From contig JANQQM010000157.1 in NCBI GenBank assembly GCA_028289365.1, positions 1 through 64,000 of the forward strand: a stretch of 64,000 nucleotides of DNA, written 5' to 3'. The position numbers were made by a program, and so were the translations under genes. Shown here in pieces: positions 1-64,000 of the stretch (the first letter of the stretch is position 1; each line of letters starts with the position of its first letter). The notes beneath the pieces were generated by a model, which saw only the letters and a program-made list of their open reading frames with translations, ran no database searches and was not told the origin of the DNA. Source of the DNA: Salaquimonas sp. GTDB taxonomy: Bacteria; Pseudomonadota; Alphaproteobacteria; Rhizobiales; Rhizobiaceae.

Positions 1-64
1 GACGAGACAATCTGCGTTCCCGTGATCCCGCTGGAGCGCCTTATCCTGATAAACAGGTCGCCGC

Positions 65-1762
65 ATGACCGATTCCGACCTGATCGCCACGTTCAAAAAT
101 GTCGTCGGTTCACGCCATGTCATTGTCGGCGACCGTGCCACCGAACGATTTCGGCGCGGGTTCAGGTCTGGGGAAGGCGAGGCCCTGTGTGTGATCCGCC
201 CTGCCACGCTATTGGAACAGTGGAAGATACTCGAGGCATGTGTGGCCGCGGACAAGATCGTCATCATGCAAGCTGCCAATACCGGGTTGACGGAGGGCTC
301 GACACCAAAGGGCAGCTATGATCGCGATGTCGTGCTGATCAACACCCAGCGCATGGACAAGATCGTTCCGCTAGGCAAAGGCGAGCAGATTATTGCGTTT
401 CCCGGCGCGACCCTGTTTGCATTGGAAAAGATGCTGACACCCAAGGGTCGCGAGCCGGATTCCGTAATTGGCTCGTCCTGCATTGGTGCGTCCATTATCG
501 GTGGCGTTTGCAACAATTCCGGCGGGTCCCTGGTCGAGCGCGGGCCGGCCTATACAGAGCTGGCGCTTTACGCCCAGCTTGGAAATGATGGCAATCTGCG
601 CCTGATCAATCATCTGGGCATTGAACTGGGTGAGACACCGGAAGAAATTCTGACGCGGCTCGAAAAGGGCGAATTCAACCGGGAGATCAAGCCGACCAAT
701 CGTAAGGCATCGGCGACCGATTATGTGGAGCAGGTCCGCGATGTTGATGCTCCAAGTCCGGCGCGGTTCAATGCCGACAAGCGACGGCTATACGAGGCTT
801 CAGGTTGTGCAGGTAAGCTAGGGGTGTTCGCGGTCCGTCTCGATACCTATCCGAAATCTCAGGCGCAGAAGACCTTCTACATCGGTACCAATGAAGTCGA
901 GGATCTGACGGAACTGCGCCGTCATATCCTGGCCATATTCGAATCGCTTCCGGTCTCTGCCGAATATATGGAGCGCGAGGTTTTCGACATCACCGAGAAG
1001 TACGGCAAGGACACGGTGATGATGATTGATTGGTTCGGGACCGACAGGCTGCCCCTATTCTTCGCGATGAAGGGTACTGCCGATGCCTGGCTGAAGAAAG
1101 TGCCCCTGATGGACGGCTTCACGGATCGGTTCATGCAGCTGGTTTCACGTCTGACACCGGCGGTGTTGCCGAAGAGAATGACCGCATTTCGGGATCGCTA
1201 TCGCCATCACCTGATCCTGAAAATGCAGGATGAAGGCGTTGGTGAAGCCACACACTATCTGGCAGAATATTTCGGCGACCGGGAAGGTGATTATTTTGAG
1301 TGCTCCGGTCGCGAGGCAAAGATAGCCGGTCTTCATCGCTTTGCGGCTGCTGGAGCTGCCGTTCGTTATATGGCGATCCATCGCAAGGAAGTGGAGGATA
1401 TCCTCCCGCTCGATATTGCGTTACGCCGCGACGACCGGGACTGGTATGAACAGTTGCCGGCAGAGATCGAAGACAAACTGGTGCACAAGCTCTATTACGG
1501 GCACTTCATGTGCCATGTCCTGCACCAGGACTATGTTGTCAAAAAGGGCGTCGATACCGGTGCGCTCAAATCCGAAATGCTGGAACTGCTCGACAAGCGC
1601 GGCGCAGAGTACCCAGCAGAGCATAATGTCGGTCATCTATATGCTGCAAAACCGGATCTGGCTGACCACTACAAATGCTGTGATCCGACAAACAGTTTTA
1701 ATCCCGGCATTGGCAAAATGTCGAAGAAAAAGAACTATGAGGTGGCGAAAGTTTCGGGTTGA
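65..1762 (+). CDS. dld: Quinone-dependent D-lactate dehydrogenase (membrane-associated, FAD)
   Basis: This 565-residue protein matches the E. coli Dld family along its whole length. It oxidises D-lactate to pyruvate and passes electrons to quinone at the inner membrane. The FAD-binding half carries MQAANTGLTEGSTP (about residues 68-81) and IGSSCIGASIIGGVCNNSGG (about 135-154), both near-identical to what I recall of E. coli Dld. The membrane-binding and C-terminal parts are also present (LHRFAAAGAAVRY, KLYYGHFMCHVLHQDYVVKKG, AEHNVGHLYAAKP), and it ends NPGIGKMSKKKN. Length is normal for the family. No operon partner is visible in the window, and the upstream 64 bases hold no gene I can support. 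Confidence 0.95.
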   Translation: MTDSDLIATFKNVVGSRHVIVGDRATERFRRGFRSGEGEALCVIRPATLLEQWKILEACVAADKIVIMQAANTGLTEGSTPKGSYDRDVVLINTQRMDKIVPLGKGEQIIAFPGATLFALEKMLTPKGREPDSVIGSSCIGASIIGGVCNNSGGSLVERGPAYTELALYAQLGNDGNLRLINHLGIELGETPEEILTRLEKGEFNREIKPTNRKASATDYVEQVRDVDAPSPARFNADKRRLYEASGCAGKLGVFAVRLDTYPKSQAQKTFYIGTNEVEDLTELRRHILAIFESLPVSAEYMEREVFDITEKYGKDTVMMIDWFGTDRLPLFFAMKGTADAWLKKVPLMDGFTDRFMQLVSRLTPAVLPKRMTAFRDRYRHHLILKMQDEGVGEATHYLAEYFGDREGDYFECSGREAKIAGLHRFAAAGAAVRYMAIHRKEVEDILPLDIALRRDDRDWYEQLPAEIEDKLVHKLYYGHFMCHVLHQDYVVKKGVDTGALKSEMLELLDKRGAEYPAEHNVGHLYAAKPDLADHYKCCDPTNSFNPGIGKMSKKKNYEVAKVSG

Positions 1763-1791
1763 TTGGAGTAGGGTTTATTCAGAATGCTGAA

Positions 1792-2187
1792 CTATCCATC
1801 CTGATCACTGTTAGCAGCGGCCTTGGCTGCGGTTTCTTCGTTCAGGATTTCGTTGCAGGTTTGTGCAAACTTCAAATAAAACGGTTCTGAGTCCGTTTGA
1901 GTTCCCAAAACCCTGTCCACCTCGATTTTCTGCGTCACTTTTTCTTCGCAAACCGTAGAAATTGTGCATCGATAGACGAAGCTTCTTGCCAGCAATGAGT
2001 AACCACCCTTTGACACACATTGAAGTGTCTCGAGAGCGCCGTAATGCTCTGGAGATGCAATATCGCGGTATTCTGCTTCAAACAATGCAGGCGCTGATTC
2101 CTCTGGTGACGGGTAAAGCCAAATTAAAAGAGGAATGGATATTAGGAGAATTACAAATATTCCGGCTGCAAAATGGGCAAGTTTCAT
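1792..2187 (-). CDS. Hypothetical membrane-anchored protein
   Basis: I do not recognise this family. From the ATG at 2187 the product is 131 residues: a short basic start, then one strongly hydrophobic segment (about residues 5-24) that could be a signal anchor, then a soluble, probably periplasmic domain. That domain has four cysteines (LQCVS, YRCTISTVCEE, QTCNEI) that could form disulfides after export. An in-frame ATG at 2208 would add seven residues; neither start has a strong ribosome site, and I prefer the one that puts the hydrophobic segment at the N terminus. It faces dld tail to tail and lies just downstream of the ArsC-family gene on the same strand. Confidence 0.6.
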   Translation of the reverse strand: MKLAHFAAGIFVILLISIPLLIWLYPSPEESAPALFEAEYRDIASPEHYGALETLQCVSKGGYSLLARSFVYRCTISTVCEEKVTQKIEVDRVLGTQTDSEPFYLKFAQTCNEILNEETAAKAAANSDQDG

Positions 2188-2257
2188 GAACTTATCTCGG
2201 ACTATCAAGCTCTGTTTCTAAAGTGTGGACTTTTATTCGATCTGCAAGATATTGCCA

Positions 2258-2680
2258 CTAGACGACCCGCCGGCCTTCTCCATCGATCAGCAATTGACCG
2301 TCCGCCTTCGCAAACGGACCTGGTGGATATTGATCGAGCAGGTCGAGAACCGTTTCGCTCGGTCTGCACATACGAATCCCCTTTGGCGTACAGACGATGG
2401 GGCGGTTGACGAGTATCGGGTGGTCAATCATGGCGCTTAGCAGCTGTTCGTCGGACACAGACTCGTTTGTGAGACCCATTTCCTCGGCCGGTGATTTCGA
2501 GACCCTCAATGCCTGCCTGGGGGTCAGATCGGCGGCGGCAAAGAGGCCCAATAATTGCGGTTTCGTCCAACCCGCCTGCAGATATTCAATTACGGTCGGC
2601 TTATAGCCGGCTGACCGGATGATCGCGAGCACATTACGGGAAGTTCCGCAATCAGGGTTATGATGGATTACAACGGCCAT
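2258..2680 (-). CDS. arsC: Arsenate reductase, glutaredoxin-coupled ArsC family
   Basis: A 140-residue member of the ArsC/Spx thioredoxin-like family. The active-site loop HNPDCGTSRN places the catalytic cysteine at about residue 11. The three arginines that bind arsenate in plasmid R773 ArsC have counterparts here: TPRQALR, ILVNRPIV and MCRPSE. The expected reaction is reduction of arsenate to arsenite with glutathione and glutaredoxin. No arsB, acr3 or arsR lies next to it; the window's ArsR gene at 49.5 kb belongs to another cassette. So it may be a housekeeping YfgD/YffB-like reductase rather than part of a resistance operon. Family certain, physiological role less so. Confidence 0.88.
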   Translation of the reverse strand: MAVVIHHNPDCGTSRNVLAIIRSAGYKPTVIEYLQAGWTKPQLLGLFAAADLTPRQALRVSKSPAEEMGLTNESVSDEQLLSAMIDHPILVNRPIVCTPKGIRMCRPSETVLDLLDQYPPGPFAKADGQLLIDGEGRRVV

Positions 2681-2937
2681 TGTTCTGCTCCGAAATCACA
2701 TTGAGTATCTGGTTGCTGAGAAATTGAGGCGTTACTCTTGCTTGAAATATTTTCAAATTATCACTGTCGTATGACTGTGTTTTGTCATCGGCGCAACTGA
2801 AAAGACGAAAAGAAACCTTGTCAGTGTCAGCATATTGAGGTCATTCCATTGTCACATTGTTTCATGTAACGTCGATTTTCCAATGCGGATGGAAAATATC
2901 CGTTTCAACAAAAACACATTACCCCGAGGTTTCAGTA

Positions 2938-3462
2938 ATGAGCGATCTTATCGTTTTGGGATTTGATGGCGTTCAGTCAGCAGATGAAGTGCTGACAAAG
3001 CTACGCGCCATGCAGAAGCAGCATTTGGTTGATCTGGAGGATGCTTGCGTCGTAATTCGCGATGCAGACGGCAAGGTGCAAATCAAACAAGCGGTAAATA
3101 TGACCGCGCTTGGTGCCACAAGTGGTGCGGGCACCGGAATGTTGATTGGGGCGCTTGCCGGGTTGCTTGTCCTGAACCCGCTGGCCGGTATGGCCGTCGG
3201 CGGTCTTGCCGGCGCTGGCATGGGTGCATTGTCCGGGTCGCTCGCGGATTTCGGGATCAATGACGAATTCATCAAGGATCTGGGCTCAACCATTCCGGTT
3301 TCGCATTCTGCGCTTTTCCTCTTAGTAAGGAATTCGACACCCGACAAGGTGTTGCCGGAAATCGAGCCGTTCAATCCGAAAGTGCTGAAAACTTCACTGT
3401 CGAATGAGCAGGAAGAACGTTTGAAAGCAGTGCTGGCAGATGGCGAACAGGCCAAGGCCTGA
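2938..3462 (+). CDS. DUF1269 family membrane protein with glycine-zipper segment
   Basis: A 174-residue protein opening MSDLIVLGFDG, typical of DUF1269 proteins. An N-terminal alpha/beta domain (about 1-55) is followed by a long glycine/alanine-rich hydrophobic stretch (about 58-102, with GAGTGMLIGALAGLL and GGLAGAGMGALSG) that looks like a glycine-zipper membrane hairpin. A hydrophilic tail comes after it. The open frame extends 27 codons upstream, but the ATG at 2938 has a GAGG ribosome site and matches the family start, so I chose it. Function is not established for the family; these proteins are often stress-associated. It is divergent from arsC and converges on the AEC transporter gene. 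Confidence 0.85.
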   Translation: MSDLIVLGFDGVQSADEVLTKLRAMQKQHLVDLEDACVVIRDADGKVQIKQAVNMTALGATSGAGTGMLIGALAGLLVLNPLAGMAVGGLAGAGMGALSGSLADFGINDEFIKDLGSTIPVSHSALFLLVRNSTPDKVLPEIEPFNPKVLKTSLSNEQEERLKAVLADGEQAKA

Positions 3463-3479
3463 TTGTCTATCCAATCATT

Positions 3480-3510
3480 GGCCTGCGGCAGGCATTATCT
3501 GACGCAGGCC
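3480..3510. terminator. Candidate bidirectional terminator hairpin
   Basis: An 8-bp perfect stem (GGCCTGCG at 3480-3487 with CGCAGGCC at 3503-3510) encloses a 15-base loop. It lies in the 77-bp gap between two converging genes, DUF1269 and the AEC transporter. A pyrimidine-rich but not pure-T tail follows on the plus strand. The position supports a terminator; the weak U-tract lowers confidence. Confidence 0.5.
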
Positions 3511-3539
3511 TCTTCCTTCAGACGATCTGAAAGCATGAC

Positions 3540-4484
3540 TTACAGGGCGATGTAACCGATTACCGGAATCGCGATCAGACTAAGAGCAAATGTTGCAACG
3601 AGAAGTGCCGAGGCGATTGCCGCGTCACAGCCATAACGTGCTGCAATGACTGCGGCCAATGCGCCTGAGGGCATTGCCGCCTCGAGAATCAGAATGTTCT
3701 CTTCCAGTTCAGGTAGATCCATTGCGTTGGCAATGACACCAGCCAGCAGCGGTTCCACAATCAGCTTTAATATGCTCACCAGCAGTAGGGGATAGGCGAT
3801 CCGAGCAAGCGATATCGGCCGCAACATGAGCCCAATGGTGAAAGCGACAAGGAATGTCAGCGAGTTGCTCGCGATCCTGAGTACGTTGTTCAGCAATTCC
3901 ACCGCCCGGTGATCTTGCGGAATTCCGATGGCCGATGCCGTCAGTCCCAGCAGAAGTGCAATGACGATGGGGGAACGAACGAATTTCAGGGCAGCATCGC
4001 GTATGTTCACTTCTTCCTGTGAGCCACCGAAATAACTGGCAATTGCCACCCCCACGGTCATGAGCGGCAGGATCACACCTACTTCGCCCATGATCACGAC
4101 TTCACTCATGATTTCCGCGTTGTCGCCGTAGATATTCTGAAGAATGGAATATCCAAGGGTGGAGGTGCTGCCGACGCCCGCAACCAAAATGACGGATCCC
4201 AGGACATGACGCTCAAGGCGCATCCAGCTGCCGATTATCCAGGCGACGACCATGACAATGGCAATTGCCAGGAACAAGGCAAATGCCAGTTTGAACTTGG
4301 AAGGGTCAATTGGCTCGCGACTCAAGCTCAAGAATATCAGGGCAGGGAGGGCAAAGTCGGTCACAAGGCGCGCGAATACGGCTTGTTCGCCTTCCTTTAC
4401 CACCGAACGCTTCCGTAGCCACACGGCAGAGCCTATCAGCGCCAACATGACGATAAAGGAGTCGATCAGGCTTTCGAGTTGCAA
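3540..4484 (-). CDS. AEC (auxin efflux carrier) family transporter
   Basis: A very hydrophobic protein of about 314 residues with roughly ten membrane segments in two five-helix halves. It has the AEC family features LESLIDSFIVMLALIGSAVW at the start and EAAMPSGALAAVIAARYG near the end. AEC carriers export or exchange small organic acids such as malate or malonate; the substrate cannot be read from sequence. I use a TTG start at 4484 because the family normally begins directly with the first helix. An ATG at 4556 would add 24 non-hydrophobic residues without a good ribosome site. The TetR gene lies 178 bp upstream on the same strand, so co-transcription is possible. Confidence 0.82.
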   Translation of the reverse strand: MQLESLIDSFIVMLALIGSAVWLRKRSVVKEGEQAVFARLVTDFALPALIFLSLSREPIDPSKFKLAFALFLAIAIVMVVAWIIGSWMRLERHVLGSVILVAGVGSTSTLGYSILQNIYGDNAEIMSEVVIMGEVGVILPLMTVGVAIASYFGGSQEEVNIRDAALKFVRSPIVIALLLGLTASAIGIPQDHRAVELLNNVLRIASNSLTFLVAFTIGLMLRPISLARIAYPLLLVSILKLIVEPLLAGVIANAMDLPELEENILILEAAMPSGALAAVIAARYGCDAAIASALLVATFALSLIAIPVIGYIAL

Positions 4485-4662
4485 TCCACAATTTCCGTCA
4501 TTGCTCAGCGATGGCTGTCGCTGAAAAAGGCTGCTTTGAACCTCGAATCGTAGCATCGACCGATAAATGAAGTAAATTATCGCTTAGACGTACAAATATC
4601 TAACATCACACCCAGTCTCGGGACTTTCGGCATAACGCGAATAAATTCCGGGTATCTCGGCG

Positions 4663-5265
4663 TCATTCCTTGTCAAACCCACGAATGATGTCATTGATAA
4701 ACTGGATCAGCTGGGTCTCGATATCCCGGCGTCTGACGGCCACAAATCGGCCTTCCAAACTGAGGGATACTATTCCGTGCACCGCCGCAAAGAGGATGCG
4801 GGATTGAACGGCGAGCGCCTTTTCGTCCAGGTTCGGACGCAGCTTTGCAAGTGGAATTGCGATCCAACGCATAAGGACCAGATGTTCTGCCACATGCCAT
4901 TCGGGGGCAGGGGCGCCTTCGGGTAATCGATGATTGAACAGGGCTGACCAAATATTCCGGTTTTCGGTTGCGAATTTAAGGTATTCGACAGCCAGCGCGA
5001 CCAGGACTTCCTGCGGTGAATCGGCGCTTTTCGAGGCTGCTTCCATCACCGATCCCAGTTGCGTCAGCGTGCTCGAATTGACGTGCAGAACGACGTCATC
5101 AACATCCGAGAATACTGTATAAAGGCTGCCGACGGCACAATCGGCATCCTTCGCAATATCACGTGCGCGGAGTTCATCCAGGCCTGATTCAGCGATCCTC
5201 TGACGGGCGGCATTTATTATCGCCTGTCTGAGTGCTTCCTTTTTCGCTTCCCGTTTTCCGCTCAT
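4663..5265 (-). CDS. TetR/AcrR family transcriptional regulator of the pspA operon
   Basis: A 200-residue regulator with an N-terminal TetR helix-turn-helix (about residues 14-60; ARDIAKDADCAVGSLYTVFS covers the recognition part) and a helical ligand-binding domain. The start at 5265 faces the PspA gene, and the shared control region holds three TGAACAWTGTTCA palindromes. This is classic divergent TetR architecture, and repression of both itself and the pspA operon is the natural inference. Because the operon encodes envelope-maintenance and lysophospholipid re-acylation proteins, the inducer may be a fatty-acid, acyl or membrane-stress signal. That inducer is a guess; the family and layout are seen directly. 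Confidence 0.88.
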   Translation of the reverse strand: MSGKREAKKEALRQAIINAARQRIAESGLDELRARDIAKDADCAVGSLYTVFSDVDDVVLHVNSSTLTQLGSVMEAASKSADSPQEVLVALAVEYLKFATENRNIWSALFNHRLPEGAPAPEWHVAEHLVLMRWIAIPLAKLRPNLDEKALAVQSRILFAAVHGIVSLSLEGRFVAVRRRDIETQLIQFINDIIRGFDKE

Positions 5266-5285
5266 TAACCATCAAATCCCAATTT

Positions 5286-5354
5286 TGAACAATGTTCATT
5301 TTTTTCTTGAACATTGTTCATTATTCTCTATCTTGTGTTCATGAACAATGTTCA
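5286..5354. promoter_or_regulatory. Triple 13-bp palindromic operator array, tetR/pspA control region
   Basis: Three copies of TGAACAWTGTTCA occur at 5286-5298, 5308-5320 and 5342-5354. Each is a perfect inverted repeat around one central base. Start-to-start spacing is 22 and 34 bp, close to two and three helical turns, so all would sit on about one face of the DNA. The third copy overlaps a further 12-bp palindrome TGTTCATGAACA at 5336-5347, giving an extra half-site. Copy 1 is 20 bp from the tetR start codon and copy 3 ends 17 bp before the pspA start. These are the probable binding sites of the adjacent TetR protein. Confidence 0.85.
5307..5334 (+). promoter_or_regulatory. Candidate pspA promoter overlapped by operators
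   Basis: A sigma-70-like pair, TTGAAC at 5307-5312 and TATCTT at 5329-5334, is separated by 16 bp. The -35 box lies inside operator copy 2, and the expected start site near 5341 abuts copy 3, so a bound repressor would block it. Each hexamer matches consensus at about four of six positions, so this is a plausible but unproven assignment. Confidence 0.45.
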
Positions 5355-5371
5355 TAAACGGAGATAGCGAG

Positions 5372-6058
5372 ATGATCAAACTATTTTATGCACTGATCCG
5401 CGGTACTGCGAATGAAGCTGCGGAGAGTTTCACCGACCGGCATGGGCTTACAATTCTGCGCCAGCAAATCAACGATTCTGCCCGCGCAGTCCAATCCGCG
5501 CGCAAGGCGGTTGCGATTGCGATTGCCCAAAACAAGCAGGAGGAAGAGCAATATAACCAGATTGTTTCACGGCTAAATGATCTTGAAGAACGGACCATCA
5601 TTGCTCTTGAGAAAGGCAAAAAGAAAATCGCCCAGGAGGCTGCGGAAACAATCGCGCTGCTTGAGGCGGAGCGCGACACCTCCAAGGAAGCGCTTTCCCG
5701 ATTTCAGACCGAAATCGATCGTCTGAAACGACAGGTCCGTAAGGCTGAAGCCCGGTTGCGCGATCTACGCCGCGGCCAGCGAATTGCCGATGTCACGGAC
5801 AAGACGCAGCGGATGCGCGGGGAGGGGGAGCCTGTTGCCCTTTCAACCCTTGCCGATGCCGAAGAAACTCTGCTGCGCCTTCGAGTCCGGCAGCAGCAGA
5901 TCGATTCCACTGCTGAGGCGATTGCCGAATTGGACGATGAAGGGTGCTCCGACAAAATCATCGAAAAGCTGGCGGAAGCCGGTTGCGGAGCAGCGCTGAA
6001 GACCTCTGCAGATGATGTTCTGGAACGCCTCAGCAAACGCGTTTCAAAACCAGCCTGA
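5372..6058 (+). CDS. pspA: PspA/IM30 family phage-shock-like membrane protein
   Basis: A 228-residue, highly charged, almost entirely helical protein. A short amphipathic start (MIKLFYALIRGTANEAAESF) is followed by long coiled coil (about 25-150, e.g. NQIVSRLNDLEERTIIALEKG), as in the PspA/IM30/Vipp1 ESCRT-III-like superfamily. Such proteins coat and stabilise damaged inner membrane. The ATG at 5372 has a GGAGA ribosome site; an earlier ATG at 5348 lies inside operator copy 3 and would spoil the amphipathic start. There is no pspF, pspB or pspC here; a TetR replaces the usual sigma-54 control. It is followed by yiaAB and the LplT-PlsC-Aas fusion. Confidence 0.88.
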   Translation: MIKLFYALIRGTANEAAESFTDRHGLTILRQQINDSARAVQSARKAVAIAIAQNKQEEEQYNQIVSRLNDLEERTIIALEKGKKKIAQEAAETIALLEAERDTSKEALSRFQTEIDRLKRQVRKAEARLRDLRRGQRIADVTDKTQRMRGEGEPVALSTLADAEETLLRLRVRQQQIDSTAEAIAELDDEGCSDKIIEKLAEAGCGAALKTSADDVLERLSKRVSKPA

Positions 6059-6099
6059 ACAAGAACTTCTCACCAAACGCTTAGGAAAGGATCAATCAA

Positions 6100-6381
6100 A
6101 TGAGCGAGAGATTTACTGGACATTCAACCGCATGGCAGAACTTTTCAATCGCCAGCTTCGTGATTGCGGCGGCGATGATGGGAGGCGGCATCTTCTTCAT
6201 GGATGCGACCTTTGCGGCGAAAGGCTTCTACGCGATGTCGGCAATCATGCTGGTGCACACTTCGATCACCGTCACGAAAACAATGCGCGACAATGCGGAA
6301 GCAGAACGTCTCATCCACAAAATTGAGGATGCCAAGACTGAGAAGCTTCTGATGGAAGTCAACCAGACCCAATCAAGCTAG
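6100..6381 (+). CDS. YiaA/YiaB two-helix family inner-membrane protein
   Basis: A 93-residue protein with two hydrophobic helices (about 14-34 and 41-60) in the YiaAB arrangement: a WQNFSIASFV-type start, a GIFFMDATFAAKGFYAMSA turn, and a charged C-terminal tail (about 65-93). The start has a strong AGGAAAGGA ribosome site. YiaAB proteins have no assigned biochemical role, but they occur beside pspA, and here the gene sits 41 bp after it. A partner role in the PspA membrane response is a reasonable inference. A 19-bp stem-loop follows before the next gene. Confidence 0.8.
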   Translation: MSERFTGHSTAWQNFSIASFVIAAAMMGGGIFFMDATFAAKGFYAMSAIMLVHTSITVTKTMRDNAEAERLIHKIEDAKTEKLLMEVNQTQSS

Positions 6382-6392
6382 ATAGATAAACT

Positions 6393-6447
6393 CCCGCCTG
6401 ATTACTTAATCGTTTTTCAAGCAAGATAGATTAAGTGGTCGGGCGGG
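6393..6447 (+). other. 19-bp intercistronic RNA stem-loop between yiaAB and the acyltransferase gene
   Basis: Bases 6393-6411 pair with 6429-6447 over 19 contiguous pairs around a 17-base loop. Sixteen pairs are Watson-Crick. The other three are G-U in the plus-strand RNA but would be A-C mismatches in the opposite strand, so the structure is built for the plus transcript. No U-run follows, so it is not a typical intrinsic terminator. It could stabilise the upstream mRNA, attenuate the downstream gene, or mark a processing site. The next start codon is 24 bases away. Confidence 0.7.
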
Positions 6448-6471
6448 TACGCATATTAGGGAGAAGCAGCA

Positions 6472-9400
6472 ATGCAAACCAATATGATCACGTCAAAACG
6501 CTTTGCGCCATTGTTCTGGACCCAGTTTCTGTCGGCGTTCAATGATAATTTTCTGAAGAATACACTCGTTTTATTGATCCTGTTTCAGCTTGCGACAACA
6601 GAAGCTGCTTCCTTGATCACGCTTGCAGGCGCGATATTCATGGCGCCGTTTCTACTTTTGTCCGCGCTTGGCGGCCAGTTGGCTGACAAATTCGACAAGG
6701 CCTGGCTGGCCGAAAAACTAAAGCTCGCCGAGATCGGCGCTGCCGCCATAGCGGTTGTCGGAATTGGGTTTTCCTCGATACCGGTGCTCATGACATCGCT
6801 GTTCCTGTTTGGTGTCATTTCGGCGCTGTTCGGGCCTATCAAATATGGCATTCTGCCTGATCATCTGGAAACCAAAGAGCTGCCCAAGGCAAATGCCTGG
6901 ATCGAGGCAGCGACATTTATCGCCATTCTCGGCGGAACCATTGTTGGTGGCCTTGCTTCGGTCGGCGGCGTGAACGTCTTTATCTTCGGCCCAATGATGA
7001 TGGGCTTTGCGGTCGTCTGCTGGTTGGCGAGCCGGTACATTCCGTCAACGAAGCGTGCCGCGCCAGATCTTGTCGTCGACAAGAATATCTTCCGATCGAC
7101 CTGGTCTCTGGTCCGCGAACTTCGTGGTAACAACAAGATTTTTCGTGCCAGCCTGATGGCCGCCTGGTTCTGGCTGGTTGGTGCTGTCGTGCTGTCCTTG
7201 ATGCCGACCATGGTTAAGGAATTACTTGGCGGCAACGAGATGGCTGTCACCGCTTATCTTGCAGTATTTGCAATTGCGATTGCGGTTGGTTCTGCGATTG
7301 CTGCCTGGATGTCGGCTGGACGGGTTGTCCTGCTTCCAGTCCCGGTTGGTGCTTTGCTGATCGCTGCCTTCGGACTGGATCTGGCCTGGACGCTTTCCAG
7401 TCTTGAAGCCGTTCCGGTTGCAGCATCTCTTTCGGATTTCTTTGCAAATCCGGGAACCATTCGGGTTGGAATCGATCTTGCCGGATTAGCGATTGCAGGT
7501 GCGTTTATGGCGGTGCCTAGTTTCACTGCGATTCAGGCCTGGGCAGAAGACAATCACCGCGCCCGGATCATCGCTGCGGCAAATATCCTTTCGGCCGGAT
7601 TCATGACCGTTGGCGGACTTGTTGTCGCCGTACTGCAGTCGCAGGGCATTGGTGTCGCGGAGCTTATGTTTGGCTTGGCTGCACTGAATGCGGTTGTGGC
7701 CTGGCTGATGCTTCGCTACTTGCCAACAAATGCGTTTCGCGATTTTGTTTCGATCATCTTCCGTGCCTTTCTACGGCTTGAGGTCCAGGGCCTTGAAAAC
7801 ATCAAGAAGGCAGGTGATGCCCCGATCATTGCACTTAACCATGTGAGCTTTCTGGATGGCCCCCTTGCTCTGGCGCTGACCGAGGAAGAGCCGGTATTTG
7901 CCGTTGATCACAATATTTCCAAGAGATGGTGGGCAAAGCCGTTCCTCAAGCTGTGTAATTTCTTGCCGCTTGATCCTTCCAAGCCGATGGCAATCAGAAC
8001 GCTGATCAAAGCCGTCGACGCGGGCGATCCGCTGGTTATATTCCCCGAGGGGCGCATTACGGTGACCGGTGGCCTGATGAAGGTCTATGATGGTGCAGCC
8101 ATGGTTGCCGACAAGACCGGATCGATGGTTGTTCCTGTTCGGATTGAAGGTCTCGAGAAAAGTTATTTCTCGCGTCTTGCTTCAAGCCAGGTCCGGCGCA
8201 GATTGTTCCCGAAGGTTACTGTCAAGATTATGGAGCCGGTCAAGCTTTCCGTCGATGATGAGTTGCGCGGTCGCAAACGCCGTGCAGCAGCCGGAACGAG
8301 TCTTTACCAGACGATGTCTCAACTGGTTTTCAATACAACCGACATCAACAAGACTGTACTCGAGAAAGTCATCGAAACGGCCAAGGAGCGGGGTAACGGC
8401 AAACTTGCCGTGCAGGATCCGCTGTCAGGTTCCTTGAGCTATGGGAAGCTGCTTACCGGTGCCGCCGTATTGGGTGCGCGCTTCAAGCAGATGTTCCCCG
8501 ATCAGGAGAATATCGGCGTGCTGTTGCCGAATGCCAATGGGACAGCTGCCGCAGTCTTGGGCGTAATGTCCGCGGGCAAGGTACCGGCAATGCTGAATTT
8601 CACCGCTGGTGCCGCCAATATTCTGTCTGCCTGCCGAGGTGCGGAAATCAAGACCGTCCTGACTTCCCGAGCGTTCGTGGAGCAGGGCAAGCTTGAGGGT
8701 ATTGTGGAAGAGCTGTCGAAAGCCGTCACAATCGTCTGGCTGGACGAATTGCGCGAGACATTCAGCGTCAAGGACAAGCTGGGTGGAATGCTGCGAAAGT
8801 ATTCGCCGCGTGTTCCGCGCAAGGCAGATGATCCGGCAGTGATCCTGTTTACATCAGGATCAGAGGGCACGCCGAAGGGTGTTGTTCTGAGTCATCGGAA
8901 TATCCTGTCAAATGCTGCGCAGGCAGCCGCGAGGATCGATTTCAACCAGGGTGACAAGGTGTTCAACATGCTTCCGGTCTTCCACTCCTTTGGATTGACC
9001 GCAGGCACGATCCTGCCGCTGATTTCTGGCGTGCCGGTCTATTTCTATCCTTCACCGCTTCACTACCGGATCATTCCGGAACTGATCTATGGTTCGAATT
9101 CGACGATCATCTTCGGTACGGATACTTTCCTGAATGGATATGCCCGTACGGCCCACCCCTATGATTTCCGTTCGATCCGCTATTGTTTTGCAGGCGCAGA
9201 GCCGGTCAAGGCTTCAACCCGCGAAACCTATATGGAAAAGTTCGGTATCCGAATCCTGGAAGGTTACGGCGTCACGGAGACCGCGCCGGTCATATCCATC
9301 AACACACCCATGTACAACAAATCCGGCACGGTCGGCCGTATCATGCCTGGCATGGAGTATCGCCTTGAAAAAGTGCCTGGTGTCGATGAAGGTGGCCGGT

Positions 9401-9873
9401 TGTTCGTCAAGGGTCCCAACGTGATGATGGGTTATCTGCTGGCAGAAGATCCGGGCGTGTTGAAGCCGTTGCCTGACGGTTGGCATGATACCGGAGATAT
9501 TGTCACCATTGATCAGGACGGTTTCATCAAGATCCGGGGCAGGGCGAAACGCTTTGCCAAGGTCGCAGGTGAGATGGTTTCTCTTGCGGCGGTCGAGCAA
9601 TTGGCCGGTGAATTGTGGCCAGGTGCCCTGTCAGCCGTTGCAAGCGTTCCGGATGCCCGCAAGGGAGAAAGGCTGGTCCTCCTGACGGATGCGGAGAATG
9701 CAAACCGGAAGGACTTTCTTGATTACGCCAAATCGAAGGGAGCCATGGATCTTATGGTGCCTGCAGAGATTTGCGTTGGCCAGGTACCTGTGCTTGGCTC
9801 CGGCAAGATTGACTTTGTCAGCGTCAAGAAAATTGTCGAGGACAGGGAAGTCAGCGTGAAGAAAGCTGCTTAG
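6472..9873 (+). CDS. aas: LplT-PlsC-acyl-ACP synthetase fusion (lysophospholipid flippase / acyltransferase / ligase)
   Basis: A 1133-residue three-part protein. Residues about 1-425 are an MFS/LplT-type transporter (about 12 helices; TQFLSAFNDNFLKNTLVLL at the start). Residues about 435-630 are a PlsC-type acyltransferase with NHVSFLDG (about 456) and FPEGRITVTGG (about 524). Residues about 640-1133 are an AMP-binding acyl-ACP synthetase with LFTSGSEGTPKGVVLSH (about 792) and GYGVTETAPV (about 931). In E. coli the separate proteins LplT and Aas flip lysophospholipid inward and re-acylate it with ACP-activated fatty acid; here all steps lie in one chain. Such fusions are known in Proteobacteria. 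Co-transcription with pspA suggests membrane repair. Confidence 0.92.
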   Translation: MQTNMITSKRFAPLFWTQFLSAFNDNFLKNTLVLLILFQLATTEAASLITLAGAIFMAPFLLLSALGGQLADKFDKAWLAEKLKLAEIGAAAIAVVGIGFSSIPVLMTSLFLFGVISALFGPIKYGILPDHLETKELPKANAWIEAATFIAILGGTIVGGLASVGGVNVFIFGPMMMGFAVVCWLASRYIPSTKRAAPDLVVDKNIFRSTWSLVRELRGNNKIFRASLMAAWFWLVGAVVLSLMPTMVKELLGGNEMAVTAYLAVFAIAIAVGSAIAAWMSAGRVVLLPVPVGALLIAAFGLDLAWTLSSLEAVPVAASLSDFFANPGTIRVGIDLAGLAIAGAFMAVPSFTAIQAWAEDNHRARIIAAANILSAGFMTVGGLVVAVLQSQGIGVAELMFGLAALNAVVAWLMLRYLPTNAFRDFVSIIFRAFLRLEVQGLENIKKAGDAPIIALNHVSFLDGPLALALTEEEPVFAVDHNISKRWWAKPFLKLCNFLPLDPSKPMAIRTLIKAVDAGDPLVIFPEGRITVTGGLMKVYDGAAMVADKTGSMVVPVRIEGLEKSYFSRLASSQVRRRLFPKVTVKIMEPVKLSVDDELRGRKRRAAAGTSLYQTMSQLVFNTTDINKTVLEKVIETAKERGNGKLAVQDPLSGSLSYGKLLTGAAVLGARFKQMFPDQENIGVLLPNANGTAAAVLGVMSAGKVPAMLNFTAGAANILSACRGAEIKTVLTSRAFVEQGKLEGIVEELSKAVTIVWLDELRETFSVKDKLGGMLRKYSPRVPRKADDPAVILFTSGSEGTPKGVVLSHRNILSNAAQAAARIDFNQGDKVFNMLPVFHSFGLTAGTILPLISGVPVYFYPSPLHYRIIPELIYGSNSTIIFGTDTFLNGYARTAHPYDFRSIRYCFAGAEPVKASTRETYMEKFGIRILEGYGVTETAPVISINTPMYNKSGTVGRIMPGMEYRLEKVPGVDEGGRLFVKGPNVMMGYLLAEDPGVLKPLPDGWHDTGDIVTIDQDGFIKIRGRAKRFAKVAGEMVSLAAVEQLAGELWPGALSAVASVPDARKGERLVLLTDAENANRKDFLDYAKSKGAMDLMVPAEICVGQVPVLGSGKIDFVSVKKIVEDREVSVKKAA

Positions 9874-9946
9874 CAAGTGTCCTAAAATCTCTTCAGCATG
9901 ATAAGGTCACGGTAGTTGCTGATGCCTGTAATGTTGGAGAGTGACA

Positions 9947-10399
9947 ATGAGCCAAAAGTCCAAGGATGGATGGGTCGGGGTCACCAACGGAAAACCTGCC
10001 GTTGGTGACTCTGCCGAACGCAGCCGGACAACACGCGTCGAGGATATTACAGCCTTTACGCAAATGACCGGCGACAGGAACCCGGTACATTTTGATGAAG
10101 CGCTTGCGAAGAAAACACCCTTCGGCAAGCTGATCGTGCAGGGTGGGGTGACAACTGGAATTCTGAACGCCTGTGTGGCTGAAGATCTCCCTGGTCCCGG
10201 TACGGTTTTCCTGAATACGAACCTCAACTTCCTGAAGGCAGTCGGGGTCGGTGAAACAATCACCGGGCGGGTGGAAATCACGGCAGTTCGCGATGACAAG
10301 CCGATCTGCCAGATGAAAGTCTCCGTCACGGATGGCGAGGGCGGCATTTGTGTTGAAGGTACTGCCACGACCTACACCATGGCTTTAGAGGGGCTGTAG
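9947..10399 (+). CDS. MaoC-like hot-dog dehydratase
   Basis: A 150-residue MaoC-like (R)-specific enoyl hydratase-type protein. The hydratase signature is clear: TGDRNPVHFDEALAKKTPFG (about residues 43-62), with the catalytic Asp and His in DRNPVHFD, followed by LIVQGGVTTGIL. Such proteins hydrate enoyl-CoA or act on other acyl thioesters. I place the start at ATG 9947, which is six bases after GGAGA; a GTG at 9941 is possible. It follows the acyltransferase gene after 73 bp and its stop directly abuts the MFS gene's GTG start, so the two are probably translated together. Confidence 0.85.
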   Translation: MSQKSKDGWVGVTNGKPAVGDSAERSRTTRVEDITAFTQMTGDRNPVHFDEALAKKTPFGKLIVQGGVTTGILNACVAEDLPGPGTVFLNTNLNFLKAVGVGETITGRVEITAVRDDKPICQMKVSVTDGEGGICVEGTATTYTMALEGL

Positions 10400-11617
10400 G
10401 TGCCTGCCATTGCAGATAATCGGTGGGCAATGCTTGCGGTGACGGCTGTCGCAGTCATCCTGACGCTGACCACCTGGTTTTCTGCGACAGCGGTCATGCC
10501 GGAACTTGTGAAAGTATATTCATTGCGTCCGGCAGAAGCTGCCTGGCTTACCAATGGCGTTCAGCTTGGTTTTGTCGTCGGTGCTCTGGTTTCCAGCCTG
10601 CTGTCGATTGGTGACGTTTTTCGTACGACCACACTGATGTCCATCGCGGCGCTTGCGGCAGGATTGGCAAATGGGTTGTTGTTATTGGATCTGGGCGCGT
10701 TCGAAGCCATAATGGTGCGGTTTCTTACCGGAATTTCGCTTGCATTGGTCTATCCCCCCGCAATGAAGTTTGTTGCCACCTGGTTTCAAACCGGCCGCGG
10801 TTTGGCGATGGGAGCGATGGTAGGCGCATTGACGCTTGGTTCCGCATTGCCTCATCTGATCCGGGCACTTGGCGCCAGCTTCGACTGGCGCCTGGTCATC
10901 TCGACAAGTTCGGTAGCCTGCCTGGTTGCATCGCTGATCTTTGTTTTCCTGTTGCGGGAGGGGCCGTATCCGTTCTCCCGGACGCGGGTCGATCCACGCC
11001 AGATCGGCAAGATTATCCGAAACCGGCCGGTCATGCTGGCTAACATCGGGTATTTTGGTCATATGTGGGAGCTCTATGCGCTATGGGGCTGGATACTGGC
11101 GTTTGGTACAGCGGCATTTGCCGCGGGTCATGTCAGTTCCGTATCAGCCGCTAGTTTTTTGGCATTTGCGGTGATAGCCCTGGGCGCGCCCAGCTCGGTT
11201 GTTGCGGGTTGGTTGGCCGACCGCATTGGTCGTTGTTATACGACCGCATTGTGTATGGCGATCTCCGGCACTTGCGCACTGATAATCGGATTTGCCTTTG
11301 ATGGACCAATCTGGTTGCTCGTACTGATCGCTTCGATTTGGGGATTGACGGTCGTAGGCGACAGCGCCCAATTTACTGCTGCTGTAACCGAGTTGTCTGA
11401 TCAGTCCCTGGTCGGTTCGGCACTGGCATTCCAGATGGGTGTCGGATTTCTGATTACCATCATCACGCTCTGGCTGGTACCGGTTCTGGCGGATGCGCTA
11501 GGCAGCTGGCGATGGAGCTTCGTCATACTGGCTCCCGGACCCGCCATCGGAGTTTGGGCAATGCTATCTCTGAGGCGGCTGCCTGACGCCGAAAAAATCG
11601 CAAACGGAAAACGATAA
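10400..11617 (+). CDS. MFS transporter
   Basis: A 405-residue major facilitator with twelve hydrophobic segments in two six-helix halves. The loop-2/3 region is degenerate and there is a charged central loop near residue 190-200. It begins with GTG directly after the MaoC stop codon, a sign of translational coupling. The AWLTNGVQLGFVVGALVSS opening resembles the CynX/NimT and general sugar/acid MFS clades, but I cannot assign a substrate. The class II aldolase gene follows 16 bp later, so MaoC-MFS-aldolase look like one transcription unit. Confidence 0.85.
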   Translation: MPAIADNRWAMLAVTAVAVILTLTTWFSATAVMPELVKVYSLRPAEAAWLTNGVQLGFVVGALVSSLLSIGDVFRTTTLMSIAALAAGLANGLLLLDLGAFEAIMVRFLTGISLALVYPPAMKFVATWFQTGRGLAMGAMVGALTLGSALPHLIRALGASFDWRLVISTSSVACLVASLIFVFLLREGPYPFSRTRVDPRQIGKIIRNRPVMLANIGYFGHMWELYALWGWILAFGTAAFAAGHVSSVSAASFLAFAVIALGAPSSVVAGWLADRIGRCYTTALCMAISGTCALIIGFAFDGPIWLLVLIASIWGLTVVGDSAQFTAAVTELSDQSLVGSALAFQMGVGFLITIITLWLVPVLADALGSWRWSFVILAPGPAIGVWAMLSLRRLPDAEKIANGKR

Positions 11618-11633
11618 ATTACAGGATGAATCC

Positions 11634-12296
11634 ATGAACTCCAGCGATGAAGAATTGAGCAAACGGCAGGCGATCATTGATCATTGTCTGAAGATGAACA
11701 GCACAGGTCTCAATCAGGGAACGTCGGGTAATATCAGTATCCGCCACAAGGATGGATTACTGATTTCACCAAGCAGCCGTCCATATGCGAGTTTGAAGCC
11801 TGAAGATATCATGTTTCTGGAAATGGATGGTACTGCACATGGACCCTGGGCACCGTCGAGCGAATGGCGGTTTCATCGGGACATCATGGCATCACGCTCG
11901 GAAACGAATGCCATCGTGCATGCGCATCCGAATTACTGCACGACGCTTGCGATCATGGGCAGGGAGATACCTGCGATCCATTACATGATTGCCATATTTG
12001 GCGGGCCGACGATCCGCTGTGGACCCTATGCGATTTACGGTTCGGAAGAGCTTTCGAAACATGCGCTGGCGGCGATGGAAGATCGCAAGGCTTGCCTGCT
12101 GGCGCATCACGGCATGATTGCTGCCGGCGCCAATATCGAACAAGCCTTCTGGCTTGCCGAGGAATTGGAAACGCTTGCGAAGCAATATCATGGTTGCCTG
12201 CAACTGGGTGACCCGCCGTTATTGAGCGACCAGCAAATTGCCGATGTGATTGAAAAATTCAAGGGCTACGGAATGACAGAAACTGAGCAGGAATGA
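11634..12296 (+). CDS. Class II aldolase/adducin family protein
   Basis: A 220-residue zinc-dependent aldolase-fold protein of the L-fuculose-phosphate aldolase / L-ribulose-phosphate epimerase family. Motifs seen are LNQGTSGNISIR (about residues 25-36), SSRPYASLKPED, the metal pair in AIVHAHPNYCTT (about 94-105) and the third metal histidine in LLAHHGMIAAG (about 158-168). SSEWRFH supplies the usual glutamate. The start ATG at 11634 has an ACAGGA ribosome site. The substrate is unknown; the linked MFS transporter could import it. A long spacer without clear genes follows. Confidence 0.87.
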   Translation: MNSSDEELSKRQAIIDHCLKMNSTGLNQGTSGNISIRHKDGLLISPSSRPYASLKPEDIMFLEMDGTAHGPWAPSSEWRFHRDIMASRSETNAIVHAHPNYCTTLAIMGREIPAIHYMIAIFGGPTIRCGPYAIYGSEELSKHALAAMEDRKACLLAHHGMIAAGANIEQAFWLAEELETLAKQYHGCLQLGDPPLLSDQQIADVIEKFKGYGMTETEQE

Positions 12297-12738
12297 TGTC
12301 CTGTTTAGTCCGGAACTGTGCAGATTTTTGCACGTTCCTGGCAACGTTCAAAAACTGCAGATTATGTTAATGCAATTTCTCGTAGAACGGAAAACTCATG
12401 GGCTGGGCGCTTCCAGAATGGAGAGCGAATGTCCCACCTATCCTTGTGAATGAGGCATTGAAGTGCTGCGTTTGCGAGGAAAAGCTGAATCATTAGAATC
12501 TCTTACATTAGATTTATGACAGGTTGATTCAATTCGTTTGCACATTGAGGTGACGGGGCATCGATGAATTTTCAAAATTCAGGTTCAGATGAACGCGATT
12601 TTCTTGAAGTTAAAGTTCTGATTCAAGTTGAACCGCACAGCCGGAATTAATGCATGGGTCGGTCACCGATTTGTGACTCCAATTTCATGCCGATGAGTTG
12701 CAAGCTGGAAGGGCAAACAACAAGGGAGAAAGACTACC
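12297..12738. other. 442-bp spacer without a supported gene
   Basis: It holds only short frames: 27-32 codons starting near 12366 and 12399, and 28 codons near 12564. None has a convincing ribosome site and family match together. A weak GTGCA-TGCAC hairpin with a T-rich loop lies just after the aldolase gene (near 12317-12333). The last 20 bases carry the GGGAGAAAG ribosome site of the DUF302 gene. I see no tRNA or riboswitch fold. Confidence 0.5.
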
Positions 12739-13239
12739 ATGCAAGTACTGTTTAATGGCTTATCCCGATTGGCGGTTCTGGCAATCGCAGCCTTCTTAAT
12801 ACTTGGTAATCCAGTTCACGCCCAACTCAATACACCGGATGGCTGGGTGGTCGTCGAGTCATCTCATTCCTATGCCGATCTTGTGGAACGCGTTCCGGAA
12901 GTGGCAAAAGCAAACAAGATTGGAGTCGTGACAAAGGCCTCAGCGACACTCGGTGCAAAGGCGGTTCTGGACAAGACTATACCTGGCAATATGGTGATTG
13001 GCTTATATCATCCCCGCTTTGCAGTGCGGATGCTTGAAGCAAGTATTGCTGCCGGCATCGAAGCGCCGATCCGGGTTTACATTACCGAGAACAATGACGG
13101 TACTGCCGACCTTTCCTACAAGACGCCGTCGCATGTGTTTGCCCCCTATATGGACGAGGGTGGCGATAAGCTGCGCCAACTCGCAACCGAACTTGATCAG
13201 CTCTTCGACAAGCTGGTGACCGAGGCTGCGGCCAACTAG
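12739..13239 (+). CDS. Exported DUF302 domain protein
   Basis: A 166-residue protein with a clean signal peptide: MQVLFNGLSRLAVLAIAAFL, cleavage likely after PVHA at about residue 28. A DUF302 domain follows (about 35-160). Typical features are WVVVESSHSYADLVERV at its start and the NMVIGLYHPRFAVRMLEASI core, where the usual metal-like residues of some DUF302 proteins are not obvious. The ATG at 12739 is preceded by GGGAGAAAG. The role of DUF302 proteins is unsettled; many are periplasmic. It faces a small secreted-protein gene across a strong hairpin. Confidence 0.85.
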   Translation: MQVLFNGLSRLAVLAIAAFLILGNPVHAQLNTPDGWVVVESSHSYADLVERVPEVAKANKIGVVTKASATLGAKAVLDKTIPGNMVIGLYHPRFAVRMLEASIAAGIEAPIRVYITENNDGTADLSYKTPSHVFAPYMDEGGDKLRQLATELDQLFDKLVTEAAAN

Positions 13240-13262
13240 ATTCTCGAAAATGGTGATTTAGG

Positions 13263-13297
13263 GATTTCCCCGGCGCAATTGAAGCGCCGTGGAAATC
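13263..13297. terminator. Bidirectional terminator-like hairpin
   Basis: The arms are 13263-13276 and 13284-13297. Seven pairs (GATTTCC/GGAAATC) and six pairs (CGGCGC/GCGCCG) are separated by one C-T mismatch, with a 7-base loop. It sits between converging genes that end at 13239 and 13317. There is no strong U-tract on either side, but the stem is long and centrally placed. Confidence 0.6.
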
Positions 13298-13316
13298 TTA
13301 CGACGGGAAATATCAA

Positions 13317-13598
13317 TCAGAGGTACTGGTTGCGACAGCGGCCAAGATTGCCGTGATAGTGGTTTTCGGCAGCACGCCTTTTGGCGGAATTGGTACCGGC
13401 TTGTTCGAGGGCTGCCCTGTAGACGCGCAAGGCAAATCCGGCACATTCATGATATTGCTGCTGGGCTTGGGCCTGGCGTTGCTGGATGCGGCCGGATGTC
13501 GGATCATTGCCTGCAAATGCAATTGAGGTCGTACCTGTGATCGCAGTTGCGGTGCCAGCGAGAATGACAGCGATCTTGATCATGCGGGAAGTGTTCAT
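13317..13598 (-). CDS. Small secreted protein, unknown
   Basis: A 93-residue product from ATG 13598, which has a perfectly placed GGAGAAACCCG ribosome site; an ATG 51 bases upstream has none. Residues 1-30 form a signal peptide (MNTSRMIKIAVILAGTATAI, cleavage near AFA). The mature part is short, Gln/Ala/Arg-rich (RIQQRQAQAQQQYHECAGFA) and has two cysteines that could pair. I do not recognise a family. It is divergent from the RraA-like gene and converges on the DUF302 gene. Confidence 0.65.
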   Translation of the reverse strand: MNTSRMIKIAVILAGTATAITGTTSIAFAGNDPTSGRIQQRQAQAQQQYHECAGFALRVYRAALEQAGTNSAKRRAAENHYHGNLGRCRNQYL

Positions 13599-13789
13599 CG
13601 GGTTTCTCCTTCTGGTTGGATGAACGCGTTTTTCTTTGGTGAGGATCAAGTGGGCGGGGAGTATTTCACCGAGGTAACAGCGCAGCTTCGCAAACGTTTC
13701 ATTTGTATCGATGATGTAGAGGGGAGTTTCCAGAAATCGTCGCGAACGCTATATCCGGAACCATTGAACTGTAATGAAGGGTTGCTGAT

Positions 13790-14500
13790 ATGGCGCTTTC
13801 CAAAGAACAGATTGAAATCCTCAAGCAGGTATCCACGGCCACGCTGACAACAATCCTGCTCAAGAAGGGGTTGCGCAATGTATGGATCAGGGGCGCAATG
13901 CCGATAAAGGAAGGTCAATCCAGAATTGTCGGACCCGCCTTCACCCTGCGGTTTGTACCTTCGCGGGAAGATCTGGCAACGCCAGCCTCGTGGAGCTCAC
14001 CGATTTCGACCCGTGCTGCGATCGAGGAGATGCCGGCCGGTTGCATAGCGGTGGTAGACGCCATGGGCATCCAGGATGCGGGAATTTTTGGTGATATACT
14101 TTGCGCACGAATGCACAAGCGTTCCGTGGCGGGCCTGGTAACGGACGGGGTTATTCGCGACAAGGCCGGTGTGATCGGCTCCGGACTGCCTGTCTGGTGT
14201 CGTGGTACATCCGCGCCGCCTTCTGTGGCTGGTCTTACCTTCGTCGGATGGCAGGAGACAATTGGTTGTGGCGGCGTGGCGGTCATTCCTGACGATATTG
14301 TCGTCATAGACGATGATGGCGCGGTGGTTATCCCGAGCGCTCTATTGGATGAGGTTCTGAAAGAAGCCCCGGAACAAGAACGAATGGAGGCTTGGATCGT
14401 GAATGAAGTGGAAAACGACGAGAAACTACCCGGTCTCTATCCGATGAATGAAGAGACGCGAAAGCGATATGACGCGTTCAAAAAGAGTGGCTCGAGCTAG
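13790..14500 (+). CDS. RraA-like family protein (possible 4-hydroxy-4-methyl-2-oxoglutarate aldolase type)
   Basis: A 236-residue RraA/HMG-aldolase superfamily protein. The hallmark GLVTDGVIRDKAGV (about residues 119-132) contains the Asp and Arg that bind metal and substrate in the class II pyruvate aldolases. GIFGDILCARM upstream is also family-like. It is longer than E. coli RraA (about 160) because of an N-terminal extension (ATLTTILLKKGLRNVWIRG) and a charged C-terminal tail, as in the RraA-like dehydratase/decarboxylase-type proteins of catabolic clusters. It is a single gene here, so I call it an enzyme-type RraA homologue, not the RNase E inhibitor. Confidence 0.82.
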   Translation: MALSKEQIEILKQVSTATLTTILLKKGLRNVWIRGAMPIKEGQSRIVGPAFTLRFVPSREDLATPASWSSPISTRAAIEEMPAGCIAVVDAMGIQDAGIFGDILCARMHKRSVAGLVTDGVIRDKAGVIGSGLPVWCRGTSAPPSVAGLTFVGWQETIGCGGVAVIPDDIVVIDDDGAVVIPSALLDEVLKEAPEQERMEAWIVNEVENDEKLPGLYPMNEETRKRYDAFKKSGSS

Positions 14501-14583
14501 CAGAATTTGGTGAAGGCGTGATTCTGCGGCGTACTTTTCCGGAAGCTCGCTGTTCTGGTGGTTACCAATGTACGGAAATAGAT

Positions 14584-14628
14584 GAGTCGGTTGTCGAAAT
14601 TCGATGGATCAATTCTAACAACCGACTC
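14584..14628. terminator. 11-bp inverted repeat between converging genes
   Basis: GAGTCGGTTGT (14584-14594) and ACAACCGACTC (14618-14628) are a perfect 11-bp inverted repeat around 23 bases. It lies in the 220-bp gap between the RraA-like gene and the sulfotransferase gene. No U-run follows on the plus strand. A shorter 6-bp repeat (CAGAAT at 14501, ATTCTG at 14521) lies right after the RraA stop. Confidence 0.45.
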
Positions 14629-14720
14629 TGTTGCCCCAGCGAATCAATCATGAATGAATATGGTTAAGCATTCGTTTTAAGTGGTGTGGTTTTCTAGTGC
14701 AGGATTGTCATTTGACCGGA

Positions 14721-15368
14721 TCACGGCTGATTTTGATAATGATCGACCGTATATCCTGTGTGAACGTTGGAGCTGGCGAATGCGTTATAGATTTTGTTTT
14801 TTTGATCTTCAGTGACATTAACTGCAATTCGAAATCCAGTTTTTGCTCTCGCTTTCAACGAAATTACAAATCCCAACTGTTCACCAACGGCCGTCAACTC
14901 GGACTGCAATTTTTCATACCTTAGTATTTTGTCCACCAATAAGATGCCGTCACCGTCTGTAAACCTTGTTGTATTTACAGGAAATTTCCCGTTTTCTATG
15001 TATTCTTCCCAAGACATATTGGATATTCTGTTTATTTTATGTTCCGGACTATTCCGATACATGGAATAGTGACTGATACATTTATCGACAGGTTCTCTCT
15101 CTACACAAAATTTGAAATAATTATCAAAGATTCGAGCGCCCAACTTTTTTCTAATCGACGAAGCAGAGGCGTGATTTCTCCAATTTTGTTTAAACAAACC
15201 ATACTTGCGAAAACTATAATTTCGGGCGATATGGCCATCAATGTGCGGGACTATCATGGTGGCTACGTCATTCCTGCCAAGGATCTTTGATAGATCCACT
15301 TCGATTGAGGTGCCGGCGGTCTTGGAAGTCTTGACGAAAATAAACTTGTATTTGTGACTGATAATCAC
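14721..15368 (-). CDS. Sulfotransferase family protein, AT-rich gene
   Basis: A 215-residue protein of the sulfotransferase (Sulfotransfer_2-like) family. The N-terminal KYKFIFVKTSKTAGTSIE (about residues 6-23) is the 5'-phosphosulfate-binding loop, and FKFCVEREPVDKCISHY (about 86-102) is the 3'-phosphate site with its Arg. Such enzymes transfer sulfate from PAPS to surface glycans or other hydroxyls. The gene and flanks (about 14.7-15.4 kb) are clearly more AT-rich than the neighbours, with frequent AAT, TTT and ATA codons, which suggests recent transfer. No glycan-synthesis genes adjoin, so the acceptor is unknown. Confidence 0.8.
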   Translation of the reverse strand: MIISHKYKFIFVKTSKTAGTSIEVDLSKILGRNDVATMIVPHIDGHIARNYSFRKYGLFKQNWRNHASASSIRKKLGARIFDNYFKFCVEREPVDKCISHYSMYRNSPEHKINRISNMSWEEYIENGKFPVNTTRFTDGDGILLVDKILRYEKLQSELTAVGEQLGFVISLKARAKTGFRIAVNVTEDQKNKIYNAFASSNVHTGYTVDHYQNQP

Positions 15369-15465
15369 TTCTCGTTCCTGTTGGTGGGTGCGGGAATCGA
15401 CTGCCGGGTAAATGCCATACAGATTGGAATATGTCAGCTAGTGCTAGTCGTCCAATTGGTATTGT

Positions 15466-16506
15466 TCAGGCAGATGTCCCATAAGGCGGCCAGGTATCTG
15501 TCAGGCGGTATCCATCTGGCCACGGGTCTTCGGGGTCCAGCATGTGCTGATGTATCCCGGTTATCCAGGCGCGTCCCATGATTTCGGGAATAATAGCCGG
15601 TTTGTCACCAAGCTGTGTTGTTCCTGATATTCTGCCCTGAAACCGAGAATCCAGGATCGAATGTGCTGTCAGGGTGTCTCCCACCGTCATTTGACCAGTT
15701 GCGTGTAAAAGCGCCATGCGTGCTGATGTGGCCGTACCGGTCGGTGATCGATCTACCTTGCCAGGTTGTATGGATACCGCGGATCTGGTCGTCAAATGAT
15801 TGCCTTCGCGCTCGATTTCCCCAGCAAACAAACAAAAAGAAAAATGTGTCCACTCCGGATTTTCAGGGTGGTGAAAGGTCAATTGCTCATTTGCGGCATT
15901 CGTGATCTTGACGCCAAGCTCCGATATTTTTCGTGCTTCGTCGGCTTCCAGGGACAATCCGAAATCACTTGCATTGACGACGACAAAACTATCGCCGCCG
16001 TAAGCAGTATCCACGCGAATCTTTCCGATATCCGGAACTTCCAGTATCGCACCGGTTTCGCCGACGAAAGAAGCCAGGTTTTGTATGGTGATGCTATGTG
16101 CCTTGCCCCCCTGGCATTTTGCGCTGACCCGAACAAGGCCGCCGGGCGCTTCCAATACCAGTTCAGTTGTCGGTTCCTGCATCGGTAAAATGCCGGTTTC
16201 AAGCAGAACGGTTGCCACGCAAATGGAATTTGACCCCGACATTGGCGGCGTATGCTCCGGCTCCATAATGATAAAGCCCATTTGTGCGTCTGGGTGTTTC
16301 GGTGGAACCAGCAGGTTTGCGTGACGGAATACGCCGCCACGTGGTTCATTGAGAATGAAATTTCGAAGTGTCTGATCCTTTTCGATCCAGTTACGCTGTT
16401 CCCATAGGGTTTCACCCGGGGGAGGGGCCACGCCGCCGACGATCACATCCCCGACCTCGCCCTCGGCATGGCAGGAAACAACATGGATTGTTTTCGTGCT
16501 GCGCAT
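15466..16506 (-). CDS. Proline racemase family protein lacking both catalytic cysteines
   Basis: A 346-residue member of the proline racemase / hydroxyproline epimerase / trans-3-hydroxyproline dehydratase family. Where racemases have MCGHxT, this protein has MSGSNSIC (about residues 90-97), so the first catalytic Cys is Ser. Where they have SPCGTGTSAR it has [12 protein letters not shown] (about 255-266), so the second Cys is Thr. Loss of one or both cysteines is known in the dehydratase branch; a two-base racemase is unlikely. Lyase or another stereospecific role is inference. It is the last gene of the VOC-SDR-racemase-like unit on the minus strand. Confidence 0.85.
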
Positions 16507-16557
16507 GTGTCGATCCCAGATTGGTGACGTTGACTGGTCTAGATCAATGAACTTTCG

Positions 16558-17256
16558 TCAGAAGCTTTCGACCCAGGGGCGTAATTCAACTTCATGCGAC
16601 CACGCAGATCGGTCCTGTTGTACCAGGTGCAGATATTCTGCTGCGATCGCATCAGGATTCAGCATGGAATCGGGATTATCTGCCGGTTCAGTGCGCCCGG
16701 GATTGCGGATGGCGCCGTCAATATTGATCCAGGCCACATGAATTCCCTGCGGATTCAATTCCCGAGCCATGGATTGTGCGAGGCCACGTTGTGCAAATTT
16801 ACCCATCGCAAACGGCGCCGAATTCGGGAATCCCTTTACGCCCGCCGAAGCGCCAGTGAAGAGAATTGTTCCGCGGTTGCCATTTTCAATATCCTGCGAC
16901 AGCATTTTTTTCGCTGCGGCCTGTCCGACGAGAAAGGCACCGAACGCGGTAATCTGAATGGCGGTGTTCACCTCTTCCGGCACAAGTTCTGTTATCGGGC
17001 CACGCTGACGCGCCGATGGATTGTAAACCGCAATTTGCAACCTGCCATCGATCCGGGAAAACAATTCCTTCACGTCTTCCGTTTTGGACGCATCACAGGC
17101 TATGCAATTTGCATCTGTGGCTTCGGCAAGGCTCTTGATCTTCTCGGTGTTTCTGGCGGCCAATACAATTTGATAACCTCGCGAGTGGAAGAGGCGTGCC
17201 AGGGAGGCGGACAATCCGTCTCCGACGCCCACAATCAAAGCAAGTGGTTTGGTCAT
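16558..17256 (-). CDS. Short-chain dehydrogenase/reductase-fold protein with Phe for catalytic Tyr
   Basis: A 232-residue SDR. The nucleotide motif is atypical: LIVGVGDGLSASLARLF (about residues 7-23). The Ser motif is ILFTGASAGVKG (about 131-142), and the usual YxxxK appears as FAMGK within NSAPFAMGKFAQ (about 145-156), so Tyr is replaced by Phe. I know of a widespread SDR subgroup with this FAMGKF signature, so it is not a random mutation, but its chemistry is not classical. The gene lies between the VOC and proline-racemase-like genes on the same strand, with 51- and 57-bp gaps, so they probably share substrates. Confidence 0.82.
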   Translation of the reverse strand: MTKPLALIVGVGDGLSASLARLFHSRGYQIVLAARNTEKIKSLAEATDANCIACDASKTEDVKELFSRIDGRLQIAVYNPSARQRGPITELVPEEVNTAIQITAFGAFLVGQAAAKKMLSQDIENGNRGTILFTGASAGVKGFPNSAPFAMGKFAQRGLAQSMARELNPQGIHVAWINIDGAIRNPGRTEPADNPDSMLNPDAIAAEYLHLVQQDRSAWSHEVELRPWVESF

Positions 17257-17313
17257 GTTCCAACATCCCTATTTGTATAGAAGAGCTTCAAGCGCGTAGT
17301 GGTTTTCAAATTA

Positions 17314-17697
17314 TCAAAGAAGCCCGTCTGCCTCCTCGATCGGAAAATCGATATGGATGTGATTGTCGTCGGGATCAGAGACATTCACCTGGACAATCGG
17401 AAGGTTGCGGACCGTTGCCAGGGAATAGGCAATGTCACGATCATCCAACTTCGCCAGAAATTCCTTGATGCCAGTGGCACCGAACGCAAAGTGTTCGATC
17501 TTGGGTTCGATTGATCTTGGTTCTTCGGTCACCTCAACAAGGTGAACTGCCGGGATGTCGCCGGCATACAGCCAGGCGCCGGGAAAACCGAAATCCGGGC
17601 GGTCTCCATTGACCATATCCAGGACCTCGACATACCACTTGATCATTTCCTCAAGATTGGATGTACGGACGTTTACATGTTCGAGCTTTTGCAACAT
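17314..17697 (-). CDS. VOC (glyoxalase/bleomycin resistance) family protein
   Basis: A 127-residue VOC-fold protein with two beta-alpha-beta-beta-beta modules. Likely metal ligands are the His in LEHVNVRTSNLEEM (about residue 7), AVHLVEV (about 51), KIEHFAFGA (about 69) and a terminal acidic residue near NHIHIDFP. Dioxygenases, isomerases and lyases share this fold; I cannot choose. The start has an AGGTGG ribosome site and it is the first gene of a VOC-SDR-proline-racemase-like minus operon. Confidence 0.83.
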   Translation of the reverse strand: MLQKLEHVNVRTSNLEEMIKWYVEVLDMVNGDRPDFGFPGAWLYAGDIPAVHLVEVTEEPRSIEPKIEHFAFGATGIKEFLAKLDDRDIAYSLATVRNLPIVQVNVSDPDDNHIHIDFPIEEADGLL

Positions 17698-18375
17698 TAG
17701 CAGCCACCTGGTTAAGCAACATCATCTGCCATGCAGGTGATTTTTTTATTCCGAAAATTGTATCTGCACAATTGCAATCACTAAAATCGGGCGGTCAGTT
17801 TCCGTTCATGTCCACGAATTTTGATGATCTCTATGGCTCAGCGCAAGCGACAATGTAACGTGCTGCGTCCGATTTATGATCAAAAACTGCAAATACGAAA
17901 ACCGATCGACTTAATGCGATGATTCATGATTTCGTTGGAATCAGGATTGAAGAATTTGTGATTCAAATCAACGGTTTATTGTGAATTGTGAAGAATCTGA
18001 GTCACTTCAAGTTCCAGAAGAGATTCAACTTCTTAAGACGGCTTGTTTGTCGTTTTAGTCGAATGCCGAAACGCTATTTCAGCGGCCCAAAATCTGGGCA
18101 GTGTTGACCCTAATCAATAATCCTTACCAATAAGTTGTGATAGGTCATTGGTTGCGGCGGGATCACATCAGACAGAGCATACCTGATCCGCGTCACGACA
18201 AAACCGGCACCAATCAGGTCGGGATTCACACTTGCCCAATCAGGCAGTGAGTGCAAAAGTGTGCCCGTCGACTTTGATTACCGGCAATGTCACAGGGAAA
18301 AAATGAAGTAGCGCAGTGGCGATAATGGCTTGCATCCAGATTGAATTGCCAATGCAAATAAAAAAGGAGAATGAC
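17698..18375. other. 678-bp AT-rich spacer
   Basis: I find no supported gene here; frames are short and unlike known families. The VOC operon promoter must lie at its left end and the promoter of the small secreted-protein gene at its right end. A weak 6-bp hairpin (CACCTG 17705, CAGGTG 17734) followed by seven T residues at 17741-17747 resembles a plus-strand terminator, but no plus-strand gene precedes it. The last bases carry an AAAAAAGGAG ribosome site for the gene at 18376. Confidence 0.5.
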
Positions 18376-18690
18376 ATGCCCCGAGTGTCCAGCATAATTT
18401 TTAGCGCTGCTATTGCGGTTGCTTTTATCTTTGAACCGGTCGTACCGCTGCCCCTGGTCAGCGGTTGGCAAAACAGCTCGAAAGCGTTTGCACGTGTCGG
18501 TCGCCCCTTGACTCCTGGTAGTGTTGCTGGCGTGTCGAGAAGGACCACGCGCCGGACCGTTCGCCGGGTAAATTACCGTAACTCGGTTGCCGGTTGCTCA
18601 CCCTACCGCACCTATTACAATTGCGGTGGCGTTTACTATGCGCCTACGGTCCAGAACAACACGACCGTCTATGTCGTAGTCAATCCGTAA
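18376..18690 (+). CDS. Small secreted Arg/Tyr-rich protein, unknown
   Basis: A 104-residue product starting at ATG 18376 behind a strong AAGGAG site. An N-terminal hydrophobic segment (about residues 5-25, IIFSAAIAVAFIF) acts as signal peptide or anchor. A basic part (SRRTTRRTVRRVNYR, about 54-68) is followed by a short Tyr/Cys-rich end with NCGGVYYAP and VYVVVNP. I do not recognise a named family; similar short exported proteins occur singly in alphaproteobacteria. It is 21 bp upstream of the cysteine-repeat protein gene and probably co-transcribed with it. Confidence 0.6.
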   Translation: MPRVSSIIFSAAIAVAFIFEPVVPLPLVSGWQNSSKAFARVGRPLTPGSVAGVSRRTTRRTVRRVNYRNSVAGCSPYRTYYNCGGVYYAPTVQNNTTVYVVVNP

Positions 18691-18711
18691 TCGTCATTTG
18701 GAGATCAGAAA

Positions 18712-19134
18712 ATGAAAAGCCTTTTAAAGGGGATGTCCCTGTTCGCCATGATCTTGCTGTCCGGAACCTTGCTTTCGGCAAAGACCGTTCATGCCCAGGG
18801 TGTGCTTGAAGCATGCGAAGAAGAAATCGAAGTGTTGTGTGAAAAGGTGAGCCCAGGCAATGGCCGCGTCATCTCTTGCCTCTATGCGCATGAAAACTAT
18901 CTGAACGAACCCTGCGCGATGGCGATCGTCGATATGGGCGATTTGCTTGACTACGTGTTTGAAACTGTGCGTAGCACGGTGGAAGTCTGCGCGGCCGACA
19001 TCGAAAGCAAATGCGCGGGCATGCAGTTTGGCGAGGGACGTATCATCAGTTGCCTTCGTGACAATTCTGCGGACATCGCGCCGGAATGCGCTTCCAAGGT
19101 CAATGATTTTGGCAAGGAATTGGCGGCAGAGTAA
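18712..19134 (+). CDS. Exported protein with two GLG1-type cysteine-rich repeats
   Basis: A 140-residue protein. A signal peptide (about 1-29, ending TVHAQG) is followed by two repeats of the Cys_rich_FGFR (Golgi glycoprotein 1) type. The first starts ACEEEIEVLCEKVSPGNGRV and the second VCAADIESKCAGMQFGEGRI; each is spaced C-x7-C-x12-C, then a fourth Cys, with the conserved GxGRxISCL core. The repeats would be disulfide-bonded in the periplasm. Bacterial members have no assigned role. The pair with the preceding small secreted gene and the DUF502 gene after it may be an envelope-related group. Confidence 0.78.
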   Translation: MKSLLKGMSLFAMILLSGTLLSAKTVHAQGVLEACEEEIEVLCEKVSPGNGRVISCLYAHENYLNEPCAMAIVDMGDLLDYVFETVRSTVEVCAADIESKCAGMQFGEGRIISCLRDNSADIAPECASKVNDFGKELAAE

Positions 19135-19196
19135 TCGCGCATGCCGAATGCAGAGAGATCTGGTCTGCGTTTGAAGAGATAAGCACCAGTAACAGG

Positions 19197-19784
19197 ATGA
19201 AGCTTATGACCGGTTTTTTGAAAACCACAATTATTGGCGGCATCCTGTTTTTGGTGCCGTTTGCCGTGTTGGCAGTTGTTTTGGGAAAAGTGTTCCCAAT
19301 AGCACAGAAGCTGGTTGCACCGCTTGCCGAAATAATACCGTTTGAGTCGATCATTGGCCTGGATGTTCCGATTGTGCTGACAGTGGCCTTGATATTGCTG
19401 TTGTGTTTTGGCGTGGGTCTGCTCGCCAAGACCAGAACTGCAAAGTACCTCGTCAACAGACTTGAAAATTCCGTCATGCGGAAAATTCCTGGCTATGATC
19501 TGCTCCAAAGCATTAGCGCGGATGTTGCCGGCGTGGGAGGAAAGGACGGACACCAGGTCGTACTCGTTCGATTTGATGATGCCTGGCAGTTCGGACTGAA
19601 AATAGACGAAATCAGCGGTGGCAAGCTGGTCGCGGTCTTTATTCCCGATTCACCCACGCCGCAAACCGGCGCAATGATGATGGTCGAGGCTGATCGTGTT
19701 CGCCCAACCGATATTCCAATTACTTCATTATTTGCTTGTCTGACCCATCGCGGGAACGGTCTGAGAAAACTGTTGAGCGCCTGA
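19197..19784 (+). CDS. DUF502 family membrane protein
   Basis: A 195-residue DUF502 protein. There are two N-terminal membrane helices (about residues 8-31 and 57-78: IIGGILFLVPFAVLAVVLG and VPIVLTVALILLLCFGVGLL). A soluble domain follows with the family features IPGYDLLQSI and VAVFIPDSPTPQTGAMMMVE (about 143-162). The function of DUF502 proteins is not established. An alternative ATG lies at 19206. A stem-loop overlaps the stop codon and the next gene begins 145 bp later. Confidence 0.85.
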   Translation: MKLMTGFLKTTIIGGILFLVPFAVLAVVLGKVFPIAQKLVAPLAEIIPFESIIGLDVPIVLTVALILLLCFGVGLLAKTRTAKYLVNRLENSVMRKIPGYDLLQSISADVAGVGGKDGHQVVLVRFDDAWQFGLKIDEISGGKLVAVFIPDSPTPQTGAMMMVEADRVRPTDIPITSLFACLTHRGNGLRKLLSA

Positions 19785-19813
19785 GATGCGGTCCCACTTC
19801 AAACCGCAATCTC
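19783..19813 (+). terminator. Stem-loop overlapping the DUF502 stop codon
   Basis: GAGAT-GCGGT (19783-19792) pairs with ACCGC-ATCTC (19803-19813), with one bulged A and a 10-base loop, giving ten base pairs. It begins inside the DUF502 TGA stop. No U-run follows, so it could be a weak terminator or an mRNA 3'-end element ahead of the MscS gene. Confidence 0.35.
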
Positions 19814-19929
19814 GCAAGGGAGGAACAAGCCGATTGATGAGTACAGCGATGGCCATGATCGCTTGACCAGAATCAGTTAATATCAGGCCTGCAGCTATGT
19901 GCTTGCTCCCAAAAATGGAACTGAATTCA

Positions 19930-22188
19930 ATGCTACGAAATTTTATCGCAATAATGTTTGCAATGATCCTCGGCCTGGTGATGTTGACCGGCACGGCGAA
20001 TTCACAAACTGCAAGTAGCGAACAAAACGCGGAAGCGGCACAGACAATCGAGCAACTGACCTCCAAGATGAGTCCGGAGGAAGTCAGCGCACTTACCAGG
20101 CTTCTGGAATTGATGTCCGCCGACGGTACTGCACCGGCAGTTGGCACAAGCGAAACCAGTACTGTTGCCGCGCTTCAGGCGATTTGGACTTCATACACGA
20201 CTTATTTTTGGAAGAATGTCGCTGCATTCCCGGAGATGGCAAGGGGTGTCGGGCAGGCAATCGGAGAGATATTCTCAGGACGCGGAATGGGCGGCAGCCT
20301 GGTGTTTCTTGGCATGATGCTTGTCATTCTCGCGGTTGGATATGGTTTTGAATTCGCGGCGACCCGGGCCACAGTAACCTGGCGCGAGAAAGCGCGGCAG
20401 GCGAATACCGACGATCTGACCGCAATGGTCAAGGCATTGGGAATGCGGCTGCTTCTGGAACTTCTTGGTCTGGCAGTATTTACGATCGTTACGATCAATC
20501 TCGCCAGTCTGATGTTTGCCGAAGCCAAGGATGAGTTCATTGCTGGAAAGTTCATATTGCTGGCGATTGTAGGCGTGCGTCTGATGGAAACCTTCCTGCG
20601 CTTGATGCTGGCGCCTTATCATCCCTCCTTGCGCATTGTTTCGGCAGATGACTGGACGGCCAAGTTCATCTATCGGAGCCTTGTCGGTTTGGCAGCCTTC
20701 ATTGGCGTTGCGGTATTTTTGTTCGAGATAATGAAAGAATACAATATCGCCGGCATACCGGCATTCCGGTTCTGGGTCAGCTTGCTTGTCTATGTCGCTC
20801 TTGTTTATGTCACCTGGAAAGCCCGGAACGGACTTACCTCGATCATCAAGGGGCAGGACGAATTTGTAACCACCGGTCTGGAACGCATGGCTACCTGGTG
20901 GCCATGGATTTCCATCATCGCCATGGCAATACAATATTTCGCGGTGTCAGTTGCGCTTGCCAGCGGCAAGACGGATTACTCGCCCGCAATCGGCATTACC
21001 ACAATTGCCATTATCGTATTTGCGCCTTTCCTCGACACGATGCTGCGTGGCGTGATCAAACATCTTGTTCCGCCCATGCAGGGAGAAGGTGAAGTCGCGG
21101 AAGCTGCTTATCTCAGGACCCGGCTCAGTTATGCCAGGATCGGCAGGGTGCTGCTGCTGGCTGTTTTATTTTTCACGATCGCCAAGCTATGGGGCATTGA
21201 CTTCCAAAATATTGCGGCACTTGGTTTCGGTGCGCAGCTTGCAGCGAAACTGATGAGTTTCATCATGGTCCTGGTGCTTGGTTATCTGGTTTGGGAAGTC
21301 GTCAATCTGTGGCTGACCCGGCAACTTACCCGGGACAAGCCCGTCGAGAGCGGGGAGCCCAAGGCGGATGATGAGGGCGGATTTACAGCCGGTACCCGGA
21401 TTGCAACCATCATGCCTTTGGTTCGAATAAGCCTACTGATTGCCATTGCGGTCATTACCGGCCTGTTAGCGCTCAGCCAGCTGGGGTTGAACATTACGCC
21501 ATTGCTGGCAGGTGCTGGTGTTTTTGGCATCGCGATCGGCTTCGGGGCACAGACGCTCGTCAAGGATGTGGTGTCAGGTGTGTTCTTTCTCCTGGATGAC
21601 GCGTTCAGGATTGGTGAATTTATCGATGTGGGCGGTACGATGGGGACGATCGAAAAAATATCGGTGCGTTCGCTGCGGCTGCGTCATCCGAATGGTCCGG
21701 TCCACATCATCCCCTATGGCGAGATTGCGAAACTGACCAATAACAGCCGGGATTATGTGATCATGAAATTGCGGTTCACCGTGCCGTTCGACACCGATAT
21801 CGAGAAGGTCAGGAAGCTGTTCAAGAAGATCGGCCAGCAGATGATGGAAGATCCCAATCTGGCGAAAGACTTCATCGAGCCTTTCAAATCCCAGGGTGTG
21901 GCCGATGTTGATGATGTCGGCATCGTCGTCCGTGGCAAGTTCAAGACGAAGCCCGGGGCCCAATGGATGATCCGCAAGGAGGTCTATGCAAGGGTTCAAA
22001 AGGCGTTTGAGGAAAACGGAATTCAATTTGCCCGCAAGGAAGTGCGCGTTCACATACCCGATCTGGACGATGACGATGAGCTAACCAAGGAACAGAAAGA
22101 GGAAGTCCTGAAAGCCGCAGGCACCGCTGCCGCGGCTGAGGCTGAAAAGCCAGGTGGCAGCAAACCCGCGGCTGCTGATCCATTCTAG
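19930..22188 (+). CDS. Large MscS-family mechanosensitive channel
   Basis: A 752-residue channel. The start at ATG 19930 gives a signal peptide (MLRNFIAIMFAMILGLVML). A periplasmic helical domain (about 28-95) and about ten membrane helices follow. The MscS core includes the pore helix AGAGVFGIAIGFGAQTLVKD (about residues 525-544), then DDAFRIGEFIDVGG and the beta-domain RHPNGPVHIIPYGEI. The C-terminal cytoplasmic cage runs to about 710, ending in an acidic, Ala-rich tail. Size and layout resemble E. coli YbiO-type channels (about 740 residues) rather than small MscS. The expected role is release of solutes under hypo-osmotic shock. An earlier in-frame ATG at 19897 lacks a good site. Confidence 0.9.
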   Translation: MLRNFIAIMFAMILGLVMLTGTANSQTASSEQNAEAAQTIEQLTSKMSPEEVSALTRLLELMSADGTAPAVGTSETSTVAALQAIWTSYTTYFWKNVAAFPEMARGVGQAIGEIFSGRGMGGSLVFLGMMLVILAVGYGFEFAATRATVTWREKARQANTDDLTAMVKALGMRLLLELLGLAVFTIVTINLASLMFAEAKDEFIAGKFILLAIVGVRLMETFLRLMLAPYHPSLRIVSADDWTAKFIYRSLVGLAAFIGVAVFLFEIMKEYNIAGIPAFRFWVSLLVYVALVYVTWKARNGLTSIIKGQDEFVTTGLERMATWWPWISIIAMAIQYFAVSVALASGKTDYSPAIGITTIAIIVFAPFLDTMLRGVIKHLVPPMQGEGEVAEAAYLRTRLSYARIGRVLLLAVLFFTIAKLWGIDFQNIAALGFGAQLAAKLMSFIMVLVLGYLVWEVVNLWLTRQLTRDKPVESGEPKADDEGGFTAGTRIATIMPLVRISLLIAIAVITGLLALSQLGLNITPLLAGAGVFGIAIGFGAQTLVKDVVSGVFFLLDDAFRIGEFIDVGGTMGTIEKISVRSLRLRHPNGPVHIIPYGEIAKLTNNSRDYVIMKLRFTVPFDTDIEKVRKLFKKIGQQMMEDPNLAKDFIEPFKSQGVADVDDVGIVVRGKFKTKPGAQWMIRKEVYARVQKAFEENGIQFARKEVRVHIPDLDDDDELTKEQKEEVLKAAGTAAAAEAEKPGGSKPAAADPF

Positions 22189-22226
22189 GCACCGGTGGTG
22201 CGACAGCCCCTGACTGTTAATTCAGT

Positions 22227-23378
22227 CTAGATCAGATCGCGTTTCGAAAGATTCGACATCAGCGATCTGGTTCCGAATGTCCATGGGGCACACTCAGTAG
22301 ACAGACGAACTGTATTGGTCAGTTTGCCCAGCCCTGTCGAACTGATGCTGACAATGTCGCCGATCTTGTGCGTAAAACCTTCCCCTGCAACATCGCGGTC
22401 CTCCGTCGGTGCGAACAGCGTGCCGAGAAACAGCATCAGACCGTCCGGATATTGATGGTGACGTCCGACGGTCTGGCTTACCAGATCTTCCGGGTCGCGA
22501 CTGATTTCCTTCATTGACGAATGGCCTTTTAATACAAATTCATCCGGGCCAACCACAGTAAGGTCCAGCGTTGCGGTTCTTACGTCGTCAAGGGTGAAGC
22601 CTGCATCGAACAAGCGAATGAAAGGACCGATGGCGCAACTGGCATTGTTATCCTTGGCCTTGGACAAGAGTAGTGCGGACCGCCCTTCGACATCGCGCAA
22701 ATTTACATCGTTACCCAATGTTGCGCCGACAATCTTTCCTGCCGATGACACTGCCAGAACGATTTCAGGTTCCGGATTGTTCCAGCTTGAAATCGGGTGC
22801 AGGCCGACATCGGCTCCCGGACCAACGGCTGAAAGGACCTGGGCTTTCGAGAACACTTCTGCATCCGGGCCGATGCCGACCTCCAGATATTGAGACCACA
22901 GGCCTTCAGCGATAAGGGCGGCCTTGACCGCGGCAGCTTCATCCGAGCCAGCACGTATGTCGCGCAGACTGTCTCCAACAATCTTGCCGACGCGGTCCCT
23001 GATTGATTCCGCCTTTTTGGGGTCGCCTGCGGCCTGTTCCTCGATGACACGCTCGACCATGGAACCGGCAAAGGTGACACCGCAGGCCTTGATTGCCTGA
23101 AGGTCGCAGGGTGCCAGAAAATGAATGGCGGAATTATCGCCGACATTGGCGGATGAAATCTGGTCTATGGTTCCCAGTACTGGGCCGGTGGCGGAACCGA
23201 CATAATCTGCCGGGCTGTCCATTTCGCAAATGTCTCGGACGAGGGGAGCAGTGCGCGAGGTTATGTCCACCACATTGCCATTGCGGATAGTCACTACCGA
23301 AGGGCCGGACATGGCTGGGTTCCAGACCCGGCCAACGAATATTCCAGTGCCGTCCTCGATTTCCAGGGTATCTGTCAT
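22227..23378 (-). CDS. FAH-family 2-keto-3-deoxy-acid dehydratase-like protein
   Basis: A 383-residue fumarylacetoacetate-hydrolase superfamily protein. Metal ligands are seen in NNPEPEIVLAVSS (two Glu, about residues 202-214) and in GNDVNLRDVEGRSALLLSKA (Asp, about 224-243). The long N-terminal region and the LRDVEGRS wording match a subgroup that includes archaeal 2-keto-3-deoxy-D-arabinonate dehydratase, rather than classical fumarylacetoacetase. Divergent from it lies an alpha-ketoglutarate-semialdehyde dehydrogenase gene, the next step of that oxidative pentose/sugar-acid route. This makes a dehydratase role attractive; the exact sugar acid is not determined. Confidence 0.85.
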   Translation of the reverse strand: MTDTLEIEDGTGIFVGRVWNPAMSGPSVVTIRNGNVVDITSRTAPLVRDICEMDSPADYVGSATGPVLGTIDQISSANVGDNSAIHFLAPCDLQAIKACGVTFAGSMVERVIEEQAAGDPKKAESIRDRVGKIVGDSLRDIRAGSDEAAAVKAALIAEGLWSQYLEVGIGPDAEVFSKAQVLSAVGPGADVGLHPISSWNNPEPEIVLAVSSAGKIVGATLGNDVNLRDVEGRSALLLSKAKDNNASCAIGPFIRLFDAGFTLDDVRTATLDLTVVGPDEFVLKGHSSMKEISRDPEDLVSQTVGRHHQYPDGLMLFLGTLFAPTEDRDVAGEGFTHKIGDIVSISSTGLGKLTNTVRLSTECAPWTFGTRSLMSNLSKRDLI

Positions 23379-23696
23379 TACTCATCCAACTGTTTTGTTT
23401 CTCAATTATCGGCGATAACAAAAAAGCCGGAGCCCGGATTTGTCAATTGATGTGTCGGGTTGTCTTGTTGGACAGCCCAATGCAGGTTTGAATCTTGATG
23501 GATCTCATAAAACAGTTTGTGTGCAGTACCCTATTCCAGATATAACCGCCGAAGATGAATGTTGCGGTCAAAATTAACATAGACGTCAAATATCCGGGTT
23601 GAGTCAGCTGTGAAATAGTTGGACAATTCCAATGACCGCCGTAACCGGCTTCTACCCGAAAATCCGACAAAACCTTGAATCGACAGGGAAGCAGAT
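23379..23696. promoter_or_regulatory. 318-bp divergent promoter region, FAH-family gene / KGSA dehydrogenase
   Basis: The region must hold both promoters. Inverted repeats seen are a near-perfect 8-bp stem (23457-23464 with 23471-23478, one G-U pair), the short palindrome TCAATTGA at 23442, and TTGGA-CAAT-TCCAA at 23619-23632, 65 bp before the dehydrogenase start. Any of these could bind a regulator, but no regulator gene is adjacent. I see no gene inside. Confidence 0.4.
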
Positions 23697-25202
23697 ATGC
23701 TGATTGGAAAACATTTGATTGCAGGCCAATGGCTTGCTGGCAATTCAACATTCACAAACGAGCCAGTATCCGGCACGCCAGACAGTTTTTCTACCGGCAC
23801 ACCGGAACTCGTCGATATGGCAGCAAAGGCGGCTGAAGAAGCCTTCTGGACCTATGGCTATAGCAGCCGCGCTGAAAGGGCGGTGTTCCTCCGGGCAATT
23901 GCCGAGGAAATCGATGCGCTCGGTGACGAAATCACGGCGATTGGAACGAAAGAGACCGGGCTTCCTGAAGCGAGGCTTATCGGAGAACGCGGCAGAACGG
24001 TTGGCCAATTGCGGCTGTTTGCCGACCATATCGAAAAGGGCGAATATCTAGACCTGCGTCATGATGAAGCCCTGCCCAACCGCGAGCCACTACCGAGACC
24101 TGACCTTCGTCTCATGCAACGTCCGGTCGGTCCGGTCGGGGTATTTGGAGCGTCGAACTTTCCCTTGGCCTTCTCGACAGCAGGCGGCGATACCGCAAGT
24201 GCATTAGCGGCTGGTTGTCCTGTGGTGGTCAAAGGGCACTCTGCTCATCCCGGTGTGTCGGATCTGGTTGCTCAGGCCATCGACAAGGCTATCAAACTAT
24301 GCGGTGTTCAACCGGGAACGTTCAGCCAGATCCAGGGTGGCGACCGCGCCGTCGGTCAGGCCGTGGTGCAACATCCTTTGATAAGGGCAGTTGGATTTAC
24401 CGGATCGCTCGGGGGAGGGCGGGCGCTCTATGATTTATGTGCAGCTCGGCCTGAGCCAATTCCGTTTTTCGGAGAACTCGGATCGGTGAATCCGATGTTC
24501 ATCCTGCCGTCGGCGCTTACTGTTCGGGGAAAACAAATCGCCGAAGGTTGGGCCGGATCACTCACCATGGGTGCCGGTCAGTTTTGTACCAATCCGGGAA
24601 TTGCTGTCGTGATGGAAGGTGAGGATGGTGAGGCATTTGCGGAAGCCGCCAAGGATGCGCTGAGTGCTGTTGCAGAACAGGTCATGCTGACCGATGGCAT
24701 TGCCAGCGCCTACTATCAAGGACGCGACCGGGTTGCCGCGACCAAAGGGGTTCGTGATGTTCTGACCACTTCCTGCGATCAACGAAAGGCAACGCCTTAC
24801 TTGTTTGCGACAAGCGGTAAGGAATGGCTTTCAAATCACGAACTGGGTGACGAGGTATTTGGTCCGCTCGGCCTGATTGTCACGGTCAAGGATCTGGAAG
24901 AGATGAGAGCGGTTGCCAATTCGCTTGTCGGGCAATTGACCTGCACACTTCACCAAAATGATGACGATAGTGAAATCGCCCAATCCCTGTTGCCCATATT
25001 GGAGCGCAAGGCGGGACGCATTTTGTCCAACGGATTTCCCACCGGTGTCGAGGTTTGCGACGCGATGGTGCATGGCGGGCCATATCCGGCTTCGACAAAT
25101 TTTGGTGCGACCAGTGTTGGCACAATGGCGATCCGGCGTTTCCTGCGCCCGGTCTGCTATCAAAATTTCCCGACGGATCTTCTGCCGACCGATTTGCAGT
25201 GA
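23697..25202 (+). CDS. Alpha-ketoglutarate semialdehyde (2,5-dioxovalerate) dehydrogenase
   Basis: A 501-residue aldehyde dehydrogenase of the NADP-preferring KGSADH class. The catalytic pair is the Glu in FFGELGSVNPMFI (about residue 262) and the Cys in MGAGQFCTNPGI (about 298). Other marks of this class are GVFGASNFPLAFSTAGGDTA (about 150-169), VVVKGHSAHPG in place of the usual KPSE, and NGFPTGVEVCDAMVHGGPYP near the end. The reaction is 2,5-dioxopentanoate to 2-oxoglutarate, the last step of the Weimberg, glucarate/galactarate and hydroxyproline pathways. Pairing with the divergent FAH-type dehydratase favours a sugar-acid pathway. Confidence 0.9.
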   Translation: MLIGKHLIAGQWLAGNSTFTNEPVSGTPDSFSTGTPELVDMAAKAAEEAFWTYGYSSRAERAVFLRAIAEEIDALGDEITAIGTKETGLPEARLIGERGRTVGQLRLFADHIEKGEYLDLRHDEALPNREPLPRPDLRLMQRPVGPVGVFGASNFPLAFSTAGGDTASALAAGCPVVVKGHSAHPGVSDLVAQAIDKAIKLCGVQPGTFSQIQGGDRAVGQAVVQHPLIRAVGFTGSLGGGRALYDLCAARPEPIPFFGELGSVNPMFILPSALTVRGKQIAEGWAGSLTMGAGQFCTNPGIAVVMEGEDGEAFAEAAKDALSAVAEQVMLTDGIASAYYQGRDRVAATKGVRDVLTTSCDQRKATPYLFATSGKEWLSNHELGDEVFGPLGLIVTVKDLEEMRAVANSLVGQLTCTLHQNDDDSEIAQSLLPILERKAGRILSNGFPTGVEVCDAMVHGGPYPASTNFGATSVGTMAIRRFLRPVCYQNFPTDLLPTDLQ

Positions 25203-25426
25203 TGTCGATTTGCGTACGACACAGACAAGTTAAGGTGTTTCGCACTCTATCTTTGGCTTGGTAAAACCAGAATCAAATCAGGGTGCTAGCGAAGATTGCC
25301 AAGCTTTTGATTCACTTAAAGCTATACTGGAGAATGAATTTTGCCGCCTGCTGAATGCGGGCGGTCATTTCGTTTATCCGGTACCGCTTTTCTATAGGAG
25401 CTTGACGCCGACGTTCATCAAGCCGA

Positions 25427-25696
25427 CTATTGGGCCGGCGGCATTATCCATCCGGCTGCTCTTGGTAATCTGTTTTCCTTGTCCTTGTTGTAGTCAGGCA
25501 TGGCGCAGGTGTTTCGGGATCCGCACAATGTGCATTTGAATGCGCCTTCAAGTGCCGGAATTGGTCTGCATGGCGGTAGCGGTATTGCAAGTGGATTTAC
25601 CGATTTCCAGTGTCCGCAGTTGCGGCAGTGTGCAGTCAACCCATGGTTTCCTGCGATCAGGTCACCAATCGTTACGGGTTCAAATTCTTCCGGCAT
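25427..25696 (-). CDS. Small zinc-ribbon-like protein, unknown
   Basis: An 89-residue protein with two cysteine knuckles, AHCRNCGHWKS (about residues 22-32) and FKCTLCGSRNTC (about 53-64), separated by about 30 residues. This is consistent with one structural zinc site. The sequence opens MPEEFEPVTIGDLIAGN. No signal peptide, so probably cytosolic. I do not recognise a named family; similar small CxxC proteins are common in alphaproteobacteria. It sits alone, converging on the KGSA dehydrogenase gene. Confidence 0.65.
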   Translation of the reverse strand: MPEEFEPVTIGDLIAGNHGLTAHCRNCGHWKSVNPLAIPLPPCRPIPALEGAFKCTLCGSRNTCAMPDYNKDKENRLPRAAGWIMPPAQ

Positions 25697-25808
25697 GACG
25701 CGATCCTAAACAGGTGCGCCACATGTCCACTTCGAAGATAGTCACAGTTCTGAAGACAAGCAATTGTCCTGATTGTTCCGAGGGTCGGCGGATTTAATCT
25801 CTCGAGAT

Positions 25809-25934
25809 TCAACCGACCAAATTCACAACCACTATACCGATCAGCGTCATGATAAACGCTATTCTAATGTCTGTTCGCGTGACAGACCTGATGTGGTTTC
25901 GAAGATACTCTCGTTCATACAATTCCGGTTCCAT
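25809..25934 (-). CDS. 41-residue putative single-pass membrane smORF
   Basis: An ATG at 25934 opens a 41-codon frame. The charged N-terminal part (MEPELYEREYLRNHIRSVTR, residues 1-20) is followed by TDIR and one hydrophobic helix (IAFIMTLIGIVVVNLVG, residues 25-41) reaching the stop. An AGGA ribosome site lies nine bases upstream. The orderly charged-then-hydrophobic composition looks like a real tail-anchored small protein. The plus strand has a competing 45-codon frame from 25849 without a ribosome site. No family recognised. Confidence 0.5.
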   Translation of the reverse strand: MEPELYEREYLRNHIRSVTRTDIRIAFIMTLIGIVVVNLVG

Positions 25935-26138
25935 TGTTCTAATCCTGTTACTCTCGTTATTCCCCCTTTCGATCGGTAACAGTTAATTAGCCAAGGTTTC
26001 CGGCCATGTGCCGGAATGCACAGTGAGATAAAAAAGCGTTTAGCAGGTCGGGTAAACGGACTTGTCAAGAATCGGAAATTGATCGCCGCCGATGCTCTTC
26101 AACGGCGCTACAGGTTCACGTAAATCTGAATCAAGACA
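25935..26138. other. Spacer upstream of the 41-residue smORF
   Basis: It carries the likely promoter of the smORF on the minus strand. I see no further gene. With the bases at 25697-25808 on the other side, these are the only parts of this 442-bp interval not covered by the smORF. Confidence 0.4.
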
Positions 26139-26423
26139 TCAGCTGCAATATGTAGAAATAGTACAGCGGCGTTTATCGACTGTCCGAACGCTATAAGTCA
26201 TCTGTGCCCAGGTTCGACCCGTGCAACGCACAGCGCCCGCATCCAGGATCGATCCGCCTTTATGGATACGCGTCGGTACTCCGCCCACGATCTTGTAGAT
26301 GTAACCATTTCTTTGATAGAAGGTTTTTGCCTGTTGGCAGGTCATTTGATCGGCGGTCTGGACGGCGTCGGCAGAGACTGTTTGGAGTAGAATTCCAAAC
26401 ATCAGAACTATAGAGAAACGCAA
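26139..26423 (-). CDS. Small secreted cysteine-containing protein, unknown
   Basis: A 94-residue protein with a signal peptide (about residues 1-20, MRFSIVLMFGILLQTVSADA). A mature domain of about 74 residues follows with four cysteines (MTCQQAK, VRCTGRTW, RRCTISTYCS), so two disulfides are possible. I do not recognise a family. MTCQQAKTFYQRNGYIYKI resembles other short alphaproteobacterial exported proteins. It stands alone between two gene-poor spacers. Confidence 0.65.
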   Translation of the reverse strand: MRFSIVLMFGILLQTVSADAVQTADQMTCQQAKTFYQRNGYIYKIVGGVPTRIHKGGSILDAGAVRCTGRTWAQMTYSVRTVDKRRCTISTYCS

Positions 26424-26867
26424 GCCTATCTCCCTTCATTATTTGAACTGGAAAGCGCCAGATAGAGAAATTTCAAGTTGAAACGTGCATCTATTCTTCC
26501 GTGATCGCAATCAAATTAATTGCAATTCCAGAAATTGTGAAAATCCCATGTTTTCAAAACAGTCGAGTGATGTACGCCCTGAAGTAGCCGGTGTTTAGAA
26601 GTAAAGGCGGGGGAGCCCCAGCGTACTCCCCCAACATCGACATCCATTTCGACAGGGATGCGCCTTGTAGATGTTGTTCGCAGCATTACACAGGTGATAA
26701 TTTCGCGATGTGCAATATGACACACTTCGGACCAAATAGGGTCGCCATGAATGCAAATTGCTGAAGGTCGCTTAACTGCGTACGGGCTGACATATTTGCT
26801 TCGACATGAGCGGATGGACTATGATGGCGCTGCCGAATGAAAATGTCTGTCAAAGGATGTGAAGCTC
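26424..26867. other. 444-bp spacer with a GC-rich hairpin
   Basis: No supported gene. A 7-bp G/C stem (GGGGGAG 26609-26615, CTCCCCC 26626-26632) around a 10-base loop stands out in otherwise AT-rich DNA. It is far from both neighbouring start codons, so it may end or structure an unannotated transcript. The right end carries the cNMP-protein ribosome site (AAAGGA at 26852). Confidence 0.45.
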
Positions 26868-27281
26868 ATGCCCGCAAGCCTTGCCGCATATGACGCGTTG
26901 ACGAAAGCCCCGCTATTTTCTGATTTGAGCGAAGAGGAATTGCGCAAAATCGCAGACCTGTTCGTAGAAAGGAATTTCCCGGATGGAAAAGTCATTGTGC
27001 AAGAAGGGCAGGGCGGAGAAGCGTTTTTTGTCATCAAGTCGGGTACAGCGCAGGTCACAGTCGAGGATGCCGAGCACGGCACCCTGACCGCTGGCGATTA
27101 TTTTGGCGAGATTGCGCTTTTTGACGAAGGCACACGGATGGCGTCGATATCTGCAGTTGGCGATGTAACTTGCTATACCTTGTCGAATACAGATTTTCGG
27201 ACCTTGGTTGAGCAAAATGGCGAGATTGGCTGGAAATTGCTGCAAAGGCTGACCCGGATTATCCGGGATTTCCGGCGTTGA
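26868..27281 (+). CDS. Cyclic-nucleotide-binding domain protein
   Basis: A 137-residue protein made of a single cNMP-binding (CAP_ED) domain: PLFSDLSEEELRKIADLFVE at its start (about residues 13-32) and the phosphate-binding cassette FGEIALFDEGTRMASISA (about 78-95), with Glu and Arg where cAMP/cGMP is held. There is no C-terminal helix-turn-helix, so it is not a CRP-type regulator; such stand-alone domains act as sensor subunits. ATG 26868 is chosen over GTG 26859. No partner gene adjoins, so its target is unknown. Confidence 0.83.
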   Translation: MPASLAAYDALTKAPLFSDLSEEELRKIADLFVERNFPDGKVIVQEGQGGEAFFVIKSGTAQVTVEDAEHGTLTAGDYFGEIALFDEGTRMASISAVGDVTCYTLSNTDFRTLVEQNGEIGWKLLQRLTRIIRDFRR

Positions 27282-27424
27282 AGCCTGACCCTTGTTAGGG
27301 ATCCAAAACCCAAACAAATTCAATGAATTAATTGCTGGATTTGATCGTGAAATTTCGGCATGTTTTACCGGTTTCCTGACCTGTGGTAAAATCGTCGTTT
27401 CAACCAATATTGAGGGAGGGGGCA

Positions 27425-27724
27425 ATGAAACTTCGATTTCTTGCAGCAGTATTGTTTATCGCGTCAACCACGATTTTGGCAGGCACAGCAAGTTCCAAAG
27501 ATCTGGAAGTAGCGCTGCTTGTCCCGGATACCGGCAAAGAGGCTGATTCCAGACAAGTCTGTGGGGACGGGGTCATTGTGGCAAATTCGTGCCAGCCGAA
27601 AATCCAGATCGCTGCTGGTGCAGAGTGTCCTGCCAATAGCGGAGACTACTGCTCGGATGAATTACCCTACTGTTGCGGTACGCCAGGAAATTACTATTGC
27701 GCCAAGAATGTGAACGGCTGCTGA
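27425..27724 (+). CDS. Small secreted eight-cysteine protein
   Basis: A 99-residue protein with a strong GAGGGAGGGGG ribosome site and a signal peptide (about residues 1-24, ending GTASS). The mature part is short with eight cysteines, six packed in the last 32 residues (ECPANSGDYCSDELPYCCGT, then YYCAKNVNGC). The CC pair and spacing recall granulin- or knottin-like disulfide folds, but I cannot confirm the family. An even cysteine count fits export and full disulfide bonding. It converges on the EamA transporter gene. Confidence 0.72.
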   Translation: MKLRFLAAVLFIASTTILAGTASSKDLEVALLVPDTGKEADSRQVCGDGVIVANSCQPKIQIAAGAECPANSGDYCSDELPYCCGTPGNYYCAKNVNGC

Positions 27725-27770
27725 CGACGTTGGATGAAAAAGGATCGCGTTAGCCAAAACATCCTGATTG

Positions 27771-28748
27771 TCACTCTGACCTACTCGGTTTGAATGTGGC
27801 TATTCGTTCTCGACGCAGGGTGTAGAAGCCGGTTGCGACAATTATCGATGCGCCGATCCATGTCCATATGTCCGGCAACTGTCCGAAGACCAGATACCCG
27901 TACATGGTGCCCCAGATAATCAGGGTGTATTGCACCGGGGCAACGACCACAGCCAGCGCAACCTCCAGGGATTTAATGACCAGAAACTCAGCGATTGCAG
28001 CCATTATGGTCATACTGGTCAGCAAGATAATCTCGGTTGAAGTGGTCGGCCACTTCCAGACAAAGGGTAGTGGCAAGGTCAACAGGAAGCTGCCGACCAG
28101 GGCAGTATAGGCGACAGTGGTTGACGTACGTTCGGTCGTGCCCAGGATTCTGGAAATAATTTGGCGCATGGCAAAGAACGCGGCAGCAACCAAGACCAGC
28201 AGCAAAGCCGGGTGAAACGCGCCAAATCCCGGTCGAATGACGATCAATGTACCAAGGAATCCGATGATAACGGCGATCCATCGTTTGATGCCTACCGGTT
28301 CGCGCAGCAAAAGCGCTCCGAGCAAGGTAACGATAAAGGGCGCCACAAAGGAGACGGTTACGGCGTCTGCCAGGGGTACGAAACTGACTGCGACAATGAA
28401 CAGGGTTGCAGAACAAGCGGCTAGTGCACCACGTGTGATCTGAAGCGCGGGATGACGGGTATGCAAAACCGAGGCACCGCGTATGGCCAGTAAAATCAGG
28501 ACTCCTACCAGCAAACCCAATTGCCGAGACCAGACGACTTGTAACGGATGCAAAGTGATGGTTAGAAACTTGGCCTGGGTGTCAACCGCCGCAAACAGGA
28601 ACATGCCTGCAGCCATATAGGCCAGGCCAAGCGCGTTGTCCGATTTTCGTGCGATTGGGTCCGGAACTGCCGGCGCCGTATGATTGACCGGAATGCCTGT
28701 GACTCCCTTGGCGGATTTGCAAGCCGCCGAGCTGGCGGTCAGAAGCAA
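27771..28748 (-). CDS. EamA/DMT family transporter
   Basis: A 325-residue protein with about ten membrane helices in two EamA repeats, e.g. YMAAGMFLFAAVDTQAKFL (about residues 44-62) and AEFLVIKSLEVALAVVVAPV. The first 35 residues are soluble and may be an over-long start, but I see no better start codon. DMT carriers export amino acids or other metabolites; the substrate is unknown. It is the last of three same-strand genes after the exported amidohydrolase and MBL hydrolase, with a 156-bp gap. Confidence 0.83.
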   Translation of the reverse strand: MLLTASSAACKSAKGVTGIPVNHTAPAVPDPIARKSDNALGLAYMAAGMFLFAAVDTQAKFLTITLHPLQVVWSRQLGLLVGVLILLAIRGASVLHTRHPALQITRGALAACSATLFIVAVSFVPLADAVTVSFVAPFIVTLLGALLLREPVGIKRWIAVIIGFLGTLIVIRPGFGAFHPALLLVLVAAAFFAMRQIISRILGTTERTSTTVAYTALVGSFLLTLPLPFVWKWPTTSTEIILLTSMTIMAAIAEFLVIKSLEVALAVVVAPVQYTLIIWGTMYGYLVFGQLPDIWTWIGASIIVATGFYTLRRERIATFKPSRSE

Positions 28749-28904
28749 ACATGCGCTTCGCAGGCGGGTAAATCAATCAAATTTAGCAGAACGGATGAAT
28801 TTGTCCGACAAGATCTGATAAGAAGCCGGACCGGGCAAGTGAAATTGAGACGACCAATGTTTGTTTTTTGCCGCCTCAATTTATTGGGGATCAAATGACT
28901 GAAA

Positions 28905-29774
28905 TCAATTCACTTTTCCGGTTTCCTGCAACCAGCGCGCCATGCCCCGGATATTCAGATCGCGCCATTGATCATAGGCACCCCAGTCGGAGTATTCCGA
29001 CATCAGGTCGGAGGCAACGATCTCCTCCTCTGTCTTGCCGTTCTTTAGCGCCTCCAGCACACCTGCTCGGAGTTTTTCTACGTAGATCCGTCCGTCGGTT
29101 GCGTCCTGCTTGGTGCCATTGCGGCTGTGACCTGGAACCATAACCTCAAAATCAAGGCCTTCTATCGCCTTGATCTGGTTTATCAGGCCGTCAATATCGG
29201 CGCCCGGAAAATCACGGTACGGCACACGACCCGGGGAAACAGCATCAACGACAAACGCCACATTGTCTGGTCTGACAATAGTAGCAATCAGATCGTCGCC
29301 ATGGCCCTTACCAAGAAAAGTCAGCTCGAATTCCTTACCGCCTGTCGAGAAATTGTGGGTGTCGATGAAGGTCACGGTCGGCAAGGCGGTGTCGACCCTG
29401 CCGGCTTCCACGTTTTTCTTGGCGACTTCGTGGGCGACCACTTCTATATCTCCCCAGCCTTGGCCACCGGATGCATGGTCACCATGGCTATGAGATAGGA
29501 TCATGTGGGTGACCGGCTTGTCGAACCGGTCAGTCAGTTCTGCCTTCAGCCAGGCGACGGCGTCTGCGTTTATCGGATCGGTGACGACGATGCCATCATC
29601 GGTGACCACGAACATGGCATTGTGAAAATTGTTCTGGAACCGATAGATGTCGTCAGTGACCTGCTCAATGGATCGTTTGGCGTCCTGTGCGGACGCTGGA
29701 ACAGCAGCAATGACACAGGAAACCAATACGCTTGCAGCGACGAGTTTGAACATTCCAATTGGTCTCGGTTCCAT
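28905..29774 (-). CDS. Exported metallo-beta-lactamase-fold hydrolase
   Basis: A 289-residue MBL-fold protein with a signal peptide (about residues 7-29, ending VPASAQ), so periplasmic. Metal ligands are HSHGDHASGG (about 94-103), the His in FLGKGHGDD (about 158) and the His in MVPGHSRNG (about 213). The ATG at 29774 follows a good GGGAGGATAACG site. Its class (beta-lactamase, lactonase or other ester hydrolase) cannot be settled. It lies 88 bp after the exported amidohydrolase gene, so the pair may act together on an external compound. Confidence 0.86.
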   Translation of the reverse strand: MEPRPIGMFKLVAASVLVSCVIAAVPASAQDAKRSIEQVTDDIYRFQNNFHNAMFVVTDDGIVVTDPINADAVAWLKAELTDRFDKPVTHMILSHSHGDHASGGQGWGDIEVVAHEVAKKNVEAGRVDTALPTVTFIDTHNFSTGGKEFELTFLGKGHGDDLIATIVRPDNVAFVVDAVSPGRVPYRDFPGADIDGLINQIKAIEGLDFEVMVPGHSRNGTKQDATDGRIYVEKLRAGVLEALKNGKTEEEIVASDLMSEYSDWGAYDQWRDLNIRGMARWLQETGKVN

Positions 29775-29862
29775 CGTTATCCTCCCTGAATTGATTGAAC
29801 AATTACGCCACCTGAATCCTGACGGATCAAGTCAATTTCATGTGTGCCGCTGAGAGGATTTG

Positions 29863-31581
29863 CTAGCTGCCCGCGGAATAGACGGTCTCGCCCTCCTTGA
29901 TGGTTTCAAGGACCTTGAGCGTGTCCAGCGTCTCCGGGTCCACTTTTGTCGGGTCGTCGGATATGACCACGAAATCCGCCAGTTTACCGACTTCGATCGA
30001 GCCTTTCTGATCTTCTTCAAAGTGCTGATAGGCCGGCCAGATCGTCATGGCTTTCAGGGCGGTAATCGGATCGACGCGTTGGGCTGGTCCGATAATGTCA
30101 CCGGAGCGTGACCGTCTTGTCACAGTCGCATCAAGAACGCGCATGGAATCAGGAAAGGCTACGGGCGCATCGTGATGTGAACCAAACCGCATGCCCCGTG
30201 CCCGCGCCCATCCGGTGGGTGAAATATTGTCAGCAAGCTTGGGTCCAACCGTCTGGTCGCGATGCCAGTCACCCCAATAGAACGTATGCATGGGAAACAA
30301 GGAGAGAAAGACGTTGAGCCGATTATAGGCGTCGATCTGGTCTTCGCGCAGGAACTGTCCGTGGATCAGTACCGGTCTGCGGTCCGCCGCGCCGTGCAGG
30401 CGATTGGCGACGTCAATTGCGCTGATCAGGAGATCAGAAGCCTTCTCGCCATTGGCGTGGGTAATAATCTGAATGTCGTTGTCAAATGCCCAGGCGATGG
30501 AATCGATGACTTGTTCGTTTGTTGCGGCCTGGTAGCCGGAATATCCCGGTGGGTAGACGCCGACGGGACGGTAATATGGTCTGTCGCGCCAAGCGGTAAA
30601 GCCCTGCGGTGAGCCATCGATGGTCAGTTTGGCGCCGGCGACACGGACGCGATCAACATAGGTGTCGCTGACATTGGCCTTGATAAAGTCCTTGTCGATG
30701 AGGACATCGGGATAGGTGACGATATCTATCTTGAAACCGTCTTCGGAAGCGCCGACTTTGCGCATGACTTCCACGATCGGAGGCATGGATCGGCCTTCCT
30801 GGGCGGTGGTATAGCCAAATCGGGTCCAGAGTTCGGCCCCGGCTCGCGCAAATGTCTCGAAGCCGTCCGGGCCGAGTTGGCCCATCAGTTTTGCAAGAAC
30901 CGGAAAATGGGCCGTTTCTTCCAGTACGCCGTCAGGTTCACCATTGGCGTCGCGGCGGATTATGCCACCTGGCGGATCAGGCGTTTCAGAAGTAATACCG
31001 CCTACTTCAAGCGCCTTGGAATTAGCAGCACCGAAATGCCCGGATTGGTGCACGAGATAAACCGGTATTTCGGTCGAAATCGCGTCAAGATCTTCGCGGG
31101 TCGGATGGCGCAGTTCCTTCAAGGTGGCATTGTCGTAGCCAAAACCGACAATGAGTTTGATCTTTTCAACCGCATCCTTGTTGTCTTCAGCCCATTTGCG
31201 CAATGTTTCCTGAAGCGAAGCAATGTCGGTAACTTCCCCATCTGGCGGGGCTAGTAAATTTGCCGACAATGCCTGCAAACCACCGAGAACCACATGTCCG
31301 TGTGAATCGACGAAGCCGGGCAACATGGTGCGTCCACCCAGATCGATCATTTGGGTATCTTCGCCCTTGTGCGCCATGACTGCGTCGCTGGTTCCGACAG
31401 CAATGATCCTGCCATCCTTTACGGCGACTGCTTCGGCCTCCATCGCGTCATCATTCATGGTGTAGACGGGGCCACCAGACCAGATCTTGTCGGCGATTTC
31501 CTGCGCCGTTGCAGTACTGTAATTGATTTGCCACAGTGCGGCTGCGCACAGTGTCAATAGAGCTACTCTTGGGGTCTGCAT
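29863..31581 (-). CDS. Exported amidohydrolase (YtcJ/amidohydrolase-3 family)
   Basis: A 572-residue metal-dependent amidohydrolase with a signal peptide (about residues 1-26, ending STATAQ). Motifs are GFVDSHGHVVLGG (metal HxH, about 88-100), HANGEKASDLL, and FGSHHDAPVAFPDS near the end (catalytic Asp), with AQRVDPITALKAMTIWPA and GKLADFVVISDDP as in the family. The ATG at 31581 has AGGAGG 10 bases upstream. Substrates of this group are N-acyl or imide compounds; specificity is unknown. With the next MBL hydrolase it forms a periplasmic hydrolase pair. Confidence 0.87.
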   Translation of the reverse strand: MQTPRVALLTLCAAALWQINYSTATAQEIADKIWSGGPVYTMNDDAMEAEAVAVKDGRIIAVGTSDAVMAHKGEDTQMIDLGGRTMLPGFVDSHGHVVLGGLQALSANLLAPPDGEVTDIASLQETLRKWAEDNKDAVEKIKLIVGFGYDNATLKELRHPTREDLDAISTEIPVYLVHQSGHFGAANSKALEVGGITSETPDPPGGIIRRDANGEPDGVLEETAHFPVLAKLMGQLGPDGFETFARAGAELWTRFGYTTAQEGRSMPPIVEVMRKVGASEDGFKIDIVTYPDVLIDKDFIKANVSDTYVDRVRVAGAKLTIDGSPQGFTAWRDRPYYRPVGVYPPGYSGYQAATNEQVIDSIAWAFDNDIQIITHANGEKASDLLISAIDVANRLHGAADRRPVLIHGQFLREDQIDAYNRLNVFLSLFPMHTFYWGDWHRDQTVGPKLADNISPTGWARARGMRFGSHHDAPVAFPDSMRVLDATVTRRSRSGDIIGPAQRVDPITALKAMTIWPAYQHFEEDQKGSIEVGKLADFVVISDDPTKVDPETLDTLKVLETIKEGETVYSAGS

Positions 31582-31761
31582 GGAAAGGCGCCTCCTGATA
31601 AATCAGCCATGTCTTGATCCGTCATTGTGTGATTATACTAGGGTCCTGACACTAGACCAGTTGATGGCGAAAATGGCAATCAGCCAAGGGTCTGATTGGA
31701 TGAAATGAACATGGCGGACGTTCCTGTTTCGTCAAGCGCGACGGACCGACAGGTAGGTGAC

Positions 31762-32634
31762 ATGGCAGACAAAAAAATTGGGATCGTTGGCGTTGGCCTG
31801 ATGGGGCAGGGGATCGCGACCAATATTCAGAGGAATGGCCGTAAAATCTCGGTCCTGGATCATCCCGGCAATCAGGATATCGGTAAGCTGGTTGAGAACG
31901 GCGCCCAGGTCTTCAAGTCAGCACAAGAACTGGCTCAGGAGAACGAAATCATCATCCTTTGTGTGACCGGTTCGCCGGAGGTGGAAGCGGTTCTGACCAG
32001 TGAGAATGGGATTCTTTCGGGTTTGGTGGCGGGTGCGACAGTCATTGATTGTTCGACGGCAATTCCGAGTTCAACCGTCAAGATGGCCCAACTGGTCGAT
32101 GACGCTGGCGGCAGCTTTCTGGATGCGCCGATGACACGTACTCCGAAGGAAGCAGCAGAGGGTCGTCTCAATCTCATTGTCGGCGGAGAGCGTGCGCTGT
32201 TTGATGAAATGCTTCCCTTGTTTCGATGCTTTGCGGAGAACATCGTCTATGCCGGGGAGACCGGCAGCGGACATGCTCTGAAATTGCTGCATAATTTTGT
32301 GTCGCTTGGAAATTCAGCGGTTCTTGCCGAGGCTGCGGTAGCCGCGCGCAGGGCGGGCATAGATCCGGCCATCTTTGTCGAGGTATTGAACAAAGGCGGC
32401 GGGCGGGGCGTGGTGCTTGACCGGATGGCGCCGTATGTCCTCGACGGCGATCTGGAATCCTTCCGGTTTTCGCTGGCCAATGGTGCGAAGGATACCGGTT
32501 ACTACCAGGAAATGTCGCAAGATCTTGCGCTAAATGGCGTTCTTGCCGAAGCCGTATACAGGCTATATCAGCAACAAGTGGATGATGGGGGCGGTGCCAA
32601 ATACGTGCCCGAGATGATCGAGCAAATAGATTGA
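31762..32634 (+). CDS. Beta-hydroxyacid dehydrogenase (3-hydroxyisobutyrate dehydrogenase family)
   Basis: A 290-residue NAD(P) beta-hydroxyacid dehydrogenase. The Rossmann motif is GIVGVGLMGQGIATN (about residues 7-21). The substrate loop is FLDAPMTRTPKEAAEGRLNL (about 117-136), where the usual DAPVSGG glycines are replaced, and the catalytic Lys is in GSGHALKLLHNF (about 169-180). ATG 31762 has AGGTAGGTGAC just before it; an upstream in-frame ATG at 31696 adds an unlike prefix. Relatives act on 3-hydroxyisobutyrate, tartronate semialdehyde or similar. It is followed 44 bp later by betB-like dehydrogenase. Confidence 0.85.
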   Translation: MADKKIGIVGVGLMGQGIATNIQRNGRKISVLDHPGNQDIGKLVENGAQVFKSAQELAQENEIIILCVTGSPEVEAVLTSENGILSGLVAGATVIDCSTAIPSSTVKMAQLVDDAGGSFLDAPMTRTPKEAAEGRLNLIVGGERALFDEMLPLFRCFAENIVYAGETGSGHALKLLHNFVSLGNSAVLAEAAVAARRAGIDPAIFVEVLNKGGGRGVVLDRMAPYVLDGDLESFRFSLANGAKDTGYYQEMSQDLALNGVLAEAVYRLYQQQVDDGGGAKYVPEMIEQID

Positions 32635-32678
32635 TGTGCGGCGATCAAAGACTGCCCTGACAAACGGAGTTCGATCAG

Positions 32679-34139
32679 ATGACAATCGATGCCCAGCCTG
32701 TTGCGAGCCATTTTATCGACGGGAAACCAATTGAGGATGAAGCAGGCGAAAACTTGCAGGTCATCTATCCGGCGACCGGCGAAGAAGTGGCGAGCCTGCA
32801 CTATGCCACGCCCGCCATCGTGGAAAAGGCAATCGCGGCGGCGAAAGCGGCGCAACAGGATTGGGCTGCAATGACCGGAACTGAGCGGGGCCGTATTCTT
32901 CGGCGCGCAGCCGATATCATGCGTGATCGAAATCGCGAGCTTTCACAATTGGAAACGATCGACACTGGCAAACCATTGCAGGAAACGCTGGTGGCGGACG
33001 CGACGTCTGCCGCAGATGCGCTAGAATATTTCGGGGGGTTGGCGGGAAGCCTGACCGGTGAACACATTCCGCTTGGCAATGGTGACTTTGTCTATACAAG
33101 CCGGCATCCGCTGGGCGTGGTTGTCGGGATCGGTGCCTGGAATTATCCTACGCAGATCGCCTGCTGGAAGGGGGCGCCCGCGTTGGCTTGCGGAAACACG
33201 ATGGTGTTCAAGCCGTCGGAAACAACGCCGTTATGTGCTTTGAAAGTCGCAGAAATCCTCTCGGAAGCGGGCGCGCCGGATGGCGTCTACAATGTCATCC
33301 AGGGAGCCGGCGAAGTCGGCGCATCTTTGGTCTCAGATCCGCGCGTTGCCAAGGTGTCGCTCACCGGTTCCGTCCCCACGGGCAGGAAGGTCTATGCCGC
33401 CGCCGCAGCGCAGATGAAGCATGTGACGATGGAACTCGGCGGCAAATCGCCAATGATCATTTTCGATGACGCCAACATTGAGGATGCAGTCAGTGGCGCG
33501 ATCCTCGGCAATTTCTATAGTTCCGGCCAGGTCTGTTCCAATGGCACACGGGTATTCGTGCAGTCCTCAATAAAGCAGCGGTTTCTTGATCGCCTGAAAG
33601 AGCGGTTGGAGACTGTCATCATGGGGGACCCCTTGGACGAAGTAACGAATTTCGGGCCGATGGTTTCAGCGCAGCAGTGTGAAATAGTCATGGGCTATAT
33701 CGAAAAGGGCAAAGCCGAAGGTGCGCAGCTGGTCACCGGCGGAGCAAGGGCTGACATGCCAGGTTATTTCATTCAGCCGACGGTTTTTGCGGATGTTAAA
33801 GACGACATGACCATTGCGCGCGAAGAGATATTTGGGCCGGTCATGGCGGTGCTTGATTTCGAGACCGAGGAAGAAGCAATATCGCGCGCCAATGACACCG
33901 AGTTCGGTCTGGCGGCCGGGGTCTTTACCAATGATCTGACGCGGGCGCATCGCGTGATTGGTCAGCTTGAAGCCGGGACCGGCTATATTAATACCTATAA
34001 CCTCGCTCCCGTGGAGGCACCGTTTGGAGGCATCAAGGCATCCGGTGTGGGTCGGGAAAATTCCAAAGAAGCCATCAATCATTACAGCGAAGCGCGCTCG
34101 GTCTACGTCGCCATGTCCGAGGTGGAAGCACCATATTGA
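32679..34139 (+). CDS. betB: Betaine-aldehyde dehydrogenase
   Basis: A 486-residue aldehyde dehydrogenase closest to BetB. Motifs are [20 protein letters not shown] (about residues 153-172), FKPSETTP, the Glu in [10 protein letters not shown] (about 252) and the catalytic Cys in [12 protein letters not shown] (about 286), with [13 protein letters not shown] at the end. BetB makes glycine betaine from betaine aldehyde. No betA or betI is adjacent, but the window also holds a betaine-type ABC importer and a DMGDH-like enzyme at 56-64 kb. Alternative: a general amino-aldehyde dehydrogenase serving the HIBADH-like gene beside it. Confidence 0.85.
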
Positions 34140-34309
34140 TTTGAAAACTTCTACCGGCGTATCGATCGGTATTCTTACTTGTTTTTGCAAACCCGGCTGA
34201 TTGGGATAACATCAGAGCCACATCAAACTTTGCAAATGGGCCGTTTTGCCAAATTGTGACGAAGTAGGTCGTCCATTCATGTCTCGGGCCTGACAGAGGG
34301 AGAAGTGCG

Positions 34310-35164
34310 ATGGCCAAGAATTCTGGAACTGCCAAAAAGGAAAAGCGCCAAGTGTCCCCCAATGGACGCGATCCGGGAGTAAAGATCCCAAATTCCGTCT
34401 ATGAGAAGGAACTTGCCAGGCTTCAGGTTGAACTGGTCAAGTTGCAGGAGTGGATCAAGCTCAAAGGCTTGCGCGTCGTGGTGATATTTGAAGGCCGCGA
34501 TGCTGCCGGCAAGGGAGGCACGATCAAGCGAATTACCGAGCCACTGAACCCACGGATTTGCCGGGTGGTTGCACTTCCAGCACCAACTGAACGTGAACAG
34601 GGGCAGTGGTATTTTCAACGTTATGTAGCCCATCTTCCGACCGCTGGTGAAATGGTCATCTTTGATCGCTCCTGGTACAACCGGACCGGTGTTGAACGTG
34701 TCATGGGGTTCTGCACGGATGAGGAATATATGGAGTTTCTCCGAAGCTGTCCCGAATTTGAACGCATGCTCGCGCGATCAGGCATTCAACTGATCAAATA
34801 CTGGTTTTCGGTCAGCGACGAAGAACAGGAAAAACGCTTTCAATCCCGTTTAAAGGAGCCAACAAAGCGCTGGAAACTCAGCCCGATGGATATTGAATCC
34901 CGCAAACGCTGGGTGGCCTATTCCAAGGCAAAAGACGACATGTTTGCCCATACCGATATCAAGCAAGCGCCATGGTATGTTGTACGTTCCGACATAAAAA
35001 AGCATGCCCGCCTGAACTGTATTACACACCTTCTAAGTCTTATCCCATATGAAGATCTGACGCCGGAACCAATCGTGCTGGAGCCCAGGCCACCGCAAGA
35101 GGGCTATGTTCGTCCACCGATGGAAGACCAGACCTTTGTTCCGGAGATCCATCATCTGATCTAG
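34310..35164 (+). CDS. ppk2: Polyphosphate kinase 2
   Basis: A 284-residue PPK2 family kinase. Walker A is FEGRDAAGKGGTIKR (about residues 61-75) and Walker B is FDRSWYNRTGVERV (about 117-130). Lid arginines lie in KEPTKRWKLSPMDIESRKRW. PPK2 makes GTP or ATP from polyphosphate and the nucleoside diphosphate, or the reverse. The short basic N-terminal tail and single kinase domain place it in class I. It is 170 bp after betB and converges on a small gene; no partner is apparent. Confidence 0.92.
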   Translation: MAKNSGTAKKEKRQVSPNGRDPGVKIPNSVYEKELARLQVELVKLQEWIKLKGLRVVVIFEGRDAAGKGGTIKRITEPLNPRICRVVALPAPTEREQGQWYFQRYVAHLPTAGEMVIFDRSWYNRTGVERVMGFCTDEEYMEFLRSCPEFERMLARSGIQLIKYWFSVSDEEQEKRFQSRLKEPTKRWKLSPMDIESRKRWVAYSKAKDDMFAHTDIKQAPWYVVRSDIKKHARLNCITHLLSLIPYEDLTPEPIVLEPRPPQEGYVRPPMEDQTFVPEIHHLI

Positions 35165-35176
35165 CAGCCTGGTCGA

Positions 35177-35518
35177 TTATTTTTCCGGAATGTCCATTCG
35201 TCTGGACATGCGATATTCCACGATTGATTTTGGCTTGTCTGACCTGACGATTTGTCCGTCGATCACGCCGTCGCTCAGCTTACCCTCGACATTGATCTCG
35301 AATTTTTCCTGTTTTTCACCGAATATCGTTCGCGGTGGTCCGTAATAGTGGACCAAAACACTGGCCTTGTATTGGTCGCCGGTCAGGCTATAGGTGCCGG
35401 TTGAGTAGTGCCGGTTGCTCCCGCCAAGAATGCGACCTTCTTCCAGCACGTAGACACCTGTATTTTCCCATCCATAGGGCCCAAGAATCTCACCGGTCCA
35501 TATTCCATCAAGCGACAT
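35177..35518 (-). CDS. Small beta-rich protein resembling GrlR
   Basis: A 113-residue protein without signal peptide or membrane helix. Sequence such as GIWTGEILGPYGWENTGVYV (about residues 5-24), ILGGSNRHYSTGTYSLTGD and the charged beta-strands after it recall the GrlR-type beta-sandwich (GGxxxYxGTYxxxGD). The family assignment is tentative and no virulence island is present. The ATG at 35518 has an AGGAG site nearby. It converges on ppk2. Confidence 0.55.
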   Translation of the reverse strand: MSLDGIWTGEILGPYGWENTGVYVLEEGRILGGSNRHYSTGTYSLTGDQYKASVLVHYYGPPRTIFGEKQEKFEINVEGKLSDGVIDGQIVRSDKPKSIVEYRMSRRMDIPEK

Positions 35519-35710
35519 GGGGCACTCCTTTCACATCGTGTACTGACTCTGCGACCGCGTGCAGTCTGGTTTGATACCAGATCTGCCGGTGGCTGATGTT
35601 TAGCATACAGCCTCGATCGATCCGATCCAATCTGTCACAAATATGAAGTGGAGTATTGTGCGGAGTCGGGCAAGGAAACCGGCTCTATCTTATCTCGAAT
35701 GCCGTTGTTT

Positions 35711-36394
35711 TCAGACGACCTTCACTTTCAACACACCGACACCTTCGACCGATGCTTCGAGATCGTCGCCCTTGTTGACCGGACCGACACCGGCGGGAGT
35801 GCCCGACAGGATGACATCGCCGGATGCCAGTTCGAAATAGTCTGACAGATAGGAGATCATTTCCGGCACCTTCCAGATCATCTGGTTCAGATCGCCTTCC
35901 TGGCGAGTCTCGCCGTTGACCTTGAATTCGACATGTCCCTGATCGGGATGGCCCACCTCTGATGCAGGGAAGATCGGCCCGATCGGTGCTGATCGCTCGA
36001 ATGCCTTGCCGATTTCCCAGGGGCGGCCCATCTTCTTGGCTTGGCCCTGAAGGTCACGTCGGGTCATGTCGAGCGAAACGCCATATCCGTAGACATGATC
36101 AAGTGCTTCTTCGATCGGAATATTGATGCCACCGGACTTCAGCGCCACTGCCATTTCGATTTCGTGATGCACATCGCTGGTGTTGGCGGGATAGGGGAAT
36201 TCGCCCGAAGTATCGAGATTGTTCGGGTTTTTCTGGAAGAAGAAGGGGGGTTCGCGGTCCGGATCGTGCCCCATTTCGACGGCATGTGCGGCATAGTTCC
36301 TGCCAATGCAATAGACACGGCGGACCGGAAACAATTCTCCAGAACCATTGATCGGCAGTGTTGTCGGTTCCTGGGGCGGGAATATGTAGGTCAT
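35711..36394 (-). CDS. Fumarylacetoacetate hydrolase family protein (fumarylpyruvate hydrolase-like)
   Basis: A 227-residue FAH-superfamily enzyme with the classical motifs: YCIGRNYAAHAVEMG (about residues 28-42), metal Glu in VHHEIEMAVAL (about 75-85), Asp in GVSLDMTRRDLQ and DVILSGTPAGVGPV at the end. Its size and NYAAHAVEMGHDP wording match fumarylpyruvate hydrolases such as NagK, which split 2-oxo-diacid bonds. It is the final gene of the minus operon that starts with another FAH protein and an ABC importer, so it may act in the same unknown pathway. Spacing to the Ldh gene is 57 bp. Confidence 0.87.
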   Translation of the reverse strand: MTYIFPPQEPTTLPINGSGELFPVRRVYCIGRNYAAHAVEMGHDPDREPPFFFQKNPNNLDTSGEFPYPANTSDVHHEIEMAVALKSGGINIPIEEALDHVYGYGVSLDMTRRDLQGQAKKMGRPWEIGKAFERSAPIGPIFPASEVGHPDQGHVEFKVNGETRQEGDLNQMIWKVPEMISYLSDYFELASGDVILSGTPAGVGPVNKGDDLEASVEGVGVLKVKVV

Positions 36395-36451
36395 TTAGTT
36401 TAGCTTTCAGCAAGTGTTGACTGTTGGAAACTGGGGCGGCGGATTTGATCT

Positions 36452-37516
36452 TCAACCCGTGCCCAGTCCCGGAATTTGCAGCTCATCAGCGATTTCGTTG
36501 AGCGCCTTTACCAGATTGGGATGCAGGGGAATACCAGCTGTTTCTCGTTCAGCCAGAACTGCCGGGCGATCTTGTCCGGGGATCCGGATTGGTTCGTGAC
36601 CTGGTAGCGGGGTTGATTTCCGCATCGTATCAAATACAGCGTCCGCAGTGGCCTTGAACGCATCAACATCACCAAACGACGCAACAGAAATTGCTGCGAC
36701 GAACTGACCGGTATTGGTCGCGCCGGTCGTATTCTTGGTGAAATTCACGACGTCCTCGCCGAACGCGGCGCCGTTGAGTGTTCCTGCGATCAGACCGATT
36801 GCCATGGCAAGGCCATATCCCTTGGGACCGCCGATCGGCAGGAGCAGACCCTCACTTTGTTTGTTGGGATCGGTCAGCGGCTTGCCCTCGCGATCGACCA
36901 TCCAGCCTTCCGGCATTGGTTCACCGCGCTGTGCCAGTACCTTGATTTTTCCCGCGGCCGCATTGGTGGTGGCCATGTCCAAAACAAAGGGCGGGGATTT
37001 GCCAGCGGGTACGCCTATTGCCAGCGGATTGGTTCCTAGCAGTAGATCCATGCCCCCGAAAGGTGCAACATGATTTGCGCTGCCGACCGCGCCGACAATG
37101 CCGATCATGTCCTGTTCCACAATCATGTTGACATAGAGCGAGGCCGGGCCGGCGTGATTGCCTTTACGAACGCCAACCCAGCCAACGCCCTGTTCCCCCG
37201 CTTTGTCTATCGCAAGCCTGGTTGCTGCGCGCATTGCCAAATGCCCGAGGCCGTCATCCCCGTCTATGATCGCTGTTGAAGGGTTGTCGACCGCTACGGA
37301 AACACTTGCCTTTGCGTTCGTACCACCATCGCGCAGGCGGTTGACATATTGGCGCAGCCGAAATGAACCATGCGTGTCGTAGCCAAGCAAATCGGCAGCA
37401 ACCATCAGGTCAGCGACGTCTTTTGCATCCCCATCCGGCACGCCCAAGGATACGAATGCACGGGTCAGCAGCTGGCTTACTTCCTGAGCGGAATATGTCT
37501 GGTTCGCGCTCGCCAT
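36452..37516 (-). CDS. Ldh-family (malate/L-lactate/sulfolactate dehydrogenase type) oxidoreductase
   Basis: A 354-residue member of the Ldh_2 family, whose fold is unrelated to Rossmann lactate dehydrogenases. Motifs are LLGYDTHGSFRLRQYV (about residues 44-59, catalytic His), VRKGNHAGPASLYVN (about 117-131), NPLAIGVPAG, PPFVLDMATTNAAAGKI and LLPIGGPKGYGLAMAIGLIA. Known substrates include malate, L-lactate, ureidoglycolate, sulfolactate and delta1-pyrroline-2-carboxylate. Its place between an ABC importer and an FAH hydrolase points to oxidation or reduction of a 2-hydroxy/2-oxo acid. It starts 12 bp after the permease gene. Confidence 0.88.
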   Translation of the reverse strand: MASANQTYSAQEVSQLLTRAFVSLGVPDGDAKDVADLMVAADLLGYDTHGSFRLRQYVNRLRDGGTNAKASVSVAVDNPSTAIIDGDDGLGHLAMRAATRLAIDKAGEQGVGWVGVRKGNHAGPASLYVNMIVEQDMIGIVGAVGSANHVAPFGGMDLLLGTNPLAIGVPAGKSPPFVLDMATTNAAAGKIKVLAQRGEPMPEGWMVDREGKPLTDPNKQSEGLLLPIGGPKGYGLAMAIGLIAGTLNGAAFGEDVVNFTKNTTGATNTGQFVAAISVASFGDVDAFKATADAVFDTMRKSTPLPGHEPIRIPGQDRPAVLAERETAGIPLHPNLVKALNEIADELQIPGLGTG

Positions 37517-37528
37517 CTCAATACACGA

Positions 37529-38284
37529 TCAGTTCCGGGTGGCAGCGTAATATTCAACCTTGTGTTCCAGCCAGCCAATCGCGGAAGAAAACAACAGGGC
37601 GAATATGAACAGAGCAATGGTCAGAGCCCAGAATTCCTCGAACTGGAAGTTATCGGAAAACGTCCTGAACAGTCTTCCGAGTGCGACGACCGAGACGAGA
37701 AGCTGACCAATCACGATGCCCTTAACAGCCCGGATCAGTCCCATGCGAATGCCCGCAAGAATTTCAGGCAATGCTGCCCAGAACAGGACCCTTGTCAAAA
37801 GCTGGAACCGGCTTGCGCCAAATGAGCGTCCCATTTCCCGCAGTGACGGCGAAATGTGATGAACCCCGGCATAGGTATCAAGCGCAATAATCCAGGTCGA
37901 AAACAGGATCACCGTCACAATGATCGTGAGCTGACCAAGGCCAAATAGCAGCATGAGCACCGGAACCAGCGAAGAAAGCGGTGCGCTGGCCATGATATTC
38001 ACCCACATGCCAAGTACGGAGTTCGCGATCCGGTTGCTTCCCATCAAGAACCCCAGTGCGACACCTGCGATAATTGCGATGGTCATGCCGATGACAAAGG
38101 ACTCAAATGTTTGATATGCGGCAGACTGGAAATCAGGACGCTGAACCAACTCGAACAATTCAACAACAACCGCCGAAAACGGCGGCAGGATGAATGCCAG
38201 CTGTAACTGACCCGCAATTTCCCAAAGGCTAATCCAGATTAGTAGCGAGAATACAGGTGGTATGTCGTAGCCAAATATCTTCAT
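37529..38284 (-). CDS. ABC transporter permease, NitT/TauT type
   Basis: A 251-residue permease with six predicted helices and the EAA loop LREMGRSFGASRFQLLTRVL (about residues 157-176), which docks to the ATPase. The start at ATG 38284 is four bases after the ATPase stop; an upstream ATG at 38353 would overlap that gene and adds a non-hydrophobic prefix. The family takes up sulfonates, nitrate, pyrimidine precursors or aromatic acids. A second permease of this type is encoded at 39098-39919, so the complex is probably a heterodimer. Confidence 0.87.
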   Translation of the reverse strand: MKIFGYDIPPVFSLLIWISLWEIAGQLQLAFILPPFSAVVVELFELVQRPDFQSAAYQTFESFVIGMTIAIIAGVALGFLMGSNRIANSVLGMWVNIMASAPLSSLVPVLMLLFGLGQLTIIVTVILFSTWIIALDTYAGVHHISPSLREMGRSFGASRFQLLTRVLFWAALPEILAGIRMGLIRAVKGIVIGQLLVSVVALGRLFRTFSDNFQFEEFWALTIALFIFALLFSSAIGWLEHKVEYYAATRN

Positions 38285-38288
38285 TTGC

Positions 38289-39098
38289 TTAGTCCAAATA
38301 TTTGCGCAGATTGGTCCAGATTTCCTCGACCGTATCGAGATATCTTTTGTCACGGCGAATTTCGTCCGGCGTGGAATCCCGGCTTATCTCTGGGCGGATT
38401 ATGGAATGGATGCGCCCCGGCCTGGGAGATAGCAGGACAATCTGGTCAGATACGTAAACCGCTTCCTCAATCGAGTGGGTAACGAAGATCACCGATTTCT
38501 TTTCATTGGCCAGGAGATAAAGCAGATCTTCCTGGAATTTCCGCCTTGTCTGCTCGTCGACCGCCGAGAATGGCTCATCCATCAGCAACACTTCGGCGTT
38601 GACGGCAAGGGCGCGGGCAAGTCCCACCCTCTGGCGCATGCCGCCGGAGAGTTCATGCGGATATTTGTATTCAAAACCGCCGAGCCCGACTTCGTTGATG
38701 TAGTGCTTTGCCTTTTCCTCGCGTTCGGGTTTTGTACCTTTGTTTGTCAGTTCCAGACCGAAACCAACATTCTCGATCACCGTCGCCCATGGCAGCAATG
38801 CAAAGTCCTGGAAAACAAATGCTCTTTCCGGGCCTGGACCGAAAACCGGTTTGCCGTGGATCAATACCTCGCCCTCAGTCGTCTCGAGAAGACCGGCGAT
38901 AATCTTGAGGAGGGTCGTTTTCCCGCAACCGCTAGGTCCCAGAAGTGTGGTCATCTGGCCGGTCGGGAATCCGAGATTAATCGAATCAAGGGCATGGATG
39001 TCCTCACCGTAATATTTGGTGATGTTGCGGACCTCGACGATGTTGTCTTCGGTGGATGCGTTTTGATCAGGCATTTGCGCTACAGCTGCAGTGGACAT
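38289..39098 (-). CDS. ABC transporter ATP-binding protein, NitT/TauT type
   Basis: A 269-residue ATPase with Walker [14 protein letters not shown] (about residues 53-65), Q-loop [10 protein letters not shown], signature [15 protein letters not shown] (about 149-163) and Walker [16 protein letters not shown]-type features and the C-terminal [12 protein letters not shown] tail match the SsuB/TauB group. It powers uptake through the two permeases. Its start overlaps the upstream permease stop by one base (TGATG), so expression is coupled. Confidence 0.93.
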
Positions 39099-39919
39099 CA
39101 GTGACCCTTTTTCTTTTCTGGCCGGAAGTATTTGACTTCAGCGACTTCCAACAATCCAACCATGATGGCGGAAAACAAAATGACGGTGAAAACGGCCGCA
39201 TACATGTATTGGTATTCGGCAACTGACCTGTGATAGGAAATCAAGTCACCCACGCCCGTTGGTGTGATCAACAGTTCTGCAAGAATGACACCAATGAATC
39301 CCGCAGCTACGCCAAGCCTGAGGCCGGCGAATATGACCGGGGCGGCGCTCGGAATGATTACCTGCCAGATTACCTGAAAGCGGGTTCCCTGGAAGGATTG
39401 GCACATTTGAATGAGACTGGGATTGGCATTGCGCACAGCCTTGTAGCTGTTAAGTACGATAATCGGTGCGGCCAGCATGATGACGGCGACCGTCTTGGCG
39501 GTCAGGCCAATGCCATATGCATAGGTGATGAGCGGAATGAGTGCGGCGACAGGTGAAGCCTGCAGAACCACGAAAATCGGTTCCCAGAACCATTGCATCA
39601 GCCGGTTCAGGCCCATGCCGACACCAATTGCCACGCCGAAAACTGCCGAAATCGAAACGCCGACTGCAAGCGGCTTGAGGGTTTCGGCATAGGCATTGAA
39701 CATTCTGCCGTCGAGGATCATGTCCCACAACGCTCCCATGGTGGAGCTGAATGTCGGGAAAGCGACACTAATCGGAATGCGTCCGGCGATCTCCCAAATG
39801 GCAAATAACGCAAATACAGATACGATCCGGTAAAACAGCGTATCCGTCATTCCCAAAATCTTTTCAGATTTTTTTGTGGGTCCGGAAATCTTGTCGACGC
39901 TGGGTGCAACAGCAGACAT
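39098..39919 (-). CDS. ABC transporter permease, NitT/TauT type
   Basis: A 273-residue permease with about six helices and an EAA loop [20 protein letters not shown] (about residues 172-191). A soluble N-terminal part of about 30 residues precedes the first helix. It differs enough from the permease at 37529-38284 to be a second subunit, not a recent copy. It starts 85 bp after the binding-protein gene, and a GC-rich stem-loop lies in that gap, typical for lowering permease levels relative to the binding protein. Confidence 0.87.
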
Positions 39920-39949
39920 GGCATCTTCTCTCAGAGTTTATTCCAAGGG

Positions 39950-39980
39950 CCCGCCCGCCTCACAGGGAAAGGCGGACGGG
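39950..39980 (-). other. Intercistronic hairpin after the substrate-binding-protein gene
   Basis: An 11-bp stem (39950-39960 with 39970-39980) around a 9-base loop lies between the SBP stop and the permease start. On the minus-strand transcript the one non-Watson-Crick pair is G-U, but it would be A-C on the plus strand, so it is built for this operon's mRNA. No U-run follows. Such structures protect the 3' end of binding-protein mRNA. Confidence 0.65.
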
Positions 39981-40004
39981 TAGTTTTCGTAGTCCAGTTT
40001 CTTG

Positions 40005-41009
40005 TTACTTCTTGCCCAGTTTCTCGACTGCTGCTTCCACAGGAGCGAGATACCAGTAGTCTTCAACCTTCAGGTCCTTGGCGTCACCGTCCATTGATCC
40101 CGAGGTCGTGAAGAACACGAAATCTTCCTCAACGGATTCGGCGCTGCCGCCATTATCTGGATAAAGATCGATCGATACGCCCTGCGTGAAGGCAGGTACC
40201 ATTTCCTCGACTTCGATCTCCTCGATATCCGGCAGCACGTTGTATTTTTCGCGCAGCTCAGCGATCTTGGACGGATCTTCGTTGATTTCACGCCAGGTCT
40301 TGATCAGTTCTTCGACCAGAATGGAAACTGCTTCCTGTTCTGATTCCAGCCAATCGCGGTTGGCATAAAGCGCTTCATCGGTTGCCTTGATATCAGGCAG
40401 CGGTAGGAAGACGAACTTGCCGGGTGCTTCGCGTTCCAGCAGACGGCTACGCTCATAGTCGACGATTGACGCGTTGATACGGCCCTGCAGCAGTGCACCG
40501 GCACGGACACCCGAACCCGGAACATAGCTGACGGAATTGAATTTCACGCCGTTTTCCTTGGCCATCAACTGCATGATAGCCTCAGTACCCGAGCCGCGGC
40601 CGTGAACCGCAACATCGGCGCCATCAAGATCTTTCCAGCTCTTGTACATTTCGCCGTTGACCACCGGATAGAAACGCAGCATTGACAGCTGATAGAACAT
40701 GCGGATTGGCGCGTTGACCTTCTGGATCAAGGCATAGGGGGTGCCCACGCCGATATCCGCCTGACCACTGACGATTGCCTGTGCGGCAAGGTCTTCTGAT
40801 TGCAGATAGGACGTCTTGACGTCGACGCCGCGTTCGGCTGCACGAGCAACAGCGATCATGAAGTTGACCATTTCACCGCCCGGCACGTCACCGAATGCCA
40901 CATGCATCGATCCCTTGTCCTGGGCCTCGGCCGATATTGCGGAAAGGCTAACTGCGGCAGCCAGTGCCACGGCCGTTCCCGCCTTTCGGATTACACTTAA
41001 ACCAATCAT
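40005..41009 (-). CDS. ABC transporter substrate-binding protein (NMT1/TauA/TAXI-like)
   Basis: A 334-residue periplasmic protein with a signal peptide (about residues 1-29, ending SAEAQ) and GGGAGGAAATATC before ATG 41009. The pattern VAFGDVPGGEMVNFMIAVAR, then SGQADIGVGTPYALIQ (about 77-92) and VHGRGSGTEAIMQLM, is that of NMT1/TauA/SsuA-like type II binding proteins. These capture sulfonates, thiamine precursors or aromatic and aliphatic acids; I cannot name this ligand. The first gene of the operon, an FAH-family enzyme, lies 63 bp upstream. Confidence 0.87.
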   Translation of the reverse strand: MIGLSVIRKAGTAVALAAAVSLSAISAEAQDKGSMHVAFGDVPGGEMVNFMIAVARAAERGVDVKTSYLQSEDLAAQAIVSGQADIGVGTPYALIQKVNAPIRMFYQLSMLRFYPVVNGEMYKSWKDLDGADVAVHGRGSGTEAIMQLMAKENGVKFNSVSYVPGSGVRAGALLQGRINASIVDYERSRLLEREAPGKFVFLPLPDIKATDEALYANRDWLESEQEAVSILVEELIKTWREINEDPSKIAELREKYNVLPDIEEIEVEEMVPAFTQGVSIDLYPDNGGSAESVEEDFVFFTTSGSMDGDAKDLKVEDYWYLAPVEAAVEKLGKK

Positions 41010-41072
41010 TGATATTTCCTCCCTTGGTTAAAGTAGTTCAAAAAATCCTGGTGCCCCGTTCAGCCAAATTGC

Positions 41073-42032
41073 TCATGCCGCCTTGGTCGAAAGTTGAGAA
41101 TTTCGAACCGTATTGGTGAGTTCTCCAATGCCCTCGATCCGGCAGGTCACGATGTCTCCATCTGTCAGAAATCTCGGCGGGTCCATTGCATAACCGACGC
41201 CCGACGGCGTGCCGCTGGCCAGGATGTCACCCGGCTCCAGGGTTAGCCCTTCCGACAAGGATTCCAGCAGTCTGGGAATGGGGAAAATCATGTTTCCGGT
41301 ATTGCCGTCCTGGCGTGTTTCGCCATTTACCGTGAGGCTGATACGCAGATTTTCGAAGTCGCCAAGTTCATCGATCGTCACGATGTGCGGCCCCATCGGA
41401 CAGCTGGTGTCCAGACCCTTTCCCTTGAGAAACTGGCCGCCATGTGCTCGCTGCAAATCGCGCGCAGTGACATCATTTATAATCGTAAATCCGAAAATAT
41501 GATCCAGCGCTTCCGCGGCCCGGATGTTTCTTCCGGCCTTGCCAATGATCACGCCCAGCTCGACTTCATAGTCCATTTTTTCCGAGACCACCGGGTCCAG
41601 ACGAACATCGGCGTCTGGACCGATCACGGCTGTTGGTGGCTTGGTGAAGAAGACAGGCAGTTTGGGTACCTTGTCTTCCTTGGCCTGTGCCCGACTTGCC
41701 TCAGTTACGTGGGCGCGATAGTTGCTGCCAACACAAAAAACGTTCTTCAGAGGCCGTGGAATCGGCGCCACCAGTTGAATTTCTGATATCGGGATATCGG
41801 CCAAAGACAGCCTATTTTCGGCGGCTAGGTCGTTTATTTTCTTGCAGGCTTCAAAGGTTTCGGGCCCGCCGGCGATCAAATCCACTACGCTAGCAGGTGC
41901 TTTCAGGGAAGGATCAATCTCGCCCGTCGTCTGCGCTTCTGCGTAGGCCAGTGCCAGATCAATCACGCGGTGCTGATTGATCAATAGCCCTGGATGCAGA
42001 CCATTATTCGTGCGGAAAGTTACAATACGCAA
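41073..42032 (-). CDS. Fumarylacetoacetate hydrolase family protein (TTG start)
   Basis: A 319-residue FAH-superfamily enzyme. I use the TTG at 42032: it follows AGGTGGAGG at the ideal distance and gives the family start MRIVTFRTNNG; the ATG at 42101 would add 23 unlike residues. Motifs are NVFCVGSNYRAHV (about residues 95-107), metal Glu in DYEVELGVIIG, Asp in INDVTARDLQ, DTSCPMGPHI and LASGTPSGVGYAMDP. Close relatives include ureidoglycolate lyases and 5-oxopent-3-ene-tricarboxylate decarboxylase-type proteins. It opens the importer operon and is divergent from a GntR gene. Confidence 0.87.
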   Translation of the reverse strand: MRIVTFRTNNGLHPGLLINQHRVIDLALAYAEAQTTGEIDPSLKAPASVVDLIAGGPETFEACKKINDLAAENRLSLADIPISEIQLVAPIPRPLKNVFCVGSNYRAHVTEASRAQAKEDKVPKLPVFFTKPPTAVIGPDADVRLDPVVSEKMDYEVELGVIIGKAGRNIRAAEALDHIFGFTIINDVTARDLQRAHGGQFLKGKGLDTSCPMGPHIVTIDELGDFENLRISLTVNGETRQDGNTGNMIFPIPRLLESLSEGLTLEPGDILASGTPSGVGYAMDPPRFLTDGDIVTCRIEGIGELTNTVRNSQLSTKAA

Positions 42033-42253
42033 AGAGTCCTCCACCTCCGATTGCCATTGTACATTCGAACGAAATCTTATCGGGCAAAGCCTTGCCGACA
42101 ATTATGAACCGGGTCCAATCTTGAACCACTTCACAATTGGTTTAGCGAAGTTCAGCGCCCAAATTGCCGATATCGCTTGATTTTCGGAATTAGATATGAA
42201 CCTTGCTATTAAGGAAAGCCCCTATTTCTACCCAATGTTGGAAATGGTTCGTA

Positions 42254-42937
42254 ATGGTTGAATCCGAAACACGCAAAGACGATGCTCTGGAAAAGTTGAG
42301 ACTTTTCCTTAATGATCAACAGATTGCCCTGAATGGCAGGCTTCCTCCCGAACGTCATTTGTGCGTAGAACTCGGGCTGTCGCGTGGGAAGTTGCGCAAG
42401 GCACTGGCACTGCTGGAAGCAGAAGGACAAATCTGGCGGCATGTGGGACGGGGCACATTTTTCGGCCCGCGACCCGTGATCAATTTGAGTGATGTCGAAT
42501 ATCTCAGCGAGCAGTCGCGACCCACCGAGGTCGTTGAAGCCAGGCTGGCGATCGAACCGCAACTTGCAAAATTGGCCGCGGTCCACGGGACGACGTCCAA
42601 CTTCGCCGAGATGCGGCGATGCAAGGAACGATGCAAGACTGCGAGCGAGTGGCGTATTTATGAATCCTGGGACAACAATTTCCATCAGGCAATCGCGCAG
42701 GCGACCTGCAACAAGCTGCTGATCAGCCTGTTTGACACGTTGAACATTGTTCGGCGCTCAACGGTCTGGGGGCAATTGCGATCTTCAAAATTGCCGCCGT
42801 CCGACCATGGCAGCTTTGCCGAGCATGACAAGATCTATGACGCCATTGTCAGCCGGGATCCCGAACTTGCTGCCGATTGCATGCGGGTTCACTTGAAATC
42901 GGTCAGGGACCGCACCTTCGCGTCCATGGAGCCTTAA
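42254..42937 (+). CDS. GntR/FadR-type transcriptional regulator (FCD domain)
   Basis: A 227-residue regulator: N-terminal winged helix (about residues 15-70, with LPPERHLCVELGLSRGKLRK and GRGTFFGP) and a helical FCD ligand domain (about 90-215, with EARLAIEPQLAKLAA and FHQAIAQATCNKLLISLF). ATG 42254 is chosen. It is divergent from the FAH-importer-Ldh operon across 221 bp and is its natural regulator, probably sensing a pathway acid. I see no strong palindrome in the shared region, so the operator remains unassigned. Confidence 0.88.
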   Translation: MVESETRKDDALEKLRLFLNDQQIALNGRLPPERHLCVELGLSRGKLRKALALLEAEGQIWRHVGRGTFFGPRPVINLSDVEYLSEQSRPTEVVEARLAIEPQLAKLAAVHGTTSNFAEMRRCKERCKTASEWRIYESWDNNFHQAIAQATCNKLLISLFDTLNIVRRSTVWGQLRSSKLPPSDHGSFAEHDKIYDAIVSRDPELAADCMRVHLKSVRDRTFASMEP

Positions 42938-42944
42938 GGCGTGA

Positions 42945-43628
42945 TCAATTCGTGTCGTTTGACCCGCGAAGCCAGCGAAGAACAGATTCCTGCTTGTTGC
43001 GCATGTGTTCGGTGAGTGTCGCCGCTAGTTTCGGTCCGTCTCGTTTTTCCAGAAATAGCATGATCCTCTCATGCTCATCCACTGCTTCTGCCCAACGTTC
43101 ATCGGACATGTTGGCCAGATAGCGTGCCCGTTGCATCCTTATGGTCAGTGTCTGCCAGTAACTCAGCAGGGTCTTGTTTCTTGCGGCCGACAATATTGCC
43201 TTGTGGATTTTTTGGTTGGTCTTGAAGTAGGCATCGAGGTTACGTTCCTCATAATTCCTGACCAATTGATCGTGCAGCTTGCGGATCGCCCTAAGTTCGC
43301 TTTCGGTCATGTTCTTGCAGGCGAGTTCGCCCGACAAAGCTTCCAGTGTTCCAAGAACGGGGAAGACCTCTTCGACTTCCTCCACCGTGATGTTCGAGAC
43401 CCAGGCTCCGCGATTTTGTTCCAGCCTGACAAGACCGTCGGTTGCAAGAACCTTCAGAGCTTCTCGGAGTGGTGTGCGCGAAACGCCAAACTGCTCGCAA
43501 AGGTCCTTTTCCGGAATCTTGGATCCCGGTTTCAAACGATTGCTGATTATCAGGAGTTGCAACCTGTCGACCAGTTCCTGATGCAGGGATTTGCGAGCGA
43601 TTAGTTGAACATCGACGTCTACTGCCAT
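42945..43628 (-). CDS. GntR-family transcriptional regulator (FCD domain)
   Basis: A 227-residue FadR-type GntR protein. The helix-turn-helix is about residues 15-75, with SKIPEKDLCEQFGVSRTPLR and ALKVLATDGLVRLEQNRGAW, then an FCD domain with GTLEALSGELACKNMTE and NQKIHKAILSAARNKTLL. It lies six bases after the FAD/Fe-S oxidase gene on the same strand, so the two are co-transcribed. A 16-bp palindrome at 46620-46635, upstream of that oxidase and of the divergent aminotransferase, is a likely operator. It differs clearly from the neighbouring GntR at 42254. Confidence 0.88.
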   Translation of the reverse strand: MAVDVDVQLIARKSLHQELVDRLQLLIISNRLKPGSKIPEKDLCEQFGVSRTPLREALKVLATDGLVRLEQNRGAWVSNITVEEVEEVFPVLGTLEALSGELACKNMTESELRAIRKLHDQLVRNYEERNLDAYFKTNQKIHKAILSAARNKTLLSYWQTLTIRMQRARYLANMSDERWAEAVDEHERIMLFLEKRDGPKLAATLTEHMRNKQESVLRWLRGSNDTN

Positions 43629-43634
43629 GATGCT

Positions 43635-46538
43635 TCATCCATTTTCCGGTAATGCCATTTCCAGCAAGCGGGCCGCGTGTACAGGGCTACGATCGGTCGT
43701 GTCGCGGATTTGGTGACGGCAGGAAGTGCCGTCAGCGACAATGATCGTGCCGGCCTGTGAAGCGCGGATTGCCGGTAAAAGATCAAGCTCCGCCATTTTC
43801 AGGGAGATGTCGTGGGTATCCGCCATGTAGCCGAACGCACCGGCCATGCCGCAGCATCCGGAATTGATTGTCTCGACCTGCATATCCGGTATCAGACCAA
43901 GCGCGCTTTCGATTGCGGGCATGACATCCATTGCCTTTTGGTGACAATGACCATGCAACATAACCTTCTCGGCAGGTGGCTTGAGTTCCAATTCAAAGCC
44001 CGGAAGCTCTGCCTGCTCGGCGATGTATTCTTCCAGCATTTTTGCATATTGCGCCAAGATTTCGGTTTGCCTGCCGGGTAAAAGCGCCGGTATCTCATCG
44101 CGCAATGTCAGGAGGCAGCTTGGTTCCAGCCCGATGACCGGCGTACCTGTGGTGACATATGGCAATAGGGCATCGATCAGTCGTGCGACCTCTTTTTTCG
44201 CTTCTTCGACCAAGCCAACCGAAAGAAAGGTTCGTCCGCAACAAAGCGGTCTTTGTCTACTCCGGGACCGGACAACATCCACGTCACGGCCGGCTGCCGT
44301 AAGTACCTTATAAGCCGCGCGCAGGTTCTCCGGTTCGAAGTAGCGATTAAAACAATCGGCAAAAAGGACTGCCTGCGGCTCCCTTTGCCAGTCGATTTCA
44401 TCATTTTTGAATGGTTTTCTGCTCCAAACCGGTAGCTTCCGCTTGGCAGAAAATCCGGTGAGGGATTGTGAAGCCTTAGCCAGGCCCGGAATAGTGTTTC
44501 TCAGATTTGCCAAAGCAGAAAAGCTCGAGGCCCATGGGGCATATCTCGGCAAATTCGCGACAATCTGGTCGTGTCGGGAAATTCCATACCGTTTTGCCCG
44601 GGCGGACATGACCTCGATTTTCATTTTTGCCATGTCGACGCCGGTGGGACATTCGCGCCGGCACCCCTTGCAGGAAACACAGAGTTTCATGGTTTCCGCC
44701 ATGTCTTCGGAAGTCATGGCGTCCGGGCCGAGCTGCCCCGAAATTGCCAGCCGTAGCGTATTTGCCCGGCCACGCGTCACGTGTTTTTCGTCGCGGGTTA
44801 CGCGAAATGACGGGCACATCACGCCGCTTTTCAACTTGCGACATGCGCCGTTGTTGTTGCACATCTCGATTGCACCCTGAAAACCACCACCGGCCCCTGT
44901 CCATTCAGACCAGTCAAATTTGGTTTCCAGATCTTTTGCGCGATAGTCAGGGCTGTAACGGAACAGGTCGCGATCATCCATTTTCGGCGGATCAACGATC
45001 TTGCCCGGATTCATCATTCCGGTGGGGTCGAATAGTTTCTTGACCTCGCCAAAAGCGGCGACCATTTGAGGGCCGAACATAGGTTCATGGAATTCTGATC
45101 GCACCAAACCGTCGCCATGCTCGCCGGAATGCGAGCCCTTATATTTCCTGACAAGCTCGAAACATTCCTCTGCGATAGCCCGCATGGTGAGGACGTCCTT
45201 GTCGAGCTTCAGATTGAGGATCGGGCGCACATGCAGACATCCGACGGAAGCGTGCGCATACCAGGTTCCCCGGGTACCGTGACGTTCGAAAATCTCGGTC
45301 AAACCCGCAGTGTATTCGGCCAGATCCGGCAGATCGACGGCGCAATCTTCAACGAAGGAGACCGGTTTACCCTCCTGTTTCATCGACATCATGATGTTGA
45401 GACCGGATTTGCGCAATTCCGATATCCGGGCTTGAAGGGCAGGGTCGGTAACAGGCTTGACGCCGCCCCATTTTTTGCCGCGACCTGACCATGAGAACCC
45501 GAGGTCACCCATCATTTCTTCCAGCTGTTTCAGCTTGTTTGTATTGCCAGCCGCGTCTACTTCGGCGAATTCCACCAGCAGAAGCGCTTCAGGTTTTCCT
45601 CTCACAAATTCCTTTACCGTATTGCGGAACAATGGAATTTCGCGTGCCAGGCTGATCATTGTCGAATCCACCAATTCGACGCTTTGCGGTCCCAGCGTTA
45701 CAAGATGCTGGGCGGCATCCATGGCCTGGTAGAAGGTCGGGAAATGGCAGATGCCGATGACCGTGTTGATCACTACCGGCCAGAGCTTCAATTCGATAGC
45801 TGTTGAATAGGCGAGAGTACCCTCCGAGCCGACCAGAAGTTCGGCCAGATTATTTGGCGTGTTGCCTGGTACGAGTGCATCAATGTTGTAGCCACCGACG
45901 CGGCGGAGCAATTTAGGAAATCGCGCATCGATTTCCTTGGCTTCCCGTGTTCCGAGCGCAAGCAGTTTACGAATCAGCGTATCGCCACGTCCGATTTTCT
46001 CGGAATCGATTTCAGCGAACTTCACCTTGTTGCCATTGGCAAGCAGCGCTTCAACAGAAATCACGTTGTCCCGCATCAAGCCGTAGCGAAGGGATTTACC
46101 GCCGCAGGAATTATTGCCGGCCATGCCGCCAATGGTTGCCCTTGATGCGGTCGATACATCCACCGGGAACCATAATCCATGGGGCTTTAGCGCGCGGTTG
46201 AGTTCGTCCAAGACAATGCCGGGACGGACAACACATCGGCGGTTTTCAACGTCCAGTTCAAGGATATCGTCGAGATAGCGGGTGTTATCGAGGACGATTG
46301 CCTCATTGACCGTTTGTCCGCTTTGCGACGTCCCCCCACCTCGCGGGAGGATCGGTACGGATTGTTCCCTGGCCAGATCAATCACCGCGCTTATGTCGTC
46401 ATCCGATTTTGGTGAAACTACGCCCAGAGGCATCATCTGATAAAGCGAGGCGTCGGTGGCATAGCGCCCCCTGGTGAAAGCATCAAACTCAACGTCACCT
46501 TCAATCCGGTCTGCAAGTTTTTCTGCCATTTCCTGCAT
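43635..46538 (-). CDS. FAD-linked oxidase fused to Fe-S/CCG oxidoreductase domain (D-2-hydroxyacid dehydrogenase type)
   Basis: A 967-residue protein of the YdiJ/D-lactate dehydrogenase-like group. It has an FAD_binding_4 domain with ILPRGGGTSQSGQTVNEAIV (about residues 66-85) and GGMAGNNSCGGKSLRYG, and an FAD-oxidase C domain. Fe-S ligands follow in MCNNNGACRKLKSGVMCPSF and CVSCKGCRRECPTGVDMAKM (about 625-645), then two CCG domains (CCGRTF; SGCCGMAGAFGY). It oxidises a D-2-hydroxy acid (D-lactate, D-2-hydroxyglutarate or glycolate) with the Fe-S part delivering electrons onward. I use ATG 46538; longer starts to 46625 read less like protein. GntR follows directly. Confidence 0.88.
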   Translation of the reverse strand: MQEMAEKLADRIEGDVEFDAFTRGRYATDASLYQMMPLGVVSPKSDDDISAVIDLAREQSVPILPRGGGTSQSGQTVNEAIVLDNTRYLDDILELDVENRRCVVRPGIVLDELNRALKPHGLWFPVDVSTASRATIGGMAGNNSCGGKSLRYGLMRDNVISVEALLANGNKVKFAEIDSEKIGRGDTLIRKLLALGTREAKEIDARFPKLLRRVGGYNIDALVPGNTPNNLAELLVGSEGTLAYSTAIELKLWPVVINTVIGICHFPTFYQAMDAAQHLVTLGPQSVELVDSTMISLAREIPLFRNTVKEFVRGKPEALLLVEFAEVDAAGNTNKLKQLEEMMGDLGFSWSGRGKKWGGVKPVTDPALQARISELRKSGLNIMMSMKQEGKPVSFVEDCAVDLPDLAEYTAGLTEIFERHGTRGTWYAHASVGCLHVRPILNLKLDKDVLTMRAIAEECFELVRKYKGSHSGEHGDGLVRSEFHEPMFGPQMVAAFGEVKKLFDPTGMMNPGKIVDPPKMDDRDLFRYSPDYRAKDLETKFDWSEWTGAGGGFQGAIEMCNNNGACRKLKSGVMCPSFRVTRDEKHVTRGRANTLRLAISGQLGPDAMTSEDMAETMKLCVSCKGCRRECPTGVDMAKMKIEVMSARAKRYGISRHDQIVANLPRYAPWASSFSALANLRNTIPGLAKASQSLTGFSAKRKLPVWSRKPFKNDEIDWQREPQAVLFADCFNRYFEPENLRAAYKVLTAAGRDVDVVRSRSRQRPLCCGRTFLSVGLVEEAKKEVARLIDALLPYVTTGTPVIGLEPSCLLTLRDEIPALLPGRQTEILAQYAKMLEEYIAEQAELPGFELELKPPAEKVMLHGHCHQKAMDVMPAIESALGLIPDMQVETINSGCCGMAGAFGYMADTHDISLKMAELDLLPAIRASQAGTIIVADGTSCRHQIRDTTDRSPVHAARLLEMALPENG

Positions 46539-46619
46539 GGTCTTTTCCAGCACAGAGTTCGGTGGTGTCAAAAGATTCGCGGTTGACTTAATTATGAATT
46601 CAAAATTACATTTGCTCAA

Positions 46620-46635
46620 TGGCAAAGTTTTGCCA
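46620..46635. promoter_or_regulatory. 16-bp palindrome, candidate GntR operator
   Basis: TGGCAAA-GT-TTTGCCA has perfect 7-bp arms around two bases. It lies in the 150-bp space between the FAD/Fe-S oxidase (start 46538, minus) and the aminotransferase (start 46689, plus), 53 bp from the latter. It is the only strong palindrome I see there. Binding by the co-transcribed GntR protein is inference. Confidence 0.6.
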
Positions 46636-46688
46636 GTCTCAAATGTGTTGCGTCATCAGAATTTCAGGCAAATTTCAGGACAGCGGTC

Positions 46689-47855
46689 ATGCGAAAAGCC
46701 GGTCGACATTTTCTGCAGATTCCCGGCCCCAGTGCGGTGCCTGACCGAATATTGCGTGCGATCTCGAGCCAGACAATTGATCACCGCGGACCGGATTTCG
46801 CCAAGGTCGGTATGCGGGCGCTTGATGGCCTGAAAACGATCTTCAAGACCCGCGAGCATGTAATCATCTATCCGTCTTCGGGTACGGGTGCTTGGGAAGC
46901 GGCGCTCGTCAATGTGCTTTCGCCCGGTGACCGGATCCTGATGTTTGAAACCGGTCACTTTGCGTCGATGTGGAAGAAAATGGCCGACAAGCTCGGTGTG
47001 AAACCGGAATTCATTGAGGGTGATTGGCGCGGTGGCGCAGATCCCGACCAGATCGAGGCCTATCTTGCCGAGGATAGCTCGCATGAAATCAGGGCGGTTT
47101 GCATTGTGCACAATGAGACTTCGACCGGGTCCGTTTCACCAGTAGCAGCGGTGCGCAAAGCGATTGATAATGCCGGGCATCCGGCACTGCTGATTGTCGA
47201 TACGATTTCTGGTCTTGCTTCCCTCGAATATGAGCATGATGAATGGGGTGTGGATGTCACTATTTCAGGCGCCCAGAAGGGTCTGATGCTGCCGCCCGGA
47301 CTTTCGTTCAATGCGGTCAGCGAGAAGGCGATGTCTGCGAATAAATCGGCCAGATTACAGCGATCCTACTGGGATTGGGCTGATATGGTTGGCCCCAATG
47401 AAAAGGGCTATTTTCCATATACTCCAGCTACCAACCTGGTCTATGGGCTGAATGAGGCCATCGACATGCTGCATGAGGAGGGCCTGGAGAACGTATTTGC
47501 CCGTCATGCCAGGCACGGTGCTGCCACACGAGCTGCCGTCAAGGCATGGGGACTGGAGGTGCTTTGCTCGAAACAAGGTCAGGAGAGTGGGGTGCTGACG
47601 GCAGTCTTGATGCCCGAGGGGCACAGTGCCGACGGTTTCCGGGCTACGGCCCTGCAGCATTATGACATTTCTCTTGGAAACGGCTTGTCGAAGGTTGCCG
47701 ACAAGGTCTTTCGCATCGGACATTTGGGCGATTTTAATGATCTGATGCTGGCAGGCACGCTTGCCGGTGTGGAAATGGGACTGGAAAAGGCTGGCGTTCC
47801 CTATAAGAGTGGTGGCGTCGGGGTCGCATTGGAGCACCTCAAGCAGGCAGATTGA
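46689..47855 (+). CDS. Class V aminotransferase of the alanine/serine/aspartate-glyoxylate type
   Basis: A 388-residue PLP enzyme. Features are PGPSAVPDRILRAISSQTID (about residues 12-31), PSSGTGAWEAAL, the Asp in LLIVDTISGLASLE and the PLP Lys in SGAQKGLMLPPG (about 194-205), then PATNLVYGLNEAIDML. It transaminates glyoxylate (or pyruvate) with serine, alanine or aspartate. A HXD-type glyoxylate supply could come from the divergent 2-hydroxyacid oxidase. The start ATG lies 53 bp after the palindrome. An enoyl-CoA hydratase gene follows 22 bp later. Confidence 0.88.
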   Translation: MRKAGRHFLQIPGPSAVPDRILRAISSQTIDHRGPDFAKVGMRALDGLKTIFKTREHVIIYPSSGTGAWEAALVNVLSPGDRILMFETGHFASMWKKMADKLGVKPEFIEGDWRGGADPDQIEAYLAEDSSHEIRAVCIVHNETSTGSVSPVAAVRKAIDNAGHPALLIVDTISGLASLEYEHDEWGVDVTISGAQKGLMLPPGLSFNAVSEKAMSANKSARLQRSYWDWADMVGPNEKGYFPYTPATNLVYGLNEAIDMLHEEGLENVFARHARHGAATRAAVKAWGLEVLCSKQGQESGVLTAVLMPEGHSADGFRATALQHYDISLGNGLSKVADKVFRIGHLGDFNDLMLAGTLAGVEMGLEKAGVPYKSGGVGVALEHLKQAD

Positions 47856-47877
47856 ATTTGCGCCGAAAGTGATATCG

Positions 47878-48663
47878 ATGACCTCGGAGTCCAGACAACT
47901 CATTCATGAAATAAAAGACAATGTTCTTTGGATTGGTTTTAACCGGCCAGATGCAAGGAATGCCCTGACCTTTGACATGTATGACGGGCTGGCATCGCTA
48001 TGTTCCGGAGTTTCCATCGAGGATGAGATCAAGTCGGTGGTGATCTATGGCGCCGGCGGAAAGGCTTTTGCCGCCGGAACAGAAATAGCGCAGTTTCGAT
48101 CCTTCAAGACCGAACAGGATGCGCTTGATTATGAAGCGGAAATCGTCCGTGTCCTCGATGCTGTCGAGCAGTGTCCGGTGCCTACCATCGCTGCCATATG
48201 CGGTGCCTGTACCGGCGGCGGTGCTGCCATCGCGGCTGCCTGTGACATTCGGATTGCGACGACAAGTCTGAAATATGGATTTCCGATTGCGCGAACATTG
48301 GGAAATTGCCTGTCGGCTGCCAATCTCGCACTGTTGACCGAGCTGATGGGAGCGGGAAGGGTGCGCGAACTGCTTTTGACCGCACGCCTGATCGGTGCGG
48401 ACGAGGCCAAATCGATCGGGCTGATCAGCGAGATCTTCAGCGATGAAGATGGGTTGATGAAGGGTGCTGCCGAATTGGCAGAACAATTGTCCAGCATGGC
48501 GCCGTTGACGATTTTCGCGACCAAGGAAGCCATGCGTCGTAACAGGATTGCTCGTCAGGTAGAGGACTCAGACCTGATTACCAGGTGTTATTTGAGCGAT
48601 GATTTTCGAAACGGAATGGAGGCCTTCCTGTCCAAGAAGAAGCCGGATTGGACCGGGAATTGA
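47878..48663 (+). CDS. Enoyl-CoA hydratase/isomerase family protein
   Basis: A 261-residue crotonase. The oxyanion segments are AGGKAFAAGTEIAQFRSF (about residues 59-76) and AAICGACTGGGAAIAAACDI (about 103-122). The typical second catalytic Glu region is altered (PIARTLGNCLSAANLA), so the exact reaction is uncertain. A long upstream open frame exists, but the ATG at 47878 is 22 bases after the aminotransferase stop and begins MTSESRQ, more like the family. Probably in one operon with the aminotransferase. A terminator hairpin follows. Confidence 0.85.
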   Translation: MTSESRQLIHEIKDNVLWIGFNRPDARNALTFDMYDGLASLCSGVSIEDEIKSVVIYGAGGKAFAAGTEIAQFRSFKTEQDALDYEAEIVRVLDAVEQCPVPTIAAICGACTGGGAAIAAACDIRIATTSLKYGFPIARTLGNCLSAANLALLTELMGAGRVRELLLTARLIGADEAKSIGLISEIFSDEDGLMKGAAELAEQLSSMAPLTIFATKEAMRRNRIARQVEDSDLITRCYLSDDFRNGMEAFLSKKKPDWTGN

Positions 48664-48695
48664 CGGTCTTAGTGTAACTTGAGTCTCCATTGAAG

Positions 48696-48722
48696 CACCC
48701 GGGCACATTTGATACCCGGGTG
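48696..48722. terminator. Strong bidirectional terminator hairpin
   Basis: CACCCGGG (48696-48703) and CCCGGGTG (48715-48722) form a perfect 8-bp stem with an 11-base loop, followed on the plus strand by ATGCATTTTC. It sits between the converging crotonase (stop 48663) and YciI-like (stop 48757) genes. Stem strength and position make it a good terminator for both. Confidence 0.65.
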
Positions 48723-48756
48723 ATGCATTTTCAGGAAAATTAAGTCGGTCAATTGC

Positions 48757-49068
48757 CTACATAGCAATGACTTCAGCGACTTCGACGGACCCGCCGTCGG
48801 TAAGGATTGGGCAGCCGCCTGCAAGTTTGTTGGCTGCCGCCTTGTCATCTGCCTCAACAATCGTGAAGCCGGATACCGGGTTGGCACCACCATCTTCGGC
48901 AACGCCCGAGGAAGTTACAGTAGAAGACATGCCGACCGGGCCTCCGCCATCAAGCAGTTTGTCACCCATTCCGCCATACCAGGCGTTCCATGCCGCCATC
49001 ACTTTTTCCATCTCGGCCGGATCCTTTGGCGCGGTTCCACCATGGTATACATATATGAATTTCGGCAT
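48757..49068 (-). CDS. YciI-like (DGPF domain) protein
   Basis: A 103-residue protein with MPKFIYVYHGG at the start, then YGGMGDKLLDGGGPVGMS and GFTIVEADDKAAANKLAGGC, typical of the YciI/DGPF fold. The start at ATG 49068 is preceded by GGAGGAAAATATC; an upstream ATG at 49083 lies inside that ribosome site. These proteins often accompany AHSA1 and ArsR genes. Function is not known; a role in sensing or small-molecule modification is guesswork. It is the last gene of the ArsR-AHSA1-YciI cassette. Confidence 0.83.
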   Translation of the reverse strand: MPKFIYVYHGGTAPKDPAEMEKVMAAWNAWYGGMGDKLLDGGGPVGMSSTVTSSGVAEDGGANPVSGFTIVEADDKAAANKLAGGCPILTDGGSVEVAEVIAM

Positions 49069-49094
49069 GATATTTTCCTCCATTGTAATCGGAT

Positions 49095-49523
49095 TTAATT
49101 GAGCAGGCGCTCCAGTTTACTCAAGGATGATGTCCATCCTTCTTCGTGATTTGCGGCACTTTCTTCCGGCAGATCGACATGGTTCAGGACCATCGTCGTG
49201 CCGCCACCAATAGCCGGAACAAGCTTGATCGTAACGTGGCTTTCGACGCCTCGGACGTCGTTCTCGTCGTGCCAGGCCCATGTGAACCCGACCGACTTGG
49301 GCGGATCGACATGGGTGACGTGGCCAGAGACCTTGAAGCGGCGGCCATCCTGATTTTGCATTACCGACAGCCAGGGGCCTTTCTTGTCAAATGCCAGTTC
49401 ATATTCTGGCAATGTCACTCCTTCGGGCCCCCACCATTTCAGCAGGTGTTCAGTTTTTGAAACGTAGTCGAAAACCTTCTCGGGAGCGGCATCAAAGGTG
49501 CGTTCGATCGTCAGGCTTGGCAA
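49095..49523 (-). CDS. SRPBCC/AHSA1 domain protein
   Basis: A 142-residue protein of the START-like AHSA1 fold: MPSLTIERTFDAAPEKVFDY (about residues 1-20), LKWWGPEGVTLP, then GFTWAWHDENDVRGVESHVT and the terminal helix EEGWTSSLSKLERLLN. The fold binds a hydrophobic ligand in a cavity. It lies four bases after the ArsR gene and 26 bp before YciI on the same strand. The set is a recurrent small cassette of unclear purpose. Confidence 0.87.
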   Translation of the reverse strand: MPSLTIERTFDAAPEKVFDYVSKTEHLLKWWGPEGVTLPEYELAFDKKGPWLSVMQNQDGRRFKVSGHVTHVDPPKSVGFTWAWHDENDVRGVESHVTIKLVPAIGGGTTMVLNHVDLPEESAANHEEGWTSSLSKLERLLN

Positions 49524-49527
49524 TGGA

Positions 49528-49845
49528 TTAATCCTCTTTCTTCAGGGCTATGGCGAGCCGGTCCAGGCTGCCTTTCCAGAATTCTTCGTGAGACATGGTC
49601 CAGTCCGTAATCGCTTTCACAGATTCGGGTTCGACCGCATAAATCCTGCGCTGCTTGTCGATCCGCTGGGTCACGACGCCTGCTTCCCGCAATACCTTGA
49701 GGTGGCGGGAAATGGCGGGTGCGGAAATCTTGGCGACGCCCTGCAAATCACCGGCAGAGAGCTCGCCGGAATTCATGAGACGTTCGACAATTGCGAAACG
49801 GGTGGAATCGCCCAAAGCAGCAAAGGTTGATACTAGATCAGTCAT
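49528..49845 (-). CDS. ArsR-family transcriptional regulator
   Basis: A 105-residue winged-helix protein starting at ATG 49845 (MTDLVSTFAALGDSTRFAIV). The helix-turn-helix LQGVAKISAPAISRHLKVLR (about residues 34-53) and wing VVTQRIDKQRRIYAVEP are clear. There is no CVC or other metal-binding cysteine motif, so it probably is not a metal sensor. It opens the AHSA1-YciI cassette. A 28-bp near-perfect palindrome ten bases upstream of its start codon is the likely autoregulatory operator. Confidence 0.9.
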   Translation of the reverse strand: MTDLVSTFAALGDSTRFAIVERLMNSGELSAGDLQGVAKISAPAISRHLKVLREAGVVTQRIDKQRRIYAVEPESVKAITDWTMSHEEFWKGSLDRLAIALKKED

Positions 49846-49854
49846 GATTTTCTT

Positions 49855-49882
49855 TCTATTTTTGTTAATTAACATAAATAGA
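49855..49882. promoter_or_regulatory. 28-bp near-perfect palindrome, candidate ArsR operator
   Basis: The arms 49855-49868 and 49869-49882 match over 14 bp with one mismatch; the centre is TTAATTAA. The site is very AT-rich and sits 10 bases before the ArsR start codon, where it would overlap the transcript start or -10 region. ArsR-family proteins bind such imperfect inverted repeats, so autoregulation is likely. Confidence 0.75.
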
Positions 49883-50084
49883 AAATAATCGATGTCAAGC
49901 GATGAGGCGATCACTCTAGCCGGCCATTCTGCCGGGAAAGGTAAAATTTGGCCGATTTCGCGCCTACAATTCAACAATTTCAGTAGATTGAGGAATTTCG
50001 TCGGGCCAGCCATATTGCTCAATGCCATCCGGTCGGGCTATGAGATATCAAATGTGATATTGCGCCGCAGAATTGGAGAATGAT

Positions 50085-51656
50085 TTGAAAATTGGTTCAC
50101 CAAAAGAGATCGCAAAGGACGAAGCGCGGGTTGCGATGACCCCGGAAAGCGCCGCTCAATTGCAAAAGCTCGGTTATGAATGTCTCCTTCAATCAGGTGC
50201 AGGAGAAGCGGCCGGATTTTCAGATGATGCCTATGAAAAGGCAGGCGTGGAGATCGTCAAGACTGCAGCGACGCTGTGGAAGAATGCCGACATTATTGCC
50301 AAGGTGAGACCGCCGGAACCGGCAGAAGCCAAGCGGCTAAAGAAGGACAAGACACTAATCTCCTTCTTCTACCCGGCACAAAATGAGGAACTGCTGGAAC
50401 TCTGTAAAGAGCAGGATGCGAACGTCATCGCGATGGATATGGTGCCCCGGATCAGTAGGGCACAAAAGATGGATGCGCTTTCCTCCATGGCAAATATTGC
50501 CGGCTATCGCGCAGTAATAGAAGCGGGAAACAACTTTGGCCGTTTCTTTACCGGGCAGGTGACGGCCGCGGGAAAGGTGCCGCCAGCCAAAGTTCTGGTG
50601 GTTGGCGCAGGCGTTGCGGGTCTTGCGGCGATCGGTACAGCCACGTCGCTGGGTGCAATCACCTATGCCTTTGACGTGCGGCCGGAAGTTGCTGAACAGA
50701 TTGAGTCCATGGGTGCGGAATTTGTCTTCCTCGAATTCGAGGAAGCCCAGGACGGTGCGGCAACGGGAGGCTATGCGGCGCCATCAAGTCCGGAATTTCG
50801 TGAGAAGCAGCTGGCGAAGTTTCGCGAGCTCGCACCGGACATCGATATCGTTATCACCACGGCGTTGATTCCGGGCCGCGATGCACCGGTCCTTTGGACC
50901 AAGGACATGGTCGAAAAGATGAAGCCAGGTTCGGTGATCGTCGATCTTGCGGCCGAGCGTGGCGGAAACTGCGAGTTGACTGTCACGGATGAAAAAATCG
51001 TGACGGATAATCGCGTTACGATTGTCGGTTACACCGATTTCCCAAGTCGGATGGCAGCGCAATCCTCGACGTTGTATGCCACCAATGTCCGGCACATGAT
51101 GGCCGATCTGACACCGGAAAAAGATGGCAAGGTCGTCCATGACATGGAGGATGACGTCATTCGCGGTGCCACGGTGACCTTTGAAGGGGCGATTACCTAT
51201 CCGCCGCCGCCTCCGAAAATACAGGCAATTGCCACGCAACCCAAGAAAGAAGTGCCCAAGGAACTTACGCCCGAGGAAAGGGCGGTCGAAGAAAAAGCCG
51301 CGTTCCGAAAGCAAACCATCACGCATGTGAGTCTGCTGGGGATTGGCGCCTTGCTGGTCCTCGCCGTGGGACTCGTGGCCCCGGCAAGTTTCATGCAGCA
51401 TTTCATCGTCTTTGTATTGTCCGTGTTTGTCGGGTTCCAGGTGATCTGGAATGTGTCTCACAGCCTGCACACGCCGCTCATGGCGGTAACGAATGCGATC
51501 TCGTCGATCATCATTCTGGGCGCACTCATCCAGATCGGCTCGTCGTCGATCATCATTACGGCCCTGTCGGTGCTCGCGATCTTCATGGCAGCGATCAATA
51601 TCTTCGGTGGCTTTCTTGTGACACGGCGAATGCTCGCCATGTTCCAGAAATCGTAA
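50085..51656 (+). CDS. pntA: NAD(P)+ transhydrogenase subunit alpha (TTG start)
   Basis: A 523-residue PntA of the two-subunit E. coli type. The NAD-binding domain I has [40 protein letters not shown] and [20 protein letters not shown] (about residues 168-187). A linker ([20 protein letters not shown]) and four C-terminal helices (about 415-520) follow. I use TTG 50085, four bases after GGAGAA, because it matches the family start; a further in-frame TTG lies at 50073. With PntB it drives hydride transfer from NADH to NADP using the proton gradient. pntB starts 12 bp later. Confidence 0.94.
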
Positions 51657-51668
51657 GGGGGCAGGGTT

Positions 51669-53165
51669 ATGGATTTTGGCTTTACGACAGCGGCCTATGT
51701 GGTTGCGGCTGTTCTTTTCATCTTTAGCCTTGGCGGTTTGTCCGGACAGGAGAGCGCAAAGCGGGCGGTCTGGTACGGGATCGTCGGCATGTTTATTGCT
51801 GTTGTGGCCACGATGCTTGGGCCAGGTCAAGGCATGTGGGCCTTGTCGATTGTCCTGATCGCAGGCGGAGCCGTGGTTGGCTACCAACTGGCCACACGGG
51901 TTCAAATGACACAGATGCCCGAGCTCGTGGCGATCATGCACAGTCTTGTCGGCCTTGCCGCGGTATTTGTTGGCTTCAACGCCGACATCATGATCAATAC
52001 CATCGCCGGCATCTATGCCGATGCCGGCCAGGTGATGGGCGCAGTCGGACCTGACGGTTACACGGCCATCGGCTTGCCCAAGGAAATCAGCGACGGACTT
52101 TCGTCTTTTGGTCAGCTCATCGCCAAGAAATCGAGCGTCGAGATTACCATCCTCCGGGTCGAACTGGTGCTTGGTATCTGGATCGGGGCAGTGACGTTCA
52201 CGGGGTCCGTCATTGCCTATGGCAAGCTGGCGGGGCGCGTGGATTCCGCGGCCACGCAGTTGCCCGGAGGGCACCTCTTGAATGCGGTCGCTGCGGTGCT
52301 GTCGGTTGTGTTCGTGTTCATGTATCTCGGCGGTTCGGGCAGCTGGACGCTTGTGATCCTCACGCTGCTGGCGCTCTTCATTGGCTATCACCTGATCATG
52401 GGGATTGGCGGCGCGGATATGCCAGTCGTGGTGTCGATGCTGAACAGCTACTCGGGCTGGGCGGCTGCCGCGATTGGATTTTCACTGGGCAATGACCTCC
52501 TGATCCTGGTCGGTGCACTTGTCGGCTCTTCCGGTGCGATCCTGTCATATATCATGTGCAAGGCCATGAACCGGTCCTTCATCAGTGTGATCCTGGGTGG
52601 CTTCGGTGGAGCCGCGGGCGAGCAGATGGCAGTTGATGGCGAGCAGGTTGCCATTGATGCTGCCGGCGTGGCCGCCACGTTGAACGATGCGGACAGTGTT
52701 GTCATCGTGCCGGGATATGGCATGGCGGTTGCCCAGGCACAGCAGGCGGTCAGTGAACTGACCACCAAACTACGCGAGCAAGGGAAAAAGGTCCGGTTCG
52801 CCATTCATCCGGTTGCAGGACGCCTACCGGGCCACATGAATGTTCTGCTTGCGGAAGCAAAGGTTCCCTATGATATCGTGCTGGAAATGGACGAGATCAA
52901 TGAGGATTTCCCCGAAACAGATGTCGCGATCATCATCGGGTCGAATGATATCGTCAATCCGGCCGCCCAGGACGATCCCAATTCACCGATTGCCGGTATG
53001 CCGGTGTTGGAAGTCTGGAAGGCGAAGCAAGTTTTCGTTTCCAAGCGCGGGCAGGGGACAGGATATTCCGGCATCGAAAATCCGCTGTTCTACAAAGAAA
53101 ACACCAGGATGTTCTTTGGCGATGCCAAGGCGTCGATGAGTCAGTTGATTCCGCTAGTGGAGTGA
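51669..53165 (+). CDS. pntB: NAD(P)+ transhydrogenase subunit beta
   Basis: A 498-residue PntB with about nine helices in the N-terminal 290 residues and the NADP-binding domain III at the end: [17 protein letters not shown] (about residues 345-361), [33 protein letters not shown] and [19 protein letters not shown]. It is slightly longer than E. coli PntB (462) because of an insert near residues 110-150. It forms the proton channel and NADP site of the transhydrogenase with PntA, and supplies NADPH. Confidence 0.95.
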
Positions 53166-53184
53166 TCTGACAGCGTTTTTCCAA

Positions 53185-53850
53185 CTATGCAGCACCGTCA
53201 CGAATTGCGGCCGCGTCGAGGCGCTGCATTGCCCAGCGAACGACGCCTGCCACCCACAAGAAACCAATCACGCCGCCGAGATAGACATTCATCGTGCCTC
53301 CCGGCGCGATAAAACCGGTTTTTCCGAAGACGGTGACCGTTTCAATGGCCTGTTCGAGGAAGAATATCACGCTCAGCCAGGTCAGCCATTTGGGAATGAT
53401 CGGCGAGGGGCCAAATCCGAGCGCGGCGATTGCCACGGCCATCGCAGTGGTTGATCCGTTTACCAGCGGTCCCCAGAAATTGGCGATGTCGAAGAGCGTG
53501 CGCGCAGCCGATGGGTCAAGGTCCTGCGGATGAAACGCCAGCCCAGCCCAGATCCAGGCCTGAACCTGTGCTGTCAGCGCAAAACCGAGTACGCCGCCAA
53601 AGAATATGTACCGGTTGGGCTTCGGCAATATTGCGGAGACCTGTCCGGCAAATATGACAAGTCCAAGCGAGAAGAAGGCCGCCGTCCAGGCATAGATGCG
53701 AGCCTTTGATCCGTTGTCGGTGAACCATTGCACGACCTCTTGTCCGCTGGAATCGATGGTTGGAAATCCAGTGCCCAGAGCGGTGAAGCTGGCAACATAA
53801 AACGCGCAGGTAGCAAGAATATTATAAAGCAGAAGCTTGGACGGTTTCAT
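53185..53850 (-). CDS. Hypothetical multi-pass membrane protein
   Basis: A 221-residue protein with about six hydrophobic segments (e.g. LLYNILATCAFYVASF, about residues 7-22; YIFFGGVLGFALTAQVQAWI; TWLSVIFFLEQAIETVTVFG). Content and length resemble DUF4386-like uncharacterised membrane proteins, but I cannot confirm. It lies 12 bp after the KDG-kinase gene on the same strand, so they may be co-transcribed. It converges on pntB with a 19-bp gap. Confidence 0.7.
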   Translation of the reverse strand: MKPSKLLLYNILATCAFYVASFTALGTGFPTIDSSGQEVVQWFTDNGSKARIYAWTAAFFSLGLVIFAGQVSAILPKPNRYIFFGGVLGFALTAQVQAWIWAGLAFHPQDLDPSAARTLFDIANFWGPLVNGSTTAMAVAIAALGFGPSPIIPKWLTWLSVIFFLEQAIETVTVFGKTGFIAPGGTMNVYLGGVIGFLWVAGVVRWAMQRLDAAAIRDGAA

Positions 53851-53862
53851 CTGATTTCCTCG

Positions 53863-54801
53863 TTAGACCTGATTTTTCTCTGACTCCAAAACTGCATCCC
53901 GGTAGGGTACCGGATCTATGGCGCCGTAGCCGCTGACCGTGCCTGCTGCAACGATTGCAGCGCGGCGTGCCGCGATCACCGGGTCGCCGGTTTCAAGAAA
54001 ATAGGCCAGGAACGATCCGGCATAGCTGTCGCCTGCACCAGTTGAATCGACGGCCTCCACCTTGTGGCTCTTGATGACTTGACGCATGTCCGGCGTTGCC
54101 AAAAGCGCTCCTTCGCCGCCGCGTTTGAGAACAACGATCTTTGCGCCATATTCGAGATAGTGATCGGCTATGGCATCTGGATCACTCAGGCCTGTAAGTT
54201 GGGCGGCTTCGTCGTCGCTTGGGAATATGATGTCGGCGAGCGGAAGAAATGCCTCGATTGTCTCGCGGGCCAATTCCAGAGACCAGAGGTTGAGGCGCAA
54301 ATTGGTATCGTAGGAAACCAGCGTATCGTTTTCTCGCGCAATACCTGCTGCCTTGGTGATTGCTTCTCGCATGGTGGTACTGATTGCCTGGGAAAGTGCA
54401 GAAACATGCAGCACGCCAGCTGCGGCAATTGTTTCTTCAGGCAGATCGTTTGGGCCAAAAAGACTCGCAGCCGAACCGCGTCTTGCATAGCTAAAGCTCC
54501 TGCCTGAGGGGTCGGGTTGGACAAAGTAGACACCGGTAGGGTCTTGCGGACGCTTGATTACGCCGGAAGACGAGACGCCTTCGCGCTGCCAAAGTTCAAT
54601 CAGCAAGTCGCCGAATGGGTCACCGCCAACAGCACTGATATATCCGGTCGAGGCTCCCTGCCGTGCAGCGGCGATCATTGCATTTGAGGTATCACCGCCA
54701 AATCCCTGGCTATAGAGCGGGCGACTATCCTGCTCTTTCGGGATCTTGACGAATTCGATTAGTGCCTCGCCGATCGAAACGATATCTGTTTTTGTTTTCA
54801 T
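53863..54801 (-). CDS. PfkB-family sugar kinase, 2-keto-3-deoxygluconate kinase-like
   Basis: A 312-residue ribokinase-fold enzyme. The opening VSIGEALIEFVKIP and GGDTSNAMIAAARQGAST (about residues 35-52) are typical of KDG kinases. The catalytic region is VEAVDSTGAGDSYAGSFLAY (about 249-268) with its Asp. It would phosphorylate 2-keto-3-deoxygluconate for the Entner-Doudoroff route; other keto-sugars are possible. The FAH-type dehydratase and KGSA dehydrogenase that might compete for keto-deoxy acids are 29 kb away. It precedes the membrane-protein gene. Confidence 0.85.
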   Translation of the reverse strand: MKTKTDIVSIGEALIEFVKIPKEQDSRPLYSQGFGGDTSNAMIAAARQGASTGYISAVGGDPFGDLLIELWQREGVSSSGVIKRPQDPTGVYFVQPDPSGRSFSYARRGSAASLFGPNDLPEETIAAAGVLHVSALSQAISTTMREAITKAAGIARENDTLVSYDTNLRLNLWSLELARETIEAFLPLADIIFPSDDEAAQLTGLSDPDAIADHYLEYGAKIVVLKRGGEGALLATPDMRQVIKSHKVEAVDSTGAGDSYAGSFLAYFLETGDPVIAARRAAIVAAGTVSGYGAIDPVPYRDAVLESEKNQV

Positions 54802-54890
54802 TTATGGATCGAGCCTTTTTCTAGCACTTCTAATCGCAGAGAAGGCCCGCCGCAACAACTTCTCCAATATCGAATATTTGCAGATAGCCG

Positions 54891-55808
54891 CTAGTCTCGG
54901 CCCTTGCGAATGGTGGCGAGATGGGATTCAAAACTTGGATCGGACATGAGTGCTTTGGCACGGGCAAAACGACCGTCGGCATAGGCTCTGAAATCCTCTG
55001 CAGGGTTGTTGTTCGCAAGCTGGATCAAGCCCCACAATGTCCATAACAGATCGCACATTGCCTTGTAGATAACCATGCGGCTGCGATCATAATCCTGGAC
55101 TTCTCCGGAGAAGTAAGCAGCCAGCATTTCTTCATCCTGGTCTGCATCAAAACTGCCCTCAACGGAGAGGTCTCCCAAATCCCACATCGGATCGTTCATG
55201 CCGGAATATTCCCAGTCGACAATCCATATGCGTTCGCCGGTATCGAGAAAATTTTCACAAAGCGGATCGCAATGACAAGGCGCCAAAGGGAGTTCATTTT
55301 TTGATAGCGCTTCACGGACAGATTCAGCTTCTGCCACGACGTCGTGATAGCCGTCGGGCAACTCGACATCCTTGGTTGACAATATGCCGAGATATTCGTC
55401 GATCATTGCAAAGAGTTCGAATCTGAAGGGAAACACCGCGCTCGATTTGTGCAGCAGGCTGAATGCTCGGCCGGCTCGGTCAGGGGACTTGTCCCGGCGT
55501 TTGAATTCCTCCGGTGTCATGGTGACGGCGTCGTCGATAAATTGCGTGACCATTATACCGGTATTTGGGTCGGCATGGATAACTTCCGGGCTGACACCGG
55601 CTGCGGCTGCCTCACGCGCTGCAACTGCTTCATTGGCCCGGTCGATATATTCCTCAGTTCCTTCGCCGGGAATCCGCAGGCAATATTCACCGGCACGATA
55701 GACCTTGTTGGTCAAGCCACCCATGCGCTCGAGACTGCCGCGAAAACCGGCCAATTGAGGAATGTCGGACATGATCTTTCGTGCCTGTGCTGTTTCGTCC
55801 TCTTCCAT
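54891..55808 (-). CDS. Choline-kinase-like phosphotransferase (APH/LicA family)
   Basis: A 305-residue aminoglycoside-phosphotransferase-fold kinase. The N-lobe has GGLTNKVYRAGEYCLRIPGE (about residues 31-50). The Brenner motif is CHCDPLCENFLDTGERIWIV, then DWEYSGMNDPMWDLGDLSVE (about 200-219), a wording I associate with choline kinases such as LicA. The ATG at 55808 has an AAAGG site; longer frames to 56042 overlap the divergent methyltransferase. It probably phosphorylates choline or a related amino alcohol. A second kinase of this type sits in the next operon. Confidence 0.83.
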   Translation of the reverse strand: MEEDETAQARKIMSDIPQLAGFRGSLERMGGLTNKVYRAGEYCLRIPGEGTEEYIDRANEAVAAREAAAAGVSPEVIHADPNTGIMVTQFIDDAVTMTPEEFKRRDKSPDRAGRAFSLLHKSSAVFPFRFELFAMIDEYLGILSTKDVELPDGYHDVVAEAESVREALSKNELPLAPCHCDPLCENFLDTGERIWIVDWEYSGMNDPMWDLGDLSVEGSFDADQDEEMLAAYFSGEVQDYDRSRMVIYKAMCDLLWTLWGLIQLANNNPAEDFRAYADGRFARAKALMSDPSFESHLATIRKGRD

Positions 55809-55910
55809 GGTCGACCTTTCTGCGGGAAATAATTGTGGTGTTGATTTCATGCCTACCGGTAATTGACTATCATGATAGAATTTTCCGCACAAAATGAATC
55901 CGGAGAAAAC

Positions 55911-56543
55911 ATGCCCGACAAGCAGCAAGACAGTTTCCTTGGCGCGGTCTATGAGGCCAAGGACCCTGACGAAATTGCGAAACTCTATGATGGATGGGCG
56001 AATTCCTATGAATCCGAGATGGCCCAGGCAGGTTACCGTCATCCGTCGATTTGCGTGGCATTACTGGCACGTCATTTGCCGAAAGGCGCGGAACCTGTAC
56101 TTGATGCGGGTGCAGGAACAGGGCTGATCGGGGAGTGGCTCGGAATACTCGGTTATCAGCAGGTCGAAGGGCTTGATATTTCGAAAGGCATGCTTGAGGT
56201 TGCTGCTTCCAAAGGCGTTTATTCAAAATTGCATAATTTGGCGCTTGGCCGTGAATTACCGTTCCAGGATGGCGCATTTGCGGGAATTGTTTCGGCTGGC
56301 GTTTTTACCACTGGTCATGTCGGTGTCGAGGGGCTGGATGAATTGATCCGGATCTGCAGGTCAGGTGGAGTAATTGTTCTTACAATCAAAGATGACCTAT
56401 GGGATGACGGATTTGCCCAGAAAATAGCCAGTCTCACAAAAGATGGTCTTGTCGACTTCCTAGAACAGACAGATCCCTATGTCTCGATGCCTGGCGAGGA
56501 AGGAACGATTCCAGGGCGGGGTATCGTGTTGCGTGTCAAATAG
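55911..56543 (+). CDS. Class I SAM-dependent methyltransferase
   Basis: A 210-residue methyltransferase. The SAM site is VLDAGAGTGLIGEWLGILGY (about residues 64-83), then VEGLDISKGMLEVAASKGVY. The lead MPDKQQDSFLGAVYEAKDPD and GWANSYESEMAQAGY match the Williams-Beuren/UbiE-like small-molecule group. ATG 55911 has GGAGAAAAC before it; ATG 55863 is an alternative. It lies between two choline-kinase-like genes on the opposite strand, so an amine methylation role is tempting, but it is only context. Confidence 0.85.
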   Translation: MPDKQQDSFLGAVYEAKDPDEIAKLYDGWANSYESEMAQAGYRHPSICVALLARHLPKGAEPVLDAGAGTGLIGEWLGILGYQQVEGLDISKGMLEVAASKGVYSKLHNLALGRELPFQDGAFAGIVSAGVFTTGHVGVEGLDELIRICRSGGVIVLTIKDDLWDDGFAQKIASLTKDGLVDFLEQTDPYVSMPGEEGTIPGRGIVLRVK

Positions 56544-56555
56544 CCGAACCGGGTC

Positions 56556-58994
56556 CTACGTCTTCACCTTCAGATTTTGTGGATCGTAGAGCGTGCCCAG
56601 GCACAATTCCGTTGGATGAGGTTCGTTGGCAACAACCAGTTCGTACTTACCCGATTTCAGAAATTCATCGGTTACACCCTCGGAATTGCGGACATAGCCG
56701 TAGCCAATGTTCTTGCCAATTGTATAGCCGTATCCGCCGGATGTCAGATAGCCCACGGTTTCACCATCTCTGAGGATGGTTTCCCGACCGGCGAGGACTA
56801 TTTCGGGATCGGCAATCGTGAATCCGGCAAATCGTTTGGTAAGTGGTTTTCCGGCGATTTCCTCCAGTGCTGCACGCCCCATAAATGGCGTGTTTTTTCT
56901 CATCTTCACAGCCCAACCGAGACCTGCCTCAAAGGGTGTATCATTAGGCGTGATGTCGGAAGACCATGCCCGGTAACCTTTCTCTAGGCGCAGGGATTCC
57001 AATGCGCGATAACCGACCGGCAGAATGTTTTCACCAGCGCCTGCCGCCATCAATGTATCGAAGACGATGCCGGTCGCATCAATCGGTACATGCAGTTCCC
57101 AGCCAAGTTCCCCGACATAAGTGACTCTCAGGGCACGGACTGTTACGCCGGCGATTTCCAGTTCGCGAATATTGGCGAAGGGAAATTCTTCGTTTGAAAC
57201 ATCGGCGTCGGTCACCTTGGAAAGTACGATTCGTGCCTTGGGACCCATCAGGGAAAGGGTGCCCCAGTCCTGCGTGATATCCGTCAGCTTCACGTCACCA
57301 TCTGGAAAGTGATCGACGATCCAGGTGGCATCATGGGTACGAAAACCGGTTCCGGTTACGATGTAGAACCTGTCTTCAGCCAGTCTTGCCACCGTCAGAT
57401 CGGCCTCGATACCACCGCGGCTATTCAGCAATTGGGTATAGGTGAGGCGACCGACCGGTTTGCTAATATCGTTGGCGCAGACCCAGTCGAGCGCTGTAGC
57501 GGCGTCGGAGCCGGTGATTTCGTATTTTGCGAAGGAGGACTGATCGAATATTCCGACATTCTCACGCACATGGTGATGTTCCTTGCCCACCTGTTCGAAC
57601 CAGTTCTGGCGACCCATGGAATGGGTATCCCTCGGTTCCATGCCTTCCGGCGCAAACCAGTTGGGGCGCTCCCAGCCAAGCTTGGAGCCAAAAACGGCGC
57701 GATGGGATTTCAACCGGTCGTAAAGCGGTGAGACGATGTAGGGTCTGCCGGATTCATACTCTTCGTTGGGAAAGGCTACCGTATAGTGTTTACCGTAGGC
57801 CTCAAGCGTGCGGTCACACACCCACTTTCGGTCTTCGTGCAGGCTGGAGAAGCGGCGGATATCTACTCCCCAAAGGTCTAGCGGTGCTTCATCGCGAACG
57901 ACCCAGTCCGCCAATACCCAACCGGCGCCGCCGCCAGAGGCAATTCCGAATGCGTTAAATCCTGCACCGACATACATGTTTGCGCATTGCGGGGCGGAAC
58001 CGAGGATGAAATTGCCATCCGGCGTGAAACTTTCCGGGCCGTTGATCATCTGCTTGACGCCGGTATCGTTCAATGCCGGTATCCGGGCAATCGCCTGTAC
58101 CATATGCTGTTCAAAATGATCATAATCATCGTCGAACAGGTGAAACTCCCAATCATTTGGAACGTCACCGGTCGTGCAGGGTATCGGATCTGGTTCGTAA
58201 CCGCCGAAAGCAAGGCCGCCGACCTCCTCCTTGAAATAGGTTCGGCGGTCAGGGTCTCGAATGGTCGGTGCGTCATTGTCCAGGCCGTCGATTGGCTCGG
58301 TTATTACATATTGGTGCTGGACCGGCTGTAGCGGCACGTTGATACCGGCCATTTGTCCGATCTGACGGGCCCATTGACCGGCGCAATTGACGACCTTTTC
58401 ACAAGCAATGTTGCCCTGGTTGGTTTTGACCGAAGTAATTCGACCATCTTGCGTTTCAAACCCGGTAACTTGCACGCCTTCAAAAATACGAGCGCCGTGC
58501 ATTCGTGCGCCCTTGGCGAGCGATTGGGTGATGTCAGACGGGCTTGCCTGACCATCGGTCGGCAACCAGCTTGCGCCGACGAGATCGTCTACTTCCATCA
58601 ACGGCATCATCCGCTTAACTTCGTCTGGCGAGACAAGATGCATTTCCATGCCAAAGCTGCGCGCCGTTGTGGCCAGGCGCTTATATTCAATCCAGCGATC
58701 CTGATTGGTTGCCAGCCGAAGACATCCGGTCATTTTCCAGCCGGTTTCGAGCCCTGTCTGTGAGGCGAGGTCTTTGTAGAGCTCGACAGAGTATTTCAGG
58801 ACCTGGGTGATCGACGCCGAGGATCGCAATTGCCCGACCAGACCCGCGGCATGCCACGTTGAACCGGATGTCAATTTGCCTTGTTCAACGAGGATGACGT
58901 CTACATCGTGATCGCGTGCGAGATGATAAGCAGTGGAACAGCCAATAATGCCACCGCCGATCACGACGATCTGTGTCTGCGATGGTAGGCTCAT
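56556..58994 (-). CDS. FAD-dependent oxidoreductase-GcvT fusion (dimethylglycine/sarcosine dehydrogenase family)
   Basis: An 812-residue fusion. Residues about 1-380 form a DAO-type flavoprotein with IVVIGGGIIGCSTAYHLARD (about 8-27) and TSGSTWHAAGLVGQLRSS, whose His matches the covalent-FAD His of mammalian DMGDH. Residues about 430-800 are a GcvT tetrahydrofolate domain with GGIEADLTVARLAEDRFYIV and ESLRLEKGYRAWSSDITPND. Such enzymes remove N-methyl groups and hand the one-carbon unit to folate. ATG 58994 overlaps the choline-kinase-like stop by four bases. The likely substrate is a methylated amine or betaine product; alternatives are sarcosine or a methylated amino alcohol. Confidence 0.9.
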   Translation of the reverse strand: MSLPSQTQIVVIGGGIIGCSTAYHLARDHDVDVILVEQGKLTSGSTWHAAGLVGQLRSSASITQVLKYSVELYKDLASQTGLETGWKMTGCLRLATNQDRWIEYKRLATTARSFGMEMHLVSPDEVKRMMPLMEVDDLVGASWLPTDGQASPSDITQSLAKGARMHGARIFEGVQVTGFETQDGRITSVKTNQGNIACEKVVNCAGQWARQIGQMAGINVPLQPVQHQYVITEPIDGLDNDAPTIRDPDRRTYFKEEVGGLAFGGYEPDPIPCTTGDVPNDWEFHLFDDDYDHFEQHMVQAIARIPALNDTGVKQMINGPESFTPDGNFILGSAPQCANMYVGAGFNAFGIASGGGAGWVLADWVVRDEAPLDLWGVDIRRFSSLHEDRKWVCDRTLEAYGKHYTVAFPNEEYESGRPYIVSPLYDRLKSHRAVFGSKLGWERPNWFAPEGMEPRDTHSMGRQNWFEQVGKEHHHVRENVGIFDQSSFAKYEITGSDAATALDWVCANDISKPVGRLTYTQLLNSRGGIEADLTVARLAEDRFYIVTGTGFRTHDATWIVDHFPDGDVKLTDITQDWGTLSLMGPKARIVLSKVTDADVSNEEFPFANIRELEIAGVTVRALRVTYVGELGWELHVPIDATGIVFDTLMAAGAGENILPVGYRALESLRLEKGYRAWSSDITPNDTPFEAGLGWAVKMRKNTPFMGRAALEEIAGKPLTKRFAGFTIADPEIVLAGRETILRDGETVGYLTSGGYGYTIGKNIGYGYVRNSEGVTDEFLKSGKYELVVANEPHPTELCLGTLYDPQNLKVKT

Positions 58995-59875
58995 TGTGGC
59001 AGTTTTCCGTGTTTTTCCTGATATTGCTGGAGCGCTTTTTCGAGACGATCCAGATTTTCCTGCGCATAAGCGCCATAGTCGGCGCCGGGTGCATCCAGAT
59101 GGAGTTGCGAAACCATTGCCCACATCGCCTCGCGCAACAGCGAGGCGCATTGCATGGCGTCGAAGGCTTTCAATGTTTGCTCGTCCACCGGTTCCTGAAA
59201 ATAGCTTTCGAGCAGAATTCGAGCTTCGGCGTCACCCATTCCGGAGTTCGAAGCTGCACCCGCCAGGTCAAACATGGAGGTTGAGAAACCGGCATACTCA
59301 AAATCGATGAGCCAAAGCCTGTTTCCGTCATCGAGAATATTGGCCGGGAGCAGGTCATTGTGACCGAAAACAATTGGCATCGGAATTTGTGCTGCTTCCA
59401 ATGCCTGTGCGAGACGGAGATATCGGCCAATTTCATTCTTGAAGGGGCTGTTGCCGGCTTGAAGCGTCCGGGCATAGTCCCGTACCACGTGGAAAACCCA
59501 GAATATGTAGCCCGGGCCTGAAACATATTGCGGCAGGTCTTCATGGAATTTGCGAATGAGTTCCGCGACGCGATCAGGAGCGTTTCGTACATCTTCTTCC
59601 TGCCAGGTCCTGGCATCGATGAACTTCGATACCATGACGCCCGGGGCGGAAAATTCCACTTCCGGGGCAATTCCTGCATCGAAGGCGGCGCGGGTGGTCA
59701 TCAACTCGCGTTGCCGGTCGACATGATGAAAGGGATAGTCGTGGCCAAAACGAACAACATGGGTGCCGGCTGCATCGGTTACCTTCCATCCTTCGTTGGA
59801 GAGACCGCCAGTTAACGGTTCAATGGAAATTTGATCTTTCCAGATGCCGAGATCGGCGATTTTGTCTCGGCTCAT
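58991..59875 (-). CDS. Choline/ethanolamine-kinase-like phosphotransferase
   Basis: A 294-residue kinase-fold protein. It has SIEPLTGGLSNEGWKVTDAA (about residues 17-36), the Brenner-type loop FGHNDLLPANILDDGNRLWL and the metal Asp in IDFEYAGFSTSMFDLA. The IDFEYA wording is characteristic of eukaryotic-like choline/ethanolamine kinases. It overlaps the permease stop by ATGA and the DMGDH-like start by ATGA, so it is translated with both. Phosphorylation of an imported amino alcohol is the natural reading, not shown. It is only distantly similar to the kinase at 54891. Confidence 0.87.
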   Translation of the reverse strand: MSRDKIADLGIWKDQISIEPLTGGLSNEGWKVTDAAGTHVVRFGHDYPFHHVDRQRELMTTRAAFDAGIAPEVEFSAPGVMVSKFIDARTWQEEDVRNAPDRVAELIRKFHEDLPQYVSGPGYIFWVFHVVRDYARTLQAGNSPFKNEIGRYLRLAQALEAAQIPMPIVFGHNDLLPANILDDGNRLWLIDFEYAGFSTSMFDLAGAASNSGMGDAEARILLESYFQEPVDEQTLKAFDAMQCASLLREAMWAMVSQLHLDAPGADYGAYAQENLDRLEKALQQYQEKHGKLPQ

Positions 59876-61884
59876 GTCGGTCCTCCTGCAATGCCCAGTT
59901 TTTCACGGGAATTTTGGGCCGCGGCCGAAATCAATCGATCAACAATGATCGCGATGAAGGCGACCGCAAAGCCCGCGACCAGGCCGCGCCCCGGATCTGC
60001 CTTGGTAAGCGCGATATAGACTTCCTGTCCCAGATCTCTTGTGCCGACCAAAGCCGTGATAACCAGCATGGAAATTGCAAACATCACGGTCTGATTTACG
60101 CCAAGCATGATCTCGGGAAAAGCGAGCCTCAGTTTGATGCGCGTCAATAATTGCGCCGGGGTGCAGCCCATGGACCGGCCGGCCTCCACCAATGCCGGAT
60201 CGACATTTCTTATACCAAGCGCGGTATACCTGATCGCGGGTGCGATTGCATAGGCGACAACCGCGATCATGGCGGTGAAATCCCCGACTCTGAACAACAT
60301 GACGGCAGGCATGAGGTAAACGAATGAGGGCAGCGTTTGTAAGGTGTCGATAATCGCCTGCACCCACATCCAGAGCGTTTTGCGTTCAGCTGCAAAAATA
60401 CCGATCGGAACGCCGATCAACAGGGCGATAACCGTCGAAATACCGCACAGATAGACGGTGATCATCGCCTTTTCCCACAGGCCGACGGCAGCGATCAGGG
60501 TAGCCAGCACGCCGACCAGTGCTGCCAGCCGAATGCCGCCCAGACGCCAACCTGCGACGACAAGAATACCGACTACTCCAATCCAGGGCAGGGATAACAG
60601 AAAACGTTTGAAGGGGATCAAGACGTTCAACAACAAGGCGTTTTTGATTGCTTCCAGCGTGTCAAAATAGTTGATGTTGATCCATTTGACGACGTTTGAC
60701 CAAAAGTCACCGGTCGAGATTTGCAACGCCTCGGGATAGGTTTGGAATGCCGGTACCACCAGGCCTGCAAGACCGGAGAACACCACGATTGCCAGTGCCG
60801 AGAGTGTGTAGGGATGCCGTTTTAGCCAAGGCCCGTGGTGCACGGTTTCAGTATTTCGGAGCGCAAAAGCCTGGCTAAGCCGGTCCAGGGCGATTGCGAG
60901 TGCAACAATGGCAAACCCGGCTTCCAGACCGGCACCAAAATCCAGCCGGCGCAGTGCTGCCAGGACATCAAATCCCAGACCACCGGCACCGATCATGGCG
61001 GCGATGATCACCATGTTGAGCGAAAGCATGATGACCTGATTGACCCCGACCATGAGTGAATCACGGGCGGAGGGGACGAGCACCTTCCAGGTCAGCTGGG
61101 AACGCGTGCAGCCGACAATGTTGCCCAGATCCCGCAATTCGGAGGGAATTCGCTTTAGTGCCAGAACAGTGATCCTGGTCATTGGCGGCATGGCGTAGAT
61201 CAGCGTCGCCACCACAGCTGCGGTCGGGCCAAAGCCAAACATTATGAGAATGGGAACGAGATAAGCAAAGACCGGCATGGTCTGCATCAGGTCCAGAATT
61301 GGTCGCAGCATATGCTCAAACCAGCGATATCTGTAGGCAGCAATGCCGAGCAGCAATCCGCCAACTACGCCGAGCGGAACAGCGACCAGGATGGAGGATA
61401 GCGTGATCAATGCGCTATTCCACTGGCCGAAGATCAGGATGAATACCATGCAAGCGCTGACAATTGCTGCCAGCTTTCGGCCACCCGCATACAGGCCCAG
61501 GAGCGCAAATATCGCGATGACACCGATCCACGAAATTGGTGGCAGGTATTGTATTGCCGCGGAGCCTCTGCCCGACATGAAGCCGGTCGAAAGAAGGCTT
61601 AATACAATACGATAGGGTGCATCGATTACGGCGGAGATGAACCGGGTCAGTTCCGCAAAGGTGAACAGTCCGAAGCTGGCGTCATTCAGGAGCCATTTCG
61701 TAAAGTCGCTGATCCATTTCGCCGCCGGGATCTTCAGTGCCTTGGGATATTCAAATGCCCAGGGTAATAGCGGTTCGGCAAGTTTCCATAATGCCAGGAA
61801 TGCAAGGAGCGCCAAAAGCCAAACGACCCATCCTGACGGTCGTAAACCGTTTTGTGGAAGTGTCGAGGTTGCGGCGAGTTTCAT
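59872..61884 (-). CDS. Fused double permease of a glycine-betaine/choline-type ABC importer
   Basis: A 670-residue protein made of two ProW-like permease halves. Each has about five or six helices and its own EAA loop: ELRDLGNIVGCTRSQLTWKV (first, about residues 255-274) and LVEAGRSMGCTPAQLLTRIK (second, about 581-600). Also duplicated are LDLMQTMPVFAYLVPILIMF and IDTLQTLPSFVYLMPAVMLF. ProW of E. coli has one such domain, about 354 residues. So one chain replaces the permease homodimer, and the halves have diverged. It lies three bases after the ATPase and overlaps the kinase by four. Confidence 0.9.
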   Translation of the reverse strand: MKLAATSTLPQNGLRPSGWVVWLLALLAFLALWKLAEPLLPWAFEYPKALKIPAAKWISDFTKWLLNDASFGLFTFAELTRFISAVIDAPYRIVLSLLSTGFMSGRGSAAIQYLPPISWIGVIAIFALLGLYAGGRKLAAIVSACMVFILIFGQWNSALITLSSILVAVPLGVVGGLLLGIAAYRYRWFEHMLRPILDLMQTMPVFAYLVPILIMFGFGPTAAVVATLIYAMPPMTRITVLALKRIPSELRDLGNIVGCTRSQLTWKVLVPSARDSLMVGVNQVIMLSLNMVIIAAMIGAGGLGFDVLAALRRLDFGAGLEAGFAIVALAIALDRLSQAFALRNTETVHHGPWLKRHPYTLSALAIVVFSGLAGLVVPAFQTYPEALQISTGDFWSNVVKWININYFDTLEAIKNALLLNVLIPFKRFLLSLPWIGVVGILVVAGWRLGGIRLAALVGVLATLIAAVGLWEKAMITVYLCGISTVIALLIGVPIGIFAAERKTLWMWVQAIIDTLQTLPSFVYLMPAVMLFRVGDFTAMIAVVAYAIAPAIRYTALGIRNVDPALVEAGRSMGCTPAQLLTRIKLRLAFPEIMLGVNQTVMFAISMLVITALVGTRDLGQEVYIALTKADPGRGLVAGFAVAFIAIIVDRLISAAAQNSREKLGIAGGPT

Positions 61885-61887
61885 GGT

Positions 61888-62925
61888 CTAGCCCTGCAAC
61901 ATCAATGCGACGACATCTTCGCGACGGATATAACCACGAGCTTCACCGTTTTCGTCGATAATTCGTATCTGATCTATGCCATCAAGAAAGAGCGGTGCTG
62001 CTTCCGCCACGGTTGCGTTTTCTGATATATCGACCGTTTCGCCCTGTTTTGCGCCCGCATCGTGCTGTTTTTCAGTGATCGCCAGCGACGTCACGCGAAC
62101 GACCTTTGCCTTGGTCACGGCCCGGGTAAATTCACGAACGTAGTCGGTGGCGGGGTTCAGCACGATCTCTTCAGGCGTGCCGCATTGAACAATTTCGCCG
62201 TCCTTCATGATCGCGATGCGATCGGCAAGGCGGATTGCCTCGTCAAAATCGTGCGTGATAAAGACGATTGTCTTTTTCAGAACCGATTGCAGTCTGATGA
62301 ATTCGTCCTGCATCTCCCGGCGAATGAGCGGGTCCAGGGCAGAAAATGGTTCATCAAGGAACCAGAGTTCCGGTTCCACGGCAAGCGAGCGGGCAATCCC
62401 GACCCGCTGCTGCTGACCGCCGGAGAGCTGACGCGGCATGGATTCCTCGCGTCCGGACAGCCCGACAAGGGATATCATCTGGCGGGCGCGTTCTTCGCGT
62501 TCCGGCTTTGAGGTGCCCTGGATCGCCAGCGGAAAGGCAACATTATCCAACACGCTCAGATGGGGAAGCAGGGCAAAATGCTGGAATACCATGCCCATCT
62601 TGTGGCGCCTGAGTTCGATCATCTGGGTATCGGAGGCGGTCAGCAGGTTTTCGCCGTTGAACAGGATTTCGCCTGCTGTCGGTTCCACAAGGCGGGACAG
62701 GCAACGCACGAGGGTCGACTTTCCGCAACCCGACAGGCCCATGATGACGAAGATTTCACCCTCGTGAACCTCCAGATTCACCGCCCGGACCGCACCGACC
62801 AGGCCTGCCTCGGAGATTTGCTCCAGAGAAGGTTCATTTCCCAGCTCGGCGAGTTTCCTTTCGGCGTTTTCGCCGAAAATTTTCCAGACATTTCGGCAGA
62901 CAAGTTTTGTTTGCTGCTCGCGCAT
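61888..62925 (-). CDS. Glycine-betaine/proline-type ABC transporter ATP-binding protein
   Basis: A 345-residue ProV/OpuAA-type ATPase. Walker A is MGLSGCGKSTLVRCLSRLVE (about residues 60-79), then LRRHKMGMVFQHFALLPH, signature LSGGQQQRVGIARSLAV, and Walker B LWFLDEPFSALDPL. A C-terminal CBS-like piece (ENATVAEAAPLFLDGIDQIR, about 305-324) resembles the osmosensory half of ProV. ATG 62925 fits the family start KLVCRNVWKIFGENAER; the longer frame to 63084 overlaps the SBP gene. It couples ATP to the fused permease. Confidence 0.92.
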   Translation of the reverse strand: MREQQTKLVCRNVWKIFGENAERKLAELGNEPSLEQISEAGLVGAVRAVNLEVHEGEIFVIMGLSGCGKSTLVRCLSRLVEPTAGEILFNGENLLTASDTQMIELRRHKMGMVFQHFALLPHLSVLDNVAFPLAIQGTSKPEREERARQMISLVGLSGREESMPRQLSGGQQQRVGIARSLAVEPELWFLDEPFSALDPLIRREMQDEFIRLQSVLKKTIVFITHDFDEAIRLADRIAIMKDGEIVQCGTPEEIVLNPATDYVREFTRAVTKAKVVRVTSLAITEKQHDAGAKQGETVDISENATVAEAAPLFLDGIDQIRIIDENGEARGYIRREDVVALMLQG

Positions 62926-62957
62926 CAATGAACCTGATGATGATTGGCGGGTTGATA

Positions 62958-62980
62958 GCCGCCCGGACAGACCGGGCGGC
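62958..62980 (-). other. Intercistronic hairpin after the betaine-type binding-protein gene
   Basis: GCCGCCCGG (62958-62966) and CCGGGCGGC (62972-62980) form a perfect 9-bp stem around a 5-base loop, between the SBP stop (63005) and the ATPase start (62925). No U-run follows. It mirrors the hairpin in the 40-kb importer operon and would stabilise SBP mRNA or reduce read-through to the membrane genes. Confidence 0.7.
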
Positions 62981-63004
62981 CAGATGTCAGTAGTTGAGCT
63001 TTGA

Positions 63005-63979
63005 TTATTGCCCGATCCAGGATTTCCAACGATCCTCGTTATTGGCCATCCACTCTGCGGTGACTTCCTCGACGGTTTTGCCATCGAGGTCGACAGCGGT
63101 GATCATTGCGCCCATTTCGTCATTGTTGACCGTAAACGCCTTGACTGCGTTATAGGCACCCGGCCATTTGTCTTTCATGCCCGCCCAGGCGACTTTCCAG
63201 ATTTCACCAAATGGCTTGCCGCAATCATGTGCCATGTCTGGGTTCGAGCCCCAAGCAGGGTCCTTGTAGCATTCAGCTGTATATTCAGGGAACTCGACCC
63301 ATTCGCCCTCATATTTTGCAGGTGCCCAGTGTGGCGCATAGATCCAGAGCATGATCGGCGCTTGTCTCTGATAGGCACTTTCCAGTTCAGCGAACAAAGC
63401 TGCATCCGTACCGGCGTGAATGACTTCAAACGGAAGCTCAAGTGCTTCTGCGCGTTCATCATCAAAGCCACCCCAGGTGACCGGTCCGCCGAGGTAGCGG
63501 CCCTTTGGCGCGGTCTCTGCTGTCGAGAATGCTTCGGCGCAGGCTGGATCTTTCAAGGCTTCCCAATTGGGAAGGCCGGGGCATTTCTCCTTCATGTAGA
63601 GCGGATACCACCATTCCTCCTTTGCTTTCATGCCGGTCGCGCCGACATTTTCAACCTTGCCGGTAGCGGTCGCGGCATCCATCGCATCGCGGCCCGTGGT
63701 CTCCCACATTTCCATCGCCACGGTCAGATCGCCAGTTTCCAGACCCGCAAACTGGGCCAGGTAGTCGGCCTGGACGTATTCGACATTATATCCGGCCTTC
63801 TTCAGCACTTCGCCCATAATCTGGGTGGTGATCAATTGTCCCGTCCAGTCGTGCAGAGTGAGTTTGATTGGGTCGGTTGATTCCTGGGCATTGACTGCCG
63901 ATGTCATCAGTGAAAACGCCACTGCCGACATCACAGTGAACCGTGTGAGTGTGCCGCCGATACTTCCGTATTTGTTCAT
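63005..63979 (-). CDS. Glycine-betaine/choline-type ABC substrate-binding protein
   Basis: A 324-residue periplasmic protein. Signal peptide at about residues 1-31 (ending SAVNAQ); ATG 63979 follows GCAGGGAGCTTGC. The domain is OpuAC/ProX-like: LTLHDWTGQLITTQIMGEVL (about 40-59), AGLETGDLTVAMEMWETTG, and Trp/Tyr-rich WWYPLYMKEKCPGLPNW and IYAPHWAPAKYEGEWVEF. Aromatic boxes like these bind quaternary amines. The ligand could be betaine, choline, carnitine or proline betaine. It is the first gene of the operon leading to the choline-kinase-like and DMGDH-like enzymes. Confidence 0.9.
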   Translation of the reverse strand: MNKYGSIGGTLTRFTVMSAVAFSLMTSAVNAQESTDPIKLTLHDWTGQLITTQIMGEVLKKAGYNVEYVQADYLAQFAGLETGDLTVAMEMWETTGRDAMDAATATGKVENVGATGMKAKEEWWYPLYMKEKCPGLPNWEALKDPACAEAFSTAETAPKGRYLGGPVTWGGFDDERAEALELPFEVIHAGTDAALFAELESAYQRQAPIMLWIYAPHWAPAKYEGEWVEFPEYTAECYKDPAWGSNPDMAHDCGKPFGEIWKVAWAGMKDKWPGAYNAVKAFTVNNDEMGAMITAVDLDGKTVEEVTAEWMANNEDRWKSWIGQ

Positions 63980-64000
63980 TGCAAGCTCCCTGCGCAGTCG

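Follow-up and report, generated by a model that had tools for sequence, protein, structure and literature searches.

A 41-codon gene for a predicted tail-anchored membrane protein, present at four dissimilar sites in three genomes of one genus

The window, by which we mean the whole 64-kb stretch of DNA analyzed here, carries on its minus strand a gene of 41 codons (25809-25934) that is very probably real and translated, because it has relatives, aligns with them without gaps and differs from them with a bias at the codon level. Its 41-residue product, MEPELYEREYLRNHIRSVTRTDIRIAFIMTLIGIVVVNLVG, taken from the frame list and its translation and ended by a TGA after codon 41, is very probably membrane-anchored, judging by its hydrophobic C-terminal end. 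The likeliest role is that of an accessory or regulatory protein in the inner membrane, with a single helix; we place the probability that it is one of the MgrB/AcrZ/KdpF/Prli42 sort at about 0.55. It clearly illustrates how a protein gene can slip past family libraries and yet be proved purely through comparison. Its parts are as follows.

25809..25934, minus strand: gene for the 41-residue, predicted tail-anchored small protein, ATG to TGA (frame, relatives, codon-level constraint)
25943..25946, minus strand: ribosome-site-like AGGA, 8 bases upstream of the ATG (read from the sequence)
25863..25934, minus strand: codons 1-24, charged N-terminal segment with invariant Y6, H14, T19, D22 and R24 (alignment, charge count)
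25812..25862, minus strand: codons 25-41, 17-residue hydrophobic C-terminal anchor (translation, hydropathy; helical in the predicted model)

A sequence-only reading of this DNA had reported the frame, a ribosome site, a charged 24-residue start and a 17-residue hydrophobic end running to the stop. The frame proved exact (41 codons plus TGA), the AGGA is in place ahead of the ATG, the 24-residue start includes 10 charged residues, and the 17-residue end that reaches the stop has a mean Kyte-Doolittle (KD) hydropathy of 2.58. The same reading held this build to be unlikely by chance. Consistently with that claim, it is found in a single ATG frame of 30 to 60 residues in the 64-kb window, the one at 25809-25934, and in none of 60 stretches of that length simulated with a first-order Markov model, a result that is weak by itself since the criteria were set after the frame had been seen. 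Conservation provides the stronger proof.

Six genomes of the genus were searched: G000, the window's own, and five others (G001 to G005). Three of the six, G000 included, contain the gene. A paralogue was found in the window's own genome (G000:C31:7657-7779, minus strand; 66% identity, E 2.3e-12), and G005 and G001 have one copy each (49% identity, E 1.7e-9, and 40% identity, E 6.7e-7, respectively). G002, G003 and G004, genomes that are 80 to 83% complete, gave no match to the protein. Read from the aligned ATG, each of the four copies has 41 codons, and their alignment has no gaps. Frames that were unconserved or broken by indels in relatives had been named beforehand as the outcome that would count against the gene; the four copies retain the 41 codons with neither gap nor stop. 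Eight alignment columns are invariant (1, 6, 14, 19, 22, 24, 25 and 39), seven of them beyond the start, and five of these seven fall in the N-terminal part. The other three starts are preceded, 7 to 8 bases upstream, by the ribosome-site-like sequences AAGGAG, AAGGA and AAGGGAG, as read from the sequence.

The G005 copy stands in a frame that stays open over 199 codons; translated from an upstream ATG, it would yield 175 aa with the same stop, so the 41-codon start of this copy is one chosen from the family alignment and the AAGGA site. The 175-aa reading lies at L028 6466-6993 on the plus strand, and its upstream part looks composition-driven by eye. The second copy of the window's genome is probably not contamination, because the composition of the 17.5 kb sampled from its contig, C31, matches that of the window (tetranucleotide correlation with the window genome, 0.968; the window's own pieces, 0.966 to 0.984). 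The G+C content is 53% in the window, 64% around the G005 copy and 68% around the G001 copy, and the frame is kept across that range. The sampled stretches of the six genomes, some of them only 3.6 to 4.5 kb long, span ~53% to 68% G+C, which is wide for one genus.

Constraint at the codon level was most evident between the two copies of the window's genome. Their 47 base differences are distributed as 14, 7 and 26 over codon positions 1, 2 and 3, with a pN/pS of 0.31, and 27 of the 41 residues are identical; 5,000 random dealings, a null that does not include base composition, averaged 14.3 identical residues and never exceeded 23. Four other pairs had pN/pS values of 0.46, 0.46, 0.70 and 0.51, with the observed identity reached in 1, 20, 61 and 3 of 5,000 dealings, respectively. 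The G005/G001 pair proves nothing alone, as its pN/pS is 0.92 and 1,218 of 5,000 dealings reach its identity. Synonymous differences were many throughout (pS 0.47 to 0.81). The synonymous-substitution bias proposed earlier as a check in related genomes is thus borne out in five pairs (0.31 to 0.70) and is not clear in the sixth. No copy has a stop within the predicted frame, which has the top BLOSUM62 score in all six pairs. The frame on its reverse complement (-0) was rejected as the coding frame; it is also open in all four copies but scores lower in every pair. Each of the remaining four frames has stops in at least two copies. The codon-level constraint and the ribosome-site-like sequences support translation from a small gene in its own right.

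Among the genomes sampled, the family appears limited to one genus, with no credible relative outside it. The samples of family, class and order overlap and are drawn from larger groups, and the class and order matches show no row for the two sister genomes. A single-sequence search matched 3 of 297 family genomes at E ≤ 0.01, all within the genus. The four-member profile drew matches from 18 of 301 relatives at E ≤ 0.1, only the three genus genomes falling below 1e-22; the other 15 were dismissed as noise (best E 0.0034 to 0.072), covering part of the profile and lying mostly within frames of more than 130 codons. The class sample yielded 3 of 385 genomes at E ≤ 0.01, namely, the window's own and two at 0.007 and 0.009 that were set aside on the same grounds of partial profile coverage and mostly long frames (>130 codons). 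In the order sample the own genome was the only match (1 of 397, E ≤ 0.001). The codon pattern of the conserved positions, with up to two mismatches allowed, occurs at four places in 394 family genomes, all in the genus and all with no mismatch; its backward control gave no match among the rows listed. A scan of named genomes returned two loci, in JAUIBM010000015.1 (isolate 6_bin.35) and BOKV01000004.1 (BroJett030), metagenome-assembled genomes titled Alphaproteobacteria; these are the G005 and G001 copies. The plasmids searched had no match to the protein, four crAss-like phage records were discarded at E 6, and none of 368 pattern stretches in viral contigs was confirmed as a relative.

The claim of the sequence-only reading that the product is tail-anchored fits both the hydropathy of the copies and the predicted structure. 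The 17-residue C-terminal end has a mean KD of 2.44 to 2.79 in all four copies, as in a one-helix small membrane protein of under 50 residues, and, read from the aligned ATG, the only membrane segment stands at the very C-terminus in each. The window copy is predicted as one helix over residues 3-40 (mean pLDDT 85.8, pTM 0.46), from an alignment of only four rows and for a fold, the lone helix, that is easily predicted. Residues 14-24 have net charges of +2, +1, 0 and +2 across the copies; arginine and positive charge beside the anchor, from which the side is judged, suggest a cytoplasmic N-terminal end in three of the four. There is no more than a hint that the function resides in the cytoplasmic part, since mean pairwise identity is nearly equal in the N-terminal part (45%) and the anchor (41%). 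Residues 4-24 showed no significant amphipathicity in any copy.

We propose a 41-residue single-helix inner-membrane protein that would be anchored through its C-terminal tail, leaving residues 1-24 on the cytoplasmic side and almost nothing outside. Since the anchor ends at the stop and leaves the ribosome only at termination, membrane insertion would follow release and be post-translational; the 27-residue YohP of E. coli is described in PMC7549839 as using a post-translational signal-recognition-particle route. The anchor might pack laterally beside a larger membrane protein or merely hold the peptide at the membrane, and the conserved face [LR]-Y-[ED]-x-[ED]-[YF]-[LI]-x-x-H-x-x-x-[LV]-T-x-x-D-[IL]-R-I may bind and modulate a partner such as a sensor kinase, a transporter or an enzyme complex, in the manner of MgrB, AcrZ, KdpF or Prli42. 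Such a partner would be encoded elsewhere, probably not by a neighbor, because no neighboring gene was seen in common at the four loci. According to PMC11539335, small membrane proteins have regulatory or complex-subunit roles, and the well-characterized ones act mainly via larger partners.

The family is not a new kind of system but would join known small membrane proteins. With MgrB, AcrZ, KdpF, Prli42 and YohP, as portrayed in PMC11539335 and PMC7549839, it shares the length class (<50 residues), one membrane helix and a standalone small gene, and with Prli42 in particular the notion that a peptide can tether a complex to the membrane. It differs from them in that no neighboring gene was recognized in common at its loci and in that, the comparison being made via family models, no library match rose beyond chance: the sole Pfam match at E ≤ 10 was OapA_N, in one of the four members at E 1.3; NCBIfam had no match to the four at E ≤ 10; and the PHROGs scan gave two hits, with E values of 0.087 and 0.28, which were discarded. 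The small DUF1127 proteins of Agrobacterium tumefaciens, with three copies and reported binding to the sensor kinase PhoR (PMC12501420), are likewise short and present in several copies per genome; in contrast to them, the 41-aa protein has a C-terminal membrane anchor, and none of its four members matched DUF1127 in Pfam at E ≤ 10. Judged by these Pfam, NCBIfam and PHROGs scans and a literature search, the family is apparently undescribed. The literature gave no match to a ten-residue piece of the protein, to the contig accession or to BroJett030, and on genus-specific orphan small proteins it returned only rhabdoviruses and mosquito saliva.

The four copies occupy four different neighborhoods. 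The nearest neighbors of the window copy are an 89-aa gene with cysteines and a frame that looks secreted; farther out, Pfam identifies aldehyde dehydrogenase and cyclic-nucleotide-binding genes. By eye, the C31 copy adjoins glutamate-synthase-like and sugar-kinase-like genes, the G005 copy is near an RNase D-like gene, and the G001 copy lies between murI-like and rpsD-like genes. The murI-rpsD spacer of G000 is ~340 bases shorter than that of G001; the two align on the rpsD side, and G000 lacks the block that contains the small gene. This spacer is well conserved beside rpsD, and the extra ~340 bases of G001 mark a presence/absence site. Unfiltered profile searches found no remnant of the gene in the G000 spacer. 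They also found no copy in the flanks, ~1.5 kb to either side, of three genes: rpsD (in G004), the RNase D-like gene (in G000, G002, G004 and, over a shortened stretch, G003) and the only other dehydrogenase gene in the genus (in G003; 71% identical). From the four unlike neighborhoods and the copy-free sites, copies therefore seem to have been gained, lost or moved singly. Shared flanking repeats, as a sign of a mobile element, were rejected, as all matches in the ~3 kb around each copy were short: the best, linking the window copy and its C31 paralogue, has 31 bases (87%, E 4.5e-4) and lies in the window's dehydrogenase gene ~1.2 kb from the small gene, and the next, between G005 and G001, has 29 bases (86%, E 0.006). 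It is tempting to imagine a genus-born, standalone 41-codon membrane regulator that moves without a recognizable mobile element and duplicates into unrelated sites under selection on the protein, its partner met in trans and its expression rewired at each site, a picture that we hold to be possible rather than probable. Being genus-limited, with paralogues at unrelated sites, the family offers a usable case for how small membrane proteins arise and spread.

The spacer around the window copy, from the end of the aldehyde dehydrogenase gene (25202) to the start of the cyclic-nucleotide-binding gene (26859), had been called otherwise empty. That description does not stand, as two more frames lie in it.

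25427..25696, minus strand: 89-aa cysteine-containing frame with two CxxC pairs; homologues found, a conserved small gene
26139..26423, minus strand: 94-aa frame with a signal-peptide-like start and several cysteines, reading like a secreted protein (by eye)

The 89-aa frame may encode a small zinc-ribbon protein; homologues 36 to 49% identical to it occur in 3 of 190 other genomes (E ≤ 1e-5). Because none was found in the five other genus genomes at that threshold, this gene and the 41-codon gene do not travel together. Neither the 89-aa nor the 94-aa frame had a Pfam or plasmid match. Four terminator-like sites were seen in 25203-26858, with 1.9 expected, none of them directly behind the small gene. 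This stretch also yielded no sigma-70-like promoter, which counts against the membrane-protein reading of the small gene as well as against the toxin reading below. Beyond the spacer, a 113-aa cysteine-containing frame (27383-27724, plus strand) has a signal-like start by eye and no Pfam match.

A type I toxin-like hydrophobic peptide, one that damages the membrane, is silenced by an antisense or cis RNA and has copies over intergenic sites, is an unlikely explanation. Type I toxins are often found as scattered, lineage-restricted paralogues, and here two paralogues share one genome, one genus alone has the family among the genomes sampled, and the four positions are non-syntenic. The usual toxin build, however, is the reverse of a charged N-terminal end followed by an anchor. 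Rfam gave no match at E ≤ 1 on either strand of 25000-27000, a search that RNAs outside known families would escape; a scan of both strands of 25203-26858 turned up nothing resembling a sigma-70 promoter, promoters of other kinds being beyond that search; and the 5' leaders fold ordinarily in three copies (z -0.29, -0.62 and +0.59), with -2.24 in the paralogue.

Doubtful to a slightly greater degree is an accessory subunit of a respiratory complex, e.g., a variant small subunit IV of aa3 oxidase (COX4_pro_2, PF07835). COX4_pro_2 is also short, with a charged N-terminal end and then a membrane helix in the same order, and a cytochrome oxidase operon of S. meliloti is known to include a small membrane protein, SEP20 (46 aa; PMC10117765). 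Five of the six genus genomes, however, have a canonical COX4_pro_2 gene elsewhere, above the curated cutoff, and the three readable PF07835 copies of the genus have a longer hydrophobic C-terminal half. In hhalign, the comparison with three of those five reached a probability of 1.3% over 13 columns. The 41-aa protein had no PF07835 match (E ≤ 10, with HMMER filters), a PF07835 search found other loci only (E ≤ 1), and no oxidase gene was recognized near the four copies, the frames being judged by eye.

A leader peptide, whose translation would control a downstream gene in place of a protein acting in trans, is improbable. The conserved 89-aa gene does begin on the same strand, its ATG at 25696 lying 112 bases past the 41-codon stop, but it is without a match in the five other genus genomes, the four loci differ in their downstream genes (by eye), the constraint acts on amino acids, and no structure common to the four leaders was seen, each leader being folded alone. 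The toxin, oxidase-subunit and leader-peptide readings are less supported than a membrane protein that contacts a partner. A chance frame without a product is the least credible reading of all: short frames are plentiful, 129 of at least 30 aa overlapping 21000-31000, but the four-member alignment, with its relatives, lack of gaps and codon bias, largely refutes it.
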